Shown here: one piece after another, positions 1 through 64,000 of the stretch
How the letters are laid out: every line of letters begins with the position of its first letter
Numbering within the stretch: the first letter of the stretch is position 1
Assembly: GCF_006442795.2 (NCBI RefSeq)
Contig: NZ_CP083956.1
Span: 5,309,501-5,373,500 of the forward strand
Direction of reading: 5' to 3'
DNA from: Mesorhizobium sp. B1-1-8
GTDB lineage: Bacteria > Pseudomonadota > Alphaproteobacteria > Rhizobiales > Rhizobiaceae
DNA: 64,000 nt
The notes under the pieces: model-generated
What the model was told of the DNA's origin: nothing
Databases searched by the model: none
What the model saw: the letters and a program-made list of their open reading frames with translations, nothing else
Position numbers and translations under genes: made by a program

Positions 1-149
1 CTCTCCGCGCCCAAGCCCGTTTCGAGCACGACGGTCGGGCTCCCCCGACCGGAACAGGCGAACGCGATTTGGCGCCCATCGACCCTGATCGTTTGCATCG
101 TCGCCTCGTCCGGGCGAGCCGCGATGGCATCGGAGGTGTGAGTTGTCAT
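1..149 (-). CDS. alpha/beta hydrolase, N-terminal part (runs off window)
   Basis: Reading the reverse strand from an ATG at 149 gives 49 open codons that run off the left edge. The residues TIRVDGRQIAFACSGRGSP followed by TVVLETGLGAES match the first strands of alpha/beta-fold hydrolases, where the substrate-entry strand precedes a conserved small-residue turn. A GGAGAC ribosome-binding site lies seven bases before the ATG. The catalytic Ser, Asp and His would lie outside the window, so the substrate cannot be guessed. The gene is divergent from the LysR regulator at 251 and is its obvious candidate target. Confidence 0.6.
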   Translation of the reverse strand, partial: MTTHTSDAIAARPDEATMQTIRVDGRQIAFACSGRGSPTVVLETGLGAE

Positions 150-216
150 GAGCAAAGTCTCCAATTCAGAAGCGATAGGAGGCCTCACAACATCAGAATG
201 CCTCCCCAAAATAAAT

Positions 217-251
217 TGCATAAATATGTTCGCTCGCTATACATTTATGCA
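217..251. promoter_or_regulatory. inverted repeat between hydrolase and LysR gene (probable operator)
   Basis: The arms TGCATAAAT (217-225) and ATTTATGCA (243-251) form a perfect 9-bp inverted repeat with a 17-bp spacer. The right arm reaches the A of the LysR start codon. A dyad in a divergent promoter next to a LysR gene is the usual place for autoregulation. The binding protein is inferred. Confidence 0.5.
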
Positions 252-1150
252 TGGAAAAAACAGAACCCTCTTGGGATCTCTACCGAACCTTTCTGGCGGT
301 GGTCCGCGATGGCAGTTTTTCCAAAGCAGCGCAAAGGATCGGCGTCACCCAGCCGACCGCGGGCCGACACATCGAAACACTGGAAACCCTGATCGGCGCG
401 CGGTTGTTCACTCGCCTGCCCAGCGGCCTTGTGCCGACCGAAGCGGCCCGCGCACTGCTCCCTCACGCCGAGGCGATGGCCATCGCCGCGGGGGCGTTGC
501 GGCGAGCTTCGTCTGGCGAGACACGCGATGAGAGCGGCGTTGTCCGGCTCACTGCCGCTGAGCTAATCGGTCAGGAAGTCCTGCCGGAAATTCTGAGTCC
601 GTTCTGCGCAAAATATCCGGGCATCGTGCTGGAACTCAAGCTCTCCAATCGGAATGAAGACCTCCTGCGCGGCGATGCCGATATTGCCGTTCGCATGGTC
701 CGGCCCACACAGAAGGCGTTGATTGCGCGCCGCATCGGCGAGGTGAAGCTCGGACTGTTCGCCCATCGCAGCTACATCAATGCGTTTGGCGCGCCCAAAA
801 CGCCAGCAGACGTCAGTGGCCACCGTCTGATCGGGTTTGACGAAGAGCAGCATATTCTTCGGTCTGCGGACGGTGGCGCGCCGCCGCCGAGCCGCACACA
901 GTTCGGGTTTCGCTGCGACAGCGCGTCAATGCAGGCGGCCGCTCTTCGCGCCGGGATCGGCATTGGTTCCCTTCACGTGAATACGGCACGCCGAAATCCC
1001 GATCTCGTCCGGGTTTTGGAGAAGACCTTTACGTTCACGCGCGAGATGTGGCTGGTCATGCACGAGGATGCGAAGGCTACGCGCCGAATACGATTGCTCT
1101 TCGAACATCTGGCCAAAAGTTTGACCACATATGTAAAAGACAGCTCATAG
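251..1150 (+). CDS. LysR-family transcriptional regulator
   Basis: This 299-residue protein has the usual length for the family. The N-terminal winged helix-turn-helix covers about residues 10-68 (YRTFLAVVRDGSFSKAA, then GVTQPTAGRHIETLE). A periplasmic-binding-like effector domain follows from about residue 95. The ATG at 251 is the only start that keeps the full HTH. It is divergent from the hydrolase at 1-149 and shares an inverted repeat with it, so local control of the hydrolase is the best guess. The inducer is unknown. Confidence 0.9.
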   Translation: MEKTEPSWDLYRTFLAVVRDGSFSKAAQRIGVTQPTAGRHIETLETLIGARLFTRLPSGLVPTEAARALLPHAEAMAIAAGALRRASSGETRDESGVVRLTAAELIGQEVLPEILSPFCAKYPGIVLELKLSNRNEDLLRGDADIAVRMVRPTQKALIARRIGEVKLGLFAHRSYINAFGAPKTPADVSGHRLIGFDEEQHILRSADGGAPPPSRTQFGFRCDSASMQAAALRAGIGIGSLHVNTARRNPDLVRVLEKTFTFTREMWLVMHEDAKATRRIRLLFEHLAKSLTTYVKDSS

Positions 1151-1550
1151 CATTCATACCCAAGAGATCTGGACGCCAAGACCTTGCGCAATATGCCTCA
1201 CCCCCACTAGATTGTTCCGAGCGATAACGAGACTAAGATTTCCAACGCAAATTATTCAGCTCGCAGACAAGCACCGATTTTTGCGATTAGCCAAAATATT
1301 GGCTCTTTATTTCAAAAGAGAATATCGCCGATTCGGAATTGACTCGGGGACTATCGACAGCGATCGGACGATCTGTTGAACAACTCTGGCGACGATGGCG
1401 GTTTCAGGCTGACGAAAGAGACCGTCAGCCTACAATTGGCGTCGGTGTTTAGCGCCCGCGCGATTGCGAGCGTGGGGCGCAGGAGCGACAAAACTGCGGA
1501 AACCATCGGTCGGACGAGGCGTTCTTAATTCATGATCAGGCGCATGAATT
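1151..1550. other. 400-bp non-coding stretch with two dyads
   Basis: I see no convincing gene here. An imperfect dyad with arms AGCCAA and TTGGCT lies at 1289-1304, in an AT-rich patch that could hold a promoter. A stronger dyad ends at the next start codon and is listed separately. The G+C appears lower than in the flanking genes. Confidence 0.5.
1527..1550. promoter_or_regulatory. perfect inverted repeat abutting the SDR start codon
   Basis: AATTCATG (1527-1534) and CATGAATT (1543-1550) are perfect 8-bp arms around an 8-bp spacer, and the right arm ends one base before the ATG at 1551. No clear ribosome-binding site precedes that ATG apart from a weak CAGG. The dyad could be a repressor operator or an mRNA hairpin that hides the initiation region. 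Confidence 0.5.
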
Positions 1551-2336
1551 ATGAGTGAGCGCGTAGCCATCGTAACTGGTGCAGGGCGCGGCCTTGGGCG
1601 CGTCATGGCGATGGCTTTGCTAAACGCAGGCCATCGCGTATTTTTGACGTCGACAGACATTGAGTCGCTCGACGAGACACGGCGCGCCAGCGGAGCGGGC
1701 GAGCGCGCTGCCGTAGGGACCGCCGATCTCGGCAATGAGCGAGAGCTGGCTGACCTGGTCGATGCCGCCGTGCGCGCATTCGGGCGCGTCGATGTCCTGG
1801 TCAGCAATGCGGGCATCCCAAACCCACCGGCAGAACGGCCGCTCGACGTCACACCGGATCAGTTGCGGCAGTTGTTCGAGATCAACACAATTGCCTCAAT
1901 CAATTTGATCCGACTGGTCACCCCCGGCATGGTTGCGCGCAGATGGGGTCGGATCATCTTCATCTCCACCAGCCTCGATACCATGCTTGATCCGGGTCAT
2001 GTCGGGTATGGAATGACCAAGGCGGCTGGAGAAGCCTTCATCGCGGCTCTCGCAACGTCCCTTCAGTCGACGGGGGTCACGGCCAACGTCCTCTCGCCCG
2101 GTGGCGCGGTCGCAACGAGGATGTCGGCAGGCGTTGCGGACCCAAAGAAACTCCTTCAGCCTGAAATTATGGCGGCGCCCATTGTGTGGCTGGCGTCAGA
2201 TGATTCGAATAGCGTAACCGGCCGGCGCTTCATCGCCGCGAAGTGGAATGCTGCGCTCAATCCCGCTCAAGCGGCGCAGGCCGCAAGCGCGCCCGCGGCA
2301 TGGGGCGGCTACGGCGACAAAAGCATCAGACCGTGA
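1551..2336 (+). CDS. short-chain dehydrogenase/reductase (SDR)
   Basis: This is a 261-residue classical SDR, a cytoplasmic NAD(P)-dependent oxidoreductase. The cofactor motif TGAGRGLG is at residues 9-16, the NAG motif sits after the fourth strand (VLVSNAG), and the catalytic Ser (FISTS) and YGMTK are both present. The C-terminal tail beyond about residue 235 is Ala-rich and longer than usual. The gene stands alone, facing the convergent LysR gene at 2429-3325, with an inverted repeat immediately upstream. The substrate cannot be inferred. Confidence 0.88.
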   Translation: MSERVAIVTGAGRGLGRVMAMALLNAGHRVFLTSTDIESLDETRRASGAGERAAVGTADLGNERELADLVDAAVRAFGRVDVLVSNAGIPNPPAERPLDVTPDQLRQLFEINTIASINLIRLVTPGMVARRWGRIIFISTSLDTMLDPGHVGYGMTKAAGEAFIAALATSLQSTGVTANVLSPGGAVATRMSAGVADPKKLLQPEIMAAPIVWLASDDSNSVTGRRFIAAKWNAALNPAQAAQAASAPAAWGGYGDKSIRP

Positions 2337-2428
2337 AAGACCGTAGCCACTCAAAAAGTTCTCCGCCTTGAAAACTCCGGAGGGCCGAACCGTCAGACGC
2401 GCAATTGTCCCCGGCGAGCTGCCGCGTG

Positions 2429-3325
2429 TCAGTCGCGCGATATGGGCAGCCCCGCGAGAAGCGGAGCGTGCGCGGCGAGCCTGCGGGATATGAACTCGGT
2501 GAAGAGCCGCACGCGCTTCGTCTTGCGGGACTCCCCCTGTGTGAGAAGCCAGAGCGTTCCGTACATGTGCAGGTCGGTACCCGGCACTCTTACCAGCAAA
2601 GGGTCGGCATCGCCGACGAAGCATGGCAGCGTCGTGATCCCGAGCCCTTGCCGTACAGCAGCGATCTGCGCCTCGGCGTCCGTGGTCCTGAATGGAACCG
2701 CCGTGGTGCGAACCTCACCCTCGCTGGCCCAATCCGGAATTCCATGAATGCTTATGACGATCCACCGGATGGGATCCGGCGCGCCCGCACGCCACGCGGC
2801 CAGTCGATCGCGGGACATGTAGACGCCGCCGAACACCTCCGGCCCCTTCAGGCCGTGAAGATTGAGCGGCAGGGTTTTGCGGTCGTAGACAACGCGGATC
2901 GCCACGTCGGCCTCTCGGTTGGTCAGATTCGCCAGCTCGCCGGACGACAAGATGTCCATCTCGATGTCCGGATGCAGACGCGCGAATTCGGCGAAGTCCG
3001 GCATGAGCAGGTGCGTCGCGAGGGGCGGCGCCAGCGTCACCCGCAGACGCCCGCGCACGCTCTGGTCGCGCCCGAAGACGCGCGTCTCCAGCAGGTGCGA
3101 CGACGCTTGCATCTGGTCCGCGAACTCCAGGACCTCCTCGCCCGCAGTCGTCAGGCGGTAGCCCGAAGGCAGCTTTTCGAACATGTGCACCCCCAGGCGT
3201 TCCTCGAGCTGCGCGATGCGTCGCAGCACGGTCGAGTGGTTCACACCGAGGCGCTCGGCGGCAGCCCGCACCGAGCCTCCGCGCGCGACGGCAAGAAAGT
3301 AGCGAACGTCATCCCAGTCGATCAT
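2429..3325 (-). CDS. LysR-family transcriptional regulator
   Basis: This is a 298-residue LysR protein. The HTH spans residues 5-62 (VRYFLAVARGGSVRAAA, GVNHSTVLRRIAQLEERLG), and the substrate-binding domain begins near residue 90. The reading frame stays open much further upstream, but the ATG at 3325 (MIDWDDVRYF) is the family's normal N terminus, and the extension would only overlap the divergent SDR gene. It is transcribed away from the operon starting at 3557, which makes it the likely regulator of that operon. Confidence 0.9.
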   Translation of the reverse strand: MIDWDDVRYFLAVARGGSVRAAAERLGVNHSTVLRRIAQLEERLGVHMFEKLPSGYRLTTAGEEVLEFADQMQASSHLLETRVFGRDQSVRGRLRVTLAPPLATHLLMPDFAEFARLHPDIEMDILSSGELANLTNREADVAIRVVYDRKTLPLNLHGLKGPEVFGGVYMSRDRLAAWRAGAPDPIRWIVISIHGIPDWASEGEVRTTAVPFRTTDAEAQIAAVRQGLGITTLPCFVGDADPLLVRVPGTDLHMYGTLWLLTQGESRKTKRVRLFTEFISRRLAAHAPLLAGLPISRD

Positions 3326-3556
3326 GGTGCAATCCTGCGCCGCGGGGTGCGCCTTCCAAAGCCCGTATCTAGCACATCGACCAGAAGTAATGGCGACCGT
3401 CACACTGACATCAGTCGCCCAGCCGGATCGATTTCGCACCACCGATGTGCGCGCTTGCGCACTGAACGCCTCACTCCCGCGGACCCATCTTGGCCGTCTC
3501 AGGGGCCTACTCGAGCAACCAGAGACTTCAGACGGCGAAACAAGGAGACTGCACTC
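3326..3556. promoter_or_regulatory. divergent control region between LysR and SDR operon
   Basis: This 231-bp region separates the LysR gene (reverse) from the SDR operon (forward). It must carry both promoters and the probable LysR site. I could not pick a single convincing T-N11-A operator. An AAGGAGA ribosome-binding site for the SDR lies at its right end (3542-3548). Confidence 0.45.
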
Positions 3557-4291
3557 TTGACCAGATTGAATGGAAAGACCGCCGTGATCACCGGCGGCGC
3601 TACAGGCATCGGCCGCGCCGCAGCAAAGCGATTCGTCGAGGAGGGCGCCTTCGTCTTCATCTTCGGCCGCCGACAGGAAGCGCTCGACGCCGCTGTGGCG
3701 GACCTCGGGCCCAATGCCCGTGCGGTGAAAGGCTCGGTCTCGGATGAGGCCGACCTCGACCGGCTCTACGCTACGGTGAAGGCCGAGCGCGGAAGCCTTG
3801 ACATCGTCTTCGCCAATGCCGGGGCCGGAGGCCCGCTTCCGCTCGGCCAGATCACCGCCGAGCACATTGACGAAACCTTCGACACCAATGTGAAGGGTAC
3901 GATCTTCACGGTCCAGAACGCGTTGCCGCTGATGGGCCCGGGGGGTTCGATCATCCTGACCGGATCGAGCGCCGGCACCACAGGCGCCCCGGGGTTCACT
4001 GCCTACAGCGCGAGCAAGGCGGCAGTGCGCAACCTCGCGCGGACCTGGGCGGAGGACCTGAAGGGCACCGGCATCCGCATAAACGTGCTGTCGCCCGGGG
4101 CGACGGCGACCGAACTCGCGAAGGAAGCGCTGGGCGAGGAGGGCCAGAAGGCCTACGGCGCGATGACTCCGCTCCAGCGCATGGCCGATCCGGCGGAAAT
4201 TGGGGCGGTGGCTGCCTTTCTGGCGTCGTCGGACAGCAGCTTCATGACCGCCAGCGAGGTCGCCGTCGACGGCGGCCTGGCGCAACTCTGA
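3557..4291 (+). CDS. SDR family oxidoreductase
   Basis: This is a 244-residue SDR. TGGATGIG is at residues 12-19, the NAG motif is in FANAGAGG, the catalytic Ser is in ILTGSS, and YSASK completes the active site. I chose the TTG at 3557 because AAGGAG sits eight bases before it and the protein then starts just ahead of the first strand (TRLNGKTAVITGG). The frame remains open far upstream without family similarity. It is the first gene of a forward operon that continues to about 7092. Confidence 0.9.
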   Translation: MTRLNGKTAVITGGATGIGRAAAKRFVEEGAFVFIFGRRQEALDAAVADLGPNARAVKGSVSDEADLDRLYATVKAERGSLDIVFANAGAGGPLPLGQITAEHIDETFDTNVKGTIFTVQNALPLMGPGGSIILTGSSAGTTGAPGFTAYSASKAAVRNLARTWAEDLKGTGIRINVLSPGATATELAKEALGEEGQKAYGAMTPLQRMADPAEIGAVAAFLASSDSSFMTASEVAVDGGLAQL

Positions 4292-4354
4292 CCCCCTCGC
4301 CCGGCCGCTCACTCCAGTGATCCGATTATGCGCACACCCACGGAAGAAAATAAA

Positions 4355-5121
4355 ATGGACCAATCTCTTAAAGGAAAAGCTGCTCTCGTTACCGGGGCAT
4401 CGCGGGGCATTGGCCGCGCCATCGCCGAACGTCTTGCAAAGGATGGTGCGACGGTCGCGCTGACCTACAACGCCAGCAAATCTGGCGCAGAGGAGGCGGT
4501 CGCGGCTATCGAGAAAGCTGGAGGTACTGCGTTCGCGATCCACGCGGACCTCGTCGACCCGGCGACCGTCCCGACCTTGTTCGAGAGACTCGATGACGAG
4601 TTCACCAAGCGGAACGGAAGCAAAACCCTCGACATTCTGGTCAACAACGCTGGCAGCTCCGGCTGGGTTGGCTTCAAAGACGCAACGCCGGACAGTTGGG
4701 ACGCCTGATCGCGGTCTACGCCCGTGCGCCCTTCTTCATCGTTCAGGCCGCTCTGGGTCGTCTCGCCGATGGCGGACGCATCATCAACATCTCTTCCGCT
4801 GCCGCCACGAAGCCCGTGACAGCCGCGCCCATCTACTCGATGGCCAAAGCGGCCATCAACAACCTGACCCATGCGCTCGCGTCCGAGCTGGGGCCGCGCG
4901 GAATTACCGCGAACGCCGTAGCGCCGGGCTACACGCGAACCGACGCGAACGCAGCCTTCCGAGAGAATCCCGAACTCGTAAACGCGGTCGAGGCCCAAAT
5001 CGCGCTGGGACGCTTTGGCGAGCCTTCGGAAATCGCCGCCGTCGTGGCGTTCTTGGCTTCCGACGAAGGCCACTGGGTGACCGGCCAGACGATTGAGGCG
5101 AGCGGCGGCTACAAGCTCTGA
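4355..5121 (+). pseudogene. SDR oxidoreductase split by a one-base frameshift
   Basis: The N-terminal part (4355-4708) encodes MDQSLKGKAALVTGASRGIG through NNAGSSGWVGFKDATPDSWDA and then meets a TGA. The next frame continues in register (LIAVYARAPFFIVQ, then SMAKA and the C-terminal ASGGYKL) to 5121. Adding one C near 4704-4705 would turn GCC TGA TCG into GCC CTG ATC and join the halves into a normal SDR of about 255 residues. The ATG at 4355 has GGAAG upstream and is preferred over the ATG at 4328. This is either a true inactivating deletion or a sequencing error, since flanking genes look intact. Confidence 0.8.
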
Positions 5122-5149
5122 CCGCGCCGAAAAACCGAAGGAGAATATA

Positions 5150-5749
5150 ATGAGCTACGCAATTATCGGCTTCGGCAAGATCGGCCAGGCCCTCGCCCAC
5201 GCCTTCGCCCGTAAAAACATCGACGTGAGCGTCGCGAGCCGCCGGCCGGCCGAGACGTTGGCGCCGCAGGCTCGAGCGATTGGCCCCACGGTCGTCGCCA
5301 AGTCGCTGCGCGATGCACTCGAAGCCGACACAATCATCCTGGCGGTCCCGTTCGGGGAGCACCGCGAGGTTGCGAAGGCCCTGCCGAGCTGGGAAGGCAA
5401 GACGGTCATCGACGCGATGAACGCGTTGGTTCCCCTTGAAGAGCTGGACGGTCTCCCGTCCTCCGCCTTCGTCGCGAAGGCGTTCACCGGCGCCAAGCTC
5501 GTGAAAGCTTTCAATCATCTGATTGCGGCCACCTTGGCTGCCGATCCGATCGTCGAGGGCGGCCACCGGGTCGTCTTTCTGTCGAGCGACGACGAGGACG
5601 CGACCGCTCCCGTGGCGGCCTTGGCCAAACAACTCGGGTTCGCACCCGTCAAGCTGGGAAAGCTCAACGAGGGTGGTTGGCTAGTGCACGCACGCGGCCG
5701 CGTTTGGGGTCAGCTCATCTTCCAGGATTTGTTCAAGAAGGAGCAGTAA
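5150..5749 (+). CDS. NADPH-binding reductase, F420-dependent oxidoreductase-like
   Basis: This 199-residue protein has an N-terminal Rossmann fold: GFGKIG at residues 7-12, then SRRP after the second strand, which fits binding of the NADP 2'-phosphate. It resembles the NADPH:F420 reductase and ProC-like family (KAFTGAKLVKAFNHL matches the conserved KAFN segment). In F420-negative rhizobia such proteins are probably NADP-dependent reductases of unknown substrate. An AAGGAGAA site precedes the ATG at 5150. It sits in the SDR operon, 28 bp after the frameshifted SDR. Confidence 0.8.
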   Translation: MSYAIIGFGKIGQALAHAFARKNIDVSVASRRPAETLAPQARAIGPTVVAKSLRDALEADTIILAVPFGEHREVAKALPSWEGKTVIDAMNALVPLEELDGLPSSAFVAKAFTGAKLVKAFNHLIAATLAADPIVEGGHRVVFLSSDDEDATAPVAALAKQLGFAPVKLGKLNEGGWLVHARGRVWGQLIFQDLFKKEQ

Positions 5750-5752
5750 TCG

Positions 5753-6283
5753 GTGTACGACCGTGTGATTTGGCCCGAGAAGTACGACCCCAAAACGTCG
5801 GCGATCTATGCGCTCAACGAGATCGACGTGAAAGCGCCCCCAGGAGTGGTATGGAAGCTGCTGGTCGATGCTGAGAACTGGTCGAGCTACTTTCCTCCTG
5901 AAGACCAGGTCAAAATCCTGAGCGGCGAAAGGGAATTGGCGCGCGGGACCAAATACAGCCGAGTGACCGTCGGATTCCCGATGAGCCTGGTTGTTACGGA
6001 GTGCGAGCCCTTCCGCCGACTTGCGTGGGCAACGACTGTCGATGGTGATGACACCGGCTCGAGCGCGTACCATGGCTGGGTCATCACCCCCACAGATGAT
6101 GGCTGTCACGTGCTGACCGAGGAAACGCAGCAGGGCTCGTGGTTCCTCGACGAACTCGGGCGCAAGCGTCCCGGTGGGCTCTATCGCTATCACCAGGAAT
6201 GGGTCGAACGCCTTGCCAGCGCGGCGGAGGCGAAAGTAGAAGTCAAGGGCCGCGCCGGCCAAGGTTGGAGATCATTGAAATGA
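5753..6283 (+). CDS. SRPBCC (START-like) domain protein
   Basis: This 176-residue protein has the polyketide-cyclase/START-like fold: an initial strand (AIYALNEIDVKAPPGVVWKLLVDAENW), a central antiparallel sheet and a long C-terminal helix (LYRYHQEWVERLASAAEAKV). Such proteins bind hydrophobic ligands or act as cyclases. I took the GTG at 5753 because AAGGAG lies nine bases upstream. It starts three bases after the preceding stop and overlaps the next SDR by four bases, so it is translationally coupled to both neighbours. Confidence 0.82.
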   Translation: MYDRVIWPEKYDPKTSAIYALNEIDVKAPPGVVWKLLVDAENWSSYFPPEDQVKILSGERELARGTKYSRVTVGFPMSLVVTECEPFRRLAWATTVDGDDTGSSAYHGWVITPTDDGCHVLTEETQQGSWFLDELGRKRPGGLYRYHQEWVERLASAAEAKVEVKGRAGQGWRSLK

Positions 6284-7092
6284 ATATAGACCTCAAAGGT
6301 AAGAAGGCGATTGTCACCGGGTCAACGGCGGGCATCGGCCGTGCCACTGTGGAGGGTTTAGCCCGTACAGGGGCGTCAGTCGTTATCAGCGGTCGTGGGA
6401 ATGCCCGGGTCGACGAGGCGGTGCAACAAATTCGGCAGACCATTCCCGGGAGCAATGTCACTGGCGTTGCAGCAAACTTGGCCACCGTCGAAGGTGTCGA
6501 GGCTTTCATCACGCAGGTGCCGGACGCCGATATCCTCGTGAACAACGTGGGTACGGCATATATCCGGGACTACAACGGCATCGAGGACATTGCGAATATC
6601 CCGGATGAGGACTGGCTTGGCCTGTTCCAGCTGAATGTCATGAGCGGCGTGCGCATGACGCGCCACTACCTGCCGCGCATGGTGAAAAAGGGCTGGGGCC
6701 GAGTCGTGTTCGTCAGCAGCGAGTCCGCGGTCAATATCCCCAAGGAGATGCTCGACTACGGCATGACAAAGACCGCGCAACTCGCGATCTCGCGCGGGCT
6801 TGCCGAGGCGGCCGCGGGCACGGGCGTCACCGTCAACGCCGTCCTGCCGGGCCCTACTCGGTCTGAGATCCTGGGTCAGTTCATGGCAAAGCAGGCGGAG
6901 GCGAACGGGATCACGCAGGAGGAAGCCGAGCAAGGCTTCCTGAAGGCGATGCGTCCGACCACCCTCATTCAGCGTTTTGCGACCACCGATGAGGTCGCCA
7001 ACATGATCGTCTACGCCTGCTCGGAGCAGGCTTCCGCGACCACCGGTGCGGCTCTGCGCGTCGACGGCGGCGTAGTCCGCTTCGTTGCCTGA
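6280..7092 (+). CDS. SDR family oxidoreductase
   Basis: This is a 270-residue SDR with TGSTAGIG at 13-20, NNVGT in place of the common NNAG, a catalytic Ser in FVSSES and YGMTK. Its ATG overlaps the previous stop (ATGA), which fixes the start at 6280. The C-terminal half carries the longer substrate loop (GQFMAKQAEANGITQEEAE) seen in SDRs annotated as 3-oxoacyl-ACP reductase-like. It is the last gene of the operon begun at 3557. The operon's substrate is unknown, but three reductases plus a START-like protein suggest modification of a small hydrophobic compound. Confidence 0.9.
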   Translation: MNIDLKGKKAIVTGSTAGIGRATVEGLARTGASVVISGRGNARVDEAVQQIRQTIPGSNVTGVAANLATVEGVEAFITQVPDADILVNNVGTAYIRDYNGIEDIANIPDEDWLGLFQLNVMSGVRMTRHYLPRMVKKGWGRVVFVSSESAVNIPKEMLDYGMTKTAQLAISRGLAEAAAGTGVTVNAVLPGPTRSEILGQFMAKQAEANGITQEEAEQGFLKAMRPTTLIQRFATTDEVANMIVYACSEQASATTGAALRVDGGVVRFVA

Positions 7093-7602
7093 TCGGGGAG
7101 GTTCGGGCCGGATCGCTCGATGTCATTCGACTGCTATTGGCAGCCTGTAATTCACTTAGTGTCCCCCGCTATCCGTCCTACTCCACAGCACTCCCCCTCA
7201 TTCCCACTCGATCGTTTTGGAGCGGCAATAACGGTTTGATCTAGCAAATTTTTGTAGGGCGCCGAAGAACCGTCTCCCCGATCCGTCAGAAATTCGCGCT
7301 CTTGAATTCAAAGGCGAATTTCGCCGATCCAAAATCTGCTCGATCTTAGCGGCTATCGGTATCAATCGGTCGGTTTTTGACGTCTCCCACAACGAATCAC
7401 CATCCGCCCAGCAGCGGAGATACCGTCAGCGCTGGTGCGCGATCCGATGTGCCGACGACCGGTGGGCACTGGTTTGCAACCGGGGGACACGCCGGGACCA
7501 TTCCGGTCGCCGATGCGACGAACTCAACGTCCAAGCGCGCCACAAAATCCGGCCGACCGTAAGCTATTGACTTAACCGATCGGTTAATTCATATTTCGGT
7601 TA
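7093..7602. other. 510-bp non-coding stretch containing an att-like repeat
   Basis: No credible gene is visible. A 64-codon reverse frame at 7198-7392 ends in KTIEWE, but only because it reads through the guaA-like repeat, so I do not call it. The left part holds the att-like repeat and the right end holds the ArsR promoter and operator. The G+C is low around 7220-7370. Confidence 0.5.
7178..7215 (-). repeat. att-like copy of the guaA 3' end
   Basis: These 38 bases match 9132-9169, the 3' end of guaA, at 36 of 38 positions. Read on the reverse strand the copy still encodes the last residues of GuaA (TIEWE) and a stop. Islands that integrate at the guaA 3' end are known to leave such flanking repeats. 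The pair therefore marks the two ends of an integrated segment of about 1.9 kb, or one boundary of a tandem island array extending left. Confidence 0.65.
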
Positions 7603-7603
7603 A
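7567..7603 (+). promoter_or_regulatory. ArsR-gene promoter with a perfect 16-bp palindrome
   Basis: TTGACT at 7567-7572 is a good -35 element, and CATATT at 7590-7595 is a plausible -10 with a 17-bp spacer. A perfect palindrome, TTAACCGATCGGTTAA (7572-7587), fills the spacer. A half-site, CGGTTAA, recurs at 7597-7603 and touches the ATG of the ArsR gene. This is the typical arrangement for ArsR autorepression. Confidence 0.65.
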
Positions 7604-7932
7604 TGCATGATCTTGACCCAATATTCGGCGCCCTGGCCGACCCGACACGTCGGGCGATCCTCGCGCGGCTAGCTCAAGGCGAAACCAATGTCGGGACTCT
7701 GGCCAAGCCGTTCGCGATTTCCCCGCCTGCGATTTCACGCCACCTCAAGGTGCTGGAAGAAGCGGCGCTGATCTCGAACGAACGCCAAGGAAAACAGAGG
7801 GTATGCCGATTGAACCGTGAGACGCTGGCGCGGGCCCAAGAATGGCTCGATTTCAGCCGCCGGTTCTGGAGCGGAAGCTTCGACCGTCTTGATAGCCACT
7901 TGAAGAAACCATCGGAGGAGAGGGCGCCGTGA
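7603..7932 (+). CDS. ArsR-family winged-helix regulator
   Basis: This 109-residue ArsR-type repressor has a core wHTH at residues 7-85 (IFGALADPTRRAILARLA, then ISPPAISRHLKVLEEAALI). The paired-cysteine metal-binding motif of classical ArsR is absent, so it probably senses something other than metal. Its C terminus (RRFWSGSFDRLDSHL) is typical of ArsR proteins encoded with AHSA1/SRPBCC partners. The stop overlaps the GTG of the next gene by four bases. A palindromic operator lies in its promoter. Confidence 0.9.
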   Translation: MHDLDPIFGALADPTRRAILARLAQGETNVGTLAKPFAISPPAISRHLKVLEEAALISNERQGKQRVCRLNRETLARAQEWLDFSRRFWSGSFDRLDSHLKKPSEERAP

Positions 7933-8375
7933 CCGTAACAGAAGACACCACCCTGGTAATCACGCGTAATTTCGAGGCTCCGTCCACGCGCGTGTTCGAT
8001 GCCTGGCTGACGCGCGAGGAGTGGCAGTCCTGGATCGGGCCCGACGGAGTTGATTGCGAGATTTCCAAGCTCGAACCCCACGTCGGTGGCCAATATCGGC
8101 TTGAGATGCATATGGGCGGTCAAGCGCCGATTGCTGTCGCCGGCGTATTCAAGATCATCGATCGACCCCGCACGTTGAGCTTCACCTGGGGAGCGGAAGG
8201 CGACCTTTCGCGGCAGAGCCTAGTGACGCTCACGTTCACCGAGCTGGAGGGCAAGACCGAAATGACGCTGCGCCAGGAAGGCTTGGGAAGTGCCGCCAAC
8301 CACGATCAGCACGAGCAGGGCTGGAACAGCACGCTGAACAAACTCGCCCGCCATCTTAAGCGGGAGCAGCGTTGA
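7929..8375 (+). CDS. SRPBCC/AHSA1-type protein
   Basis: This 148-residue protein has the Aha1 C-terminal/START-like fold: VITRNFEAPSTRVFDAWLT, then WIGPDGVDCEISKLEPHVGGQYRLEM, ending in the helix HEQGWNSTLNKLARHLK. ArsR plus AHSA1 pairs are common in bacteria, and the partner is thought to bind or modify the compound sensed by the repressor. It starts with GTG overlapping the ArsR stop. Its own stop lies inside the first copy of a 28-bp tandem duplication. Confidence 0.87.
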   Translation: MTVTEDTTLVITRNFEAPSTRVFDAWLTREEWQSWIGPDGVDCEISKLEPHVGGQYRLEMHMGGQAPIAVAGVFKIIDRPRTLSFTWGAEGDLSRQSLVTLTFTELEGKTEMTLRQEGLGSAANHDQHEQGWNSTLNKLARHLKREQR

Positions 8376-8411
8376 TGAGCATTTTAAGCGGGAGCAGCGT
8401 TGATGAGCATT
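8356..8411 (+). repeat. exact 28-bp tandem duplication at a stop/start junction
   Basis: Bases 8356-8383 and 8384-8411 are identical. Each copy contains a GGGAG ribosome-binding site, the TGATG stop/start overlap and the first GST codons. Before the duplication, the SRPBCC stop and GST start would have overlapped. Because 28 is not a multiple of three, the first ATG (8375) now leads into a different frame. Confidence 0.85.
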
Positions 8412-9065
8412 CGGATCAGCGCATTTGCATGGGTGCCACCTGTCGCGCAAGGCTTAGTGCGCGACCTCAGGGTGCGGTGGGCGCTTGAAGAAGCTGGCCT
8501 CGGCTACGAGGAACGAAGGCTCAAGCTGGGTGACAACGCGGCCCCAGAGTATCTTGCCCTGCAGCCGTTCGGCCAGATTCCGGCTTACGAAGAGGATGGT
8601 TTGGCGCTGTTCGAGTCTGGCTCTATCGTGCTGCATATCGCCGAGCGCTGTGAGACGCTTTTGCCCTCGGACCCGAAAGGCGGTGCGCGAACCAAGACCT
8701 GGATGTTCGCGGCCCTCAACACAGTTGAGCCGCCGGTGCTGTTCTTGAACCAACTGCAACAGATGAACAGTCCAGAGGCCGCCGCACTTCAGAAGCCCGT
8801 CGCCGAAGCCGTGCAGCGACGATTGGACGGCGTGGCCAGCCGGCTTAGCAATCGCGACTATCTGGAGGAGGATCAGTTTACGGCTGGCGACCTCCTAATG
8901 ACCACGGTGCTGCGCATCCTTCGCAATACCGATTTGGTCAGCGACATGCCTGTGCTGGTTGCCTACCAGTCGCGCTGCGAGGCGCGCCCCGCCTTCCAAA
9001 GAGCGCTCAGCGCCCAGATGGCCACGTTCCACAGGAACGACCCGGCCCGTCAACCGTCGGCCTGA
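8403..9065 (+). CDS. glutathione S-transferase family protein
   Basis: This is a 220-residue cytosolic GST. The thioredoxin-like N-terminal domain (residues about 1-80) holds the glutathione-site segment QPFGQIPAYEEDGLALFESG, with cis-Pro and Glu-Ser. An all-helical C-terminal domain follows, with the family's FTAGDLLMTTVLR capping motif. The ATG at 8403 lies in the second copy of the tandem duplication and has its own GGGAG site. As third gene of the ArsR operon it fits a detoxification role for a compound sensed by the repressor. Confidence 0.88.
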   Translation: MSIRISAFAWVPPVAQGLVRDLRVRWALEEAGLGYEERRLKLGDNAAPEYLALQPFGQIPAYEEDGLALFESGSIVLHIAERCETLLPSDPKGGARTKTWMFAALNTVEPPVLFLNQLQQMNSPEAAALQKPVAEAVQRRLDGVASRLSNRDYLEEDQFTAGDLLMTTVLRILRNTDLVSDMPVLVAYQSRCEARPAFQRALSAQMATFHRNDPARQPSA

Positions 9066-9073
9066 AAGCGACT

Positions 9074-9097
9074 ATCGGCATCGATTAGCCGATTTTT
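9074..9097 (+). terminator. rho-independent terminator after the GST gene
   Basis: ATCGGC and GCCGAT form a 6-bp stem with an 8-base loop, followed directly by TTTTT. It lies nine bases after the GST stop and would end the ArsR operon before it meets guaA head-on. Confidence 0.6.
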
Positions 9098-9131
9098 CCT
9101 CCAAAGGCCGCGACAGGCTAGGCCGACTACT

Positions 9132-9169
9132 CTACTCCACAGTACTCCCCCTCACTCCCACTCGATCGT
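9132..9169 (-). repeat. guaA: att-like repeat at the guaA 3' end
   Basis: This is the guaA-side partner of the repeat at 7178-7215 (36 of 38 identical). It covers the last codons of guaA (TIEWE), the stop codon at 9152-9154 and about 20 bp beyond. Integration here restores the gene's coding end, as expected for a site-specific integrase using a gene's 3' end as attB. Confidence 0.65.
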
Positions 9170-10729
9170 CCCAGGTGGCTTTGACGTCACGTCGTAGACT
9201 ACCCGGTTGATGCCGCGCACCTCGTTGATGATGCGGGTGGCGGCGGCGGCGAGGAAGCTCATGTCGTAGTGGTAGAAATCCGCGGTCATCCCGTCGACCG
9301 AGGTGACGGCGCGCAGCGCGCAGACGAATTCGTAGGTGCGGCCGTCGCCCATCACGCCGACCGTCTGTACCGGCAAGAGCACGGCGAAGGCCTGCCAGAT
9401 GGCGTCGTAGAGGCCGGCCTTGCGGATTTCGTCGAGATAGATGGCGTCGGCCTCGCGCAGGATCTCCAGCTTCTCGCGCGTGATGCCGCCCGGGCAACGG
9501 ATGGCAAGGCCGGGGCCGGGGAAAGGATGACGGCCGATGAAGCTTTCGGGCAGGCCGAGCTCCTTGCCGAGCGCCCTCACCTCGTCCTTGAACAATTCGC
9601 GCAGCGGCTCGACCAGCTGCATGTTCATGCGCTCGGGCAGACCGCCGACATTGTGGTGCGACTTGATGGTTACCGACGGGCCGCCGGAGAAGGAGACGCT
9701 TTCGATGACGTCGGGATAGAGCGTGCCCTGCGCCAGGAAATCGGCGCCGCCTAGCTTCTTTGCCTCTTCCTCGAAGACTTCGATGAACAGCCGCCCGATG
9801 GTCTTGCGCTTCTTCTCGGGATCCGCTTCGCCCTCCAGCGCCGAGATGAAGCGGTCGGATGCGTCGACCAGGATCAGCGGCAGATTGTAGTGCTGGCGGA
9901 ACATCTCCACCACGCTTTGCGCCTCGTCCTTGCGCATCAGGCCATGGTCGACGAGGATGCAGGTGAGCTGGTCGCCGACCGCTTCGTGGATCAGCAGTGC
10001 CGCGACCGAGGAATCGACGCCGCCCGACAGCGCGCAGATCACCTTGCCTTTGCCGACTTGGCTACGGATCGCTTCGACCGCATGCTCGCGATAGGCGCGC
10101 ATGGTCCAGTCGCCCTCGATGCCGGCGATATTGTGGACGAAGTTCCTGAGCAGCCTGGCGCCGTCAGGCGTGTGCACCACTTCGGGGTGGAACATGATGC
10201 CGTACATCTTGCGCTCGATGTCGCCGAAGATGGCGAAGGGCGAGCCTTCAGATTTGCCAAGCACCTCGAAGCCCGGCGGCAAGGAGATGACGCGGTCGCC
10301 ATGGCTCATCCACACCTGGTGGCGCTGGCCCGGCGCCCACAGGCCCTCGAACAGCGGGCTCTCCTTCTCGATCTCGACGAAGGCGCGGCCGAATTCGCGA
10401 TGCTCGGAGCTCTCCGCGACGCCGCCCATCTGCACGCAGAGCGTCATCTGGCCGTAGCAGATGCCGAGCACCGGCACGCCGGCCTCGAAGACAATCTGCG
10501 GCGCGCGCGGGCTGCCGATGTCGGTGGTGGAGGCCGGGCCGCCGGACAGGATCACCGCTTTCGGATTGATGCGCCTGAAGGCCGCTTCCGCCGACTGGAA
10601 CGGCACGATCTCGGAGAAGACGCCGGCTTCGCGGATGCGGCGGGCGATGAGCTGTGTGAACTGGCTGCCGAAATCGACAATCAGGACAGTGTCGGCCGGG
10701 ACGGTGCTGGAATGATTGGCTGTCGTCAT
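9152..10729 (-). CDS. guaA: GMP synthase (glutamine-hydrolysing)
   Basis: GuaA converts XMP, ATP and glutamine to GMP in the last step of guanine nucleotide synthesis. At 525 residues it has normal length. The N-terminal glutamine amidotransferase domain carries the nucleophile Cys91 in GICYGQM and the His/Glu pair in MFHPEVVH. The ATP-pyrophosphatase P-loop is [10 protein letters not shown], and the C-terminal dimerisation domain ends in [13 protein letters not shown]. Its 3' end is duplicated at 7178-7215, marking it as an integration site. Confidence 0.97.
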
Positions 10730-10888
10730 GGCGAGCCTTTAGAGAAAGAAACGAGTCGGCGCAATGGGTTGCGCGGTCGCGCCGCTCACTTCGAGCCCGG
10801 TGCGCCGTGGTGGACGCGAGACGCTGATTGGCACCCAATTCAACGGAGTTTGGCCGCCGCAGAGAGTGCAAATTGGCGGGCGGGTGAA

Positions 10889-11902
10889 TTACCGTTTTGC
10901 TTCGATCGACGTGCCGACCAGATGTGATTCCAGTTGTGCGACCAACCCGGCAAGACGGACATGCATGGCGTCGAATGCTGCCCAACGTTCTGTAAGCTTA
11001 TTGAGGCGGTAACCAGGTTCGGTGCCGTTTCCCTTGATATAGGCCAGTAAATCCGTTTCACTGATATTGATGGGCGCGCCACTGGCACACTTGCGGAGCC
11101 AAGCTACAAAATCCTCGCCGCGTGCTTGCGCCGCCTCCTGTTCGCGCTGTGAGGCAGTTTTGGTAAGAACGTGCCCGTATTTGGTGGCGAATTCGAGCGG
11201 CGTGCCCTCGAAATCCGGATCAACTTCTTCCGGCGTTAGAAAGTTGGTCTTCGGAATGTTGCGGCGGAATTCCAGCCCGCGTTGATAGATTTCCTCGGCG
11301 GCGGATTCCTTGGCGGCGGATCGCTTAGCAGCGGTCCGCTTGGCGTGCGGGCCCTTCGGCGGGCGCGCTTTTTCTGATGCAGCTTGAAGCCTGATTCTCT
11401 TGTCCTCGACAGCCTTTTCCAGTTCCGGCGCGTACTGAATAATAGTGCGGGCTCGGGCAAGCGAACCCGTAGAAACTTCCATGATCAAAGCCGCTTCCTT
11501 AACGAAACGATTGTGACCAGGGAGGCTAGGATCACGCGTCGCGCCGGTAGGCATTTTTACCTTTTCTTGGAACTGAATTTGTTGCTTTAAATGCGCGAGC
11601 CTTGCCGCCGCGAAAGCCCGCCGTTCGAAGGTTGAATGTTGTCGCCGATAGTCGTTGAGCGAAACGGCCAGATTAAGCGCATCAATATCGTTTGACGTCC
11701 CTGTATGTTGGAAGCGCGGCTCAATGCCCGCCTCAACGCAGGCGCGGTAGCGGGCGCGCCCGTCTAGAATCCTTCCCTGATAAAGCACGACAGGCACGCG
11801 CATACCGTTGGCCTTGATATCGGCCACGAATTTCGCAAAATCCTCGCCGCTCAGAAGAGGCCAGATTTCGGCGAAAGGATGATCTTGATAGTGAACAGCC
11901 AT
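10889..11902 (-). CDS. ParB-like nuclease-domain protein
   Basis: This 337-residue protein has an N-terminal ParB/Srx-like domain: PLLSGEDFAKFVADIKANGMRVPVV, then ILDGRARYRACVEAGIEP with the DGR-R motif at 47-52. A Lys/Arg/Ala-rich linker (residues about 175-210) precedes a C-terminal region without recognised family. It is not the chromosomal ParB, because it has no adjacent parA and no ParB HTH with spreading motif. Such proteins occur on phages, plasmids and islands. It follows the DGQHR-motif protein by 59 bp and is probably co-transcribed with it. Confidence 0.75.
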   Translation of the reverse strand: MAVHYQDHPFAEIWPLLSGEDFAKFVADIKANGMRVPVVLYQGRILDGRARYRACVEAGIEPRFQHTGTSNDIDALNLAVSLNDYRRQHSTFERRAFAAARLAHLKQQIQFQEKVKMPTGATRDPSLPGHNRFVKEAALIMEVSTGSLARARTIIQYAPELEKAVEDKRIRLQAASEKARPPKGPHAKRTAAKRSAAKESAAEEIYQRGLEFRRNIPKTNFLTPEEVDPDFEGTPLEFATKYGHVLTKTASQREQEAAQARGEDFVAWLRKCASGAPINISETDLLAYIKGNGTEPGYRLNKLTERWAAFDAMHVRLAGLVAQLESHLVGTSIEAKR

Positions 11903-11961
11903 TTGGTTCTGTCCCTGCGGGAGAGATAGAGGCGCATTCGCGCGCCTCCCCGTTGAACGTC

Positions 11962-12951
11962 TTATGCGGCCTCGGCTTGTTTCTGTATGAAACGCGGGAA
12001 CGCTTCATCGACTCTCAGACTGATTTTCTTGACCTGCTCGCCAGCCACCCAGGCATTAAATGCCTTGATGACATGCGCCAAGACCTGATGTTTCTGCATC
12101 GGCTCCTTGGCAACGCTGTTGAATTTCAGGACATGCTGCAAAGCCGCAATCGGGCTTCCCGCGCCGAATTCCTCACCCTCGGAACCCACGTCATTCATGA
12201 ACTCGTCGAGAGTGAATTCATCATGGAGGTCGAGAATCTTGACCGCTGCAAAGGCTGCGACATCGTTATGGCCGATTATCGCGGACGCGGAGGCATGCTC
12301 GCCCGCCATCAATTGAGCGCCTCTACGAACGTTCGGATTCGCTTCGACGTAGTCGATGAATTGCTTAGGCGACATGCGCGGAAGACGATGCTTCTTCGTT
12401 GCCGTGTATGCCTTGTTTTCGTAAAGCTGGGCAATCGCGACCGTTTGTGCAGTCAACGCCGAAAGACCGTTCAGACCCGCCGTGGCCAACGCATCCTTGG
12501 CAGTGCGCGCCTTGACATTGTCGATGTAGGCGAAGGCTGATTTGATCGGCTTGCGCTGATTGACGATATACGTTGCGAACGGTACCCCGGAAAGATAGCA
12601 AGCCCAAAGCCGATGCTGGCCGTCTAATAGCTTGCCGTCTACGTCGAAAATCAGCGGTTGGCCGGTTTCGGGCCAATCCTCCGCGGCCATCTGCTCGGCA
12701 TAGTAAACGATGTTCGCCAATACAGCCTTGCGATTGGACCCAGCTGGGTTCTTTAGCAACAGCCTTTCGGCCGTTTCCGGGGTAATGATGTGCCAGCCGT
12801 CGGAAAGCTTGTCCTCGCTTTCCGGCTGGGTTTTCCTCCATTCCTCGAACTGATCAACCAGCGCGTAGAACGTGTTCGAATTGGCGGTTTTGAGTTCAAG
12901 ATGGAATTTCGGCTCCCATACGGGCGCCGCTGCTTTTTCAACATCACTCAT
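11962..12951 (-). CDS. ParB-superfamily-like protein with DGQHR motif
   Basis: This is a 329-residue protein. The segment QPLIFDVDGKLLDGQHRLWACYLSGVPFATYIV (DGQHR at 110-114) resembles the ParB/Srx catalytic loop, in which the motif is DGxHR. The rest is mostly helical, with a long C-terminal region (NDVAAFAAVKILDLHDEF to AFNAWVAGEQVKKISL). Proteins of this kind are common in phages and integrated elements, with no established function. It sits between two other accessory genes on the same strand. Confidence 0.6.
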   Translation of the reverse strand: MSDVEKAAAPVWEPKFHLELKTANSNTFYALVDQFEEWRKTQPESEDKLSDGWHIITPETAERLLLKNPAGSNRKAVLANIVYYAEQMAAEDWPETGQPLIFDVDGKLLDGQHRLWACYLSGVPFATYIVNQRKPIKSAFAYIDNVKARTAKDALATAGLNGLSALTAQTVAIAQLYENKAYTATKKHRLPRMSPKQFIDYVEANPNVRRGAQLMAGEHASASAIIGHNDVAAFAAVKILDLHDEFTLDEFMNDVGSEGEEFGAGSPIAALQHVLKFNSVAKEPMQKHQVLAHVIKAFNAWVAGEQVKKISLRVDEAFPRFIQKQAEAA

Positions 12952-13046
12952 GGCTTACTCCCATTGCCGCGCCTATCGGGAACGACGGCTGCCCGGCAAC
13001 TTGGCAATATAGGTTGATAGTGCCTATGCTACAAGGCCGAAAAAGC

Positions 13047-13283
13047 CTAGCCGTCGAGTTGCGTCATGGCGGCGGATTGCAACTGTTTCACTGTAATTCT
13101 CTTTGTCGCCAGCAGGCGAGCGATCATGGCGGCATGTGGTGGTATCTGCCGCTCGGCCAGCGCCCAGGCGCGCACCGTGCGCGGAGCAACACTTAGCAAT
13201 CGGGAGAAAGCCAGTTGGGAAAGAGGGATGGCGGCGAGGCAAGCGCGGAATTCGGTCGCCGTCATCGGGACGTAGAGCATCAT
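13047..13283 (-). CDS. small helix-turn-helix DNA-binding protein
   Basis: From the ATG at 13283 this gives about 78 residues. FRACLAAIPLSQLAFSRLLSVAPRTVRAWALAERQIPPHAAMIARLL is a clear helix-turn-helix of the XRE/YdaS-like type. No strong ribosome-binding site is visible, and ATGs at 13280 and 13265 are alternatives. Two direct TGTCATG repeats lie just upstream (about 13294-13310) and could be its operator. It is the first gene of the reverse-strand accessory trio and may regulate it. Confidence 0.6.
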   Translation of the reverse strand: MMLYVPMTATEFRACLAAIPLSQLAFSRLLSVAPRTVRAWALAERQIPPHAAMIARLLATKRITVKQLQSAAMTQLDG

Positions 13284-13501
13284 GCGAATCGGTATGTCAT
13301 GGTTGTCATGAGATGTAGGCGAAATCGACCTAACAAAAAAGCCCGGCGCTATGGCCGATCCATTTCCGCGATGGGACAAACGCGGAATAGCGGCTCTGCT
13401 AAGCTTATGAAATCACGGCGTTTTCCTATGCCTGCACGCTTAGAGATACGGCGCAATGGCTTGCGAGGCCGGCCCCTCAACCGGTTCTTCTTCTTATGCA
13501 C

Positions 13502-14140
13502 TCAATCAAACTGCAGCAGACCGTCGCCGATCGCCTGCTCCAGCTGGCCGACGGCGGCGGCGAGCTTCTCGTCGATGACGTGCAGATACTCCGTCCAGTC
13601 GCCGACATGCCGGAGATCGGCGGCGCCGTCGGAAATGCCGCGAAGGCCGATCAGCGGCACGCCGAACAGCTGGCAGGCGCGCAGGCAGGCGAAAGTCTCC
13701 ATGTCCACCATATCGGCATCGATCGCGTCATAGGCGACGCCGGTGACGATGGCGCCGCCCGTCGACAGGGATGCTTCTCTGATGCCGGGAATCCGAAATG
13801 GCAGCGGCACCGTCACCGGCAGGTCGAGGAACGGCGTCGCCCCCTTTTCGAAGCCGAGCGGCGAGGCGTCGATGTCGCGGTAGGCGACCGACACCGCCTG
13901 GTAGATCTCCGCCTGCTCCAGCCGGCGGCTGCCGGCCGAACCGAGCGAGACGACGAGATCGGGCAGCGCATCCCGGCCTTTGAGCGTCGCAAGCTCGGCG
14001 CCCAGCCGCACACCGGCCTCGACCGGGCCGATGCCGGTCATCAGCGGCGTGAACAGGTTTTTGAGATGCGGGCCGTATTCAGCCTCCGCCGCCATGACGA
14101 AGAGAACGTTCTTGCCCGCAATTCGCACGGCGTCTGCCAT
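13502..14140 (-). CDS. mtnN: 5'-methylthioadenosine/S-adenosylhomocysteine nucleosidase-like
   Basis: This 212-residue protein of the nucleoside phosphorylase/nucleosidase fold removes adenine from MTA or SAH, recycling by-products of methylation and polyamine synthesis. Visible signatures are FVMAAEAEYGPHL near the N terminus, MTGIGPVEAGV for the ribose/phosphate-side loop, SLGSAGS, VDMETFACLRAC (the MExxA motif) and RGISDGAADL containing the catalytic Asp region. It is slightly shorter than the E. coli enzyme. It starts six bases after a thioesterase stop region and is probably in the same operon as that gene. Confidence 0.85.
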   Translation of the reverse strand: MADAVRIAGKNVLFVMAAEAEYGPHLKNLFTPLMTGIGPVEAGVRLGAELATLKGRDALPDLVVSLGSAGSRRLEQAEIYQAVSVAYRDIDASPLGFEKGATPFLDLPVTVPLPFRIPGIREASLSTGGAIVTGVAYDAIDADMVDMETFACLRACQLFGVPLIGLRGISDGAADLRHVGDWTEYLHVIDEKLAAAVGQLEQAIGDGLLQFD

Positions 14141-14143
14141 GGA

Positions 14144-14605
14144 CTAGCCCTCGATCCCGTCGCGGCCGACAACCGTCATCATCGTGCCGGTCATGGTGGC
14201 GATCAGCCTCGCCTCGCCGTCGGCGGCGAAGGCATAGGCCTGGCCGTCGGCGACGATGATGGTGCGGCCGGGCTTGGTGACCGAGCCGCGGAACAGGAAG
14301 CGCTCGCCCCTGCCCGGCGCCAGCAGATTGACCTTGAACTCGATGGTCAGCACGCCGGAATTCTCCGGCATCAGCGAGAACGCCGCATAGCCGCAGGCCG
14401 AGTCCAGCGCCGTCGAAATGACGCCGGCATGCAGGAAGCCGTGCTGCTGGGTGAGCGACGGCGCGTAAGGCATCTCGATCTCGATGATGCCGGGCGTTAC
14501 CAGCGTCAGCTCGGCGCCGATGGTGGCCATCGCTTTCTGGCGGGCAAAAGAGCTCCTGACGCGTTCCTCGAAGTCGGGAGCGGGTACGATCTTAGCTGCT
14601 GCCAT
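14144..14605 (-). CDS. PaaI-type hotdog thioesterase
   Basis: This is a 153-residue single hotdog-domain protein. HGFLHAGVISTALDSACGYAAFS is the helix-plus-active-site segment typical of PaaI/YiiD acyl-CoA thioesterases, followed by the strand EFKVNLLAPGRGERFLFRG and VADGQAYAF. It probably hydrolyses an acyl-CoA, but the acyl group cannot be inferred. It lies directly upstream of mtnN on the same strand with three bases between them. Confidence 0.85.
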   Translation of the reverse strand: MAAAKIVPAPDFEERVRSSFARQKAMATIGAELTLVTPGIIEIEMPYAPSLTQQHGFLHAGVISTALDSACGYAAFSLMPENSGVLTIEFKVNLLAPGRGERFLFRGSVTKPGRTIIVADGQAYAFAADGEARLIATMTGTMMTVVGRDGIEG

Positions 14606-14711
14606 GGCCGTCGCTTTCGTTTGCTGGGAAAGCTTATTGCAGAGGCAGGCAGCAGAGGCAATGTCTTATGTTGCAGTGCAGCAAACCGGACCTGTCCGGG
14701 ACGCGTGGTCC

Positions 14712-16001
14712 TCAACCGGCCCGACGCAACGCATGGAAATAAAACCCGTCGGTGCCGCTCAGTGCCGGCGACAGCGAGATGCCGCCGCAGTCGGCGATGC
14801 GCGCGGCCGCCGCATGGCCGGGAAAATGGCTGTCCCACAGCCGGCGATGATCGACCGGCGCAAAGCCGTCATGGCGTTCGCGGAACGCCGCGACCTGCCC
14901 GCCGTTCTCGGCCTCGAAGACCGAGCAGGTGATGTAGACCAGCAGGCCGCCCGGTTTGACGAAGGCTTGGGCTGAATCGAGGATCGCCTGCTGCTCAGCC
15001 CTGCGGGCATCGAGCTGTCTCTCGGTCAGCCGCCATTTGGCGTCCGGCCGCCGCCGCCAGGTGCCGCTGCCGGTGCAGGGCGCGTCGATCAGCACGATGT
15101 CCATATGGCCAGCGAGCGGCGCAAGCTCCGCCGGCTTGCTGACGATCTGGATGTTGCGGTTGTGCGAGCGGCGGATGCGCTCGAAGATCGGCGCCAGCCG
15201 CGCTTTTTCCGCATCATGGGCAAAGAGCTGGCCGCGGTTGTCCATCTCGGCCGACAGCGCCAGCGTCTTGCCGCCGGCGCCGGCGCAATAGTCGAGCACC
15301 TGCATGCCGGGCTGAGCGCCGGCGAGTGCGGCGGCAAGCTGCGAGCCCTCGTCCTGCACCTCGAACCAGCCCTTCTGGAAGGCGGGTTCGGCCTGCACGT
15401 TGGGATGCCTGCCGTCGCCATCGATCGGCGGAATGCGGATGCCGTGCGGCGCGATCGCCGCCGGCGCGGCACCGGTGCCCTGGAGCTCGGCCAGCACCTT
15501 GTCGCGATCGGACAGCAAGGTGTTGACCCTCAGATCCAGCGGCGGGCGCATCGCCAGGGCTGCGCCCTCTTCGACCCAGGCTTCGCCATAGGCTTGTTCG
15601 AGGAGCGGCGCGCACCAGTCGGGAATGTCGGCGCGCACGGCATCGGGCGCATCGGCAAGCCTTCGCCCGGCGATAACCTTCAACTCGGCCGCGCCGAGCA
15701 GCGGCGGCGCGAACTTGTCGCCGTCGAGCGCCTGGTTGAGCGACTGCGCCGTCTGGCCCCATTCAAGCAGAAGTGCGCCGAAGCCGGTGGCGCGCGGCGT
15801 GTCCTCGCCGAGCAGCCAGCCGGCCGAGCGCCTGCGGCGCAGCGCGTCGTAGACGATGTTGCCGATCGCCGCGCGGTCGCCGCCGCCGGCGAAGCGGTGC
15901 GACAGGCCCCAGTCGCGCAAAGCGTCGGCCACCGGCCGGTGCCGCCGGGCGATGTCTTCCAGAACTTCGATGGCCGCCGCCAGCCGTCCGCCCAGTCGCA
16001 T
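14712..16001 (-). CDS. RsmB/NOP2-family RNA (cytosine-C5) methyltransferase
   Basis: This 429-residue SAM-dependent methyltransferase has an N-terminal NusB-like helical region (residues about 1-130). The Rossmann catalytic domain follows, with motif I YCAGAGGKTLAL, motif IV IDAPCTGSGTWRRRPDAKW (general PC motif) and motif VI VYITCSVFEAEN carrying the nucleophilic Cys. It methylates a cytosine in rRNA or tRNA. The usual companion genes guaB or guaA lie nearby, which fits the common rhizobial order. The precise RNA target is inferred from the family only. Confidence 0.9.
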   Translation of the reverse strand: MRLGGRLAAAIEVLEDIARRHRPVADALRDWGLSHRFAGGGDRAAIGNIVYDALRRRRSAGWLLGEDTPRATGFGALLLEWGQTAQSLNQALDGDKFAPPLLGAAELKVIAGRRLADAPDAVRADIPDWCAPLLEQAYGEAWVEEGAALAMRPPLDLRVNTLLSDRDKVLAELQGTGAAPAAIAPHGIRIPPIDGDGRHPNVQAEPAFQKGWFEVQDEGSQLAAALAGAQPGMQVLDYCAGAGGKTLALSAEMDNRGQLFAHDAEKARLAPIFERIRRSHNRNIQIVSKPAELAPLAGHMDIVLIDAPCTGSGTWRRRPDAKWRLTERQLDARRAEQQAILDSAQAFVKPGGLLVYITCSVFEAENGGQVAAFRERHDGFAPVDHRRLWDSHFPGHAAAARIADCGGISLSPALSGTDGFYFHALRRAG

Positions 16002-16451
16002 GTCGTCTTTCCGCTACGCTACAAATTGTTCCGGCCCGCTCTTAATGCGTTTCGGGCCAGGATTGAAACAGTTCTATTTTTGGCAAGCACGAGCGACCCG
16101 CACCAAAGGCAGCGAATGGTCGCCATCGCAAAGCCTTGCCGCCAGCGTGAAAGTGAAAAATGCCCAAGAAGGTCCGGAACAATTTAGCCAGTACATGAAC
16201 GGGCCCTAATGCAATCAACTGGCGTGTTCAAGCAAGCACGCTGGCTTAACCACTCAAAGCGCGTCGCGATCTTTCAGATTCGCTCCATGCGCTTTGGGTT
16301 TTTGATTTTACGCATGTCTTTGTCCCGAAACCGGTTCCCACTTTCGGGAGACATGCTTTGGCTTTCCAAGTTTTCCAGGTGGGAATACTCTTTCGCACGT
16401 GATTCGCGACGCGGGAAACGCGATTTGGCGGATCCTCACGAGGAGAGGACA
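16002..16451. other. 450-bp gap with one palindromic repeat, upstream of aqpZ
   Basis: I see no gene. Forward and reverse frames here have atypical composition for coding sequence. The interspersed palindrome at 16312-16356 is listed separately. A GAGGAGAGGA ribosome-binding site for aqpZ ends the stretch. Confidence 0.5.
16312..16356. repeat. interspersed palindromic repeat (rhizobial type)
   Basis: The outer arms GCATGTCT and AGACATGC and the inner arms CCCGAAA and TTTCGGG enclose CCGGTTCCCAC. Elements with a central GGTTCCCAC and outer CATGTC arms are abundant in intergenic regions of rhizobial genomes. In RNA it would form a long stem-loop. Confidence 0.65.
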
Positions 16452-17129
16452 ATGAAGACTTACCTGGCAGAAGTTCTCGGCACGTTCTTGTTGGTGTTCA
16501 TCGGCACGGCCTCCGTGGTCACGGGCGGCTTCGGCGGCGCGCTGCCGCTCGGCCAGGAAGGCATCGGCCTGGCGTTCGGCATCGGCCTGATCGCGGCGGC
16601 CTATGCGATCGGTCCGATCTCGGGCGCGCATCTCAATCCGGCGGTGACGCTGGGCGTATTCCTGGCGGGGCGGATGCCGGCCAAGGATGTCGTGCCTTAC
16701 TGGATCGCGCAGATTATCGGCGCCATCATCGCCTCGCTGGCGCTGTGGATCATCGTCAGCGGCCAGGCCGGCGGCCACACCGGCGGCTTCGGCGCCAACG
16801 GCTGGGACGAAGCCAAATGGGGCATGAGCTCGGCCTTCCTGTGGGAGCTGATCGGCACCTTCACCTTCGTCACCGTGATCCTCGGCGTCACCAACGCCAA
16901 GCACACCACCGCCTTTGCCGGCCTGGTCATCGGCCTGACACTGGCGGGAATTCACTTTGCCATGATCCCGGTGACCGGCACCTCGGTCAACCCGGCGCGC
17001 TCGATCGGCCCGGCGCTGTTTTCGGGCGGCGCCGCGCTCAGCCAGCTCTGGCTGTTCATCGTCGCGCCGCTGATCGGCGGGGCGATTGCCGGCGTCGTCG
17101 CCAAGGCGGGGATTTTCGAGAAGGACTGA
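16452..17129 (+). CDS. aqpZ: aquaporin Z-type water channel
   Basis: This 225-residue six-helix inner-membrane channel has both NPA motifs: NPA at 62-64 (GAHLNPAVT) and NPAR at 180-183 (GTSVNPARS). A His in GIHFAMIPVTG lines the narrow selectivity filter, as in water-selective AqpZ rather than glycerol facilitators. I chose the ATG at 16452, which follows a strong GAGGAGAGGA site. The upstream open frame lacks membrane character. The gene is convergent with katG across a shared terminator. Confidence 0.95.
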   Translation: MKTYLAEVLGTFLLVFIGTASVVTGGFGGALPLGQEGIGLAFGIGLIAAAYAIGPISGAHLNPAVTLGVFLAGRMPAKDVVPYWIAQIIGAIIASLALWIIVSGQAGGHTGGFGANGWDEAKWGMSSAFLWELIGTFTFVTVILGVTNAKHTTAFAGLVIGLTLAGIHFAMIPVTGTSVNPARSIGPALFSGGAALSQLWLFIVAPLIGGAIAGVVAKAGIFEKD

Positions 17130-17149
17130 ATGTCTTTCAGCCAAAATGC

Positions 17150-17181
17150 AAAAGGCGCGAGGCATGACCCCGCGCCTTTTT
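17150..17181. terminator. bidirectional terminator between aqpZ and katG
   Basis: AAAAGGCGCG and CGCGCCTTTTT flank an 11-base loop, giving an A-tract on one side and a T-tract on the other. This suits termination from both convergent genes. Confidence 0.75.
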
Positions 17182-17199
17182 ACTTGGAAGGATGAGACC

Positions 17200-19543
<2,344 letters not shown>

Positions 19544-20452
19544 ATGATCGGTATCACCGTGCGTCAGATGCTTTATTTCGATGCGTTGGCGCAGACGCTG
19601 CATTTCGGCCGCGCCGCGAAGCTTGCCGGCGTCAGCCAGCCGGCGCTGTCCTCGCAGATCGCGGAGATGGAGCAGCGGCTGAATTGCCTTCTGTTCGAAC
19701 GCGGCGGCAAGACTGTGCGCATGACCGACGAGGCGCTCGCCCTGCTGCCGCGCATCGAGCGCATTCTTGCCGACATTCGTGACGTCGAGACGACGGCCCG
19801 GCGTGGCCGCCCGGCCATGGAAGGACGTTTTCGCCTCGGCATCATACCGACGGTCGCGCCCTATTTGTTGCCGCATGTGCTGCCCGCAATGAGAAGGCAG
19901 TATCCGGCCCTGCAGCTCGAACTGCGCGAAGCGGTGACCGCCTCGCTGGTCGAGGATACGAGCTCCGGGCGGCTCGACGCCTTCATCGCCGCCTTGCCGC
20001 TCGATCATCCCGGCCTTGTCACCGAAGAGCTTTTCCCGGATCGCTTCTTCCTCGCCGTGCCCGTCGGCGATCCGGCCTTCGCCTCGCCGCCGGTGCCGCC
20101 GGAAAGCCCGGCGCTGGAGCGGCTGATGCTTCTGGAAGAAGGCCATTGCCTGCGCGAGCAGGCGCTGGCCGTCTGCGGCAATGTGCGGCCGGTGGCGATG
20201 GCAAGCTACGGCGCCACCAGCCTGACGACGCTGCTGCAGATGGTGGCGCATGGGCTGGGCGTGACGCTGGTCCCGGAAATGGCGGCAAGTGCGGCCGGAA
20301 TCATGCCCGATCTCAGGATCGTGCCGTTCCAGGAGCCGATGCCGCAACGCATGATCTGCCTCGCCTGGCGCCGCAACAAGGTGCGCCAGGACGAATGCGT
20401 GGAGCTGGCCAAGATCATTCGCGGGCTGGATGGGGTGGTGCTTGGGGCGTGA
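19544..20452 (+). CDS. oxyR: hydrogen-peroxide-sensing LysR regulator OxyR
   Basis: This is a 302-residue LysR protein. The HTH lies at residues 7-64 (MLYFDALAQTLHFGRAAKLAGVSQPALSSQI). The two redox cysteines of OxyR are both present and correctly spaced: Cys202 in EEGHCLREQ and Cys211 in AVCGN, equivalent to Cys199/Cys208 of E. coli. Peroxide forms a disulfide between them and activates transcription. The divergent katG supports the assignment. Confidence 0.93.
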   Translation: MIGITVRQMLYFDALAQTLHFGRAAKLAGVSQPALSSQIAEMEQRLNCLLFERGGKTVRMTDEALALLPRIERILADIRDVETTARRGRPAMEGRFRLGIIPTVAPYLLPHVLPAMRRQYPALQLELREAVTASLVEDTSSGRLDAFIAALPLDHPGLVTEELFPDRFFLAVPVGDPAFASPPVPPESPALERLMLLEEGHCLREQALAVCGNVRPVAMASYGATSLTTLLQMVAHGLGVTLVPEMAASAAGIMPDLRIVPFQEPMPQRMICLAWRRNKVRQDECVELAKIIRGLDGVVLGA

Positions 20453-20653
20453 CATCCCAAGGGTTCGCACGTTGATTAGCCGGCGAATGAAGCGCCCGAA
20501 CACCTTGCGGCGGCGACGGAGAATTTGTGAAGGTTTGACGACAAGATTTCACAAAAAGGTGTCGATTCTCAGCGGAACGCCGATCCGACAGTTGGGTTCT
20601 GCCCATGCCGGGCACAATCCGGCAGAAGCAAGAAACGAAATGGAGTACCTGCC

Positions 20654-20977
20654 ATGCTCACAAAAATCCTAGCAGCCTCGGCCCTCACCATCGGCCTTGC
20701 GACGGCGGCGCTGGCCCAGGATGCCAGCACCTATAACCCAAACAGCGGCACGACTTCCGAGGTCCACCACCCAAGGCACCATGCAAGAAGGGTGGTCGTC
20801 GATCCGAACCCCACCTCCAGCATCGGCATCACCGGGACGAGCTCGGATTACATGAATTCGAATGCCGATCAGAATTGCCCCGCTGGCCCGCAGGGCGCCA
20901 GCGCGGATATACCCAATGCCAGCGGCAGGCCGCCGAAGGCGCCGACAACGGTGAACGGCCGCCATTGCGGCCAGTAA
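20654..20977 (+). CDS. small secreted protein of unknown function
   Basis: This 107-residue protein starts with a clear signal peptide (MLTKILAASALTIGLATAALAQ, probably cut after Ala-Gln). The mature part is Asn-, Pro- and His-rich, with a basic patch HHPRHHARRVVV and two cysteines (NCPAGPQG and RHCGQ) that could form a disulfide. GGAG lies about ten bases before the ATG. Similar short periplasmic proteins are common in Mesorhizobium, with no known role. Confidence 0.7.
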   Translation: MLTKILAASALTIGLATAALAQDASTYNPNSGTTSEVHHPRHHARRVVVDPNPTSSIGITGTSSDYMNSNADQNCPAGPQGASADIPNASGRPPKAPTTVNGRHCGQ

Positions 20978-21022
20978 AGGCGCCGCGGCAAACAGGGAGT
21001 CCATGTACCCCCTCCGCCGTAC

Positions 21023-21213
21023 GGCAATCGCATATGGTCTGTCGGCGAAGGCCAAGCAACGCCGTCATCCTCGGGCTTGTCCCGAGGATCTGCCGTCGCA
21101 CGCGGATTTAGTGCGACCAGTTCAGGGAGGCCCGTAGATCCTCGGGACAAGCCCGAGGATGACGCAATCAAGGCGCGCCGTTATCCGAACTTCCAAAGCC
21201 ATATGCGATTGCC
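21023..21213. repeat. outer inverted repeat of a nested palindrome
   Basis: GGCAATCGCATATGG at 21023-21037 is the exact reverse complement of CCATATGCGATTGCC at 21199-21213. The same 15-mer recurs at about 23451-23465 near the IS481 element. It encloses the 27-bp inverted repeat at 21064-21163. Confidence 0.75.
21064..21163. repeat. 27-bp inverted repeat with internally palindromic arms
   Basis: Bases 21064-21090 are the reverse complement of 21137-21163. Each arm is itself a hairpin (CCTCGGG, CTTG or CAAG, then CCCGAGG). The loop is 46 bp. Such CCTCGGGCTTGTCCCGAGG units are a familiar class of alphaproteobacterial interspersed repeat. Confidence 0.8.
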
Positions 21214-21347
21214 CTGCTCGCCGCTGCGGCCTTCGGGTGGGTCCATTCAGACGATGACAATTATCCGCTCTGCGCCGGGAGCCGGCATTTAACTCCGCGC
21301 TCGGGAGAGGACGTTCAGCGACGCACGACCCGGCCGAGACGGAGCGG

Positions 21348-21824
21348 CTAGGACTGAGCCTTGGAATCCCCGCCACCCAGGGCCGCTTTGCCGCGACGCT
21401 CCATTTCGGCCGGCGAAAGATCTTCCTTCCATGTCAGCAGCACCCAGACATGGCCGAAGGGGTCGCGCACGCTGGCCGAGTTTGCACCGTAGAACATATC
21501 GGTTGGCGGCTGGACCACTTCGCAGCCTGCCGCCACCGCTCGCGCCAGAACCGCTTCATTGTCGTCCACCATCAGATGCAGGCCCGCCGTGCATGCTCCA
21601 AGTTGCCGCGGCTCATCGTAGAGCTGACCGGTCGGGTCGCCCAACATTACCGTTGCGTTGCAGACGGCAAGCTCGCTGTGGAGGATCCGACCATCCGGCG
21701 CCGCGATGCGGAACAGCTCCTGCGCCCCGAACGCTTCGGCATAGAAGGCGACGGCTTTGGCCGCGCCCCGGATGTAGATGTGCGGAACGACGGCGTTCAA
21801 GTAGCGGAGAGGTCGTGTTGTCAT
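21348..21824 (-). CDS. VOC (glyoxalase/bleomycin-resistance) family protein
   Basis: This protein of about 158 residues has the paired beta-alpha-beta-beta-beta modules of the vicinal-oxygen-chelate fold. VVPHIYIRGAAKAVAFYAEAFGAQE forms the first module and AGLHLMVDDNEAVLARAVAAG to RDPFGHVWVLLTW the second. It is of the PhnB-like type. The ATG at 21824 (MTTRPLRYL) is preferred, while a GTG four codons upstream is possible. The substrate is unknown. It faces the repeat block on both sides. Confidence 0.85.
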   Translation of the reverse strand: MTTRPLRYLNAVVPHIYIRGAAKAVAFYAEAFGAQELFRIAAPDGRILHSELAVCNATVMLGDPTGQLYDEPRQLGACTAGLHLMVDDNEAVLARAVAAGCEVVQPPTDMFYGANSASVRDPFGHVWVLLTWKEDLSPAEMERRGKAALGGGDSKAQS

Positions 21825-21923
21825 CCCTGGTGCCACTGTTTGTCATCGCCACGGTCGCCTCATGCGGCCGACGCGCCGCCGGTTTTCGCGACCGCGATCG
21901 GTTATAAACACAGGCCGTTCTCT

Positions 21924-22094
21924 CCGGTTCCCCCGGGGCCAATCGCAGATGGCGCTCCCCCACTCCGTCTCGGCTTCGCCGAGCCACCTCTCCCCCACCT
22001 TCGGTGAGGGAGAGGAAATGCCAACCGCCGAGGCCGCGGCCTTGGAAGGCTTGGGTTTCCTCTCCCCCATGGACATGGGGGAGAGGTGGCCGCG
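21924..22094. repeat. long palindromic interspersed element, left part (interrupted by IS481)
   Basis: The arm beginning CCGGTTCCCC with CAATCGCAGATGGC and CCCCCACTCCGTC reappears inverted at 23428-23480. A second stem (CTCTCCCCCATG with CATGGGGGAGAG) lies at 22060-22086. Removing the insertion sequence at 22095-23423 restores one continuous inverted-repeat element. Confidence 0.7.
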
Positions 22095-23423
22095 TGTCCG
22101 AACCGGATAGATAGGTAACAGAATGGACCGATTAGATGGGTGACAGTTTTCTTGTCCGCCGGGAGGACCGGCGATGGTTTGGCGAGAGACTGGGCTCATG
22201 GATGAGCGGCTTCGTTTTGTTGCGGAATGCCTATCTGGCGAGGAGACGATGACGCAGCTTTGTGCTGCCTTCGAGATCTCGCGCAAGACCGGTTACAAAT
22301 GGCTTGGACGTTACCGGGCGTTCGGGCCGGAAGGCCTGCACGACCAGCCGCGGGCGCCGCTCGAGCACGGCCGTGCCACGGCAGCGGAGCTGGTGGAGCG
22401 GATCGTGGCGCAGAAGGAAGCGCATCCGCTGTGGGGGCCGAAGAAGATCATGGCCCGGCTGAAGCGGGCGGAGCCCAGCTGCAGCTGGCCGGCGGTGTCG
22501 ACAGCCGGCGAGATTCTGAAGCGGCATGGCCTTGTCGGGCGTCGGCGCGCGCGCTGGAGAGCGGCGGGCAACGGTCCATGGCCGGAGCCTGAGGCGGCGA
22601 ACGCGCTGTGGACGGGAGATCACAAGGGCTGGTTCCGGACCGGCGACGGCTGGCGCTGCGAGCCGCTGACGGTGATGGATGGGGCGTGCCGCTACCTGTT
22701 GGCGCTGGCGGCGATCGGCTCGACGTCGGAGGGTGAAGCCTGGCCGGTGTTTGAACGGACATTCGAGGAGCATGGCCTGCCGGATCGGTTCAGAAGCGAC
22801 AATGGGGCGCCGTTCGCGTCAGCCGGCGTCACCGGGCTGACGCCGCTTGCGGTGCGCTTCATCAAGCTCGGTATCGTGCTGGAGCGCATTCAGCCGGGCA
22901 AACCGCAGCAGAACGGATGCCATGAGCGCTTCCACCTGACCATGCTGCCGCTGGCCAAGGCGCCGGAGGCCGACAGGGCCGCCCAGGCTCGGGCTTTCGA
23001 GGCTTTCCGGCGCGAGTATAACGAGGAGCGCCCGCACGAGGCGCTGGGTATGGACACGCCGGCACAGCATTACCGCCCCTCGACCCGCGCCATGCCGAAG
23101 ACGACACCAGAGCCGGACTATCCGGCCGAAGCTGCGGTGCGCAGCGTGCGCCAAAACGGCGAGATCAAGTGGAACGGCGACTTCATCTACGTCTCAAAAG
23201 CGCTGGCCGGTGAAGCGATTGCCGCAACCGAGACCGAGAATGGGGAATGGGCACTCCACTTCTATGCCCATCCGCTCGGCTTCATTGACGGCCGACACAA
23301 GAAACTGGTCCGCCGCAGTGCCGTTCAACCCCGACCAGACGGCACTGCGGCGGACAGCAACTCAGGGAGAAAACTGTAACCCATGTATCCGGTTCAAAGT
23401 GTTACCCATCTATCGGCTGGACA
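22095..23423 (+). mobile_element. complete IS481-family insertion sequence
   Basis: The element is 1329 bp. Its left end reads TGTCCGAACCGGATAGATAG and its right end, inverted, reads TGTCCAGCCGATAGATGGG; both then run into GTAACA, giving imperfect terminal inverted repeats of about 25 bp that start with TGT as in IS481. CGCG is duplicated on both sides (22091-22094 and 23424-23427). One intact transposase fills the element, so it may be active. Confidence 0.88.
22174..23379 (+). CDS. IS481-family transposase
   Basis: This is a 401-residue DDE transposase. An N-terminal helix-turn-helix (residues about 10-60, with [22 protein letters not shown]) recognises the element ends. The rve integrase core holds Asp149 (TGDHKGWF), Asp209 (FRSDNGAPF) and Glu251 (NGCHERFH). 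The C-terminal extension includes [22 protein letters not shown], typical of this family. No frameshift or stop interrupts it. The ATG at 22174 is used; 22198 is an alternative. Confidence 0.93.
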
Positions 23424-23427
23424 CGCG

Positions 23428-23480
23428 GACGGAGTGGGGGGCTGGCGCTGCCATATGCGATTGCCCTGCCGGTTCCCCGG
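23428..23480. repeat. palindromic interspersed element, right part
   Basis: GACGGAGTGGGGG, CCATATGCGATTGCC and CCGGTTCCCCGG are the inverted counterparts of sequences at 21924-21973. This is the far side of the element split by the IS481 insertion. Confidence 0.7.
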
Positions 23481-23630
23481 AGCGAATATGACACTCTGGA
23501 ACGGCGCAAGGTCGGCGCCCGGCTGGTTCGCGGATGCCGCGCCGGCTGCAGACAAGGCGTCCGTGCTTCGGCTAGAGTTCCGCCGGGGTCGACAATTACG
23601 CGATGGCAGGCATCGAAGGGGAGCACCGAG

Positions 23631-24047
23631 GTGAACCAAAAAGCCAGTCCAAGGCCACTTTCGGAAATCGCCAGCTATCACGCACATATCTATTACGACG
23701 GGCCGGCCGAGCGGCAGCACGCCGAATGGCTGCGCCGGCGCATCGCAGAACGTTTCCGCGTGCGCCTGGGCAATTGGCGCGACGAGCCGGTCGGCCCGCA
23801 TCAGCAAGCCATGTACCAGGTCTCCTTCGCCACCGAACTTTTTGCGACGCTGGTTCCATGGCTGATGCTGAACCACGGCGGCTTGAGCATCCTCATCCAC
23901 CCGAACACCACCAACCCCAAGCGGGACCATCTGGTTGACCCGATCTGGATAGGCCGGGCGCTGGCGGTGAAGGGCGAGGTTCTTGGCGAGGAGGATGAGG
24001 CGGAAGAGGCGCTGGAGGTGAATACGGAGCCGACGCTGGGGGCGTGA
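23631..24047 (+). CDS. DOPA 4,5-dioxygenase family protein
   Basis: This 138-residue protein matches the small DOPA-dioxygenase-like family. [11 protein letters not shown] near the N terminus and [17 protein letters not shown] in the C-terminal third carry the conserved metal-binding histidines. Related fungal and plant enzymes open catechol rings for pigment synthesis; bacterial members are uncharacterised. I used the GTG at 23631, preceded by GGGGAG. The C terminus is acidic ([11 protein letters not shown]). It borders the candidate defence locus. Confidence 0.85.
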
Positions 24048-24346
24048 GGTGAGGCAAACCTCGCCAGTTCGATTATCCGCCGAGCAGCGAGGCCAGTGCA
24101 CAGTTCCGCGCAGTCTTCCCGTGCCGGACGCAATAGCGCCATGGAATACCTGTCGCCGGCGGTTGGCGGATGAGTTTGTTCGGTCGAAACCCGACCGACG
24201 GCTTCTAGGACTGAGTGTTGCGATCGCTGAAAAGCGCAGCAACTCTTGGGACTTGCGCCCGCGATTAATAAATCGCATCTGAATGGTAGTGGATCTGCGA
24301 CCGAGAAGCGCTAGTGGTTGCATCCACATCGACAAGGGGGGCGCAC

Positions 24347-26618
24347 TTGCCAGGATTTTCCGTCGACACAAAGCTCTTCCGCGAACTGGGTGAGCTGCTT
24401 GTCGGTCGCGAGTCGACGGCTCTAACCGAGCTGATCAAGAATGCTTACGATGCCGATGCCACTGAGGTCACGATCCTTGGAAGGGGAATCGCCGAAGCTG
24501 GCGAAGGCAGTATTATTGTAATGGATAACGGAATCGGCATGTCGGAAGCCGAATTCTCAAGGGGCTTCCTCCGCATTGCTGGTCGTGGGTGCTGATCGGC
24601 GCTCCCCGTGGTTCGAGAGGCGGTATACCGGTGAGAAGGGTGTCGGTCGGCTCGCTGCTCACAAGCTTGCACATGGGCTAGAGGTTCGGTCACGACGATG
24701 GAACGGTGCGGAGCGGGACACTTTGGAGGGGTTTCCTGCTGACAACGAAATCCAAGCGAAGATCGACTGGGACGCGATCGAGGCATTGGAAACGCTAGCC
24801 GATATTGAAGGAAGCGGTGCGGTCGACGTTCGCAGAATAAGCGGCACGCGTCGCCCTGCAGGCACAAGACTGACGCTATCACCGTTGCGTCGCCAATGGC
24901 GCGATCGTGATCGAGAGCGCTTCTTCGAAGAGGTAGCGACTCTGACACCCCCTGACGTTCTGTTGGAACCTCTAGAGAGTGTACTCGCATCACCTCATTT
25001 GCTCGAACGGCTCACTGTCCGTGACGAGCGCCGCGCCGGCGGTTTCCAGGTAAGTTATCGCGGCGATCTGGCGCTGTCTGAAGGAGACCTTCCGGCTGCG
25101 CTGGCTAGCGCATCTTGGATCATTGAGATCGACTGCAAAAAAGAAGAGCGACGCTTGAGGATCGCAGTCACCCCTACCCGACGAACGCTTGCCGAGTACG
25201 GTAACGCTGAAGGTTTCGTCCTCGATCGTCCGCTGGGTGGAAATGACCCCGCTGTTGGGTTTCAGGCCCGCATTCTTCAAATGTCAAACGCGCAGTGGCC
25301 CAAGCGTTATCAAGGTGTGCGGGTATATTACGAGGGCTTCCGCGTCCTCCCATATGGCGATCCGCGCGATGACTGGCTGGAGCTGGATCGTGATTACCGT
25401 TCACGTGGTCATCAGGAACTCGGCCGACTGCGGAGCCGAAGCGCCTGGAATCTGCCCGCCGGCTCCGAGAAGGAAGGTCTCGCTATCCAGGGCAACACGG
25501 CATTCTTCGGTGCGGTACTCCTAACTCGCTCCGGCGCCAACGAGCTACAGATGCTTGTCAACCGTGAGGGCTTTCTGCCCGGTGACCAGTTCACTTTCAT
25601 TGAGGAGACGGTTCGGCTTGCGATCGACCTACAGGTGCGCCTTCGCTACGCAACCACTTCAGAGGTCAAGCAAGCGCGACAGCTTGTGGGCGGCCGGCAA
25701 CAGCGCTCTGCAAGGCGTGCGGCCGCAGGGCAATCCCCGTCCGCCTACTTGCTCCGTGAACTTCACCAAACTGCGCAAACTGCGCTGACTAACGCGCGAA
25801 CGGCGATCTCCGCCGGGCGAAGTACCGATGCGCGAAACCAACTCGAGCAGCTTGAGCAAACGCTCGGCTCGGCTACGGATCTTTCCGACGAAGTGACATC
25901 GGAAGCCACTATGTTTCGAGTACTGGCGTCAATTGGTCTCGAGCACGCCGCATTCGTGCACGAAGTGCGCAGCCTTTCGCTTGCCGCTCAGACGCTCGCT
26001 GACACACTGGAAAGGTTGGCCAATGCAGAGCGAGACGCTCGTAAGGCACGGCAGCTGCGCGCGATCGCCGTCAACGCTAAGGATATCCGTGAGCGGCTTC
26101 GCCGCAATGCCATATATCTTGCGGACGTTACGGGAATTGAGGGCCGGCGCCGTCGTAGTCGGCAGAATCTTCGTGAGCGGATTGAGCGTGTACTCGGCTT
26201 TTTCGAGCGCTCAATAGCCAGGCGACGTGTCGATGTCCGGATCGACGTGTCGAATACGTTGCAAACGCCACCGCTCTTTCCAGCAGAACTAACCGCTATC
26301 CTGAGCAATCTTTTCAGTAATGCGATTAAATTTGCAGGCAATCGGGGGACAGTCCGTATCTCTGCCCGAGAACTCGACGACGTGTTCCAAGTTCGCGTTG
26401 AAAATAGTGGAATTGCCGTGGATTTAGCCACCGCTGAGCGTTGGTTCGAGCCATTCCGTTCGACCACCACAGAGGTTGATGAGTCGCTTGGTCAAGGCAT
26501 GGGGCTGGGATTGACTATCACGCGAAGCCTAATCGATGAATATGGCGGCTCGATCCGATTCGTGCCGCCATCATCCAGCCAGGCCACAGCAATCGAGCTG
26601 GAGCTTCCGCGGCGATGA
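24347..26618 (+). pseudogene. MORC/Hsp90-like GHKL ATPase fused to a histidine-kinase-like half, frameshifted
   Basis: The first frame (24347-24595) encodes TKLFRELGELLVGRE, the N-box LTELIKNAYDADAT and the G1 box VMDNGIGM, then stops after FLRIAGRGC. The next frame continues ADRRSPWFERRYTGEKGVGRLAAHKLA, the G2 box of the same ATPase. Deleting one G of the GGG at 24587-24589 joins them into about 756 residues. The middle resembles MORC/HATPase_c_3 proteins. The C-terminal 250 residues have a coiled dimerisation-like region (EHAAFVHEVRSLSLAAQ) and a second ATPase with N-box ILSNLFSNAIKFA, VENSGIA, FEPFRST and GQGMGLGLTI. I prefer the TTG at 24347, after AAGGGGGG, over the GTG at 24314. It is either inactivated or a sequencing error. 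Confidence 0.7.
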
Positions 26619-27748
26619 CCAAGCCTCACGTTCTGCTGATCGACGATGCCCCGCAATCGGCCACCCTTCCGGATTCCATCCAGGCAATTCCCCTTGACCC
26701 CGAGGACGCGAACTTCGGACCTGACCTCGAAGCAGCGTTGGTGTACGCCGACCTGATCCTGCTAGACCAAAATCTTCACCGCGAACAGGTGTTGGGATTG
26801 GGAGCATTGGATGGGGCTAGCTTCGTCGGCAATCTGCGCTCTTGGGCGCGCGCTAAGGAACTCACTCTCCCGCCAGTTGTAATTTACACCAGTGAATATG
26901 AAGCGTTCGCCGATGAAATCCCGACGCTTGGTCCGGCGGTGCCGCTCGAGGGAAGTTTCATCGGCAAGGAGGCGCGCATCGCGTCGGCGCTAGACGTTGA
27001 GTGGCTTATCCCTAAGGATGAGAACTATTCCGTCGGGCATATCGCCAGCCTTGCACGTGATTGTCTATTGCTGCGCGCGGACGCAGCGGATGCAAGGATG
27101 AACTTGCAAGAAATCAGCGACTTCCTTGCCGTTCCACGCGACCAAGCTTGGTCTGAGATCGCGGTCGGCCAGATCGCCAAGTGGCGTCCGCCAATAAACG
27201 AAGCCGGCAATGCGCCCGCAGGAAGCCGGGGGGTGACTCCGGTGCTGCGATGGCTGCTTCACCAAGTGCTCCCATGCCCCGGCCTACTCCTTTCCGATCT
27301 CTATGCGGCTTGGTCGCTTGGAATCGAGCCTAAGAGTTTCTCAGCCCTGTACCAATCTGCAAATACGCGAGACTGGGTGCAAGCGCTTCGCGCTACTTGC
27401 TACGGCGGTGCGGCTAAGGATCTTGTTAATCGCCGCTGGTGGGCAGCGGGCATAGACTTTATTGGGTGGCGCCTACGCGAGCGTGGCTACGAACTGGGCA
27501 GTTTCCAGCATGCACTAGATGAGTTGGCCGGACCAGGGCTTATGCCACTTGCGGCAGCGGAGTCGGTCGTGGTGGTCAATGTCGATCTTGAGGAGGCCGG
27601 CATTGCCGCACTCGAGGATGCAGTTCAGATTTACCCACCTGGTTGGCCGACAGAAGCGGTCGATCCTTGGATGCGCCGTGACGAAGTGAAAGCCGATCCG
27701 GTGGCGCAAACGATGATCGATCTGACGGAGCTGCCTGTCGTCGAATGA
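26615..27748 (+). CDS. receiver-domain protein with an unrecognised C-terminal region
   Basis: The N-terminal third of this 377-residue protein has response-regulator receiver signatures: acidic pair Asp10-Asp11 (VLLIDDAP), phosphoacceptor Asp51 (LILLDQNL), Thr92/Ser93 (VVIYTSEY) and Lys134 (WLIPKDE). The spacing between Asp51 and Thr92 is longer than in CheY. The remaining 240 residues show no DNA-binding HTH that I recognise. They contain LHQVLPCPGLLLSDLYAAWSLG and are mostly helical. The start overlaps the kinase-like gene by ATGA, so it is the natural phosphotransfer or allosteric partner of that protein. Confidence 0.75.
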   Translation: MTKPHVLLIDDAPQSATLPDSIQAIPLDPEDANFGPDLEAALVYADLILLDQNLHREQVLGLGALDGASFVGNLRSWARAKELTLPPVVIYTSEYEAFADEIPTLGPAVPLEGSFIGKEARIASALDVEWLIPKDENYSVGHIASLARDCLLLRADAADARMNLQEISDFLAVPRDQAWSEIAVGQIAKWRPPINEAGNAPAGSRGVTPVLRWLLHQVLPCPGLLLSDLYAAWSLGIEPKSFSALYQSANTRDWVQALRATCYGGAAKDLVNRRWWAAGIDFIGWRLRERGYELGSFQHALDELAGPGLMPLAAAESVVVVNVDLEEAGIAALEDAVQIYPPGWPTEAVDPWMRRDEVKADPVAQTMIDLTELPVVE

Positions 27749-28473
27749 GCTTTACATTCAATCCCGACTACATGGCGCAGGATTTGCTAGCGCTCGCGCG
27801 AGGCGCTGCGGATTTCTTGGCTCCGCGATCACTGGTGCGCGTGGAACGGCTGACTACCAACCTGCGCAACGCGGTTGCAAATGCTAAGGCTGGTGGGCAG
27901 GCAAGCTTCGCTTGGCGGACCGACGCAGACGCCCCGATTCAAGTCCGCGCGTCCAAAAGTTGGAAAGGCGGCACCGACGATTTTGACCCAATTGCTGCGG
28001 ATATTCGGCTGGATTACGCCTGCCAATTTCTACCAGCGACCGGCCGAGTAAAGATCAAAGGCGTGGCGGTGATTGTCATTCGTGACATCGGCGGGGGCGG
28101 TGAGAAGGTTGTTCACTTCGATGTCGATGAAGGGGGCTGGAGCGAGGTAGTCAATGGCCAGCCCGTCCATCGTGCAGGTCACCCGCCTTTCCACGCGCAA
28201 TTCTATGGCGTTCTCAATGATATTCCGCGCATGCCCAGCCTCATCGTATATCCGGTCGACGTCATCAACTTCGCAATCCTCGAGCTCCATCAGAAGAATT
28301 GGAGACAGCACGTCGAATCATTTCAGGCAAAGTCGCAACTGCGCAATTTTCCACCTCGACAGCGCGAACGCCTTGCCGCGATCCTACAATGTTGGAGCGG
28401 GACGGTTTGCAATCCCGACTTCCATCCTTTGGTAGCCATGCAGCGCCCGTTCGGCGAGCCTCTTTCGTTTTGA
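27745..28473 (+). CDS. unrecognised protein of the candidate defence locus
   Basis: I do not recognise this 242-residue protein. It has no signal peptide or membrane segment. The C-terminal half has a strikingly ordered segment, GHPPFHAQFYGVLNDIPRMP followed by SLIVYPVDVINFAILELHQKNW, with two close His residues and a hydrophobic helix that could be a core packing unit. A basic tail (FPPRQRERL) precedes two cysteines. It overlaps the receiver gene by ATGA and ends directly against the convergent methyltransferase gene. Its fixed place suggests an effector or adaptor, but that is inference. Confidence 0.7.
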   Translation: MSFTFNPDYMAQDLLALARGAADFLAPRSLVRVERLTTNLRNAVANAKAGGQASFAWRTDADAPIQVRASKSWKGGTDDFDPIAADIRLDYACQFLPATGRVKIKGVAVIVIRDIGGGGEKVVHFDVDEGGWSEVVNGQPVHRAGHPPFHAQFYGVLNDIPRMPSLIVYPVDVINFAILELHQKNWRQHVESFQAKSQLRNFPPRQRERLAAILQCWSGTVCNPDFHPLVAMQRPFGEPLSF

Positions 28474-30009
28474 CTAGCGTCCACGCCGCATTTGGCGGCG
28501 TGCGCATAATTCCGCCCGGAGTGCCGCGAGCAGGCGGCGCCAATCGCGCCCCAGCAACGGTGCGACGAGCGCTTCATCCGCCAGTTCCGTCGCTATGTCG
28601 TGCTCGCCGCGACGCAGCGCTGCATCAACGCTGGCGAAGATAGCTTCCATTGAACCGCTCGCCGGCAAGATCGGCATTCCGCGCGCGTCCTTGAGTTCAA
28701 ATTTGAGGACGCCGCCGCCATAGCTACGTCCGCCGCGCTCGGCGGCAAGCTGCCCGAAACTGGAGAGGAGGCTCAGCGATGCAGTAAGCCGGATTTCGCG
28801 CGACACATCAGGATTGAAGCGCACGCTATGCAACGTGTTGGTGCAGCCAACGGTATCGTAAGTTAACACAAGGCGAGGACCACGGTCGTTCATGTACGTG
28901 AAGATTGCGTCGCAATCGGGAACATCAATCTTCCACCACGGAGAGCGCTTGGATAACCACAAAATGGACCGTCGAGATTTCGGTGAAATCTTTGCAAGCT
29001 GGGCACGACCGCCCGAGTTTTTGATGGCTATTCTTGGCGATGCTAACAGCCAAGTCTTTTCGCCAGCGTGCGCCCGCTCGATCAACTGAGCAGCGCTAGT
29101 TGTGAGGCCAGGAATTTGACGCCCGCGCGACGCCACGGGCCGAACTTCGCTCCGATCAATGCCCATCAGGAGTCGCTCATCCTCATTAAGGAGGAAGATT
29201 CTGTTGCAACCGGTTACAGCTCCGATACGTAACTCCGCGATAGTACCGAGTGGGGTCGCATACCGTGCTAGCTGTTCAAATACCGCGTCCGCACGGACGA
29301 TCTCACCAGCCGGCTGGCCGTTGACCATCCAGCGCTTAGGGTCAGGTAGCGAGCACGCGCCCTGCGCAAAACCTTCGGCGAGTATGAGCGCTCCGCGCTC
29401 GTCGGCGTTGTTGCTCCAGAGCGGCCTGTCGGCAAATTCTCGGATTTCGACATTAGCAAACCGATGGCAGAGACGATCAAGTGCGGTGCGGCCGTAGTCG
29501 CTGAACAGACCTGACGCAGGAATAATCGCGGCAAGCCGCCCACCAGGCAGCAGAAACTCCAGCGCGTGGATCAAAAAGTGCACCCAAAGCCCGGCGGCGC
29601 CCGGCACAGAAAAGCGGTCCCGTAGTGCAACTCGACGGCCCTTCTCAAGGCTATGATTGCGTGTGAAAGGTGGATTGGTCAGGACGCCATGAAACAGGCC
29701 AGTGCTAGCCGGATCAAGCTGAAGAAAATCAATAACGCGCGCATCACAATCAGGAGCAACATGCGGAATGACTGTCTCGATGACGTGCGGATTAACATCG
29801 CAGGCCAGCACGCGGATCTTGGAGCTTCCGTGCATCGCAATCGATCGCCGTACCGCGGCTTCAATAAGGGCTCCCTCGCCGACGCTTGGTTCAAGAATCC
29901 GCTCGCATCCAGTGCGGACGAGCCAATTTGCGAGCATATCGGCTAGCGTCTGCGGTGTGTAAAATGCACCGAGTGATTTCGGTTTCCGGAAGAGGGCGTT
30001 TGACGACAT
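28474..30009 (-). CDS. N6-adenine DNA methyltransferase, NPPF type
   Basis: This is a 511-residue SAM-dependent DNA methyltransferase. Motif X is GAFYTP (14-19), motif I is LEPSVGEG (39-46), CDVNP at 70-74 is motif II, and motif IV NPPF is at 112-115, the signature of gamma-type N6-adenine methylases. A C-terminal region of about 300 residues is the likely target-recognition part and ends in an Arg-rich tail (CARRQMRRGR). No endonuclease domain or separate specificity subunit is evident. It is convergent with the preceding gene, with adjoining stops. Confidence 0.85.
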   Translation of the reverse strand: MSSNALFRKPKSLGAFYTPQTLADMLANWLVRTGCERILEPSVGEGALIEAAVRRSIAMHGSSKIRVLACDVNPHVIETVIPHVAPDCDARVIDFLQLDPASTGLFHGVLTNPPFTRNHSLEKGRRVALRDRFSVPGAAGLWVHFLIHALEFLLPGGRLAAIIPASGLFSDYGRTALDRLCHRFANVEIREFADRPLWSNNADERGALILAEGFAQGACSLPDPKRWMVNGQPAGEIVRADAVFEQLARYATPLGTIAELRIGAVTGCNRIFLLNEDERLLMGIDRSEVRPVASRGRQIPGLTTSAAQLIERAHAGEKTWLLASPRIAIKNSGGRAQLAKISPKSRRSILWLSKRSPWWKIDVPDCDAIFTYMNDRGPRLVLTYDTVGCTNTLHSVRFNPDVSREIRLTASLSLLSSFGQLAAERGGRSYGGGVLKFELKDARGMPILPASGSMEAIFASVDAALRRGEHDIATELADEALVAPLLGRDWRRLLAALRAELCARRQMRRGR

Positions 30010-30333
30010 GACTCAAATTAGCAGGTTGGTTGCGATATGTCTCGAGAGACTTCCGGGAGTCTTGGCGAGTTTCGAAAAGCGACTGTGGACAACGCCACAA
30101 GCTGTAGTGCGTCGGTCGGATGATCAGCCTGACACCGGAGTGGTGGTTGATGCGTCGTTCTGTAGCCCGTCCCTGCCGGCCCTACGCTATCTGTTTTCGG
30201 GATCTGACGGAGCTTGTCCTACGACTGACCTGCGCGTCTCCATCCATACTATATACACTCGAACTATCGGTGCAGATCAGACGCAGGCATTGTTGACGAG
30301 CAGGCACGTGTCCTGGCTTCCCGGCCTCGCTGC
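30010..30333. other. 324-bp gap at the right edge of the candidate defence locus
   Basis: This gap lies upstream of the methyltransferase start (30009) and downstream of the MoaD-like gene (30334). A forward frame covering 30008-30409 is open but has no recognisable family, no good ribosome-binding site and runs antisense into the MoaD-like gene, so I do not call it. The methyltransferase promoter should be here. I see no tRNA or att-like repeat. Confidence 0.45.
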
Positions 30334-30579
30334 TTACCCCCCAGCCAACCGCGGCAGCAAAAAAATCTCCGCCCCCGGCGGCAGCTTCTTCCCCCAAGTA
30401 TCCCTATAAATCACCCCGTCGATCGAAACCGCAATTCCCTTCTCGATGTACGGCTCCAGGCCGGGATACTGTTCAGCCAGTTTCCTGAACAGCTCCCTGA
30501 TATCCCTGGCCTCGACCTCGACCTTGCTCTGGCCTCCGGCGAGCGTGCCTAGCGATCCCCAGAGCGTCACCTCGACCAT
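30334..30579 (-). CDS. MoaD/ThiS-family ubiquitin-like sulfur carrier
   Basis: This 81-residue protein has a beta-grasp fold pattern (VEVTLWGSLGTLAGGQSKVEVEA, then FRKLAEQYPGLEPYIEKGIAVSIDGVIY) and ends in Gly-Gly (LPRLAGG), the tail that is adenylated and thiocarboxylated in MoaD and ThiS. It lies just downstream of a molybdenum hydroxylase operon, so a role in molybdopterin synthesis is likely. A dedicated sulfur-carrier role beyond housekeeping MoaD is possible. The ATG at 30579 is the family's normal start. Confidence 0.85.
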   Translation of the reverse strand: MVEVTLWGSLGTLAGGQSKVEVEARDIRELFRKLAEQYPGLEPYIEKGIAVSIDGVIYRDTWGKKLPPGAEIFLLPRLAGG

Positions 30580-30638
30580 GAGCGATAATCCTCATTCGAC
30601 CGTGACGTTAGCCGAAAACCGCTTCGCGCCTTTCGTCA

Positions 30639-32903
30639 TTAGCCTTCCCGCTCCGCCTCGATCGCCGCCAGGATGCGCGGTGGCGACATCGGGATGTGGG
30701 TCATGCGCACGCCGGCGGCGTTCGACACGGCATTGGCGATCGCCGCCAGCGGCGGCACGATCGAGGTTTCGCCGACGCCGCGCACCCCATAGGGGTGGTT
30801 GGGGTTGGGGATTTCCAGGATCTGCGTGTCGATCATCGGCAGGTCGGAGCAGACCGGGATGCGATAGTCGAGGAAGCCGGGGTTCTGCAGCCGCCCGTCC
30901 TTGCCGTAGATATACTCCTCGTTGAGCGCCCAGCCGATGCCTTGCGCCGCACCCCCCTGGTACTGGCCCTCGACATAGGTCGGGTGCACCGCCTTGCCGG
31001 CGTCCTGCACCACCGTGTAGCGGATGACCCTGGTGGCGCCGGTGTCGGGGTCGACCTCGATGTCGCAGATATGGGTGGCGAAGGAGACGCCGGCGCCGTC
31101 GGCGACGAGCTCGCTGTGGCCGGCGATCGGCCCGCCCGTCGTGGCGGCAGCGGCTGCGATCTCCTTCAGCGACAGCTTGCCGAGATTGCCGTGCTTTTCG
31201 CCCTTGGCGACCGCGTGGCCCTTTTCCCAGACCACGTCGTCGACGGGGATGTCCCACATCTGCGCGGCGCGCTCGCGCAGGATTTTGATCGCGTTGCGGG
31301 CGGCCGAGATGGTCGCCATCGACGAGGAGAAGGTGCCGCGGCTGCCGTCGGTCATGTCGTTGTAGCCCAGGCTCGAGGTGTCGGCGACCACGGCCTTGAC
31401 CTGATGATAGTCGATGCCGAGCTCCTCCGCCGCCACCAGCGACAGCGACGCGCGCGAGCCGCCGACATCGACGGTGCCGACGGCCAGCGAGACCGTGCCG
31501 TCGATGCCGACATTCAGGTCGGTGCAGGTCTGGCCGCCGAAGTTGAACCAGAAGCCGCAAGCCATGCCTCGGCCCTGGTTCTTCGCCAGTGGCGCCTTCA
31601 TGTGCGGATGGCTCTTTGCGGCTTCCAGCGTCGGGCCGATGCCGATCGGGCCGTAGACCGGGCCGTAGGAGGATCTGGTGCCCTCCTGCGCGGCGTTCTT
31701 GATGCGGAACTCGACCGGATCCATGCCGATCTCCTTGGCCAGCTCGTCGATGGCGCTTTCCACCGCGAAGGCCGCCATCGGCGCCGACGGCGCGCGATAG
31801 GCCGCGGTTTTCGGCCGGTTGACCAGCACTTCGTAGCCAACCGTCTTGACGTTCTCCAGCCTGTAACAGGCGAAGGCGGTCATGGCGCCGATCTCGGCCC
31901 ACATGCCGGCATAGGGGCCGCAGGAATAGCGCAGCGTCGCTTCCGCGGCAGTGATCGTGCCGTCCTTGCGGGCGCCGATCTTGACGTCGATCGAGGTGGC
32001 GCTGGTCGGACCGGAGGCGCGGAACACCTCGTCGCGCGTCATCACCAGCTTCACCGGCCGTCCAGCCTTCCTTGACAAAGCGAGCGCCACCGGCTCGGCC
32101 CAGACATGGGTCTTGCCGCCGAAGCCGCCGCCGATCTCCGAGGAGGTGACGCGCAGCTTGGAGACATCGATGCCGAGCAGTTGGGCGCAGTGCTGGCGGT
32201 AGACGAAATGGCCTTGCGTGCAGACCCACAGCTCCGCGGTGCCGTCGGGATTGACGCTCGCCACGCAGGCATGCGGCTCGATATAGCCCTGATGCGTCTG
32301 CTCGGTCTTGAAGGAGCGCTCGACGATCATGTCGGCCTGGCTGAAACCTTCATGCACATCGCCATGGCCGAACTGGCTGCGCTTGGCGACATTGGACGGT
32401 TTGGCGGGCTTCTGCTCGAGGCCCTCGGTGAAGATGCTGTCATTGATCAGGGGCGCGGTGTGCTTCATCGCCTCGTCGACATCAGTCACATGCGGCAGCA
32501 CCTCGTAGTCGACCTCGATCAGCTTCAGCGCCTGCCTGGCGGTGCGGGCGTCGACCGCGGCGACGGCGGCGACCGCGTGGCCGTCATAGAGCGCCTTCTC
32601 GCGCGCCATGCAATTGTCGAGGACGTCGTGCATGGCGGCATCGCCATTGGTCAGGTCAGGCAGGTCGGCCGCGGTGATCACCGCCTTGACGCCGGCGAGC
32701 TTCTCCGCCTTCGAGATGTCGATCTTCCTGATTTTCGCATGGGCATGCGGGCTGCGCAGGATGCGCCCGACCAACTGGCCGGCCATGTTGAAGTCGGCCC
32801 CGTAGCGCGCGCGGCCCGTCACCTTGTCGACGCCGTCGGGACGGATGGGACGCGTGCCGACGGATGCGAAATTGCGTCCTGAGTAGCGCGGATCGAAATT
32901 CAT
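30639..32903 (-). CDS. xanthine dehydrogenase-family molybdopterin-binding large subunit
   Basis: This 754-residue large subunit of a molybdenum hydroxylase has GGGFGGK at 258-264 for molybdopterin binding and TAAYRAPSAP (367-376) as the active-site loop. That loop lacks the AYRCSFR Cys of form I CO dehydrogenase. RGVGETSIVPPLAA near the C terminus contains the catalytic Glu. The enzyme oxidises an aromatic or heterocyclic substrate, not carbon monoxide. Together with the two genes upstream it forms a complete three-subunit enzyme. Confidence 0.93.
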   Translation of the reverse strand: MNFDPRYSGRNFASVGTRPIRPDGVDKVTGRARYGADFNMAGQLVGRILRSPHAHAKIRKIDISKAEKLAGVKAVITAADLPDLTNGDAAMHDVLDNCMAREKALYDGHAVAAVAAVDARTARQALKLIEVDYEVLPHVTDVDEAMKHTAPLINDSIFTEGLEQKPAKPSNVAKRSQFGHGDVHEGFSQADMIVERSFKTEQTHQGYIEPHACVASVNPDGTAELWVCTQGHFVYRQHCAQLLGIDVSKLRVTSSEIGGGFGGKTHVWAEPVALALSRKAGRPVKLVMTRDEVFRASGPTSATSIDVKIGARKDGTITAAEATLRYSCGPYAGMWAEIGAMTAFACYRLENVKTVGYEVLVNRPKTAAYRAPSAPMAAFAVESAIDELAKEIGMDPVEFRIKNAAQEGTRSSYGPVYGPIGIGPTLEAAKSHPHMKAPLAKNQGRGMACGFWFNFGGQTCTDLNVGIDGTVSLAVGTVDVGGSRASLSLVAAEELGIDYHQVKAVVADTSSLGYNDMTDGSRGTFSSSMATISAARNAIKILRERAAQMWDIPVDDVVWEKGHAVAKGEKHGNLGKLSLKEIAAAAATTGGPIAGHSELVADGAGVSFATHICDIEVDPDTGATRVIRYTVVQDAGKAVHPTYVEGQYQGGAAQGIGWALNEEYIYGKDGRLQNPGFLDYRIPVCSDLPMIDTQILEIPNPNHPYGVRGVGETSIVPPLAAIANAVSNAAGVRMTHIPMSPPRILAAIEAEREG

Positions 32904-32906
32904 GCG

Positions 32907-33383
32907 TTACGCTCCCTTCATTACGTCTGCCGCGTCCTGGACGGCGCGCACGATCTTATCATAGCCGGTGCAGCGGCAGAGATTCCCGGCCAGCCCGAAG
33001 CGGATTTCCTCCTCGCTCGGATCGGGGTTCCTGGCCAACAGGTCCTTGGCAGCGATCAGGAAGCCCGGCGTGCAGATGCCGCATTGCAGTGCGGCATGTT
33101 CGAGGAATTTCTGCTGCAGCGGATGCAGCTTGTCGCCCTGCGCCATGCCTTCGACGGTCTCGACGCGCCGCCCTTCGGCCTCGGCGCCGAGCACCAGGCA
33201 CGAGCACACCAGCCGGTCATCGAGGATGACGCTGCAGGCGCCGCAGTCGCCGGTGCCGCAGCCTTCCTTGGCGCCGGTAAGCCCGAGGCGGTCGCGCAGC
33301 ACGTCGAGCAGCGTCTCGTCAGGCTGGCAAAGATATTCGACGTGGTCGCCGTTGATTGTCGTTGAGACTGCTACACCGGCCAT
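32907..33383 (-). CDS. [2Fe-2S] subunit of the molybdenum hydroxylase
   Basis: This is a 158-residue CoxS/HcrC-type subunit. The plant-ferredoxin-type cluster is held by CGTGDCGACS with a preceding Cys in EGC and a following Cys in VCSC. The second cluster is bound by CGICTPGF and LCRCTGY. It passes electrons from the molybdenum site to FAD. The ATG at 33383 overlaps the FAD-subunit stop by one base, and the longer upstream frame is not real. The large subunit starts three bases after its stop. Confidence 0.93.
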   Translation of the reverse strand: MAGVAVSTTINGDHVEYLCQPDETLLDVLRDRLGLTGAKEGCGTGDCGACSVILDDRLVCSCLVLGAEAEGRRVETVEGMAQGDKLHPLQQKFLEHAALQCGICTPGFLIAAKDLLARNPDPSEEEIRFGLAGNLCRCTGYDKIVRAVQDAADVMKGA

Positions 33384-34243
33384 CACTTGCCTCCTGCACG
33401 CTGATAGGCGGTCATGGCGGCTCTTCTCGCCAGCACACCCGCAACTTTTCGTCTGAATTCGATGGTGCCGCGCTTGTCGTCGATGGGCCGGCAGGCCCCG
33501 GCGCAGACCTTGGCAAGCCGCTCGAGTGCGGCTTCGTCCAGCGTCCTGCCAATGACGGCCTCGGCGGCTTCCTCGACCAGAAGCACGGTCGGCGCCGCGG
33601 CGCCGATGGCGACGCGGGCCGATGTGACGACGCCTGCCCCATCGAGCGTCAGGTTCACGCCGGCGCTGACCACGGCGATATCCATCTCGGTGCGCGGAAT
33701 GAAGCGCAGATAGGCGTCGCCCGAATGCGGCGGGCGGCTGTCGAGCAGGATCGCCTCGATGATCTCGCCCTTGGCAAGCGACGTCCTGCCCGGCCCGGTC
33801 GGCACGGCCGCCACCGCGATCGTGCGTTTGCCGCCCGGCCCGGCAACCACCGCCTTGGCGCCGGCCGCCACCAGCGCCGGCACGCTGTCGGCCGCCGGCG
33901 AGGCGTTGCAGAGATTGCCGACGATGGTGCAGCGGCCCTGCACCTGCTTGGAGCCGATCAGCCTTGCCGCCTCGACGACGCCGGGCCATGCCTTTTTCAG
34001 GGCGGCATGCTCTCCCAAAGCGGCGCAGGGCACCGCGGCGCCGATGCTGAAGCCGTCCGGCGTCTGCCGGATCTCGCTCAGGCCCTCGATCGCCTTGATG
34101 TCGACGATCAGGTCGGGTTCGACAAAGCCACCCTTCATCCTGACGAGAAGGTCGCTGCCTCCGGCAAGTATCGCGGCGGTGCCCGCCGATCCGGCCAATT
34201 GGCCGACGGCATCTTCGATTGAAAGCGGACGTATGTAGCGCAT
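33383..34243 (-). CDS. FAD-binding medium subunit of the molybdenum hydroxylase
   Basis: This is a 286-residue CoxM/XdhA-type FAD subunit. The FAD-binding PCMH domain has AILAGGSDLLVRMKGG for the first loop and QGRCTIVGNLCNASPAAD for the second, which contacts the pyrophosphate. A C-terminal CO-dehydrogenase flavoprotein domain follows. It is the first gene of the operon (medium, small, large) and its TGA overlaps the ATG of the small subunit. The subunit order matches many uncharacterised rhizobial Mo hydroxylases. Confidence 0.92.
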   Translation of the reverse strand: MRYIRPLSIEDAVGQLAGSAGTAAILAGGSDLLVRMKGGFVEPDLIVDIKAIEGLSEIRQTPDGFSIGAAVPCAALGEHAALKKAWPGVVEAARLIGSKQVQGRCTIVGNLCNASPAADSVPALVAAGAKAVVAGPGGKRTIAVAAVPTGPGRTSLAKGEIIEAILLDSRPPHSGDAYLRFIPRTEMDIAVVSAGVNLTLDGAGVVTSARVAIGAAAPTVLLVEEAAEAVIGRTLDEAALERLAKVCAGACRPIDDKRGTIEFRRKVAGVLARRAAMTAYQRAGGK

Positions 34244-34429
34244 CGTCTCCCCTTGGTGATCGCAATCTCATCGACCGTTATAAACAGTCTGCTCATAATG
34301 GCTATCCTGTGGTGCGGCATTAAGGCCAGCGCCACACATCGGATGAACCAGGGCCGGCGAGCGCCCGTTTTATCCGGGTGTTTTGACGCAATTCCGGACG
34401 GAAAGCCGCGCTGCATTCGGCCGGCCTGT

Positions 34430-36190
<1,761 letters not shown>

Positions 36191-36260
36191 CGCCGTCTCC
36201 TCCCGGGACATGCCAGCCTATCAGCCTGCCGGGGCGGTGGAAATCCCGTCGATGGTACTG

Positions 36261-36387
36261 CCCCTCACCCAGCCTCCGCTTCGCTCGGCTGACCTCTCCC
36301 CGATGGGGAGAGGAGACCTTCAGCGTCGGGGCCAACCTCTTCTCCCCATTGGGGAGAAGGTGGCCGCGAAGCGGCCGGATGAGGGGC
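36261..36387. repeat. interspersed palindromic repeat (family A)
   Basis: The element starts CCCCTCACCCAGCCTCCGC and ends with GCGGCCGGATGAGGGG, with nested CTCTCCCC/GGGGAGAG stems. It is nearly identical to 42991-43117. It lies between the acyl-CoA synthetase and the end of hisG. Confidence 0.8.
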
Positions 36388-36397
36388 CGCGCCGACG

Positions 36398-37096
36398 CTA
36401 CCCCGCTATTGCTGACATCTTCGCGGCGATTTCCCGCAACCGCGCCTCGTCCGTCGCCGCACGCTCTTTCCTCGATGCCACCAGGCAGGCCTGCGATTTC
36501 AGGATGACGCCGTCGCCCAGCACCTTGAGGTGGTTGGCGCGGAGCGTCGAGCCGGTAGTGGTGATGTCGACGATGACGTCGGCAAGGCCGGCCGCCGGCG
36601 CGCCTTCGGTGGCGCCGAGGCTCTCGACGATGCGATAGACCTGGATGCCGTGCTTTTGCGAGAAGAATTGCTGCGTCAGCCGCCAGTATTTGGTGGCGAT
36701 CCTCAGCCGCCGGCCGTGGCGCTGGCGGAAATCGGCGGCGACATCGTCGAGATCGGCCATGGTGTCGACGTCGAGCCAGATGTCGGGCACCGCGACCACG
36801 ACATCGGCATGGCCGAAGCCGAGGCGGGCGACGATCTCGGCCCGCGCCTCCCAGTCGGCAAGGTTTTCGCGCAACAGATCCTCGCCGGTGATGCCCAAAT
36901 CGACCGACCCTTGCCCGATCTCGCCGGCGATCTCGGAGGCCGAGAGAAACGCGATCTCGACGGTGTCGACACCTTCGATGCGGGCGCGGTATTTGCGCCT
37001 GTCATCCGGCAGGCTGACGACCAGCCCGGCCTTTGCCAGCACCTCCAGCGCCTGCTCCTTGAGGCGGCCCTTGGACGGCAGAGCCAGCGTGATCAT
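36398..37096 (-). CDS. hisG: ATP phosphoribosyltransferase, short form
   Basis: HisG joins PRPP and ATP in the first step of histidine synthesis. At 232 residues this is the short form, which lacks the C-terminal allosteric domain and needs His[20 protein letters not shown] is the N terminus, and [15 protein letters not shown] contains the PRPP-binding loop. It overlaps the hisZ stop by four bases on the same strand, as expected for the obligatory complex. Confidence 0.95.
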
Positions 37097-38214
37097 GGCG
37101 CGCTCCCCCGCAACGCCTCGATGCGGTCGAGCCAGACCGAGAAGCCGACGCCGGGGATCGGCTTTTTCGCGCCAAGCAGCGTCAGCAGCCGGTCGTAACG
37201 GCCGCCGCCGGCCAGCGGCCGGTCGCCACCTTCGGCTGCGATCTCGAAGACGAGGCCGGTGTAATAATCGAGCGGACGGCCGAAGGCGGCGTCGTAGCGA
37301 ATCGTCGCCGCCGGCAGGCCGTGCGCTTCGATAGCCTTGGCGCGGGAGGCGAAATTGTCGAGCGCGGCGCCGAGGGAGAGGCCGGCACCTGTGGCGAAGC
37401 TTTCGAGCGCCGCGGTCGCGCCACCCAGCGCGACATCGATCGCCAGAAAGTCCTTCAGTGCCGAGAAGGCCTCGTTCGACAAGCGCACGCTGCGCAATTC
37501 CGCCTTCTCGATCAGCCGGCGGGCGATATCGGCCGGGGCGCGCCCCGCCGATGCCGACAGGCCGGCTTCCTCCATGCCGTCGGCGATATGAGCGGCAAGG
37601 CCTTCAACGTCGCCGTCGAGCACCAGCGTCGCCACATCTCCCGAAAGCTGGCTGTTGCGCGGCGGATTGGCGAGGTCGGCAAGGGCCGCCTCCAGCATCG
37701 AAGCCGAGCCGAAAGCGCGGGCAAGGCGCATGCGCCAGCCGCGCGGCAGGCCGAGTGCCGCGAGCACCGCTTCGAATACCGTCTGGTCGCCAAGCGTTAT
37801 GGCGAGCGAGCGGCCTGGCAGCGTCAGCGACAGCAAGGCATGCGCGTCGGCCAGCGAGCGGGCATCGGCGGCGGCGGTGTCGCGATCGCCGAGATCCTCG
37901 ATGCCGGCCTGGAAGAACTCGTTGCCGCCCTCGCGGCGCTGGCGGAACACTTCGCCCAGATAGGAATAGCGGCGCGGCGTGCCGGCCTGGCTGGCGATGT
38001 GGTCGAGGCAAACGGGGATAGTGAATTCGGGACGCAGGCAGAGCGTCTGTCCGGTCTCGCTCTCGGTGAGGAAGATGCGGCGGCGCAGGTCCTCGCCGGC
38101 CATGTCGAGGAAGGGGTCGGCCGGCTGCAGCACGGCGACTTCGACGGCGTGGGTGTTGCGCTCGGCGAAGAGGCTGGTGATGTCGGCGGCGATGGCGGGG
38201 CGGCGGGAGGTCAT
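37093..38214 (-). CDS. hisZ: ATP phosphoribosyltransferase regulatory subunit
   Basis: HisZ is a 373-residue histidyl-tRNA-synthetase paralogue that lacks charging activity and serves as the regulatory half of short-form HisG. It retains the class II fold ([36 protein letters not shown], and [14 protein letters not shown] in place of the HisA signature). It precedes hisG with a four-base overlap and lies downstream of hisS, from which it is separated by a palindromic repeat. Confidence 0.94.
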
Positions 38215-38233
38215 CGATAGGTCGGGCGCGAGG

Positions 38234-38391
38234 CCCCCCTCTCTGTCCTACCGGACATCTCCCCCTCAAGGGGGGAGATCAGCAGCTTTGCCGGCAGCGC
38301 TCGCTCTGCAACGTCGGCGATTGGCGAAAGCAAAGGCGACATCCAATCTCCCCCCTTGAGGGGGAGATGGCCGGCAGGCCAGAGAGGGGGG
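38234..38391. repeat. interspersed palindromic repeat (family B) between hisS and hisZ
   Basis: CCCCCCTCTCTGTCC with CATCTCCCCCTCAAGG and its inverted copy at the right end (CTTGAGGGGGAGAT, AGAGAGGGGG) form a long hairpin with a G+C-rich core. The same element occurs at 46165-46321. Confidence 0.8.
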
Positions 38392-38392
38392 C

Positions 38393-39898
38393 TCAAGCGC
38401 CACCCTTGGCGCGATCGGCAGCCTGCGCCGCCAGGATCTTCTGCACCTCTCCTACCAACTCACTCTCCGCCACCGTCACCTGCGCCGGCCGGGCGGCGCG
38501 CCATTCGGCATTGTCGGTGATCTCCGCCGACATCCTCGCGCCTTCGATCAGATCCTTGATCTGCACCTCGCCCCTGGCGCGTTCGTCGCCGCCCTGGATG
38601 ACGGCGACCGGGCTGCCGCGGCGGTCGGCATATTTCAGCTGCGCCTTCATGCCGGCGCCGCCAAGATACATTTCGGAGCGGATGCCGGCGGCGCGCAGCT
38701 CGGCGACCATTTTCTGGTAGCGGCCGAGGCTTTGCGTGTCTTTGTCCATGACCAGCACGACGACCGGGGCGATGACATCGGAAGTGTCGAGCTTGCCGAG
38801 GTTCTTCAGCGCCGTCATCAGGCGGGAGACGCCGATCGAAAAACCGGTCGCCGGCACCGGCTCGCCGCGGAAGCGCGACACCAGCCCGTCATAGCGCCCA
38901 CCGCCGCCGACCGAGCCGAAGCGCACGATCTGGCCTTCGTCGTTGGGGATTTCGGCGAGGAGCTCGGCCTCGAAGACGGGACCGGTGTAGTATTCGAGGC
39001 CGCGCACGACCGAGCGGTCCATCGCAACGCGGTCCTCGCCATATCCTGCAGCCCTGACCAGAGCTTCAATCGTTGCAAGTTCGGCGACGCCTTCCTGATA
39101 CACAGCGTTGGCGCCGACGCTGGAATCCTGGCCAGCCTGTCCGTTCCTTGCCGTCGCGAGCAGAACAGCTTCGGCCTGCGTGCCGTCCAACCCGGCGCCC
39201 TTGGCAAAATCGCCTTCGCCTTCCTTGCCGCCGTCCCATCGTCCCGGGCCAAGCAGGAGCCTCACGCCTTCCGGCCCCAACTTGTCCAGTTTGTCGATGG
39301 CGCGCAGCACAGTCAGCCGTCTTCCCACATTCTCGTCACCGCCCAGCCCGATCGCCTCCAGCACGCCGTCGAGCACTTTGCGGTTGTTGACGCGGATGAC
39401 GTAGTCGCCGCGCTTGATGCCGAGCGCCTCCATCACGTCGGCCATCATCATCGCCATCTCGGCGTCCGCCGCTACGCCCGGCGTGCCGATGGTGTCGGCG
39501 TCGAACTGCATGAACTGGCGGAAGCGGCCGGGGCCGGGCTTCTCATTGCGGAACACCCAGCCGGAACGGTAGCTCCGATAAGGTTTCGGCAGGCGCTCAA
39601 AATTCTCGGCGACGAAACGCGCCGTCGGCGCGGTCAGGTCGTAGCGCAGCGACAGCCACTGCTCGTCATCATCCTGGAAGGAGAAGACGCCCTCGTTCGG
39701 CCGGTCCTGGTCGGGCAGGAACTTTCCGAGCGCATCGGTGTATTCGATCAGCGGCTGGTCGGCCGGTTCGAAACCGTAAAGCTCATAGACGCCGCGAATG
39801 GTCGCCATCATCTTTTCGACGGCGCGGATGTCCTCGGCGCTGCGGTCGGCAAACCCGCGCGGCAACCGCGCTTTCGTCTTTTCGGATTTGTCGGCCAT
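38393..39898 (-). CDS. hisS: histidyl-tRNA synthetase
   Basis: This is a 501-residue class II synthetase that charges tRNA-His. Motif 2 is seen in [26 protein letters not shown], the histidine-specific signature in [16 protein letters not shown], and motif 3 in GGGGRYDGL and GFSIGVSRL. The C-terminal anticodon domain runs from about residue 400. The ATG at 39898 (MADKSEKTK) is used. An upstream in-frame ATG would add 20 residues that do not fit the family. Confidence 0.95.
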
Positions 39899-39970
39899 GG
39901 GATGGTCTTCTCTGGTAATGGGCGCGCGTTTCCTAAACGATGCGGCTTGGAGCGGCAAGGGTTAGCACCT

Positions 39971-40120
39971 TTCCCTTCTCCCCTTGCGGGAGAAGGTGGA
40001 TCGGCGCGCAGCGCCGAGACGGATGAGGGGTGTTCCAGCGGAGTGAGACGTCGGCGTTCCCTGGAGCACCCCTCATCCGTCGCCTTCGGCGACACCTTCT
40101 CCCACAAGGGGAGAAGGGAA
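39971..40120. repeat. interspersed palindromic repeat (family C)
   Basis: TTCCCTTCTCCCCTTGCGGG at the left end and ACCTTCTCCCACAAGGGGAG at the right end form the outer arms, with GGATGAGGGGTG and CACCCCTCATCC inside. It lies between hisS and tag, close to the tag stop codon. Confidence 0.75.
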
Positions 40121-40126
40121 AGGGCC

Positions 40127-40768
40127 CTATTTCGGCCGTTTGAACTTCTCCCGTTCCGCCTCCACCTCAACCCGACAGTAGCAGCCTTCGAGATGGTCGT
40201 TGACCAGGCCCATCGCCTGCATGAATGCGTAGACTGTGGTCGGGCCGACGAAGCTCCAGCCGCGCTTCTTCAGTTCTTTCGAGATCCTGACCGAGACCGC
40301 CGTCGTGGGGTTGGCGCGCAGATGGAGCAGGTCGACGATCTCCGGCCGCTCATCATCAGGGCCTGGCTCGAACTTCCAGAACCAGGCAGCCAATGAGCCG
40401 AATTCGTCGACCATTTCGCGGGCGCGCCTGGCGTTGTTGATGGTCGAGACGATCTTGCCGCGGTGGCGGATGATGCCGGCATTGCCGAGCAGGCGCTCGA
40501 CATCCTCGTCGGTGAAGGCGGCGACCTTGTCGAAGTCGAAGCCGGCGAAGGCCTCGCGGAAATTCTCGCGCTTGCGCAGGATGGTCAGCCAGGAAAGCCC
40601 CGACTGAAAACCTTCCAGGCAGATCTTCTCGAACAGCCGGCGATCGTCCGCCATCGGCCTGCCCCATTCATGGTCGTGGTAGTGCAGATAATCCGGCAAA
40701 TTGCCATGCCAGAAGCAGCGCGCCTTGCCATCGGGGCCATCCAGCAGGCCGGCATTTTCGTTTCCCAT
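40127..40768 (-). CDS. tag: DNA-3-methyladenine glycosylase I
   Basis: Tag removes 3-methyladenine from alkylated DNA. This 213-residue protein has the family's N-terminal CFWHGNLPDYLHYHDHEWG and the helix-hairpin-helix-like core FEKICLEGFQSGLSWLTILRKRENF. KRGWSFVGPTTVYAFMQAMGLVNDH near the C terminus is also conserved, with zinc-binding residues at both ends (Cys and His). The ATG at 40768 precedes MGNENAGL. It stands alone between hisS and the L,D-transpeptidase gene. Confidence 0.93.
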   Translation of the reverse strand: MGNENAGLLDGPDGKARCFWHGNLPDYLHYHDHEWGRPMADDRRLFEKICLEGFQSGLSWLTILRKRENFREAFAGFDFDKVAAFTDEDVERLLGNAGIIRHRGKIVSTINNARRAREMVDEFGSLAAWFWKFEPGPDDERPEIVDLLHLRANPTTAVSVRISKELKKRGWSFVGPTTVYAFMQAMGLVNDHLEGCYCRVEVEAEREKFKRPK

Positions 40769-40979
40769 CGCCAGAAATCCATTCGTTAATGCGCTTGAGC
40801 ACCGGTTTTACCGTGGCTTTACCAGATTCCTGAACCGGCCGGTAACCACACCAAAAGGTTTACTGACAGTTCCGCATTTTACGCATTCCGATTCATGTTT
40901 TGCTTGCCGCTTCGCGCCAAGGATCGCGAGACCGAGGGCCCCCCGCCCCGGACGAGTTCGACGATCAAGGTGCGTTGCG

Positions 40980-41720
40980 ATGAAGATAGTTTTGCTTTCC
41001 CTGCTTGGCGCAGCAGCTGTGCTTGCGGCCGGCGTCACGCCTTCCCTTGCCGGCGACCGCTATGCCGACAGACCGCCGGTGATGGTCAGCCCCGACCTTT
41101 CAGCACCCTGGGTGCTGCAGCTTGGCCATGCGCCGGGCATCGTGCGGCAGAATCGGCAGGCAGTGCAGCAGCCGCTGCGGCGGCTGTTCCAGGCGCAACC
41201 CGACCAGCAGCGCACCGCGGCGGTACAGCCGCAGGCCAGGCGCATGGTGATGCGTCCGCAGATCAACCCGATCTATTTGCCGCAGGAAGTCGCCTATGAC
41301 GGCCCGCAGAAGCCGGGCACCATCGTCATCGATACGCACCAGAATTTCCTCTATCTGGTCGAGAAGAACGGCAAGGCGCGGCGCTATGGCGTCGGCACCG
41401 GCAAGCCGGGGTTCGAATGGTCGGGCACGCACAAGATCACCGACAAGAAGGTGTGGCCCGACTGGCGTCCGCCGGCGGTGATGATCAAGCGCGAGGCGGC
41501 CAAGGGCCGTTATCTGCCGACCTATCTGGCCGGCGGCATCGAGAACCCGCTTGGCGCGCGCGCGCTCTATATCGGCACCACCGAATACCGCATCCACGGC
41601 ACCAACCAGCCCTGGACGATCGGCAGCGCGGTGTCTTCCGGCTGCATCCGCATGCGCAACGAGGACGTTGTCGACCTTTACGAGCGCGTCAATGTCGGAA
41701 CCACGGTCGAGGTGATATAG
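40980..41720 (+). CDS. L,D-transpeptidase (YkuD domain), secreted
   Basis: This is a 246-residue envelope protein. A signal peptide (MKIVLLSLLGAAAVLAAG, cut near PSLAGD) is followed by a Gln-rich linker (residues about 55-90) and a YkuD domain. The catalytic site is His206 (YRIHGT) and Cys222 with Arg224 (SSGCIRMRN), matching the HXnSXGCIR pattern. It forms 3-3 peptidoglycan crosslinks or attaches proteins to peptidoglycan. The ATG at 40980 has AAGGTG upstream. The upstream open frame lacks a signal peptide and is ignored. Confidence 0.92.
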   Translation: MKIVLLSLLGAAAVLAAGVTPSLAGDRYADRPPVMVSPDLSAPWVLQLGHAPGIVRQNRQAVQQPLRRLFQAQPDQQRTAAVQPQARRMVMRPQINPIYLPQEVAYDGPQKPGTIVIDTHQNFLYLVEKNGKARRYGVGTGKPGFEWSGTHKITDKKVWPDWRPPAVMIKREAAKGRYLPTYLAGGIENPLGARALYIGTTEYRIHGTNQPWTIGSAVSSGCIRMRNEDVVDLYERVNVGTTVEVI

Positions 41721-42058
41721 TCTTCGCGAATCAATCGTTTAGGCAGCGCTGGGTCATTTTGGCGCGGGCTGTTGCTTTCATGCCATAGCGCGCTTTTGGA
41801 AGACGTGCTTAGACTGGCATCGAGTTAACGGGGGACGGGCCGTGTGGGGATACGGCCGGTCACGAAAGGGCAGCACGGGAAACCGCGCTGCCCTTTTCGC
41901 TTTCGCGCCGGTTCGGCTGGCCGCCTCCGAAGCAGGCCGCTTCGTTTTCGGAGCTGATTTCCCGGCCGTCCTCTGCTATTGCGGCGCACAAATCTTGGTT
42001 TACGCAATTCCGGGGAAGTCACTTTCCGGAATTGCTTTAGAAAGCAGAGGTGCCACCC
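41721..42058. other. 338-bp gap with a candidate small RNA, upstream of folD
   Basis: There is no protein-coding gene. The middle holds two hairpins, listed separately, ahead of folD. Its right end carries an AGAGG ribosome-binding site for folD. Confidence 0.5.
41838..41898 (+). ncRNA. candidate small RNA with intrinsic terminator
   Basis: A first stem GGCCGT with ACGGCC (about 41838-41857) is followed by a strong hairpin AAAGGGCAGC with GCTGCCCTTTT (41865-41896) that ends in a short T-run. It lies well before folD (start 42059), so it would be a separate transcript or an upstream attenuator. I do not recognise the family. Confidence 0.35.
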
Positions 42059-42979
42059 ATGTCCCGCACCGACGACAGCCGCTATCTCAAAGGTGGCCCG
42101 GTCGCCCAGCGGATCATCGCCGCCGTGCGCGAGGATGCGGCGATCGCCAGGGCCGAAGGCTTTCCGCCGAAGCTGGTGTCGATCACCGTCGGCGACACCG
42201 ACGCGGTCGATGTCTATGTGCGCAACCAGCGCGCCAAGGCGGAGCTAGCCGGCATCGGCTTCGAGGAACGACGCTTCGCCGCCGACATCAGCGCCGGCGA
42301 GCTCGAAGCGGCTATCCATGGCCTCAACGCCGATCCGCGCGTTACCGGCATCATCATCCAGCGGCCGGTGCCGGCGCATATCCCGATCAAGACGCTGCAG
42401 GCGGCGGTGCATCCGCTGAAGGATGTCGAGGGCATGCATCCGGCCTCGATCGGCAACATCGTCTACAACCAGCTCGATCTGGCGCCGTGCACGGCCGCCG
42501 CCTCGGTTCAGCTGCTGAAGGAGACCGGCCTCGACCTCAAGGGGCTCGAGGTCGTCGTCGTCGGCCATTCCGAGATCGTCGGCAAGCCGATCGCTTTCCT
42601 GCTGATGAGCGAGGGCGCGACGGTGACGGTGTGCCATCACATGACGCGCTCGGTGGCGGCGCATGCACGGCGCGCCGACGCACTGTTCGTCGCCGTCGGC
42701 AGGCCGCGGCTGATCAAGGCCGACATGGTGAAGCCGGGCGCGTGCGTCATCGACATCGGCATCAATTCCGAAATCGGGCCGGACGGCGAGAGCCGCATCG
42801 TCGGCGACGTCGATACCGAGAGCGTCAAGGAGGTGGCCTCCTGGATCACGCCGGTGCCGGGCGGCGTCGGCCCGCTGACGGTGGCGATCCTGCTGCGCAA
42901 CACCATGGTGGCGCTTAACCGCCAGCGCGCGCTCTACCGCGCGACTTATGGCGTGCCCGACCAGCTCGCGGCGGAATAA
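42059..42979 (+). CDS. folD: methylenetetrahydrofolate dehydrogenase/cyclohydrolase
   Basis: FolD interconverts methylene-, methenyl- and formyl-tetrahydrofolate. This 306-residue protein has the conserved N-terminal YVRNQRAKAELAGI (Tyr/Lys active-site region), IQRPVPAHI, and VVGHSEIVGKPIAFLL for the NADP loop. VDTESVKEVASWITPVPGGVGPLT is the family signature at the C terminus. The ATG at 42059 has AGAGG eight bases upstream; a GTG three codons earlier is less likely. It is preceded by a possible small RNA. Confidence 0.95.
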   Translation: MSRTDDSRYLKGGPVAQRIIAAVREDAAIARAEGFPPKLVSITVGDTDAVDVYVRNQRAKAELAGIGFEERRFAADISAGELEAAIHGLNADPRVTGIIIQRPVPAHIPIKTLQAAVHPLKDVEGMHPASIGNIVYNQLDLAPCTAAASVQLLKETGLDLKGLEVVVVGHSEIVGKPIAFLLMSEGATVTVCHHMTRSVAAHARRADALFVAVGRPRLIKADMVKPGACVIDIGINSEIGPDGESRIVGDVDTESVKEVASWITPVPGGVGPLTVAILLRNTMVALNRQRALYRATYGVPDQLAAE

Positions 42980-42990
42980 TCGCGCCACGC

Positions 42991-43117
42991 CCCCTCACCC
43001 AGCCTCCGCTTCGCTCGGCTGACCTCTCCCCAGTGGGGAGAGGAGACTGTCAGCGCCGGCACCAATCTCTTCTCCCCGCTGGGGAGAAGGTGGCCGCGAA
43101 GCGGTCGGATGAGGGGC
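42991..43117. repeat. interspersed palindromic repeat (family A)
   Basis: This is a near-identical copy of 36261-36387, beginning CCCCTCACCCAGCCTCCGC and ending GCGGTCGGATGAGGGG. It lies between folD and the end of glcF. Confidence 0.8.
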
Positions 43118-43131
43118 CGCGACGACGAAGG

Positions 43132-44457
43132 TCACTCTGCCGCCAACGGCCCCTTCTCCAAAATGCCTTCCGGCTTCGCGCCGCCATAGGCCCAGTCGAG
43201 CAGTTTTATCGTGTGCACCACCGGCAGCCTGGCGGCGGAAGCAATCTGGGTGATGCAGCCTATATTGCCGGTGGCGACGATCTCGGCGCCGGTGGCCTCG
43301 ATGTTTTTCACCTTGCGGTCGCGCAGTTTCGCCGAAATCTCGGGCTGCAGGATATTGTAGGTGCCGGCGGAGCCGCAGCACAGGTGTCCCTCGCGCGGCT
43401 CCCGCACGACGAAGCCGGCCTTGGCCAGAAGCTCCTTCGGCTGGCGGGTGATCTTCTGGCCGTGCTGCATCGAGCAGGCCGAGTGATAGGCAACGATTGT
43501 GCCCGGCTTGCGGACCGGCTCGGGCAGTTCGAGCGCGGCGAGGTACTCGGTGATGTCCTTTGCCAGCGCCGAGACGCGCGCCGCCTTTTCCGCGTAGACC
43601 GGATCGAGCCGCAGCATGAAGCCGTAGTCCTTGATCGTGGTGCCGCAGCCGGACGCCGTGATGATGATGGCGTCGAGCCCGCCCTGGTCGATGGCGCGCG
43701 TCCAGGCATCGACATTCTGCCTCGCCGAGGCAAGGGCCTGATCCTCGCGGCCCATGTGATGGACGAGCGCGCCGCAGCAGCCTTCGCCTTCCGGCACTAA
43801 GACCTCGACGCCCAGCCTCGTCAGCAGAGAGACGGTCGTGTCGTTGATGGCGGGATCGAGCACGGACTGCGCGCAGCCGGTGAGGATGGCGACGCGCCCG
43901 CGGTTCGCACCCTGCCCAGCACGCGTGCCGGGCGAAGCCATCGGCGATGCTGGCGGGATTGACGACGGCGCGAGCTTCAGCATGGCGGCGATCGGCTTCA
44001 GTGCCGGCAGTTTTTCGAACAGGCCGATGAACGGCCTGCCCAGCCCGGCCAGTTTCAGCGCAGCGCGGAAGCGGCTGGGGTACGGCAGCACGAAAGCGAG
44101 CATGGCGCGGGTCAGGCGGTCAATTAGCGGTCGCCGGTAGGTCTGCTCGATATGGGCGCGGGCATGGTCGACCAGATGCATGTAATTCACGCCGGAAGGG
44201 CATGTGGTCATGCAGGCGAGGCAGGAGAGACACCGGTCGATATGAGTGACGATTTCCCTGTCGGCTGGGCGGCCGTTCTCCAGCATGTCCTTGATGAGAT
44301 AAATGCGGCCGCGCGGTGAATCGAGCTCGTTGCCTAATGTCACATAGGTCGGGCAGGTGGCGGTGCAGAATCCGCAATGCACGCATTTGCGCAGGATCTT
44401 CTCCGATTCCGCGACATGCGGATCGGCAAGCTGCGCGGCTGAGAAATTGGTCTGCAC
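43132..44457 (-). CDS. glcF: glycolate oxidase iron-sulfur subunit
   Basis: GlcF carries electrons from glycolate oxidation to the respiratory chain. The 441-residue protein has two 4Fe-4S motifs, Cys25-28-31-35 (CVHCGFCTATCP) and Cys76-79-82-86 (CLSCLACMTTCP). Two CCG domains follow, ending in GEGCCGALVHHMG and HLCCGSAGTYN, which bind further clusters. It lies downstream of glcE, with a membrane-protein gene between. Confidence 0.94.
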   Translation of the reverse strand: MQTNFSAAQLADPHVAESEKILRKCVHCGFCTATCPTYVTLGNELDSPRGRIYLIKDMLENGRPADREIVTHIDRCLSCLACMTTCPSGVNYMHLVDHARAHIEQTYRRPLIDRLTRAMLAFVLPYPSRFRAALKLAGLGRPFIGLFEKLPALKPIAAMLKLAPSSIPPASPMASPGTRAGQGANRGRVAILTGCAQSVLDPAINDTTVSLLTRLGVEVLVPEGEGCCGALVHHMGREDQALASARQNVDAWTRAIDQGGLDAIIITASGCGTTIKDYGFMLRLDPVYAEKAARVSALAKDITEYLAALELPEPVRKPGTIVAYHSACSMQHGQKITRQPKELLAKAGFVVREPREGHLCCGSAGTYNILQPEISAKLRDRKVKNIEATGAEIVATGNIGCITQIASAARLPVVHTIKLLDWAYGGAKPEGILEKGPLAAE

Positions 44458-44466
44458 AAAACGTCC

Positions 44467-44856
44467 TTACTGTCCGAGGAGCCAGCTTTCGGGGTTCCTG
44501 ACCGGCTCGCCGCGCTGCAGCGCCTGGATACCCAGGATGCAGCGGGCGATGAACCAGACGGCGACGACGAACATCAGCAGGAAACCAACGATAAGAAAGA
44601 CCAGCACCAGGGAGATCAGTGCGTAGAGAATGCCGATCCAGAAGGTCCTGATCAGGAATGTGTAGTGGCTTTCGACGAAACCGCCGGCTTTGCCGCGATT
44701 GATGTAGGCAAGCACGATGCCGACAATCGCGGTGACGCCGATGACGAGGCTGGCGAGATAGAGGATGTAGATGACCAGCGCGTTGGTCGAACCCGGGTCG
44801 AGCCAGCCGTCGGTCCGGCGCGGCGCCTCATTCGGGCCAGGATTGACGTTGCTCAT
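44467..44856 (-). CDS. DUF4870-type membrane protein within the glc operon
   Basis: This is a 129-residue inner-membrane protein. Two to three hydrophobic helices (TNALVIYILYLASLVIGVTAIVGIVLAYI, then FWIGILYALISLVLVFLIVGFLLMFVVAVWFI) flank a short charged loop. The pattern with a C-terminal amphipathic stretch matches DUF4870. Its ATG overlaps the glcE stop by four bases and its stop lies nine bases before glcF, so it is embedded in the glc operon. It could anchor the GlcDEF complex to the membrane, but that is inference. Confidence 0.8.
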   Translation of the reverse strand: MSNVNPGPNEAPRRTDGWLDPGSTNALVIYILYLASLVIGVTAIVGIVLAYINRGKAGGFVESHYTFLIRTFWIGILYALISLVLVFLIVGFLLMFVVAVWFIARCILGIQALQRGEPVRNPESWLLGQ

Positions 44857-46121
44857 GCTACTGCTCCCTCCGTTGATTGGCGGAGATTAGCAGAGCCTGA
44901 GGGGAGCGCCATGCGGCCGGGGTTGAGGATGTGCTTCGGGTCGAACTCGGCCTTCAGCCGCGCCGAAAGTGCGGCCAGATGCAGCGGCTGCGGCTCGAAG
45001 ACCGGCAATGCGGCGCGGTGCGCGGCGGAGGCACGTACCAGCGTCGCGTGGCCGCCGCCATGTTTTTGGATCAGCCCGCGCAGCAGGTCGGCTTCCGGAT
45101 CGGTCTCGCGCATCGACAGCCAGACAAGACCGCCCTGCCAGTCGTAGAGGGCGTCGACCGCTGCCTGCATGCGCAGCGCCATGACCATACGATGCGCAGC
45201 GGACGGCGCCATCGAGACGCGCCAGACCGGCCTTGCGCCGCCATCGGCGAAGGGCGCGCAATCGCGCACATCGCGCCAGATGGTTTTGGACGCCTCGCCG
45301 GCGATCTCCTGCAGCGGGCCGGCCTTGCCGAGCAGCGCCTTCAGCGCCTCGATGCGATAGACGACCGAGGGGCCAAAACCTTCGACCCTGAGCAGCGTCG
45401 CGGCATCGTTGCCCAGGCGGCCGCTGGCAACGCGCGCGGCGATCCGCTCCGGCAGATGTGCCGCACTCGAGACCTCGGCGCTGGAGCCGAGTGCCAGCGC
45501 CATGGCGGCGACAGCGGCATCGTCGAGCAGGCCGCGAAGGGCGAGCGTCACTTCTGTCTCGGCCGCCGGCAGCACCTTGAAGGTGACGTCGGTCAGCACG
45601 GCGAGCGTACCCCAACTGCCTGCCATCAGCTTGGAGAGATCGTAGCCGGTGACGTTCTTGACGACGCGGCCGCCCGACTTGAAAGCCTCGCCGCGCCCCG
45701 AGACGGCGGCGACGCCGAGGATGTGATCGCGCGCGGCACCCGCCTTGAGCCGGCGCGGACCGGAAAGGTTGGAAGCCAGTATGCCGCCGATCGTTCCGCT
45801 CTTGCTCCCTTGGCCCGGCTCGCCGCCGAGCAGCGGGCCATAGTCTATCGGCTCGAAAGCGAATTGCTGGCCGTTTTCGGCAAGCAGTTTTTCGAGCTCC
45901 GCGAGCGGCGTGCCGGCCCTCGCCGACAGGACCAGCTCGGCCGGCTCGTAGAGCGTCACGCCGGTGAGCTTCGACAGGTCGAGCGTGTGCTCCGTCTGCA
46001 ACGGACGGCCGATGCCGCGCTTGGAGCCATGACCGAGGATTTCGAGCGGCGATTCTTCGGCGGCGGCCCACTGGACGGTTGAGACGACTTCGGCTGGGGT
46101 GGATGGAGTGAAGGTGGTCAT
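44853..46121 (-). CDS. glcE: glycolate oxidase FAD-binding subunit
   Basis: This is a 422-residue FAD-linked oxidase of the GlcE type. The N-terminal PCMH FAD-binding domain includes ILGHGSKRGIGRP and GGILASNLSGPRRLKAGAARDHIL with the characteristic GRVVKNVTGYDLSKL. The C terminus has the FAD-linked oxidase cap ending LKAEFDPKHILNPGRM. It lies 221 bp after glcD, and the gap contains a family B repeat. It overlaps the downstream membrane-protein gene by four bases. Confidence 0.94.
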   Translation of the reverse strand: MTTFTPSTPAEVVSTVQWAAAEESPLEILGHGSKRGIGRPLQTEHTLDLSKLTGVTLYEPAELVLSARAGTPLAELEKLLAENGQQFAFEPIDYGPLLGGEPGQGSKSGTIGGILASNLSGPRRLKAGAARDHILGVAAVSGRGEAFKSGGRVVKNVTGYDLSKLMAGSWGTLAVLTDVTFKVLPAAETEVTLALRGLLDDAAVAAMALALGSSAEVSSAAHLPERIAARVASGRLGNDAATLLRVEGFGPSVVYRIEALKALLGKAGPLQEIAGEASKTIWRDVRDCAPFADGGARPVWRVSMAPSAAHRMVMALRMQAAVDALYDWQGGLVWLSMRETDPEADLLRGLIQKHGGGHATLVRASAAHRAALPVFEPQPLHLAALSARLKAEFDPKHILNPGRMALPSGSANLRQSTEGAVA

Positions 46122-46164
46122 GGTGGGCCGCCGATGGCCAGGAAGGATAGGTCGCGTTCCTTCG

Positions 46165-46321
46165 CCCCCCTCTCTGTCCTGCCGGACATCTCCCCCTCAA
46201 GGGGGGAGATTAGCAGTTCCGGCGCCTCGCCATTCAGCCCGCGCTGGAGATTAGCGAACCCCGACGCGGCATCTGATCTCCCCCCTTGAGGGGGAGATGT
46301 CCGGCAGGACAGAGAGGGGGG
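46165..46321. repeat. interspersed palindromic repeat (family B) between glcD and glcE
   Basis: This is a near-identical copy of 38234-38391, with CCCCCCTCTCTGTCCTGCCGG at the left end and its inverse at the right. It interrupts the glc operon, where it could form a large mRNA hairpin. Confidence 0.8.
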
Positions 46322-46342
46322 TTCAAGCGCCAGCGTAGCCAC

Positions 46343-47839
46343 TCAAAACCTCGGAATATCCGGAAAAGCCACCTGCCCGCGATGCACATGCATGCGCCCA
46401 AGCTCGGCGCAGCGGCGCAGTTGCGGGAAGACTTTTCCCGGGTTGAGCAGATGGTTGGGGTCGAAGGCGCATTTGACGCGCATCTGCTGGTCGAGGTCGA
46501 TCTGGTTGAACATTTCGGGCATCAGGTCGCGCTTCTCGACGCCGACGCCGTGCTCGCCGGTGAGCACGCCGCCGACCTCGACGCACAGCCGCAGGATATC
46601 GGCGCCGAAGTTTTCGGCCTTGTCGAGCTCGCCCGGCACATTGGCGTCGTAGAGGATCAACGGGTGCAGGTTGCCGTCGCCGGCATGGAAGACATTGGCG
46701 ACGCCCAATCCATACTTCTCGGAAAGGTCGCGCATACCGGCAAGCACCCGCGGCAGTTCCTTGCGCGGGATGGTGCCGTCCATGCAGTAGTAGTCCGGCG
46801 AAATGCGGCCGACCGCCGGGAAGGCCGCCTTGCGGCCGGCCCAGAAACTCAGCCGCTCCTGCTCCGACTGCGAGATGCGGCAAATGGTCGAACCGTTCTT
46901 GTAGGCGATCGCCTCGACCAGGCCGATCAGGTGGTTGACCTCGACGCTCGGCCCGTCGAGATCGACGATGAGCAGCGCTTCGACGTCGAGCGGATATCCG
47001 GCATGGACGAAATCCTCCGCGGCGTGGATCGCCGGGCGGTCCATCATCTCCATGCCGCCCGGAATGATGCCGGCGCCGATGATGTCGGCGACGCACTGGC
47101 CGCCCTGTTCGCTGGTCGGAAAGCCGATCAGCAGCGCGCGCGCCGTTTCCGGCTTCTTCAGGATGCGCACGGTGACCTCGGTGACGACACCGAGCAACCC
47201 TTCCGAGCCGGTCATGACGCCGAGCAGGTCGTAGCCTTCCTGGTCGAGATGACTGCCGCCGAGCCGCACCACTTCGCCATTCATCAGCACCATCTCGATG
47301 CCAAGCACGTTGTTGGCGGTCAGCCCGTATTTCAGGCAGTGCACGCCGCCGGAGTTTTCCGCGACGTTGCCGCCGATCGAACAGGCGATCTGGGAGGATG
47401 GATCGGGGGCATAATAAAAGCCCTCCTGCTCGACGGCGGTGGTGATGCCGAGATTGGTGACGCCCGGCTGGGCGACGACGATGCGGTTCGGATAGTCGAT
47501 CGCAAGGATGCGGTTGAAGCGGCTCATCACCAGCAGCACCGCATCCTCGAGCGGCAGCGCGCCGCCCGACAGCGAGGTGCCGGAGCCGCGCGGCACAACG
47601 CGGATGTTGCGCTCGTTGCAGTATTTCAGCACGCGCGAGACCTGCGCGACCGTCTCAGGCAGCACCACCACCAGCGGCAATTGCCGGTAGGCGGTGAGGC
47701 CATCGCTCTCGAAGGCGCGCATTTCGTTGGCGGTGTCGACGACGCCCTCGCCCGGCACGATGATGCGCATGTCGGCGACGATCTCGGCGCGGCGGCGCAT
47801 CGTGCCGGCATCTGGCTTGGGCATGGCTAGGCCGGACAT
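46343..47839 (-). CDS. glcD: glycolate oxidase subunit D
   Basis: GlcD is the catalytic FAD subunit that oxidises glycolate to glyoxylate. The 498-residue protein has the FAD-binding core VPRGSGTSLSGGALP and CSIGGNVAENSGGVHCLKYG. The oxidase domain includes YYCMDGTIPRKELPRVL, VFHAGDGNLHPLI and GGVLTGEHGVGVEKRDLM, and the C terminus has KCAFDPNHLLNPGK. The ATG at 47839 is used. Upstream is the DUF3422 gene on the same strand with a separate promoter likely between them. Confidence 0.95.
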   Translation of the reverse strand: MSGLAMPKPDAGTMRRRAEIVADMRIIVPGEGVVDTANEMRAFESDGLTAYRQLPLVVVLPETVAQVSRVLKYCNERNIRVVPRGSGTSLSGGALPLEDAVLLVMSRFNRILAIDYPNRIVVAQPGVTNLGITTAVEQEGFYYAPDPSSQIACSIGGNVAENSGGVHCLKYGLTANNVLGIEMVLMNGEVVRLGGSHLDQEGYDLLGVMTGSEGLLGVVTEVTVRILKKPETARALLIGFPTSEQGGQCVADIIGAGIIPGGMEMMDRPAIHAAEDFVHAGYPLDVEALLIVDLDGPSVEVNHLIGLVEAIAYKNGSTICRISQSEQERLSFWAGRKAAFPAVGRISPDYYCMDGTIPRKELPRVLAGMRDLSEKYGLGVANVFHAGDGNLHPLILYDANVPGELDKAENFGADILRLCVEVGGVLTGEHGVGVEKRDLMPEMFNQIDLDQQMRVKCAFDPNHLLNPGKVFPQLRRCAELGRMHVHRGQVAFPDIPRF

Positions 47840-47989
47840 CGGGCAGGCCTCATCTCGCTTAGCTGGTCAAAATCTTTTACCAGCTTGACCGTTTTGTTGC
47901 AAACGCTGCTTTGGCTGCATCCGGCGGCGAGCGCGGCGTCAAGCTTCCGCAGCGGCAATCTGCCGCTGGCTTTCTCCTCCCAAGGGAGA

Positions 47990-49312
47990 TTACTCGCCTG
48001 GATGCTTCGCCGGCTCGGAATGCATTTTCCGCACCCGGCGCACGCCCCACCAGACGAGCAGGATGGCGACCGGCACCGAGGCGGCGGTGACGACTTCCGG
48101 CGCGAAGGCGTGGCCGAAGACCGAAGCGCCCTTGGCGAGGTAACCGATCAGGCCGACGACATAGTAGGAGACGGCGGCGACCGAGAGACCTTCTACCGTC
48201 TGTTGCAGGCGCAATTGCAGGCGAGCTCGGTTGTTCATCGAGGCGAGCAGGTCGCGGTTCTGCTTTTCGACCTCGACGTCGACCCAGGTGCGCAGCAGTG
48301 TGGTGGCGCGGGTGAGTTTTCGCGAGAGATTGGCCTGGCGCTCCTCGACCGAACGGCAGGTGCGCATCGCCGGCGCCATGCGTCGCTGCAGGAAACCGGC
48401 CCAGGTGTCGAAGCCTTGCACCGGCTCCTCATCCAGCGCCTCCAGCCGCTCGGTGACGATGCCGTCATAAGCACGGCTGGCGCCGAAGCGGTAGAGGCTG
48501 GAGGCGGCATCGGCCTCCAGCTCAGCGGCGAGCTCGGTAAGGTCGGCAAGCAAGGTCTGGCTGTCGCGGGTCTCGGCCGCCTTCATCTCCAGCGTGGTTT
48601 GCGCCAGCCGGTCCTCGATGCGGCGCGCGCGGCCCGACAAGGTCAGCGCCAACGGCAGACCGAGCATGGCGAGCGTGCGATAGGTCTCGATGTCGATCAG
48701 CCGCTGCGACAAGGCGCCGGTGCTCGCCGGCGTCAGGCCGCGGTCGAGCACCAGCATGCGGGTCAGGCCATCGCCGTCCTGGCGGAAATCAGTGACGATG
48801 GCGGCGGCACCGCGCTCGACCAGCGAATAGCACAGGCTGGTCGGATCGAAGCCGGCGATCAGCTTTTCGCTCGCCTGTGTCCATTTGCGGATCTCCAGCC
48901 GGATGCCGGAGATCACCGTTCCCGGCGGCGAGAAGCCGTTGCCGAAGGGCGAATCCTCCTGGCCCCTCCCGCTCTCAGCAAGCGATCCTTCCCACAGATA
49001 GGTCGAGAATTCCGTATGGCGTTCCCAGCGCAGCGAGCCCTGGCCCCATTTCATGGCGTGGTGGCGGGCCTGACGGTCGGGCGCCGCAATGCCCAAGCGC
49101 CGCGACAGTTCCGAGAGCACGGCATGATCGACGGCCGAGCCGCCTTCGGTCATGAAGGAAAGCTGGACCAGCACGCGCGGCTTTTCGACCAGCGGATGCG
49201 GGCGGGCATGGACCTCGCCCAGCGCGCCGGGCCGTCCCTCATGAGCCGGAAAACCCATGACGCTGCCTTGGGTGCGCGGCTGGAATTGGAGATCGGATGT
49301 CTCGTCCGACAC
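47990..49312 (-). CDS. DUF3422 family membrane-anchored protein
   Basis: This is a 440-residue protein of the DUF3422 family, conserved in Proteobacteria and of unknown function. A soluble N-terminal domain begins with the family's FPAHEGRPGALGEVHARPH (His-rich). A coiled-coil-like middle (QTTLEMKAAETRDSQTLLADLTELAAELE) and two C-terminal transmembrane helices (LSVAAVSYYVVGLIGYLAKGA, VTAASVPVAILLVWWGV) follow. I chose the GTG at 49312, preceded by CAGGGGGA. The longer upstream frame is not similar to the family. Confidence 0.85.
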   Translation of the reverse strand: MSDETSDLQFQPRTQGSVMGFPAHEGRPGALGEVHARPHPLVEKPRVLVQLSFMTEGGSAVDHAVLSELSRRLGIAAPDRQARHHAMKWGQGSLRWERHTEFSTYLWEGSLAESGRGQEDSPFGNGFSPPGTVISGIRLEIRKWTQASEKLIAGFDPTSLCYSLVERGAAAIVTDFRQDGDGLTRMLVLDRGLTPASTGALSQRLIDIETYRTLAMLGLPLALTLSGRARRIEDRLAQTTLEMKAAETRDSQTLLADLTELAAELEADAASSLYRFGASRAYDGIVTERLEALDEEPVQGFDTWAGFLQRRMAPAMRTCRSVEERQANLSRKLTRATTLLRTWVDVEVEKQNRDLLASMNNRARLQLRLQQTVEGLSVAAVSYYVVGLIGYLAKGASVFGHAFAPEVVTAASVPVAILLVWWGVRRVRKMHSEPAKHPGE

Positions 49313-49519
49313 GGCTGGTCCCCCTGGTTTCGACCCTTCGTGCAATGGCGTCGTCTTGCGGCAATAGGCAATGGAGGTAAACAGCAAAATTTGGCAGCGG
49401 CCGATGCAAGGCGCGGCACAGGAACCGACCGGACTGGGCGAATTGGATAAATAATTTGACCAGTTGGCGACAGTGGCTTTAATCTGCGCGACATTCCGTC
49501 CCGTTCCCAGGCGCCTCCG

Positions 49520-50323
49520 TTGAGCGACATTTTTTCCAGGATCGAGCATTCGCGCACCGCCGACGAGGTGGTGCAGCAGATCGAGAGCCTGATCCTCGAA
49601 GGCGTGCTGCGCACCGGTGACCGGCTGCCGGGCGAGCGCGAGCTGGCACGCCAGTTCGACGTGTCGCGGCCGATCCTGCGCGACGCGCTGAAGGCGCTGG
49701 AAGCCCGTGGCCTGCTGACGACCCGGCCGGGCGGCGGCACCCATGTCGCCGACGTCATCGGCCAGCTGTTCACCAGGCCGGTGACGGACCTCATCTCCAC
49801 GCATCGCAAGGCGGTGACCGACTATCTGGAATACCGGCGCGAGATCGAAGCGGTGGCGGCCGAATATGCGGCGCGGCGCGCGACGCCCGAGGACCTGGCG
49901 CTGCTCGACCGCATCATGGCGCGCATGGACGAGGCGCACCGCACCGGCGACTTCGACGACGAGGCCGAAATCGATGTCGAGTTCCACCACGCGGTGTGCG
50001 AATGCGCGCACAACATCATCCTGTTGCACACGCTGCGCTCCTGCTACCGGCTGTTGTCCGAAGGTGTGTTTCAGAACCGGCTTCTGGCGTTCACCGTGCC
50101 CGGCGCGCGCGATGCGCTGCTTCACCAGCACCGGGCGATCCACAAAGCGATCAAGGCCGGCGATCCGATCGCGGCGCGCAAGGCGGCGATGGACCACATC
50201 ACCTACGTCGAACGCTCGATGGCCGAGGCGGAGCGCAGCGGCGACTGGCAGCGCGTGTCGCGGCTGAGGTTCAGGCAGCGCTCCGAGGCCGGCGACATCG
50301 AACCCACACGCAAACGATCCTAA
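49520..50323 (+). CDS. GntR-family regulator (FadR/LldR-like)
   Basis: This is a 267-residue FCD-type GntR regulator. The winged helix lies at residues about 12-80 (LRTGDRLPGERELARQFDVSRP, LRDALKALEARGLLTTRPGGGTHV). A helical effector-binding domain follows from about residue 95, with metal/ligand His residues in EFHHAVCECAHN and HQHRAIHKAI. The TTG at 49520 is the best in-frame start, though its ribosome-binding site is weak. It lies 18 bp before lldD and is likely to control it in response to lactate. Confidence 0.88.
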   Translation: MSDIFSRIEHSRTADEVVQQIESLILEGVLRTGDRLPGERELARQFDVSRPILRDALKALEARGLLTTRPGGGTHVADVIGQLFTRPVTDLISTHRKAVTDYLEYRREIEAVAAEYAARRATPEDLALLDRIMARMDEAHRTGDFDDEAEIDVEFHHAVCECAHNIILLHTLRSCYRLLSEGVFQNRLLAFTVPGARDALLHQHRAIHKAIKAGDPIAARKAAMDHITYVERSMAEAERSGDWQRVSRLRFRQRSEAGDIEPTRKRS

Positions 50324-50341
50324 GGGGACAAACGGACCAGC

Positions 50342-51478
50342 ATGAGCGACATCCTCACCATCGCCGATCTCAAGGAACTCGCGCGCCGCCGCGTGCCGAA
50401 GATGTTCTTCGACTATGCCGATTCCGGCGCCTGGACCGAGAGCACCTACCGCGCCAACGAGGAGGATTTCGGCAAGATCAAGTTCCGCCAGCGCGTGCTG
50501 GTCGACATGAGCAACCGCTCGCTGGAATCGACCATGATCGGGCAGACCGTGGCGATGCCGGTAGCCTTGGCCCCAACAGGCCTGACCGGCATGCAGCACG
50601 CCGATGGCGAGATGCTGGCGGCGCAGGCGGCGGAAGAATTCGGCGTGCCGTTCACGCTGTCGACGATGAGCATCTGCTCGATCGAGGATGTCGCGTCGGT
50701 GACGAAGAAACCGTTCTGGTTCCAGCTCTATGTGCTGCGCGACAAGGACTTCGTGCTCAACCTGATTGACCGCGCCAAGGCGGCGAAATGTTCCGCACTG
50801 GTTTTGACGCTCGACCTGCAGATCCTCGGCCAGCGCCACAAGGACGTGCGCAACGGGCTTTCGGCGCCGCCTAAGATGACGCCGGCCAACATCATCGACC
50901 TGGCCATGAAGCCGCGCTGGTGCCTGGGGATCGCCGGCACCAAGCGGCGCACCTTCCGCAACATCGTCGGCCACGCCAAGGGCGTCGGCGATGTCTCTTC
51001 GCTATCGTCCTGGACGAACGAGCAGTTCGACCCGCATCTGTCGTGGAAGGACGTCGCCTGGATCAAGGAACGCTGGGGCGGCAAGCTGATCCTGAAGGGC
51101 ATTCTGGACAAGGAAGACGCGCTGATGGCGGCCGAGACCGGCGCCGATGCAATTGTGGTTTCCAATCATGGCGGGCGGCAGCTCGACGGCGCCGCCTCGT
51201 CAATCTCGGTGCTGGAAGAGATCGCCGATGCGGTCGGCGACAGGATCGAAGTGCATATGGATGGCGGCATCCGATCCGGCCAGGACGTGCTGAAGGCGCT
51301 CTGTCTCGGCGCCAAGGGCACCTATATCGGCCGCCCGTTTCTCTACGGCCTCGGCGCCATGGGAAAGGAAGGGGTAACCAAGGCGCTCGAAATCATCCGC
51401 AAGGAGATGGACATCACGCTGGCGTTGTGCGGGAAACGCCTGGTGACCGACATGGGCAAGGACCAGCTTCGTCGCTAG
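50342..51478 (+). CDS. lldD: FMN-dependent alpha-hydroxy-acid (L-lactate) dehydrogenase
   Basis: This 378-residue FMN enzyme oxidises L-lactate or a similar 2-hydroxy acid to the 2-oxo acid. The FMN site spans ADSGAWTESTYRAN and PVALAPTGLTGMQHADGE. The catalytic His and Arg lie in VVSNHGGRQLDGA, and DGGIRSGQDVLKALCLGA binds the FMN phosphate. Upstream is its probable GntR regulator in the same orientation. A glycolate substrate cannot be excluded, since the glc genes are close by. Confidence 0.92.
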   Translation: MSDILTIADLKELARRRVPKMFFDYADSGAWTESTYRANEEDFGKIKFRQRVLVDMSNRSLESTMIGQTVAMPVALAPTGLTGMQHADGEMLAAQAAEEFGVPFTLSTMSICSIEDVASVTKKPFWFQLYVLRDKDFVLNLIDRAKAAKCSALVLTLDLQILGQRHKDVRNGLSAPPKMTPANIIDLAMKPRWCLGIAGTKRRTFRNIVGHAKGVGDVSSLSSWTNEQFDPHLSWKDVAWIKERWGGKLILKGILDKEDALMAAETGADAIVVSNHGGRQLDGAASSISVLEEIADAVGDRIEVHMDGGIRSGQDVLKALCLGAKGTYIGRPFLYGLGAMGKEGVTKALEIIRKEMDITLALCGKRLVTDMGKDQLRR

Positions 51479-51510
51479 CTAGGAGGTTGTTCACCCCACT
51501 GGTCCTAGCT
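51477..51510 (+). terminator. hairpin after lldD (weak terminator candidate)
   Basis: AGCTAGGA (51477-51484) and TCCTAGCT (51503-51510) form a perfect 8-bp stem directly over the lldD stop. No T-run follows, so termination would be weak at best. Confidence 0.3.
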
Positions 51511-51529
51511 TCCGTGTTCGACACGGAGA
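51511..51529 (+). promoter_or_regulatory. hairpin covering the ribosome-binding site of the metallophosphoesterase gene
   Basis: TCCGTGT (51511-51517) and ACACGGA (51521-51527) form a perfect 7-bp stem with a 3-base loop. Its right arm overlaps GGAGA (51525-51529), the only ribosome-binding site for the TTG start at 51540. It could restrict translation of that gene. Confidence 0.4.
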
Positions 51530-51539
51530 AGCATTCGCC

Positions 51540-52313
51540 TTGACCGAGACTGGAATTCACTTCCTCGACGCGCGCGGACCGGATGGCATGCGGCTCTATG
51601 CCATTGGCGATGTGCATGGCCGCCATGATTTGCTGGCTGCCATGCACCGCAGGATCGAGAGCGAGCTGGAATACGCCCCGTCCACCGACTGGCGCATCAT
51701 CCACCTCGGCGACTATACGGACCGGGGACCGGACTCGAAAAGCGTCATCGATTTCCTGATCGAGGCCCAGAAGCGCAATCCGCGCAATCTGATGCTCGCC
51801 GGCAATCATGACCTCGGCATGCTCGATTTTCTTGCCGACCCCGACCCGGACGGCCTGTTCATGCGCTATGGCGGCGTCCAGACGGCGCAGTCCTATGGCG
51901 TGGACCTGACAGGAGACGCCCGCTGGTTCGGCAAGGCCGAGGCGGTGCGGCGGGGACACGCGGCGCTGGTCGATGCGGTGCCGCAAGCCCATATCGACTT
52001 CCTGCGCTCGCTGCAATTTTCAGTGATTTTTGGCGACTTCTTCTTCTGCCATGCCGGCATCCGCCCCGGCATTCCGCTCGAAAGCCAAAATCCGCAGGAC
52101 CTGATCTGGATCCGCGACGCCTTCCACCACCATCCTGGCCTTTATCCGAAGGTGATCGTGCATGGGCACACACCCGTTCCCGAGCCGGAGGTGCTGGCCA
52201 ACCGCGTCAATGTCGACACGCTCGCCTGGCAGTCGGGAACGCTCAGCGCGCTCGCCGTCAATGGCGCCGATAAACGCATCCTGGCGGTGCAGGGAAAACG
52301 TTTTGATCCCTGA
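51540..52313 (+). CDS. metallophosphoesterase (serine/threonine phosphatase-like)
   Basis: This 257-residue calcineurin-like phosphoesterase has GDVHG at 23-27, GDYTDRG at 57-63 and GNHD at 88-91. VHGHTPV near the C terminus provides the last metal-binding His. It resembles the PrpA/PP1-like protein phosphatase group, but the substrate is not known. The TTG at 51540 follows GGAGA by ten bases. A hairpin covers that site. Confidence 0.9.
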   Translation: MTETGIHFLDARGPDGMRLYAIGDVHGRHDLLAAMHRRIESELEYAPSTDWRIIHLGDYTDRGPDSKSVIDFLIEAQKRNPRNLMLAGNHDLGMLDFLADPDPDGLFMRYGGVQTAQSYGVDLTGDARWFGKAEAVRRGHAALVDAVPQAHIDFLRSLQFSVIFGDFFFCHAGIRPGIPLESQNPQDLIWIRDAFHHHPGLYPKVIVHGHTPVPEPEVLANRVNVDTLAWQSGTLSALAVNGADKRILAVQGKRFDP

Positions 52314-52357
52314 TCCCGAAGGGCGGGACCAGCTTCCGCTTGCCGGGAAGGATCAGG
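52309..52357. terminator. inverted repeat between convergent genes
   Basis: CCTGATCC (52309-52316) and GGATCAGG (52350-52357) form an 8-bp stem around a 33-base loop. It lies between the convergent metallophosphoesterase and small-protein genes. The lack of a T-run makes it a modest terminator candidate. Confidence 0.35.
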
Positions 52358-52358
52358 C

Positions 52359-52520
52359 TTAATTGAGCGAGGCGGTGACGCCGTAGCCGTCAACGGCCCG
52401 GTGGTTGGCCGCGGCGTCGGCGGCATAGATGCCGAGGCCGCACAGAACAATGGCAGACAGCATGACAAAAGACAAAAGCGCTGCTTTCACGGACGTCATC
52501 TCAGGTTGAATTTTCTGCAT
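52359..52520 (-). CDS. small membrane or exported protein, 53 residues
   Basis: The reverse strand encodes MQKIQPEMTSVKAALLSFV, then a hydrophobic core (LSAIVLCGLGIYAADAAANHRA) and the tail VDGYGVTASLN. The N-terminal hydrophobic segment could be a signal peptide or a single membrane helix. An alternative ATG at 52499 gives 46 residues. No strong ribosome-binding site is visible. The high-quality coding look and the position between two genes suggest it is real. Confidence 0.5.
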   Translation of the reverse strand: MQKIQPEMTSVKAALLSFVMLSAIVLCGLGIYAADAAANHRAVDGYGVTASLN

Positions 52521-52783
52521 CTGGGCACGAGGCGGTTACCAATGCGTTGAAACAATAAAATGCGTATCAATGTTTCGACGATTTCGCGCTTCTAAGCAGA
52601 TTCTGTATCGCCGGTGTGTCGCGTGGATCACACAAAAGGTTCATCGCGGTTGCACCGAAGATGCAGAGCGCGCGCTTCTAGGATGGCTACCGGACACAAG
52701 CCAAGGATGAAGCGGGTTTTCCCCAGGCGGAACTGCGGCAGCGTGCCAATTATGTCACGCCGCGCGGTGCGACCAGCGCAGTT

Positions 52784-53482
52784 TCAGATCGTCGCCACCC
52801 AGGCGCGGGCGATCGCAAGGCCGGCAGCGTCGGCGTCCGGTCCGTTGCGGGCCATTTCGTCGTCGAGCCGGTCGTTCCAGTCGGGGTTGCGCTCGGCAAT
52901 GAGCGAGGCGAAGGACGTGCTCCAGTCGCGCACCATCGGACGATCGGCCTCGAAATGGAACTGGAAGCCGTAGACGGCGCGGCCGAGGCGGAACGCCTGG
53001 TTTTCGGCAACGGCGCTGCCGGCCAGCCGCACGGCTTGCTGGGGCAACTCGAAGGTGTCGTCATGCCATTCGAAGGTCGGGAAATTCTCGGGCAGCTTTT
53101 CCAGCACCGGATCGGACTTCGCCGCCGGCGTCAGAGACACCTCGTGCCAGCCGAATTCGGTGGCGCCGCCGATCTGGTTCTTGCCGCCGAAAGCACGCGC
53201 CAGAAGCTGGCTGCCGAGGCAGATGCCGAGCACCGAGCGATCCTTGTCGGCGAAGTCGCGAGTCAGGTCCATCAAGCGGGGGAAATAAGGGCAGATCTCG
53301 TCGTCAAGCGCATTCTGGGCGCCGCCGAGCACCACCATGGCGTCATGGCCGTCGCTATGCTCAGGCAGCGCATCGCCACGATAGGGCTTGCGCAGGTCGA
53401 TATCGGCGCCGGCCTCGACAAGTGCTGCGCCAATCTGGCCGAGGCCCTCATTGTCGAAATTCTGGACGACCAGGACGCGCAT
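52784..53482 (-). CDS. type 1 glutamine amidotransferase-like protein
   Basis: This is a 232-residue class I glutamine amidotransferase domain protein. The nucleophile is Cys88 in LGICLGSQLLA, with His176 and Glu178 in YGFQFHFEAD completing the triad. It is a stand-alone domain related to GMP-synthase-like and YLR126C-type proteins, so it may hydrolyse gamma-glutamyl compounds rather than feed a synthetase. The ATG at 53482 (MRVLVVQNFDNEG) has family-typical sequence. It is divergent from the CxxC protein at 53558. Confidence 0.88.
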   Translation of the reverse strand: MRVLVVQNFDNEGLGQIGAALVEAGADIDLRKPYRGDALPEHSDGHDAMVVLGGAQNALDDEICPYFPRLMDLTRDFADKDRSVLGICLGSQLLARAFGGKNQIGGATEFGWHEVSLTPAAKSDPVLEKLPENFPTFEWHDDTFELPQQAVRLAGSAVAENQAFRLGRAVYGFQFHFEADRPMVRDWSTSFASLIAERNPDWNDRLDDEMARNGPDADAAGLAIARAWVATI

Positions 53483-53557
53483 CGAAACTCTGCTGACATG
53501 ATGTTGACGACGCGAGCGATATCATGGTGCCCTTAACGCAGCCAATAAGGAACGCCT

Positions 53558-54220
53558 ATGCCACTGCAGAACCGGGTCGATCCCTTCGGCTCCATCCATT
53601 CCGTGCCGAATCGCGGCCTGTTCACCGGCAATCGCGGCATCATCCACGACCCCGAGACCAGGACGCTTCTGAAGAAGCGCTGGGCCTTGCAGGCCTGGAT
53701 CGTCTGCACCTGCCAATTCCGCGATGTGCGGCGCGAGCCGATGGGGCGCAACCGGCGAAGTGATGGCCAATTGGGCGGCAAAGCCGGCTGGACCGAACTG
53801 TTCTTCCTCGACGAGGTGACGGCGTTTGCCGCCGGTCACCGGCCCTGCTTCTTCTGCCGGCGCGAACGGGCGAGCGACTTCGTGTGCCGCTTCGGCGAGG
53901 CCTTCGGCATTGCCGAGCCGCGCGCGCCGATGGTCGACAAGCGGCTGCACAAGGAGCGCCTGGCCTCGGGTGGGCAGCCGCCAGCCATCACCGTTGAGGA
54001 GCTTGCCGGCCTGCCGGATGGCGTCATGGTCGCTGACGACGGGACCACCTATGCCCTGCGCGGTGGCAAGGCACTGCCCTGGTCGTTCGCGGGTTATAGC
54101 GATCCAATGAGGCTCGACAGGCTTGCGGGGCAATCGCTGCGGCTGCTGACGCCAGCGACAAGCGTTGCAGTGCTGAGACAGGGCTATGCGCCAGTCTGGC
54201 ATCCCTCCGCCGATACTTGA
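53558..54220 (+). CDS. conserved protein with CxxC motif, function unknown
   Basis: This is a 220-residue protein without a recognised catalytic domain. Two cysteine pairs (VCTCQFRDV and PCFFCRRERASDF) could bind zinc. The N-terminal segment GLFTGNRGIIHDPETRTLLKKRW and the C-terminal ALPWSFAGYSDPMRLDRL look well conserved, and proteins of this pattern are widespread in Rhizobiales. The ATG at 53558 follows a weak GGAA site. The next gene is rsmE in the same direction. Confidence 0.7.
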   Translation: MPLQNRVDPFGSIHSVPNRGLFTGNRGIIHDPETRTLLKKRWALQAWIVCTCQFRDVRREPMGRNRRSDGQLGGKAGWTELFFLDEVTAFAAGHRPCFFCRRERASDFVCRFGEAFGIAEPRAPMVDKRLHKERLASGGQPPAITVEELAGLPDGVMVADDGTTYALRGGKALPWSFAGYSDPMRLDRLAGQSLRLLTPATSVAVLRQGYAPVWHPSADT

Positions 54221-54317
54221 CGGCAACGCCGGCCTCGCCCATTGCTTAGATTCCCTTGTTTTTCGCAGGTTCTGATCGCAAGACCGCGAGACAACTTTTG
54301 CGGAACCTGCTTAGGCC

Positions 54318-55052
54318 ATGCGCGCCAATTACAAAATGCAGCGGCTGTTCGTGCCGGACGATCTCGGGCCGGGCCTCGAATTCGATGCCGGACAGCAGCA
54401 GAGCCATTACCTCGCGCATGTGCTGCGGCTCGGCGAAGGCGCCGAGCTGCTTGTCTTCAATGGCCGCGACGGCGAATGGTCGGCGGAGGTCGCCGCCAAA
54501 TCCAAGAAGGCGTTGCGCCTGAAAGTCGTCGCCCTGCAGCGGCCGCAGCCGCCATTGCCCGACCTCGTCTACTGTTTCGCGCCGCTGAAGCAGGGACGCC
54601 TCGACTATCTGGTGCAGAAGGCGGTGGAGATGGGCGCCGGCATCCTGCAGCCGGTCATCACCCAGCATACGCAAGTGGCGAAGCCCGGCATCGAGCGGCT
54701 GCGCGCCAATGTCGTGGAAGCAGCCGAGCAATGCGGCATCCTGGCGGTGCCGGAGCTGCGCGAGGCGGAAAAGCTCGAACGCCTGCTCGGCAATTGGGAC
54801 AGAGAGCGGCGGCTGATTTTTTGCGACGAGGACGCCTCGACCAACAATCCGTTGCCGGCGCTGCAGGCGGTGCGCGTGAAAAAGCTGGCGCTGCTGGTCG
54901 GCCCGGAAGGTGGCTTTTCCGACGAGGAGCGCAGGACGCTGCGCGCGCTGCCTTTCGTCACCGCCATCCCGCTCGGGCCTCGCATCCTGCGCGCCGATAC
55001 CGCGGCGGTGGCAGCCCTTGCGGTCATGCAGGCGACGGTCGGCGACTGGTGA
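54318..55052 (+). CDS. rsmE: 16S rRNA (uracil-1498-N3)-methyltransferase
   Basis: RsmE methylates U1498 in the 30S decoding site. This 244-residue SPOUT-fold protein has a PUA-like N terminus ([38 protein letters not shown]) and a knotted SAM site with [13 protein letters not shown] and [18 protein letters not shown]. The ATG at 54318 gives the family's normal N terminus ([12 protein letters not shown]). Confidence 0.93.
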
Positions 55053-55157
55053 TCAAATCCAGTTGAGCCTTGGCTCAGGATTTTTTGCTTGATCGGCTCC
55101 TGACATTTCGTCCATCTAGCGCCGGCAGTCGTCCGGCTGCCTTGAAGGGGCTGTTAA

Positions 55158-56531
55158 ATGGCGCGCGACACTACCGATACCCGGCCTATTGAAGGCGTCG
55201 ACGAACTCGTCGGCTATCTGGCGGCCGGCAACAAGCCGCGCGACAAATGGCGCATCGGCACCGAGCACGAGAAGTTCCCCTTCTATGTCGACGGCAACGC
55301 GCCGGTACCTTATGGCGGCAACCGCGGCATCCGCGCCATCCTCGAAGGCATGCAGGACAAGCTTGGCTGGGACCCGATCCTGGATGCCGGCCGCATCATC
55401 GGCCTGGTCGAGCCGACCGGCCAGGGCGCCATCTCGCTGGAGCCGGGCGGGCAGTTCGAGCTCTCCGGCGCGCCGCTGGAAACGATCCATCAGACCTGCC
55501 GCGAAGGCAATGCGCATCTGGCGCAGGTGCGCGAGATCGCCGAGCCGATGGGCATCCGCTTCCTCGGGCTTGGCGGCAGCCCGAAATGGTCGCTCGCCGA
55601 TACGCCGAAAATGCCGAAATCGCGTTACGAGATCATGACCCGCTACATGCCGAAGGTCGGCACCAAGGGCCTCGACATGATGTACCGCACCTGCACGATC
55701 CAGGTGAACCTCGACTTCGAGAGCGAGACCGACATGCGCCGCAAGATGCAGGTGTCGCTGAAGCTGCAGCCGCTGTCGACGGCGCTGTTTGCCAACTCGC
55801 CCTTCACCGAGAGCCGGCCGAACGGGCTTCAGAGCTGGCGCGGCGACATCTGGCGCGACACCGACAACCAGCGTTCCGGCATGCTCGAATTCTGCTTCTC
55901 GCCCGACTTCGGCTTCGCCGACTATGTCGGATGGGCGCTCGACGTGCCGATGTATTTCGTCATCCGCGACGGCCACTACCACGACATGACGCATGTCACC
56001 TTCCGCCAGTTCATGACGGGCGCCGCACGCAACGATATACCGGATGGATTGCCGACGATGGGCGACTGGGCAAATCACCTGTCGACGCTGTTTCCCGATG
56101 TGCGGCTGAAGCGCTTCCTCGAAATGCGCGGCGCCGATGGCGGGCCGTGGCGGCGCATCTGCGCGCTGCCAGCCTTCTGGGTCGGCCTGCTCTATGACGA
56201 GGCCGCGCTGGACGCCGCCGAGGCGCTGACCTCGAGCTGGACCTACAAGGAAGCACTGGCGATGCGCAACGCGGTGCCGGAGCTAGGCATCTCGGCGCCG
56301 TTCCGCAACACCAGCCTGCGCGAGGTCGCCCGGGAGGTGCTTGCCATCTCGCGCATGGGGCTGAAAAACCGCGCACGAAAAAACCGCGACGGCTATGACG
56401 AGACGTCGTTCCTCAACACGCTGGACGAGGTCGTGGCGCGCGGCACCACCAGCGCCGAGGAGATGCTGTCGGCCTATCACACCCGCTGGGGCGGCTCGAT
56501 CGAGCCGGTGTTCATGGAATACGCCTATTAA
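55158..56531 (+). CDS. gshA: glutamate-cysteine ligase, plant-type
   Basis: This 457-residue enzyme makes gamma-glutamylcysteine in glutathione synthesis. It belongs to the plant/alphaproteobacterial class: RIGTEHEKFPFYVDG and AISLEPGGQFELSGAP at the N-terminal half, MYRTCTIQVNLDFESE, and ANSPFTESRPNGLQSWRGDIW. These residues bind glutamate, ATP and magnesium. The ATG at 55158 starts MARDTTDT with AAGGGG upstream. Confidence 0.95.
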   Translation: MARDTTDTRPIEGVDELVGYLAAGNKPRDKWRIGTEHEKFPFYVDGNAPVPYGGNRGIRAILEGMQDKLGWDPILDAGRIIGLVEPTGQGAISLEPGGQFELSGAPLETIHQTCREGNAHLAQVREIAEPMGIRFLGLGGSPKWSLADTPKMPKSRYEIMTRYMPKVGTKGLDMMYRTCTIQVNLDFESETDMRRKMQVSLKLQPLSTALFANSPFTESRPNGLQSWRGDIWRDTDNQRSGMLEFCFSPDFGFADYVGWALDVPMYFVIRDGHYHDMTHVTFRQFMTGAARNDIPDGLPTMGDWANHLSTLFPDVRLKRFLEMRGADGGPWRRICALPAFWVGLLYDEAALDAAEALTSSWTYKEALAMRNAVPELGISAPFRNTSLREVAREVLAISRMGLKNRARKNRDGYDETSFLNTLDEVVARGTTSAEEMLSAYHTRWGGSIEPVFMEYAY

Positions 56532-56631
56532 CCGTTCGCCGGCTACCGGACGGTGATACCGCAAAAGCCGCTTCAATCGGTGATGGAAAAGAACTAGGCT
56601 TCCCCGCAACAGTATTGCGGAGGAAAACGCG

Positions 56632-57645
56632 ATGCCTTCCTTGTTCGACATCTTTGCGCAGGCCCAGAACGGCAACGGCATGCAAGCGCTGGCCCAGCAG
56701 TGTGGGCTTTCGATGCAGCAGACGCAGGCGGCGGTCGAGGCGCTGCTGCCGGCCTTTTCCCAGGGGCTGCAGCGCAACACCGCAGATCCCTATGGGCTGG
56801 CTGCCTTCATGACGGCGATGGCAAGCGGCCAGCACGCCAAATATTTCGAGGACGCGACGCGGGCCTTCTCGCCGCAAGGCATCGACGAAGGCAACGGCAT
56901 CCTGGGACATCTGTTCGGCTCGAAGGACCTGTCGCGCGCGGTCGCCAGCCAGGCTGCGCAGGCAACCGGCCTCAGCCAGCAGGTGCTGCAGCAGATGCTT
57001 CCGGCCATGGCTTCGATGATGATGGGCGGGCTGTTCAAGCAGACCAATAACCAGATGCAGGCGGCAGGCGGTTTCGGCGGCGGTAGCAATCCGCTCGGCG
57101 AGATCATAGAGCAGATGATGCGGCAGGCCGGCGGCGGCGCGCCGGCGCCGCAGCAGCGCCAGATGCCGCAGCCTCAGAGCCCGATGGATAATCCGCTCGG
57201 CAAGGTGCTGCAGGATATGTTCGGCGGCGGCGCGCAACAGCCGCAAAGCCAGCCGCAGCAGACGCCCAATCCTTACGGCGAGAACCCGCTCGGGAAGGTG
57301 CTGCAGGACATGTTCGGCGGTGGCGCGCCGCCGCAAGGCCGACCGCAGCCGCCACAGCAGACACAAAGCCCCTATGGCGACAATCCGCTCGGCAAGATCT
57401 TCGAGGAGATGCTGCGGCAAGGTGGAGGCGGCGGATTCGGCATGCCGGGCGGACAGCCGGCGCCGCAGCAACCGCAACAACGTCAGGCTCCGCAGCCGCA
57501 GACCAATCCGAGCGGCAGGCTGCGAAACCCGTTCGACGATATTTTCGGCAAGATGTTCGAAACCGGCGCGCAACAGCGCGACGAATATCAGAAGGGCGTG
57601 GAATCGATCTTCGACCAGTTCAAGAGGGGAATGGATAGGCGGTAG
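56632..57645 (+). CDS. DUF937 protein with C-terminal glycine/glutamine-rich repeats
   Basis: The N-terminal about 145 residues match DUF937 (SLFDIFAQAQNGNGMQALAQQ, LLPAFSQGLQRN, MLPAMASMMMGGLF). From residue 153 the protein has five degenerate units built on NPLGKVLQDMFGGGA, at 153, 187, 218, 251 and a divergent NPFDDIFGKMF at 299, separated by Pro/Gln-rich linkers. The unit period is about 31-34 residues. GGAGGA upstream supports the ATG at 56632. The function is unknown; the repeats suggest an assembly or binding scaffold. Confidence 0.85.
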   Translation: MPSLFDIFAQAQNGNGMQALAQQCGLSMQQTQAAVEALLPAFSQGLQRNTADPYGLAAFMTAMASGQHAKYFEDATRAFSPQGIDEGNGILGHLFGSKDLSRAVASQAAQATGLSQQVLQQMLPAMASMMMGGLFKQTNNQMQAAGGFGGGSNPLGEIIEQMMRQAGGGAPAPQQRQMPQPQSPMDNPLGKVLQDMFGGGAQQPQSQPQQTPNPYGENPLGKVLQDMFGGGAPPQGRPQPPQQTQSPYGDNPLGKIFEEMLRQGGGGGFGMPGGQPAPQQPQQRQAPQPQTNPSGRLRNPFDDIFGKMFETGAQQRDEYQKGVESIFDQFKRGMDRR

Positions 57646-57671
57646 CATTCATGGGTGCGGATTGATGTCCC

Positions 57672-57923
57672 TTGAGTAAACGGTTGGAGCAAATGCGCCG
57701 CAATCCTCGCGGCGATTGGTCGATAGCGGACGTAAAAGCCGTTTGCGGTGAGGCCGGCATCCAATGCGTGCCGCCAAGATCAGGTGGGTCGCACTACAAG
57801 ATCAGTCACTCAGCGATGGTCGACATTCTGACCGTGCCTTTCAAACGCCCCATCAAACCCGTATATATTCGAAAACTCGTAACGTTCATCGACGAGGCAA
57901 AGAGACATGACGGACAGACTTGA
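57672..57923 (+). CDS. hicA: HicA-family mRNA interferase toxin
   Basis: The 83-residue protein has the HicA dsRBD-like fold with the catalytic His in RSGGSHYKISH (about residue 41) and a C-terminal VYIRKLVTFIDEAKR. HicA cleaves mRNA until neutralised by HicB. The start is uncertain: a TTG at 57672 is taken, and an ATG at 57693 would remove seven residues. It overlaps the hicB start, so the two are co-translated. Confidence 0.82.
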   Translation: MSKRLEQMRRNPRGDWSIADVKAVCGEAGIQCVPPRSGGSHYKISHSAMVDILTVPFKRPIKPVYIRKLVTFIDEAKRHDGQT

Positions 57924-58131
57924 ATATCCGGTCGTCATCGCGCCGCTTGCGGCAGAAGACGGCGGCGGGTTTTCGGCCGTTGTACCCGACCTTCCAGGCT
58001 GCATCAGCGATGGAGAAACCCCCGAAGAGGCGATCGCGAATGTCCAGGATGCCATCGCGTCCTGGATAGAAGCAGCCCACGAACTTGGCCGATCGATACC
58101 AAGGCCGTCGCGAAAGCTGGCTTTCGCCTGA
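57907..58131 (+). CDS. hicB: HicB-family antitoxin
   Basis: This is a 74-residue antitoxin with the HicB partial RNase H-like fold: YPVVIAPLAAEDGGGFSAVVPDLPGCISDGETPEEAIANVQDAIASWI. It is short and has no C-terminal DNA-binding domain, so autoregulation would need another factor. The gene order is toxin then antitoxin with overlap, the usual hicAB layout. Confidence 0.85.
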   Translation: MTDRLEYPVVIAPLAAEDGGGFSAVVPDLPGCISDGETPEEAIANVQDAIASWIEAAHELGRSIPRPSRKLAFA

Positions 58132-58162
58132 TTTCCCAAGAAACCTGACTTCCTAAGAAAAA

Positions 58163-58189
58163 TGCCCGGTCCTGGAGGAGAACCGGGCA
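58163..58189. terminator. stem-loop after hicAB
   Basis: TGCCCGGT (58163-58170) and ACCGGGCA (58182-58189) form a perfect 8-bp stem with an 11-base loop. A T-run is lacking, so it may be a mild terminator between convergent hicAB and the DUF1127 gene. Confidence 0.4.
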
Positions 58190-58303
58190 ATGCGCAGGCA
58201 GGCCGGCGGGGAACCGGCAGGGAGTGGGAAGCCTGCATGAAGCTTGGTCGCGCCGAGCCTTGAAAAGGTTCAATGCGACCGAAAAGCCAAGCACTGAAGC
58301 CGG

Positions 58304-58594
58304 TCAGGCGACCTTGCGGGCGAGGTCCTCAATGGTGTCGGCGCGGTCGCTGGCGATGGCACGCAGCTTCGCCGTCGGATCGCGGCCGAAGGGCACATCG
58401 ATGGCGACGTGGAGATCGGCGCGGGTCAGGCCGATATCGGCGAGCTCGGCATCCGACATCTCGCCGAGGCGATAGAAGGCGCGGCGATTTTTCCAGGCGC
58501 GATAGCTGTCGGCGAGCGCATTGACCAGACGCGCCACAACGGCCGGGCGCGTGGTGATGCGCGGGGTCTCGGTGGCGAATTCGATCGTGGCCAT
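58304..58594 (-). CDS. DUF1127 domain protein
   Basis: This 96-residue protein has the DUF1127 motif near the middle: FYRLGEMSDAELADIGLTRADL. It is longer than the 45-50-residue class, whose members bind RNA and influence phosphate and carbon metabolism in Agrobacterium and Rhodobacter. The ATG at 58594 has AGGAGG upstream. It is divergent from the LysR gene at 58771. Confidence 0.85.
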   Translation of the reverse strand: MATIEFATETPRITTRPAVVARLVNALADSYRAWKNRRAFYRLGEMSDAELADIGLTRADLHVAIDVPFGRDPTAKLRAIASDRADTIEDLARKVA

Positions 58595-58770
58595 GTCGGT
58601 CCTCCTTCGGGACAGAGCGGACGAGCCGGGCAAACGGCGCCTGGGAGAGCGCCGTTCCGGTCTCGATGCACATGCTTTCATGTGGATGGCGCTAATTTGC
58701 CATGGCGTGATTGATTAATCCAACGAATGTTTCTAATCTTTAGCATCAACATCAATGATGGGTTGGACCG

Positions 58771-59727
58771 ATGAAAGCGCCGCTCGATCTCGATCAGTTG
58801 CAGACCTTCATCTCGATCGCCGATACCGGCAGCTTCACCCGCGCTGCCGAGGAGGTGCACCGGACGCAGTCGGCGGTGTCGATGCAGATGCGCCGGCTGG
58901 AGGAGCGGATCGGCAAACCGCTGTTCGAAAAGGACGGCCGCACCAACAGGCTTACCGAGGAAGGCGACAGACTGCTCTCCTACGCAAGGCGGCTCATCTA
59001 CCTCAACCGCGAGACACTCGCCGCCTTCGATGACCAGCGGCTGGAAGGCACGATCCGCATCGGCACGCCGGACGACTACGCCGACCGCTTCCTGCCCGAG
59101 ATCATGGCGCGCTTCTCGCGCTCCAATCCGCGCGTGGAGCTCACCGTCATCTGCGAGCCGACGCCGGGGCTGGTCGAGCATATCAAACGCGGCAATCTCG
59201 ACCTCGCGCTGGTGACGCACAACGACACGCGCGGCCAGTCGGAAGTGGTGCGGCGCGAGCCGCTGCTGTGGGTCACCTCGGCCAACCACGCCACGCATGA
59301 GCAGGAAATCCTGCCGATGGCGTTCGGCAGGCCGAACTGCGTCTGGCGGCGCGCGGCCGTCGACGTGCTCGACCGGCAGAACCGCGAGTATCGCGTGCTT
59401 TTCTCGAGCTTCTCGGCGACCGTGATCACCGCCGCCGTGCTTTCCGGCCTCGCTGTCTCGGTGCTGCCGGAATGCGCGCTCAGGCCCGGGATGCGCGTTC
59501 TGGGCGAGGCCGACGGGTTCGGCACGCTGCCCGACTGCCGCATCGGCATCATGCGCGGCCAAACCTCGCAGCCGGAGATCGTCGATGCGCTGGCCCGCCA
59601 CATCTCGGAAAGCCTCGACAATATTTCCGTGCCGGTCGGCGAGGAGACGGGAAGCTTCGACTTTGCAGCCCTCGCCTTCGCCAGGATGAAGCGGACAAAG
59701 CCCAACCAGATCCTGCCCGGCTGGTAA
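58771..59727 (+). CDS. LysR-family transcriptional regulator
   Basis: This is a 318-residue LysR protein with an HTH at residues about 6-64 (LDQLQTFISIADTGSFTRAAEEVHRTQSAVSMQMRRLE) and an effector-binding domain from about residue 95. Its core HTH resembles the NodD/PtxR-like group rather than OxyR. The divergent neighbour is the DUF1127 gene. The target genes are unknown. Confidence 0.9.
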   Translation: MKAPLDLDQLQTFISIADTGSFTRAAEEVHRTQSAVSMQMRRLEERIGKPLFEKDGRTNRLTEEGDRLLSYARRLIYLNRETLAAFDDQRLEGTIRIGTPDDYADRFLPEIMARFSRSNPRVELTVICEPTPGLVEHIKRGNLDLALVTHNDTRGQSEVVRREPLLWVTSANHATHEQEILPMAFGRPNCVWRRAAVDVLDRQNREYRVLFSSFSATVITAAVLSGLAVSVLPECALRPGMRVLGEADGFGTLPDCRIGIMRGQTSQPEIVDALARHISESLDNISVPVGEETGSFDFAALAFARMKRTKPNQILPGW

Positions 59728-59767
59728 GAGACTGTCTGGGAGCAGAATTTCGAAACAGTCTCTAAAG

Positions 59768-61978
59768 TCAGGCGCGGGCGGCGGAGCGTTCCGGGGCGTC
59801 GGACGACAGGCCTGGCAGCGCCAGCAATTGGCCGGGTTCCAGCGGCGGCGACAGCAGATAGCCCTGCAGTTGATGGCAACCCATGCCGACGAGCAGGGTT
59901 TTCTGGCCGTCGGTCTCGACGCCTTCGGCCGTCACCTCGACCCTTAGAGCCAGCGCAAGCTCGATCAGCGCCTTGACGATTGCCGCCGCACTTGCGTCCT
60001 CGTTCAGAAGGTGCACGACGGAGCGGTCGATCTTCAGCTTGTCGATAGCTTGGCGGCGCAGATAGCTCAGCGACGAATAGCCGGTGCCGAAATCGTCGAG
60101 CACGATGCGGATGCCGGATTTGCGCAGCGCGGCAAGCACCGAGCCGATGGTGTCGTTGTGTTCGAGAAGCACGCTCTCGGTGGTCTCGAGCTGCAGGCGG
60201 GCCGGCTCTAGGCCGGTTTCGCTCAGGATCGACGCGACCTGTTCGGCGAAACCGACGTCGCGCAATTGCATCGGCGAGACGTTGACGGCGATCCACGGCA
60301 GCTCGGTGCCGACCGCGAAGCGGCATGCCTCCGACAGAATCCATCTGCCGAGCTCGCCGATCATGCCGCGCTCTTCGGCGATGGCGATGAATTGCGCCGC
60401 CGGCAGCGCGCCATGCACCTCGTGTCCCCAGCGGATCAGGGCTTCGGCGCCCAGGATCCTGCGGCAGTCGGTGGCGAAGACTGGCTGATAGGCGAGCTTT
60501 ATGCCGCCATCGCCATCCAGCGCCTTGCGCAGTTCGGCCTCGACCCTGCGCTTGCGCAGCAGCAGGTCATCCATGTCGCCGGCGAAAATCTGGTAGCGGC
60601 CGCGGCCGTTCTTCTTGGCCTCGTAGAGGGCGATGTCGGCCTTGCGCAGCAGGTCATCCGCGTCGGTGTCAGGCCCCGACGACAGCGCAATGCCAATGCT
60701 GGCGCTGGCAAAGATCTGGTCGTCGATCAGCTTGAACGGCTCGCGCAATTTCTGCAGCAGCCTGTCGGCAATGTCCTCCGCGCTCCTGACATCGCGCACA
60801 TCCAGCAGGATGATGGCGAATTCGTCGCCGCCGAGCCGCGCCACCGTGTCGACCTCGCGGATCGTGTGCCTAAGCCTGGCCGCCGTCTGGCGGACAAGCT
60901 CGTCGCCGGCCGGATGGCCGAGCGTATCGTTGACATGCTTGAAGCGGTCGATATCGAGGTAAAGCAGCGCCACCCTTGCCGCTTCGTGGCTGGCAAACAG
61001 CAGCATGCGCCGCAAGCGATCCTCGAACAGCGCCCGATTGGGCAGGCCGGTGAGCGTGTCGTGGAAGGCAAGATATTGCGCCTGATCCTGGCTGGTCTGC
61101 AGCGCCGTCGAGGCGCGGCGCAGCCGGCGCAGCAGGAAGACCAGGACGCCCGTCGCCAGAAGCAGCGCTACCGCCAGGGCCGGAGCCATTTTGCGCACCA
61201 GGGCGAGGCCGGGCCGTTCCTGGTCCCAGCCGATATAACCAAGAATGACGCCGCGGGAATCGACCAGTGGGACGGCCGCCGCGCCGGCTGGTTGCGACAG
61301 CGGCACCAGGCGGGCGCCTTCGAGCAGATATTTCCCGGCGATCTTGCCGATCACCGCGTCATTGATGAACTCAGCCGAAACATCAAGATATTCGGTGCCG
61401 GGCGCCTGTGTGACTCGGTCCGAGCTCGGCACCAGCGGCATGACGCTGAGGATCGCCGGCTGGCCGCCGAGCGATACTAGGTCCTCGACCACCATCTTGG
61501 CCGGCTGGCCGGAGGCATCGGTCCGCGGCGGCTGGCCCAGCATGGCGCGCAGCCTTTCGACGGCCGCCCGTATGGCCGGCTCGTCCTCGCCATAGGCGGA
61601 CGGATCGACCACCTTGCCTTCGCGCATGGCATGGACCGGGCGGTTGGCGGCGTCGAGAATGTAGACCCGGTTGTGACCGTAGTAGGTATACATCCAGACG
61701 CTGAGGTTTTCCTCGATCCAGACCTGGTTACCCTCCCTGACGTTGGTAACGGAATCGTCCCAGACGGCGACGCTTTCCTGCTCGCGCTGGACCGCGGCGA
61801 CCTGGTCCTTCAAACCGTCGGCGATGAAGATTTTCTGCCGTTCGAGCGAAGCATGATCGGCCTGGGTGGTTGCGTAGAAGCCGAAGCCGGCGACAATGGC
61901 CAGCGCCAAGGCGGCAAGGATCAGCACGGTCAACGTGACCTGATGCGTCAGTGGGCTGCTGTTGGGGCTTGGGCTCAT
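59768..61978 (-). CDS. membrane-bound CHASE4-GGDEF-EAL protein
   Basis: This 736-residue c-di-GMP turnover protein has a first transmembrane helix at about residues 13-35 and a periplasmic CHASE4-like sensory domain to about 265 (ERQKIFIADGLKDQVAAVQREQESVAVWDDSVTNV). A second helix lies at about 265-288. The GGDEF domain has an intact LGGDEFAIIL, so diguanylate cyclase activity is possible. The EAL domain has GAEALIRW and DDFGTGYSSLSYLR, so phosphodiesterase activity is also possible. Confidence 0.93.
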   Translation of the reverse strand: MSPSPNSSPLTHQVTLTVLILAALALAIVAGFGFYATTQADHASLERQKIFIADGLKDQVAAVQREQESVAVWDDSVTNVREGNQVWIEENLSVWMYTYYGHNRVYILDAANRPVHAMREGKVVDPSAYGEDEPAIRAAVERLRAMLGQPPRTDASGQPAKMVVEDLVSLGGQPAILSVMPLVPSSDRVTQAPGTEYLDVSAEFINDAVIGKIAGKYLLEGARLVPLSQPAGAAAVPLVDSRGVILGYIGWDQERPGLALVRKMAPALAVALLLATGVLVFLLRRLRRASTALQTSQDQAQYLAFHDTLTGLPNRALFEDRLRRMLLFASHEAARVALLYLDIDRFKHVNDTLGHPAGDELVRQTAARLRHTIREVDTVARLGGDEFAIILLDVRDVRSAEDIADRLLQKLREPFKLIDDQIFASASIGIALSSGPDTDADDLLRKADIALYEAKKNGRGRYQIFAGDMDDLLLRKRRVEAELRKALDGDGGIKLAYQPVFATDCRRILGAEALIRWGHEVHGALPAAQFIAIAEERGMIGELGRWILSEACRFAVGTELPWIAVNVSPMQLRDVGFAEQVASILSETGLEPARLQLETTESVLLEHNDTIGSVLAALRKSGIRIVLDDFGTGYSSLSYLRRQAIDKLKIDRSVVHLLNEDASAAAIVKALIELALALRVEVTAEGVETDGQKTLLVGMGCHQLQGYLLSPPLEPGQLLALPGLSSDAPERSAARA

Positions 61979-62099
61979 GCGTCCTTGGTGGGCTGTGTTG
62001 CCGGCAACTCAAAGCAAATCGACCTTAAAATCGCGTTATAGTATTAGCGAGATTGCGCTTTGCCTTGACGCGGACCGATAAGCGTTCCCCAATCCCAGC

Positions 62100-63665
62100 A
62101 TGAGTGAAGCAGGAAGCGAATCGCGCAGCAACGCCACCGAATATACGGTGAGCGAGATTTCCGGCGCGCTGAAGCGCACCGTCGAGGACGCGTTCGGCAA
62201 TGTGCGCGTGCGCGGCGAGATCTCCGGCTATCGCGGGCCGCATTCCTCCGGCCACGCCTATTTCGCGCTGAAGGACGACCGGGCTCGCATCGACGCCGTG
62301 GTGTGGAAGACCACGATGAGCCGGCTGAAATTCCGCCCCGAGGAAGGGATGGAAGTGATCGCCAGCGGCAAGCTGACGACCTATCCCGGCAAATCCAACT
62401 ACCAGATCGTCATCGACAATCTGGAGCCGGCGGGCGCCGGCGCGCTGATGGCGCTCCTGGAAGAGCGCAAGCGCCGGCTGCAGGCCGAAGGGCTGTTCGA
62501 TGCCGGCCGCAAGCGGCGGCTGCCGTTCATGCCGCGGGTGATCGGCGTCATCACCTCGCCGACCGGCTCGGTGATCCGCGACATCATCCACCGCATCAAG
62601 GACCGCTTTCCGCTCACAGTGCTGGTCTGGCCGGTCCGGGTGCAGGGCGAGACGGCGGGCCGGGAAGTGACGGCCGCCGTCAATGGCTTCAACGCGCTGG
62701 AATGGGCCGGGCCGATCCGCCAGCCCGACCTTTTGATCGTGGCGCGCGGCGGCGGCAGCCTCGAAGACCTGTGGGGCTTCAACGACGAGGCGCTGGCGCG
62801 CGCGGTCGCGGATTCCCGCATCCCGGTGATCTCGGCAGTCGGCCACGAGACGGACTGGACGCTGGTCGACTTCGCCGCCGACATGCGGGCGCCGACGCCG
62901 ACCGGCGCTGCCGAGATGGCAGTGCCGGTCAAGGCGGAGCTCGAAGCGACGCTGGCAAGCCTCGGCGCACGGCTCAATGCCTGTGCCTCGCGCCATCTCG
63001 AGCGCAAGCGCCAGGCAGTGCGTGCGGCCGCGCGGGCACTGCCCTCGCCCGACCAGCTGCTGGCCCTGCCGCGCCGCCGCTTCGACGACGCGACCAGCCG
63101 CCTCGGACGAGGGCTGACGGTCAATATCGAGCGCAAGAGGGCAACGCTGGAGCGGCAGCGGCTGACGCCGGCAACCTTGTCGCGGCGCCTCAACGAGGCG
63201 CGCACGCTGACGGGCCGCGACATCGCCCGCGCGCGGGCGGCCTTCTTTGCGATCGTACGGCAGGGGCGTGCACGCTTCGAGCGAACGTCGGTGCGACTGT
63301 CGCCCGCGCCGATCGCCAGGCGGCAGAAGGCGCAGGCCGACACGCTGGCCGGGCTGACGCGCAGGCAGGACCAGGCACTGGCGCGGCGGCTGGACCGCCT
63401 GCGCGCGGCGCTGACCCAGGCGGACCGGCTGCTCGCCACGCTGTCGCACAAGGCGGTGCTGGCGCGCGGCTTCGCGCTGGTCAAGGACGTTGACGGCTCG
63501 GTCATCAAGCGGGTCGCGGATCTGGCGCCGGGTGCCGCCCTGCAGCTGGAATTCGCCGACGGCAATGCCGATGCCATCGCCACCAGCGGCGGCGCGCGGC
63601 CGAAACTGGCCGCCAAGCCGCCAGTCAGGACCAAGGACCCGGGCAACCAGGGCTCACTGTTCTGA
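62100..63665 (+). CDS. xseA: exodeoxyribonuclease VII large subunit
   Basis: XseA is the catalytic subunit of ExoVII, which degrades single-stranded DNA from either end. The 521-residue protein has an N-terminal OB-fold ([30 protein letters not shown]). The nuclease domain has the conserved [42 protein letters not shown] and [32 protein letters not shown] long helical C terminus follows. The small subunit is not adjacent. Confidence 0.95.
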
Positions 63666-63672
63666 GGATTGG

Positions 63673-63795
63673 ATGAGCAGCCACGATCCGCATCATCGCA
63701 CGCTGTCGGGCAAGCCGCGGCTGTGTTCATTCGGGGTCGCGCTCGACGGCACGCCCTGCCGCTTCAATGCCGGACACCAGCTCGGCTATTTGTAG
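63673..63795 (+). CDS. possible small protein after xseA
   Basis: This is an in-frame 40-codon reading frame beginning ATG eight bases after the xseA stop, with GAGG-like sequence before it. The product (MSSHDPHHRTLSGKPRLCS, ending NAGHQLGYL) has no recognised family. It could be a real short gene co-transcribed with xseA or a truncated remnant of a longer one. Confidence 0.35.
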   Translation: MSSHDPHHRTLSGKPRLCSFGVALDGTPCRFNAGHQLGYL

Positions 63796-63808
63796 GGAAT
63801 TACTGGCC

Positions 63809-63828
63809 TTTCCGGCTTATGCCGGAAA
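63809..63828. terminator. terminator hairpin between convergent genes
   Basis: TTTCCGGC and GCCGGAAA form a perfect 8-bp stem with a 4-base loop. A- and T-rich ends make it able to terminate from either side. It lies between the xseA unit and the reverse gene at 63833. Confidence 0.6.
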
Positions 63829-63832
63829 ATCG

Positions 63833-64000
63833 TCACTTGGACGGCTTGTCCGTCGTCGTGTCGCGTTCGCTCTCCTCGGCAGCTTCCTCGAGACGCGAGG
63901 CGATCAGCTCCTGAATATCGCCGACTTCTTCCTGGATGTCCTCAAGCGGAATGCCTTCTTCGGCAGCCTTGGCGGCGCACTCCCTGGCGAGGGTCTCGGC
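63833..64000 (-). CDS. partial acidic protein, C-terminal end (runs off window)
   Basis: The final 55 codons of a reverse-strand gene are visible, ending EESERDTTTDKPSK. The segment is rich in Glu and Ala with heptad-like helix (AKAAEEGIPLEDIQEEVGDIQELIASRLEEA). It resembles DUF768-type small rhizobial proteins, though the family cannot be confirmed from the C terminus alone. Confidence 0.55.
   Translation of the reverse strand, partial: AETLARECAAKAAEEGIPLEDIQEEVGDIQELIASRLEEAAEESERDTTTDKPSK

Follow-up and report, generated by a model that had tools for sequence, protein, structure and literature searches.

Gene content of the locus

The locus described here lies in a 64,000-nucleotide stretch of Mesorhizobium sp. 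B1-1-8 DNA (the window) and consists of genes for a GHKL protein with kinase features, a receiver protein of 377 aa (26615..27748, + strand), a 242-aa protein of no known family, here called P242 (27745..28473, + strand), and a 511-aa DNA methyltransferase (28474..30009, - strand). The start of the receiver gene overlaps the kinase stop by 4 bases, as does the start of the P242 gene the receiver stop, and P242 and the methyltransferase are convergent, with their last bases adjacent. All four genes named in an earlier, sequence-only reading of this DNA are present, but a frame break within the N-terminal ATPase region divides the GHKL gene in two. Its first piece (24314..24595, + strand) encodes an N-terminal MORC-like ATPase with motifs I and II and ends in TGA (Pfam HATPase_c_3, E 1.2e-11); the second, in a different frame (24576..26618, + strand), carries ATPase motif III, a middle region with the motif NREGF, a DHp helix and a C-terminal HATPase_c domain (Pfam, E 2.1e-17). 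The break (24584..24595, + strand) separates motif II of the ATPase from motif III, a region that is uninterrupted in all 21 aligned relatives, each of which has the GHKL gene as a single frame. The intact kinase of the Histidinibacterium copy shows both HATPase_c_3 and HATPase_c in Pfam.

Because the frame of the N-terminal ATPase is broken, the copy in the window has probably lost some or all of its activity. We consider it quite likely that this copy is a decaying remnant in which the methyltransferase and the kinase half persist and the defence function is gone, a reading that is compatible with the explanation we favor for the family. Besides the position of the break, a lysine invariant in 21/21 relatives is lost in the interrupted stretch, and a DNA search of the genome finds the locus only once. 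Against decay, the remaining frames are full length, P242 included, and catalytic residues are retained in the receiver, in the methyltransferase and in the second piece of the kinase. An assembly error is also a possible source of the frame break, and a study of related kinases, the HEF_HK proteins discussed below, reports that 34 of 222 natural HEF_HK proteins consist of HEF_HK and HATPase_c without HATPase_c_3 (PMC8011034).

The signalling parts of the locus are well preserved. The phosphoacceptor histidine of the kinase is residue 462 of the second GHKL frame, within the DHp helix, and the N and G boxes are present; across the family, the DHp histidine is found in 22/22 kinases and is followed by E or D in every one. 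The receiver protein comprises a receiver domain (residues ~1-135), for which a receiver fold was found, and a C-terminal domain without assigned function. The sequence-only reading held that the receiver keeps the canonical acidic, Thr/Ser and Lys residues, and the alignment bears this out: D10, D11, D51, T92 and K134 are present, and this D/D/D/T/K set is conserved in 22/22 members. As the active sites of both kinase and receiver are conserved in all 22 members, a kinase-to-receiver phosphorelay is likely.

The output side is less familiar. At thresholds up to E 1, neither Pfam nor PADLOC 2.0.0 (2023 library) returned any family for the window's receiver protein or for P242. Pfam searches with the whole receiver protein revealed no DNA-binding output domain, and neither its C-terminus nor P242 showed a recognisable nuclease or other effector (Pfam, PADLOC and NCBIfam, with a fold search for P242); the same three libraries gave no nuclease family among the four proteins. 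P242 is a small, well-conserved protein whose predicted model (pLDDT 94) has no significant fold match; its invariant residues are H150, P161, R162, P170, E180 and W186. Two weak receiver matches appeared in the phylum search, one with E 3.8e-5 over positions 5-108 and one with E 4.9e-4 over positions 211-249.

From its family (N6_Mtase/Eco57I, not C5) and its motifs (FYTP, LEPSVGEG and NPPF), the methyltransferase is a predicted N6-adenine DNA methyltransferase. It matches a PADLOC type II model (E 2.5e-51) and is weakly related to M.TaqI (E 1.1e-4) and M.BseCI (E 2e-4), and NPP is invariant in the 21 methyltransferases of the family. It is the loosest partner of the four, with 18% identity to its counterparts in two Bradyrhizobium loci (L003 and L004) versus 55% for the kinases.

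Recurrence of the unit and its chromosomal setting

Scanning GTDB genome contigs with the receiver alignment yielded 17 loci, which according to their record titles span Pseudomonadota, Gemmatimonadota, Latescibacterota, Acidobacteriota, Chloroflexota, Planctomycetota and Actinomycetota; some genus and order placements are presumptive. Clustering of the neighbouring frames (at least 90 aa) found the GHKL protein, the receiver and P242 at 17/17 loci and the methyltransferase at 16/17, the exception being L013, which has no methyltransferase of the family; the kinase gene adjoins the receiver gene at all 17 and in the window. Homologues are thus not scattered without each other, and the methyltransferase is not an orphan, the two outcomes that would have spoken against the sequence-only reading. 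A reverse search from P242 in two phyla agrees: 4/259 and 2/237 genomes were positive, both search centres included, and all six P242-found loci have the kinase, receiver and methyltransferase adjoining (four were already known and two are new). Two further copies lie on plasmids, one in Rhizobium (L041) with all four genes and one in Clavibacter (L042) whose third gene has no P242 match.

The four-gene order of the window recurs in part. The order kinase-receiver-third gene is constant across members, but the methyltransferase moves: a hand count from coordinates in the 21 members that have one puts it on the strand of the other genes, upstream of them in 10 members and downstream in 7; in 3 it is convergent (the window among them) and in 1 divergent. 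The four genes are co-inherited. Across 19 members, the distances within any two of the four families are correlated (r 0.71 to 0.92), and 0 of 2000 permutations attain any of these values; L013 was omitted from this test for want of a methyltransferase, and the third frame of L042 was taken as P242 despite having no HMM match. The residue alignments comprise 22 kinases, 22 receivers, 21 P242 proteins (the L042 third frame removed) and 21 methyltransferases. L020, L027 and L038, whose contig equals the L003 record in length, were not counted as new relatives, nor were L085 and L086, which are the same DNA as L005 and L012. Overall, the four genes form one unit.

Little else is constant around this unit. 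Among the 17 clustered loci there is no constant fifth gene and no constant helicase or endonuclease, and three further families recur in two loci each: a protein of unknown family (L006 and L012) and, in both Bradyrhizobium loci, a C5 methyltransferase and a Vsr nuclease. These two genes lie at L003:5046-6188 and 11886-12266 and at L004:5001-6131 and 11838-12329, the only loci of the 17 with a C5 methyltransferase alongside.

In the window, the unit occupies a variable slot (24050..30332, no strand assigned) between a DOPA-dioxygenase-family gene (23631-24047), which has an IS481-like transposase directly upstream (22174-23379), and a ThiS-family gene (30334-30579). In ten same-genus relatives, the same flanks enclose other DNA. 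The search for the downstream flank covered 14 same-genus genomes, from which these ten slots were taken; G418, G414, G069 and G136 were left out, and in the latter two the flanks are in reverse relative orientation. Nine of the ten slots are 3.7 to 9.8 kb long, and the tenth (L067) measures 13.6 kb if counted to the closest fragment of the dioxygenase gene, or ~19 kb up to the complete gene. PADLOC, run on 20 of the 54 slot frames with a threshold of E <= 1e-5, gave matches in 7/10 slots. The cargo includes Upx (E 8e-214), DRT8 (E 3.2e-149) and Dsr1 (E 2.7e-97). Also present are subunits of type I systems (methyltransferase and specificity) with a PtuA-like ATPase, a type II methyltransferase (E 2.1e-45) with an LmuB/PbeC-like protein (E 1e-10), a TIR domain (E 4.6e-11) and an endonuclease effector domain (E 1.7e-18). 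A small control, 10 large frames hand-picked from the 30 window frames of at least 420 aa, gave 0/10 PADLOC matches elsewhere in the window. Because the slot frames were chosen by size, these counts are a strong indication, not a statistic, that the slot is a defence hotspot of the genus, and they agree with the placement of the locus in a defence-type site. In the slots of L063, L064 and L065, none of the four proteins tested had a PADLOC match, and their cargo may comprise defence genes not yet described. Several relatives (L067, L068 and L070, within the set L063-L072) have incomplete additional copies of the flanking genes within the slot, as if cargo had entered by recombination at the flanks.

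The distribution of the unit within the order is sporadic, with 2/397 order genomes positive (its own included) and 0/8 of the other same-genus genomes listed. Its GC content is 0.58-0.59 versus 0.63-0.69 over most of the window, although the window has other dips. Sporadic presence and low GC both fit horizontal gain. Carriage by phages was considered and rejected, as there was no match among 50,697 phage records and none of 40 pattern stretches in viral contigs was confirmed. In the Histidinibacterium copy, a phage-type integrase (L002:13642-14766) adjoins the methyltransferase, a sign of mobility.

Relation to known systems

The sequence-only reading did not recognise the combination of ATPase, receiver and modification enzyme, which does have a precedent. 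Bellieny-Rabelo et al. (2021, PMC8011034) describe proteins with the architecture HATPase_c_3+HEF_HK+HATPase_c that are linked to Response_reg_2 proteins beside restriction-modification (R-M) genes, mostly C5 methyltransferases, the latter being typical but not universal; the authors propose that these pairs control R-M systems. For comparison, we fetched 13 such sister loci by PF19192 (from 3/199 order genomes and 10/398 phylum genomes). The two systems share a kinase with HATPase_c_3, a DHp His-Glu and HATPase_c, with full-length homology (hhalign probability 100, E 2.6e-53), an adjoining receiver with canonical residues and a DNA methyltransferase nearby.

They also differ in several respects. 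The methyltransferase is a C5 enzyme in the three sister loci of the 13 that were scanned with Pfam, versus an N6-adenine enzyme here. As called, the sister kinases are 985-1155 aa long versus 754-852 aa here, and the sister receiver proteins 542-721 aa versus 370-461 aa. At E <= 1, 0/13 sister loci (one of them on a stretch of just 7 kb) contain the receiver, P242 or methyltransferase families of the cassette, and P242 also lacks an hhalign counterpart there; the receivers of the two systems are weakly similar (hhalign probability 68 against the 13 sister proteins). Pfam membership points the same way. PF19191 (HEF_HK) matches sister kinases L024 and L026 above its cut-off and L025 just below it, but has no match to the window kinase pieces up to E 1 or to the intact L002 kinase up to E 0.1. 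The search for PF19192 (Response_reg_2) gave 0 families for the window receiver up to E 10, and 6/40 relatives match it (best E 0.014). Since the window and most of its relatives fail both models, the cassette is, by these comparisons, a sister variant of the 2021 kinase/receiver pairs rather than a member, set apart by methyltransferase class, protein sizes, Pfam membership and P242. A search of open-licence PMC papers found no description of the N6-methyltransferase/P242 form, which looks like an undescribed variant of a known pair. The two Bradyrhizobium copies, in which an adenine and a C5 methyltransferase occur together with Vsr, are a possible bridge between the two system types.

Other known systems resemble the cassette in part. 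MORC and paraMORC GHKL ATPases (Iyer et al. 2008, PMC2292703) share with it an N-terminal MORC-type GHKL ATPase near R-M genes; the paraMORC passages of that paper describe a GHKL ATPase at the N-terminus with an S5 domain after it, encoded near R-M genes, and do not mention a receiver or two-component partner. The window has the GHKL domain and the methyltransferase, and NREGF is conserved in the alignment, but the cassette differs from paraMORC in its second, kinase-type ATPase and in having no constant helicase or endonuclease. Canonical two-component systems share the DHp histidine, the N and G boxes, the receiver D/D/D/T/K residues and the receiver fold. Unlike them, the cassette has a soluble MORC-type ATPase as its putative sensor, no recognised transcription-factor output and a constant methyltransferase and P242. 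Elsewhere, a HATPase/REC system is among those that passages on DefensePredictor give as predicted, not validated (PMC13092281), and a Shedu protein with a GHKL domain is mentioned in part of another report (PMC12137116).

A proposed restriction-like cassette gated by a phosphorelay

We favor, as a reasonably probable reading, a model in which the unit is a self-contained, horizontally spread antiphage cassette that resembles restriction-modification and is gated by a two-component phosphorelay. In this model, the methyltransferase would mark host DNA at an adenine motif. The GHKL protein would meet foreign or unmarked DNA through its MORC-like N-terminal ATPase, which would close in an ATP-dependent manner, and closure would activate the C-terminal histidine kinase, so that the DHp histidine is phosphorylated and the phosphoryl group passes to D51 of the receiver. 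The receiver C-terminal domain and P242 would then carry out or recruit the attack on invading DNA. We infer that DNA is the stimulus, that signalling runs in this direction and that P242 and the receiver C-terminus act as effector. A more specific version, which we put forward tentatively, is that a His-to-Asp relay, triggered by a MORC-type DNA sensor able to read adenine methylation, activates a new effector, consisting of P242 with or without the receiver C-terminal domain and being of an enzymatic or DNA-binding type not yet known.

The lack of a recognised nuclease in the cassette proteins, together with canonical signalling parts in kinase and receiver, could instead indicate a two-component system with a regulatory role, acting on the methyltransferase or on other R-M genes much as the 2021 authors propose for the sister system, with the four genes performing no restriction themselves; the C5 methyltransferase and Vsr of the two Bradyrhizobium loci would suit such a role. 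We regard this as unlikely, given that whole-protein Pfam searches recognised no DNA-binding output domain in the receiver, that P242 accompanies the receiver at 17/17 loci without regulatory resemblance and that, besides the methyltransferase, no common target gene recurs beside the module. It is less probable still that the GHKL protein is itself a restriction subunit, like ATPase-bearing type II enzymes, with the receiver and P242 merely tuning it: the first GHKL piece is similar to the GHKL part of the BbrUII/HgiDII family (NF050001, E 1.2e-11 over 75 residues) and PADLOC REase_II models (E 5.7e-7), but its 43.9 bits fall far under the family cut-off of 550, the likeness is limited to the common ATPase region and the remainder of the protein is histidine-kinase-like. 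For the second piece, NF050001 was absent among the matches listed (25 of 68). A link through BbrUII-type methyltransferases as adenine enzymes was dropped, as part of one report gives M.HgiDII and M.BbrUII as 5mC enzymes (PMC5867850).

If the phosphorelay-gated cassette model is correct, a phosphorelay, normally a gene-regulation device, would operate within a restriction-like immune cassette whose sensor is a MORC-family ATPase, and this would bear on the role of the 2021 kinase/receiver pairs near R-M genes. The model is testable: the unit is conserved in seven phyla, intact four-gene homologues occur in Histidinibacterium aquaticum (L002:7692-13411) and on plasmid pTH2c of Rhizobium sp. 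TH2 (L041:4763-10829), and the residues to mutate are the kinase histidine, receiver D51 and P242 H150, R162 and E180. The plasmid copy in Rhizobium sp. TH2 carries a further gene annotated as a GIY-YIG nuclease (Pfam: DUF4357; L041:10842-11771), 13 bases past P242, which is a candidate for an optional effector.
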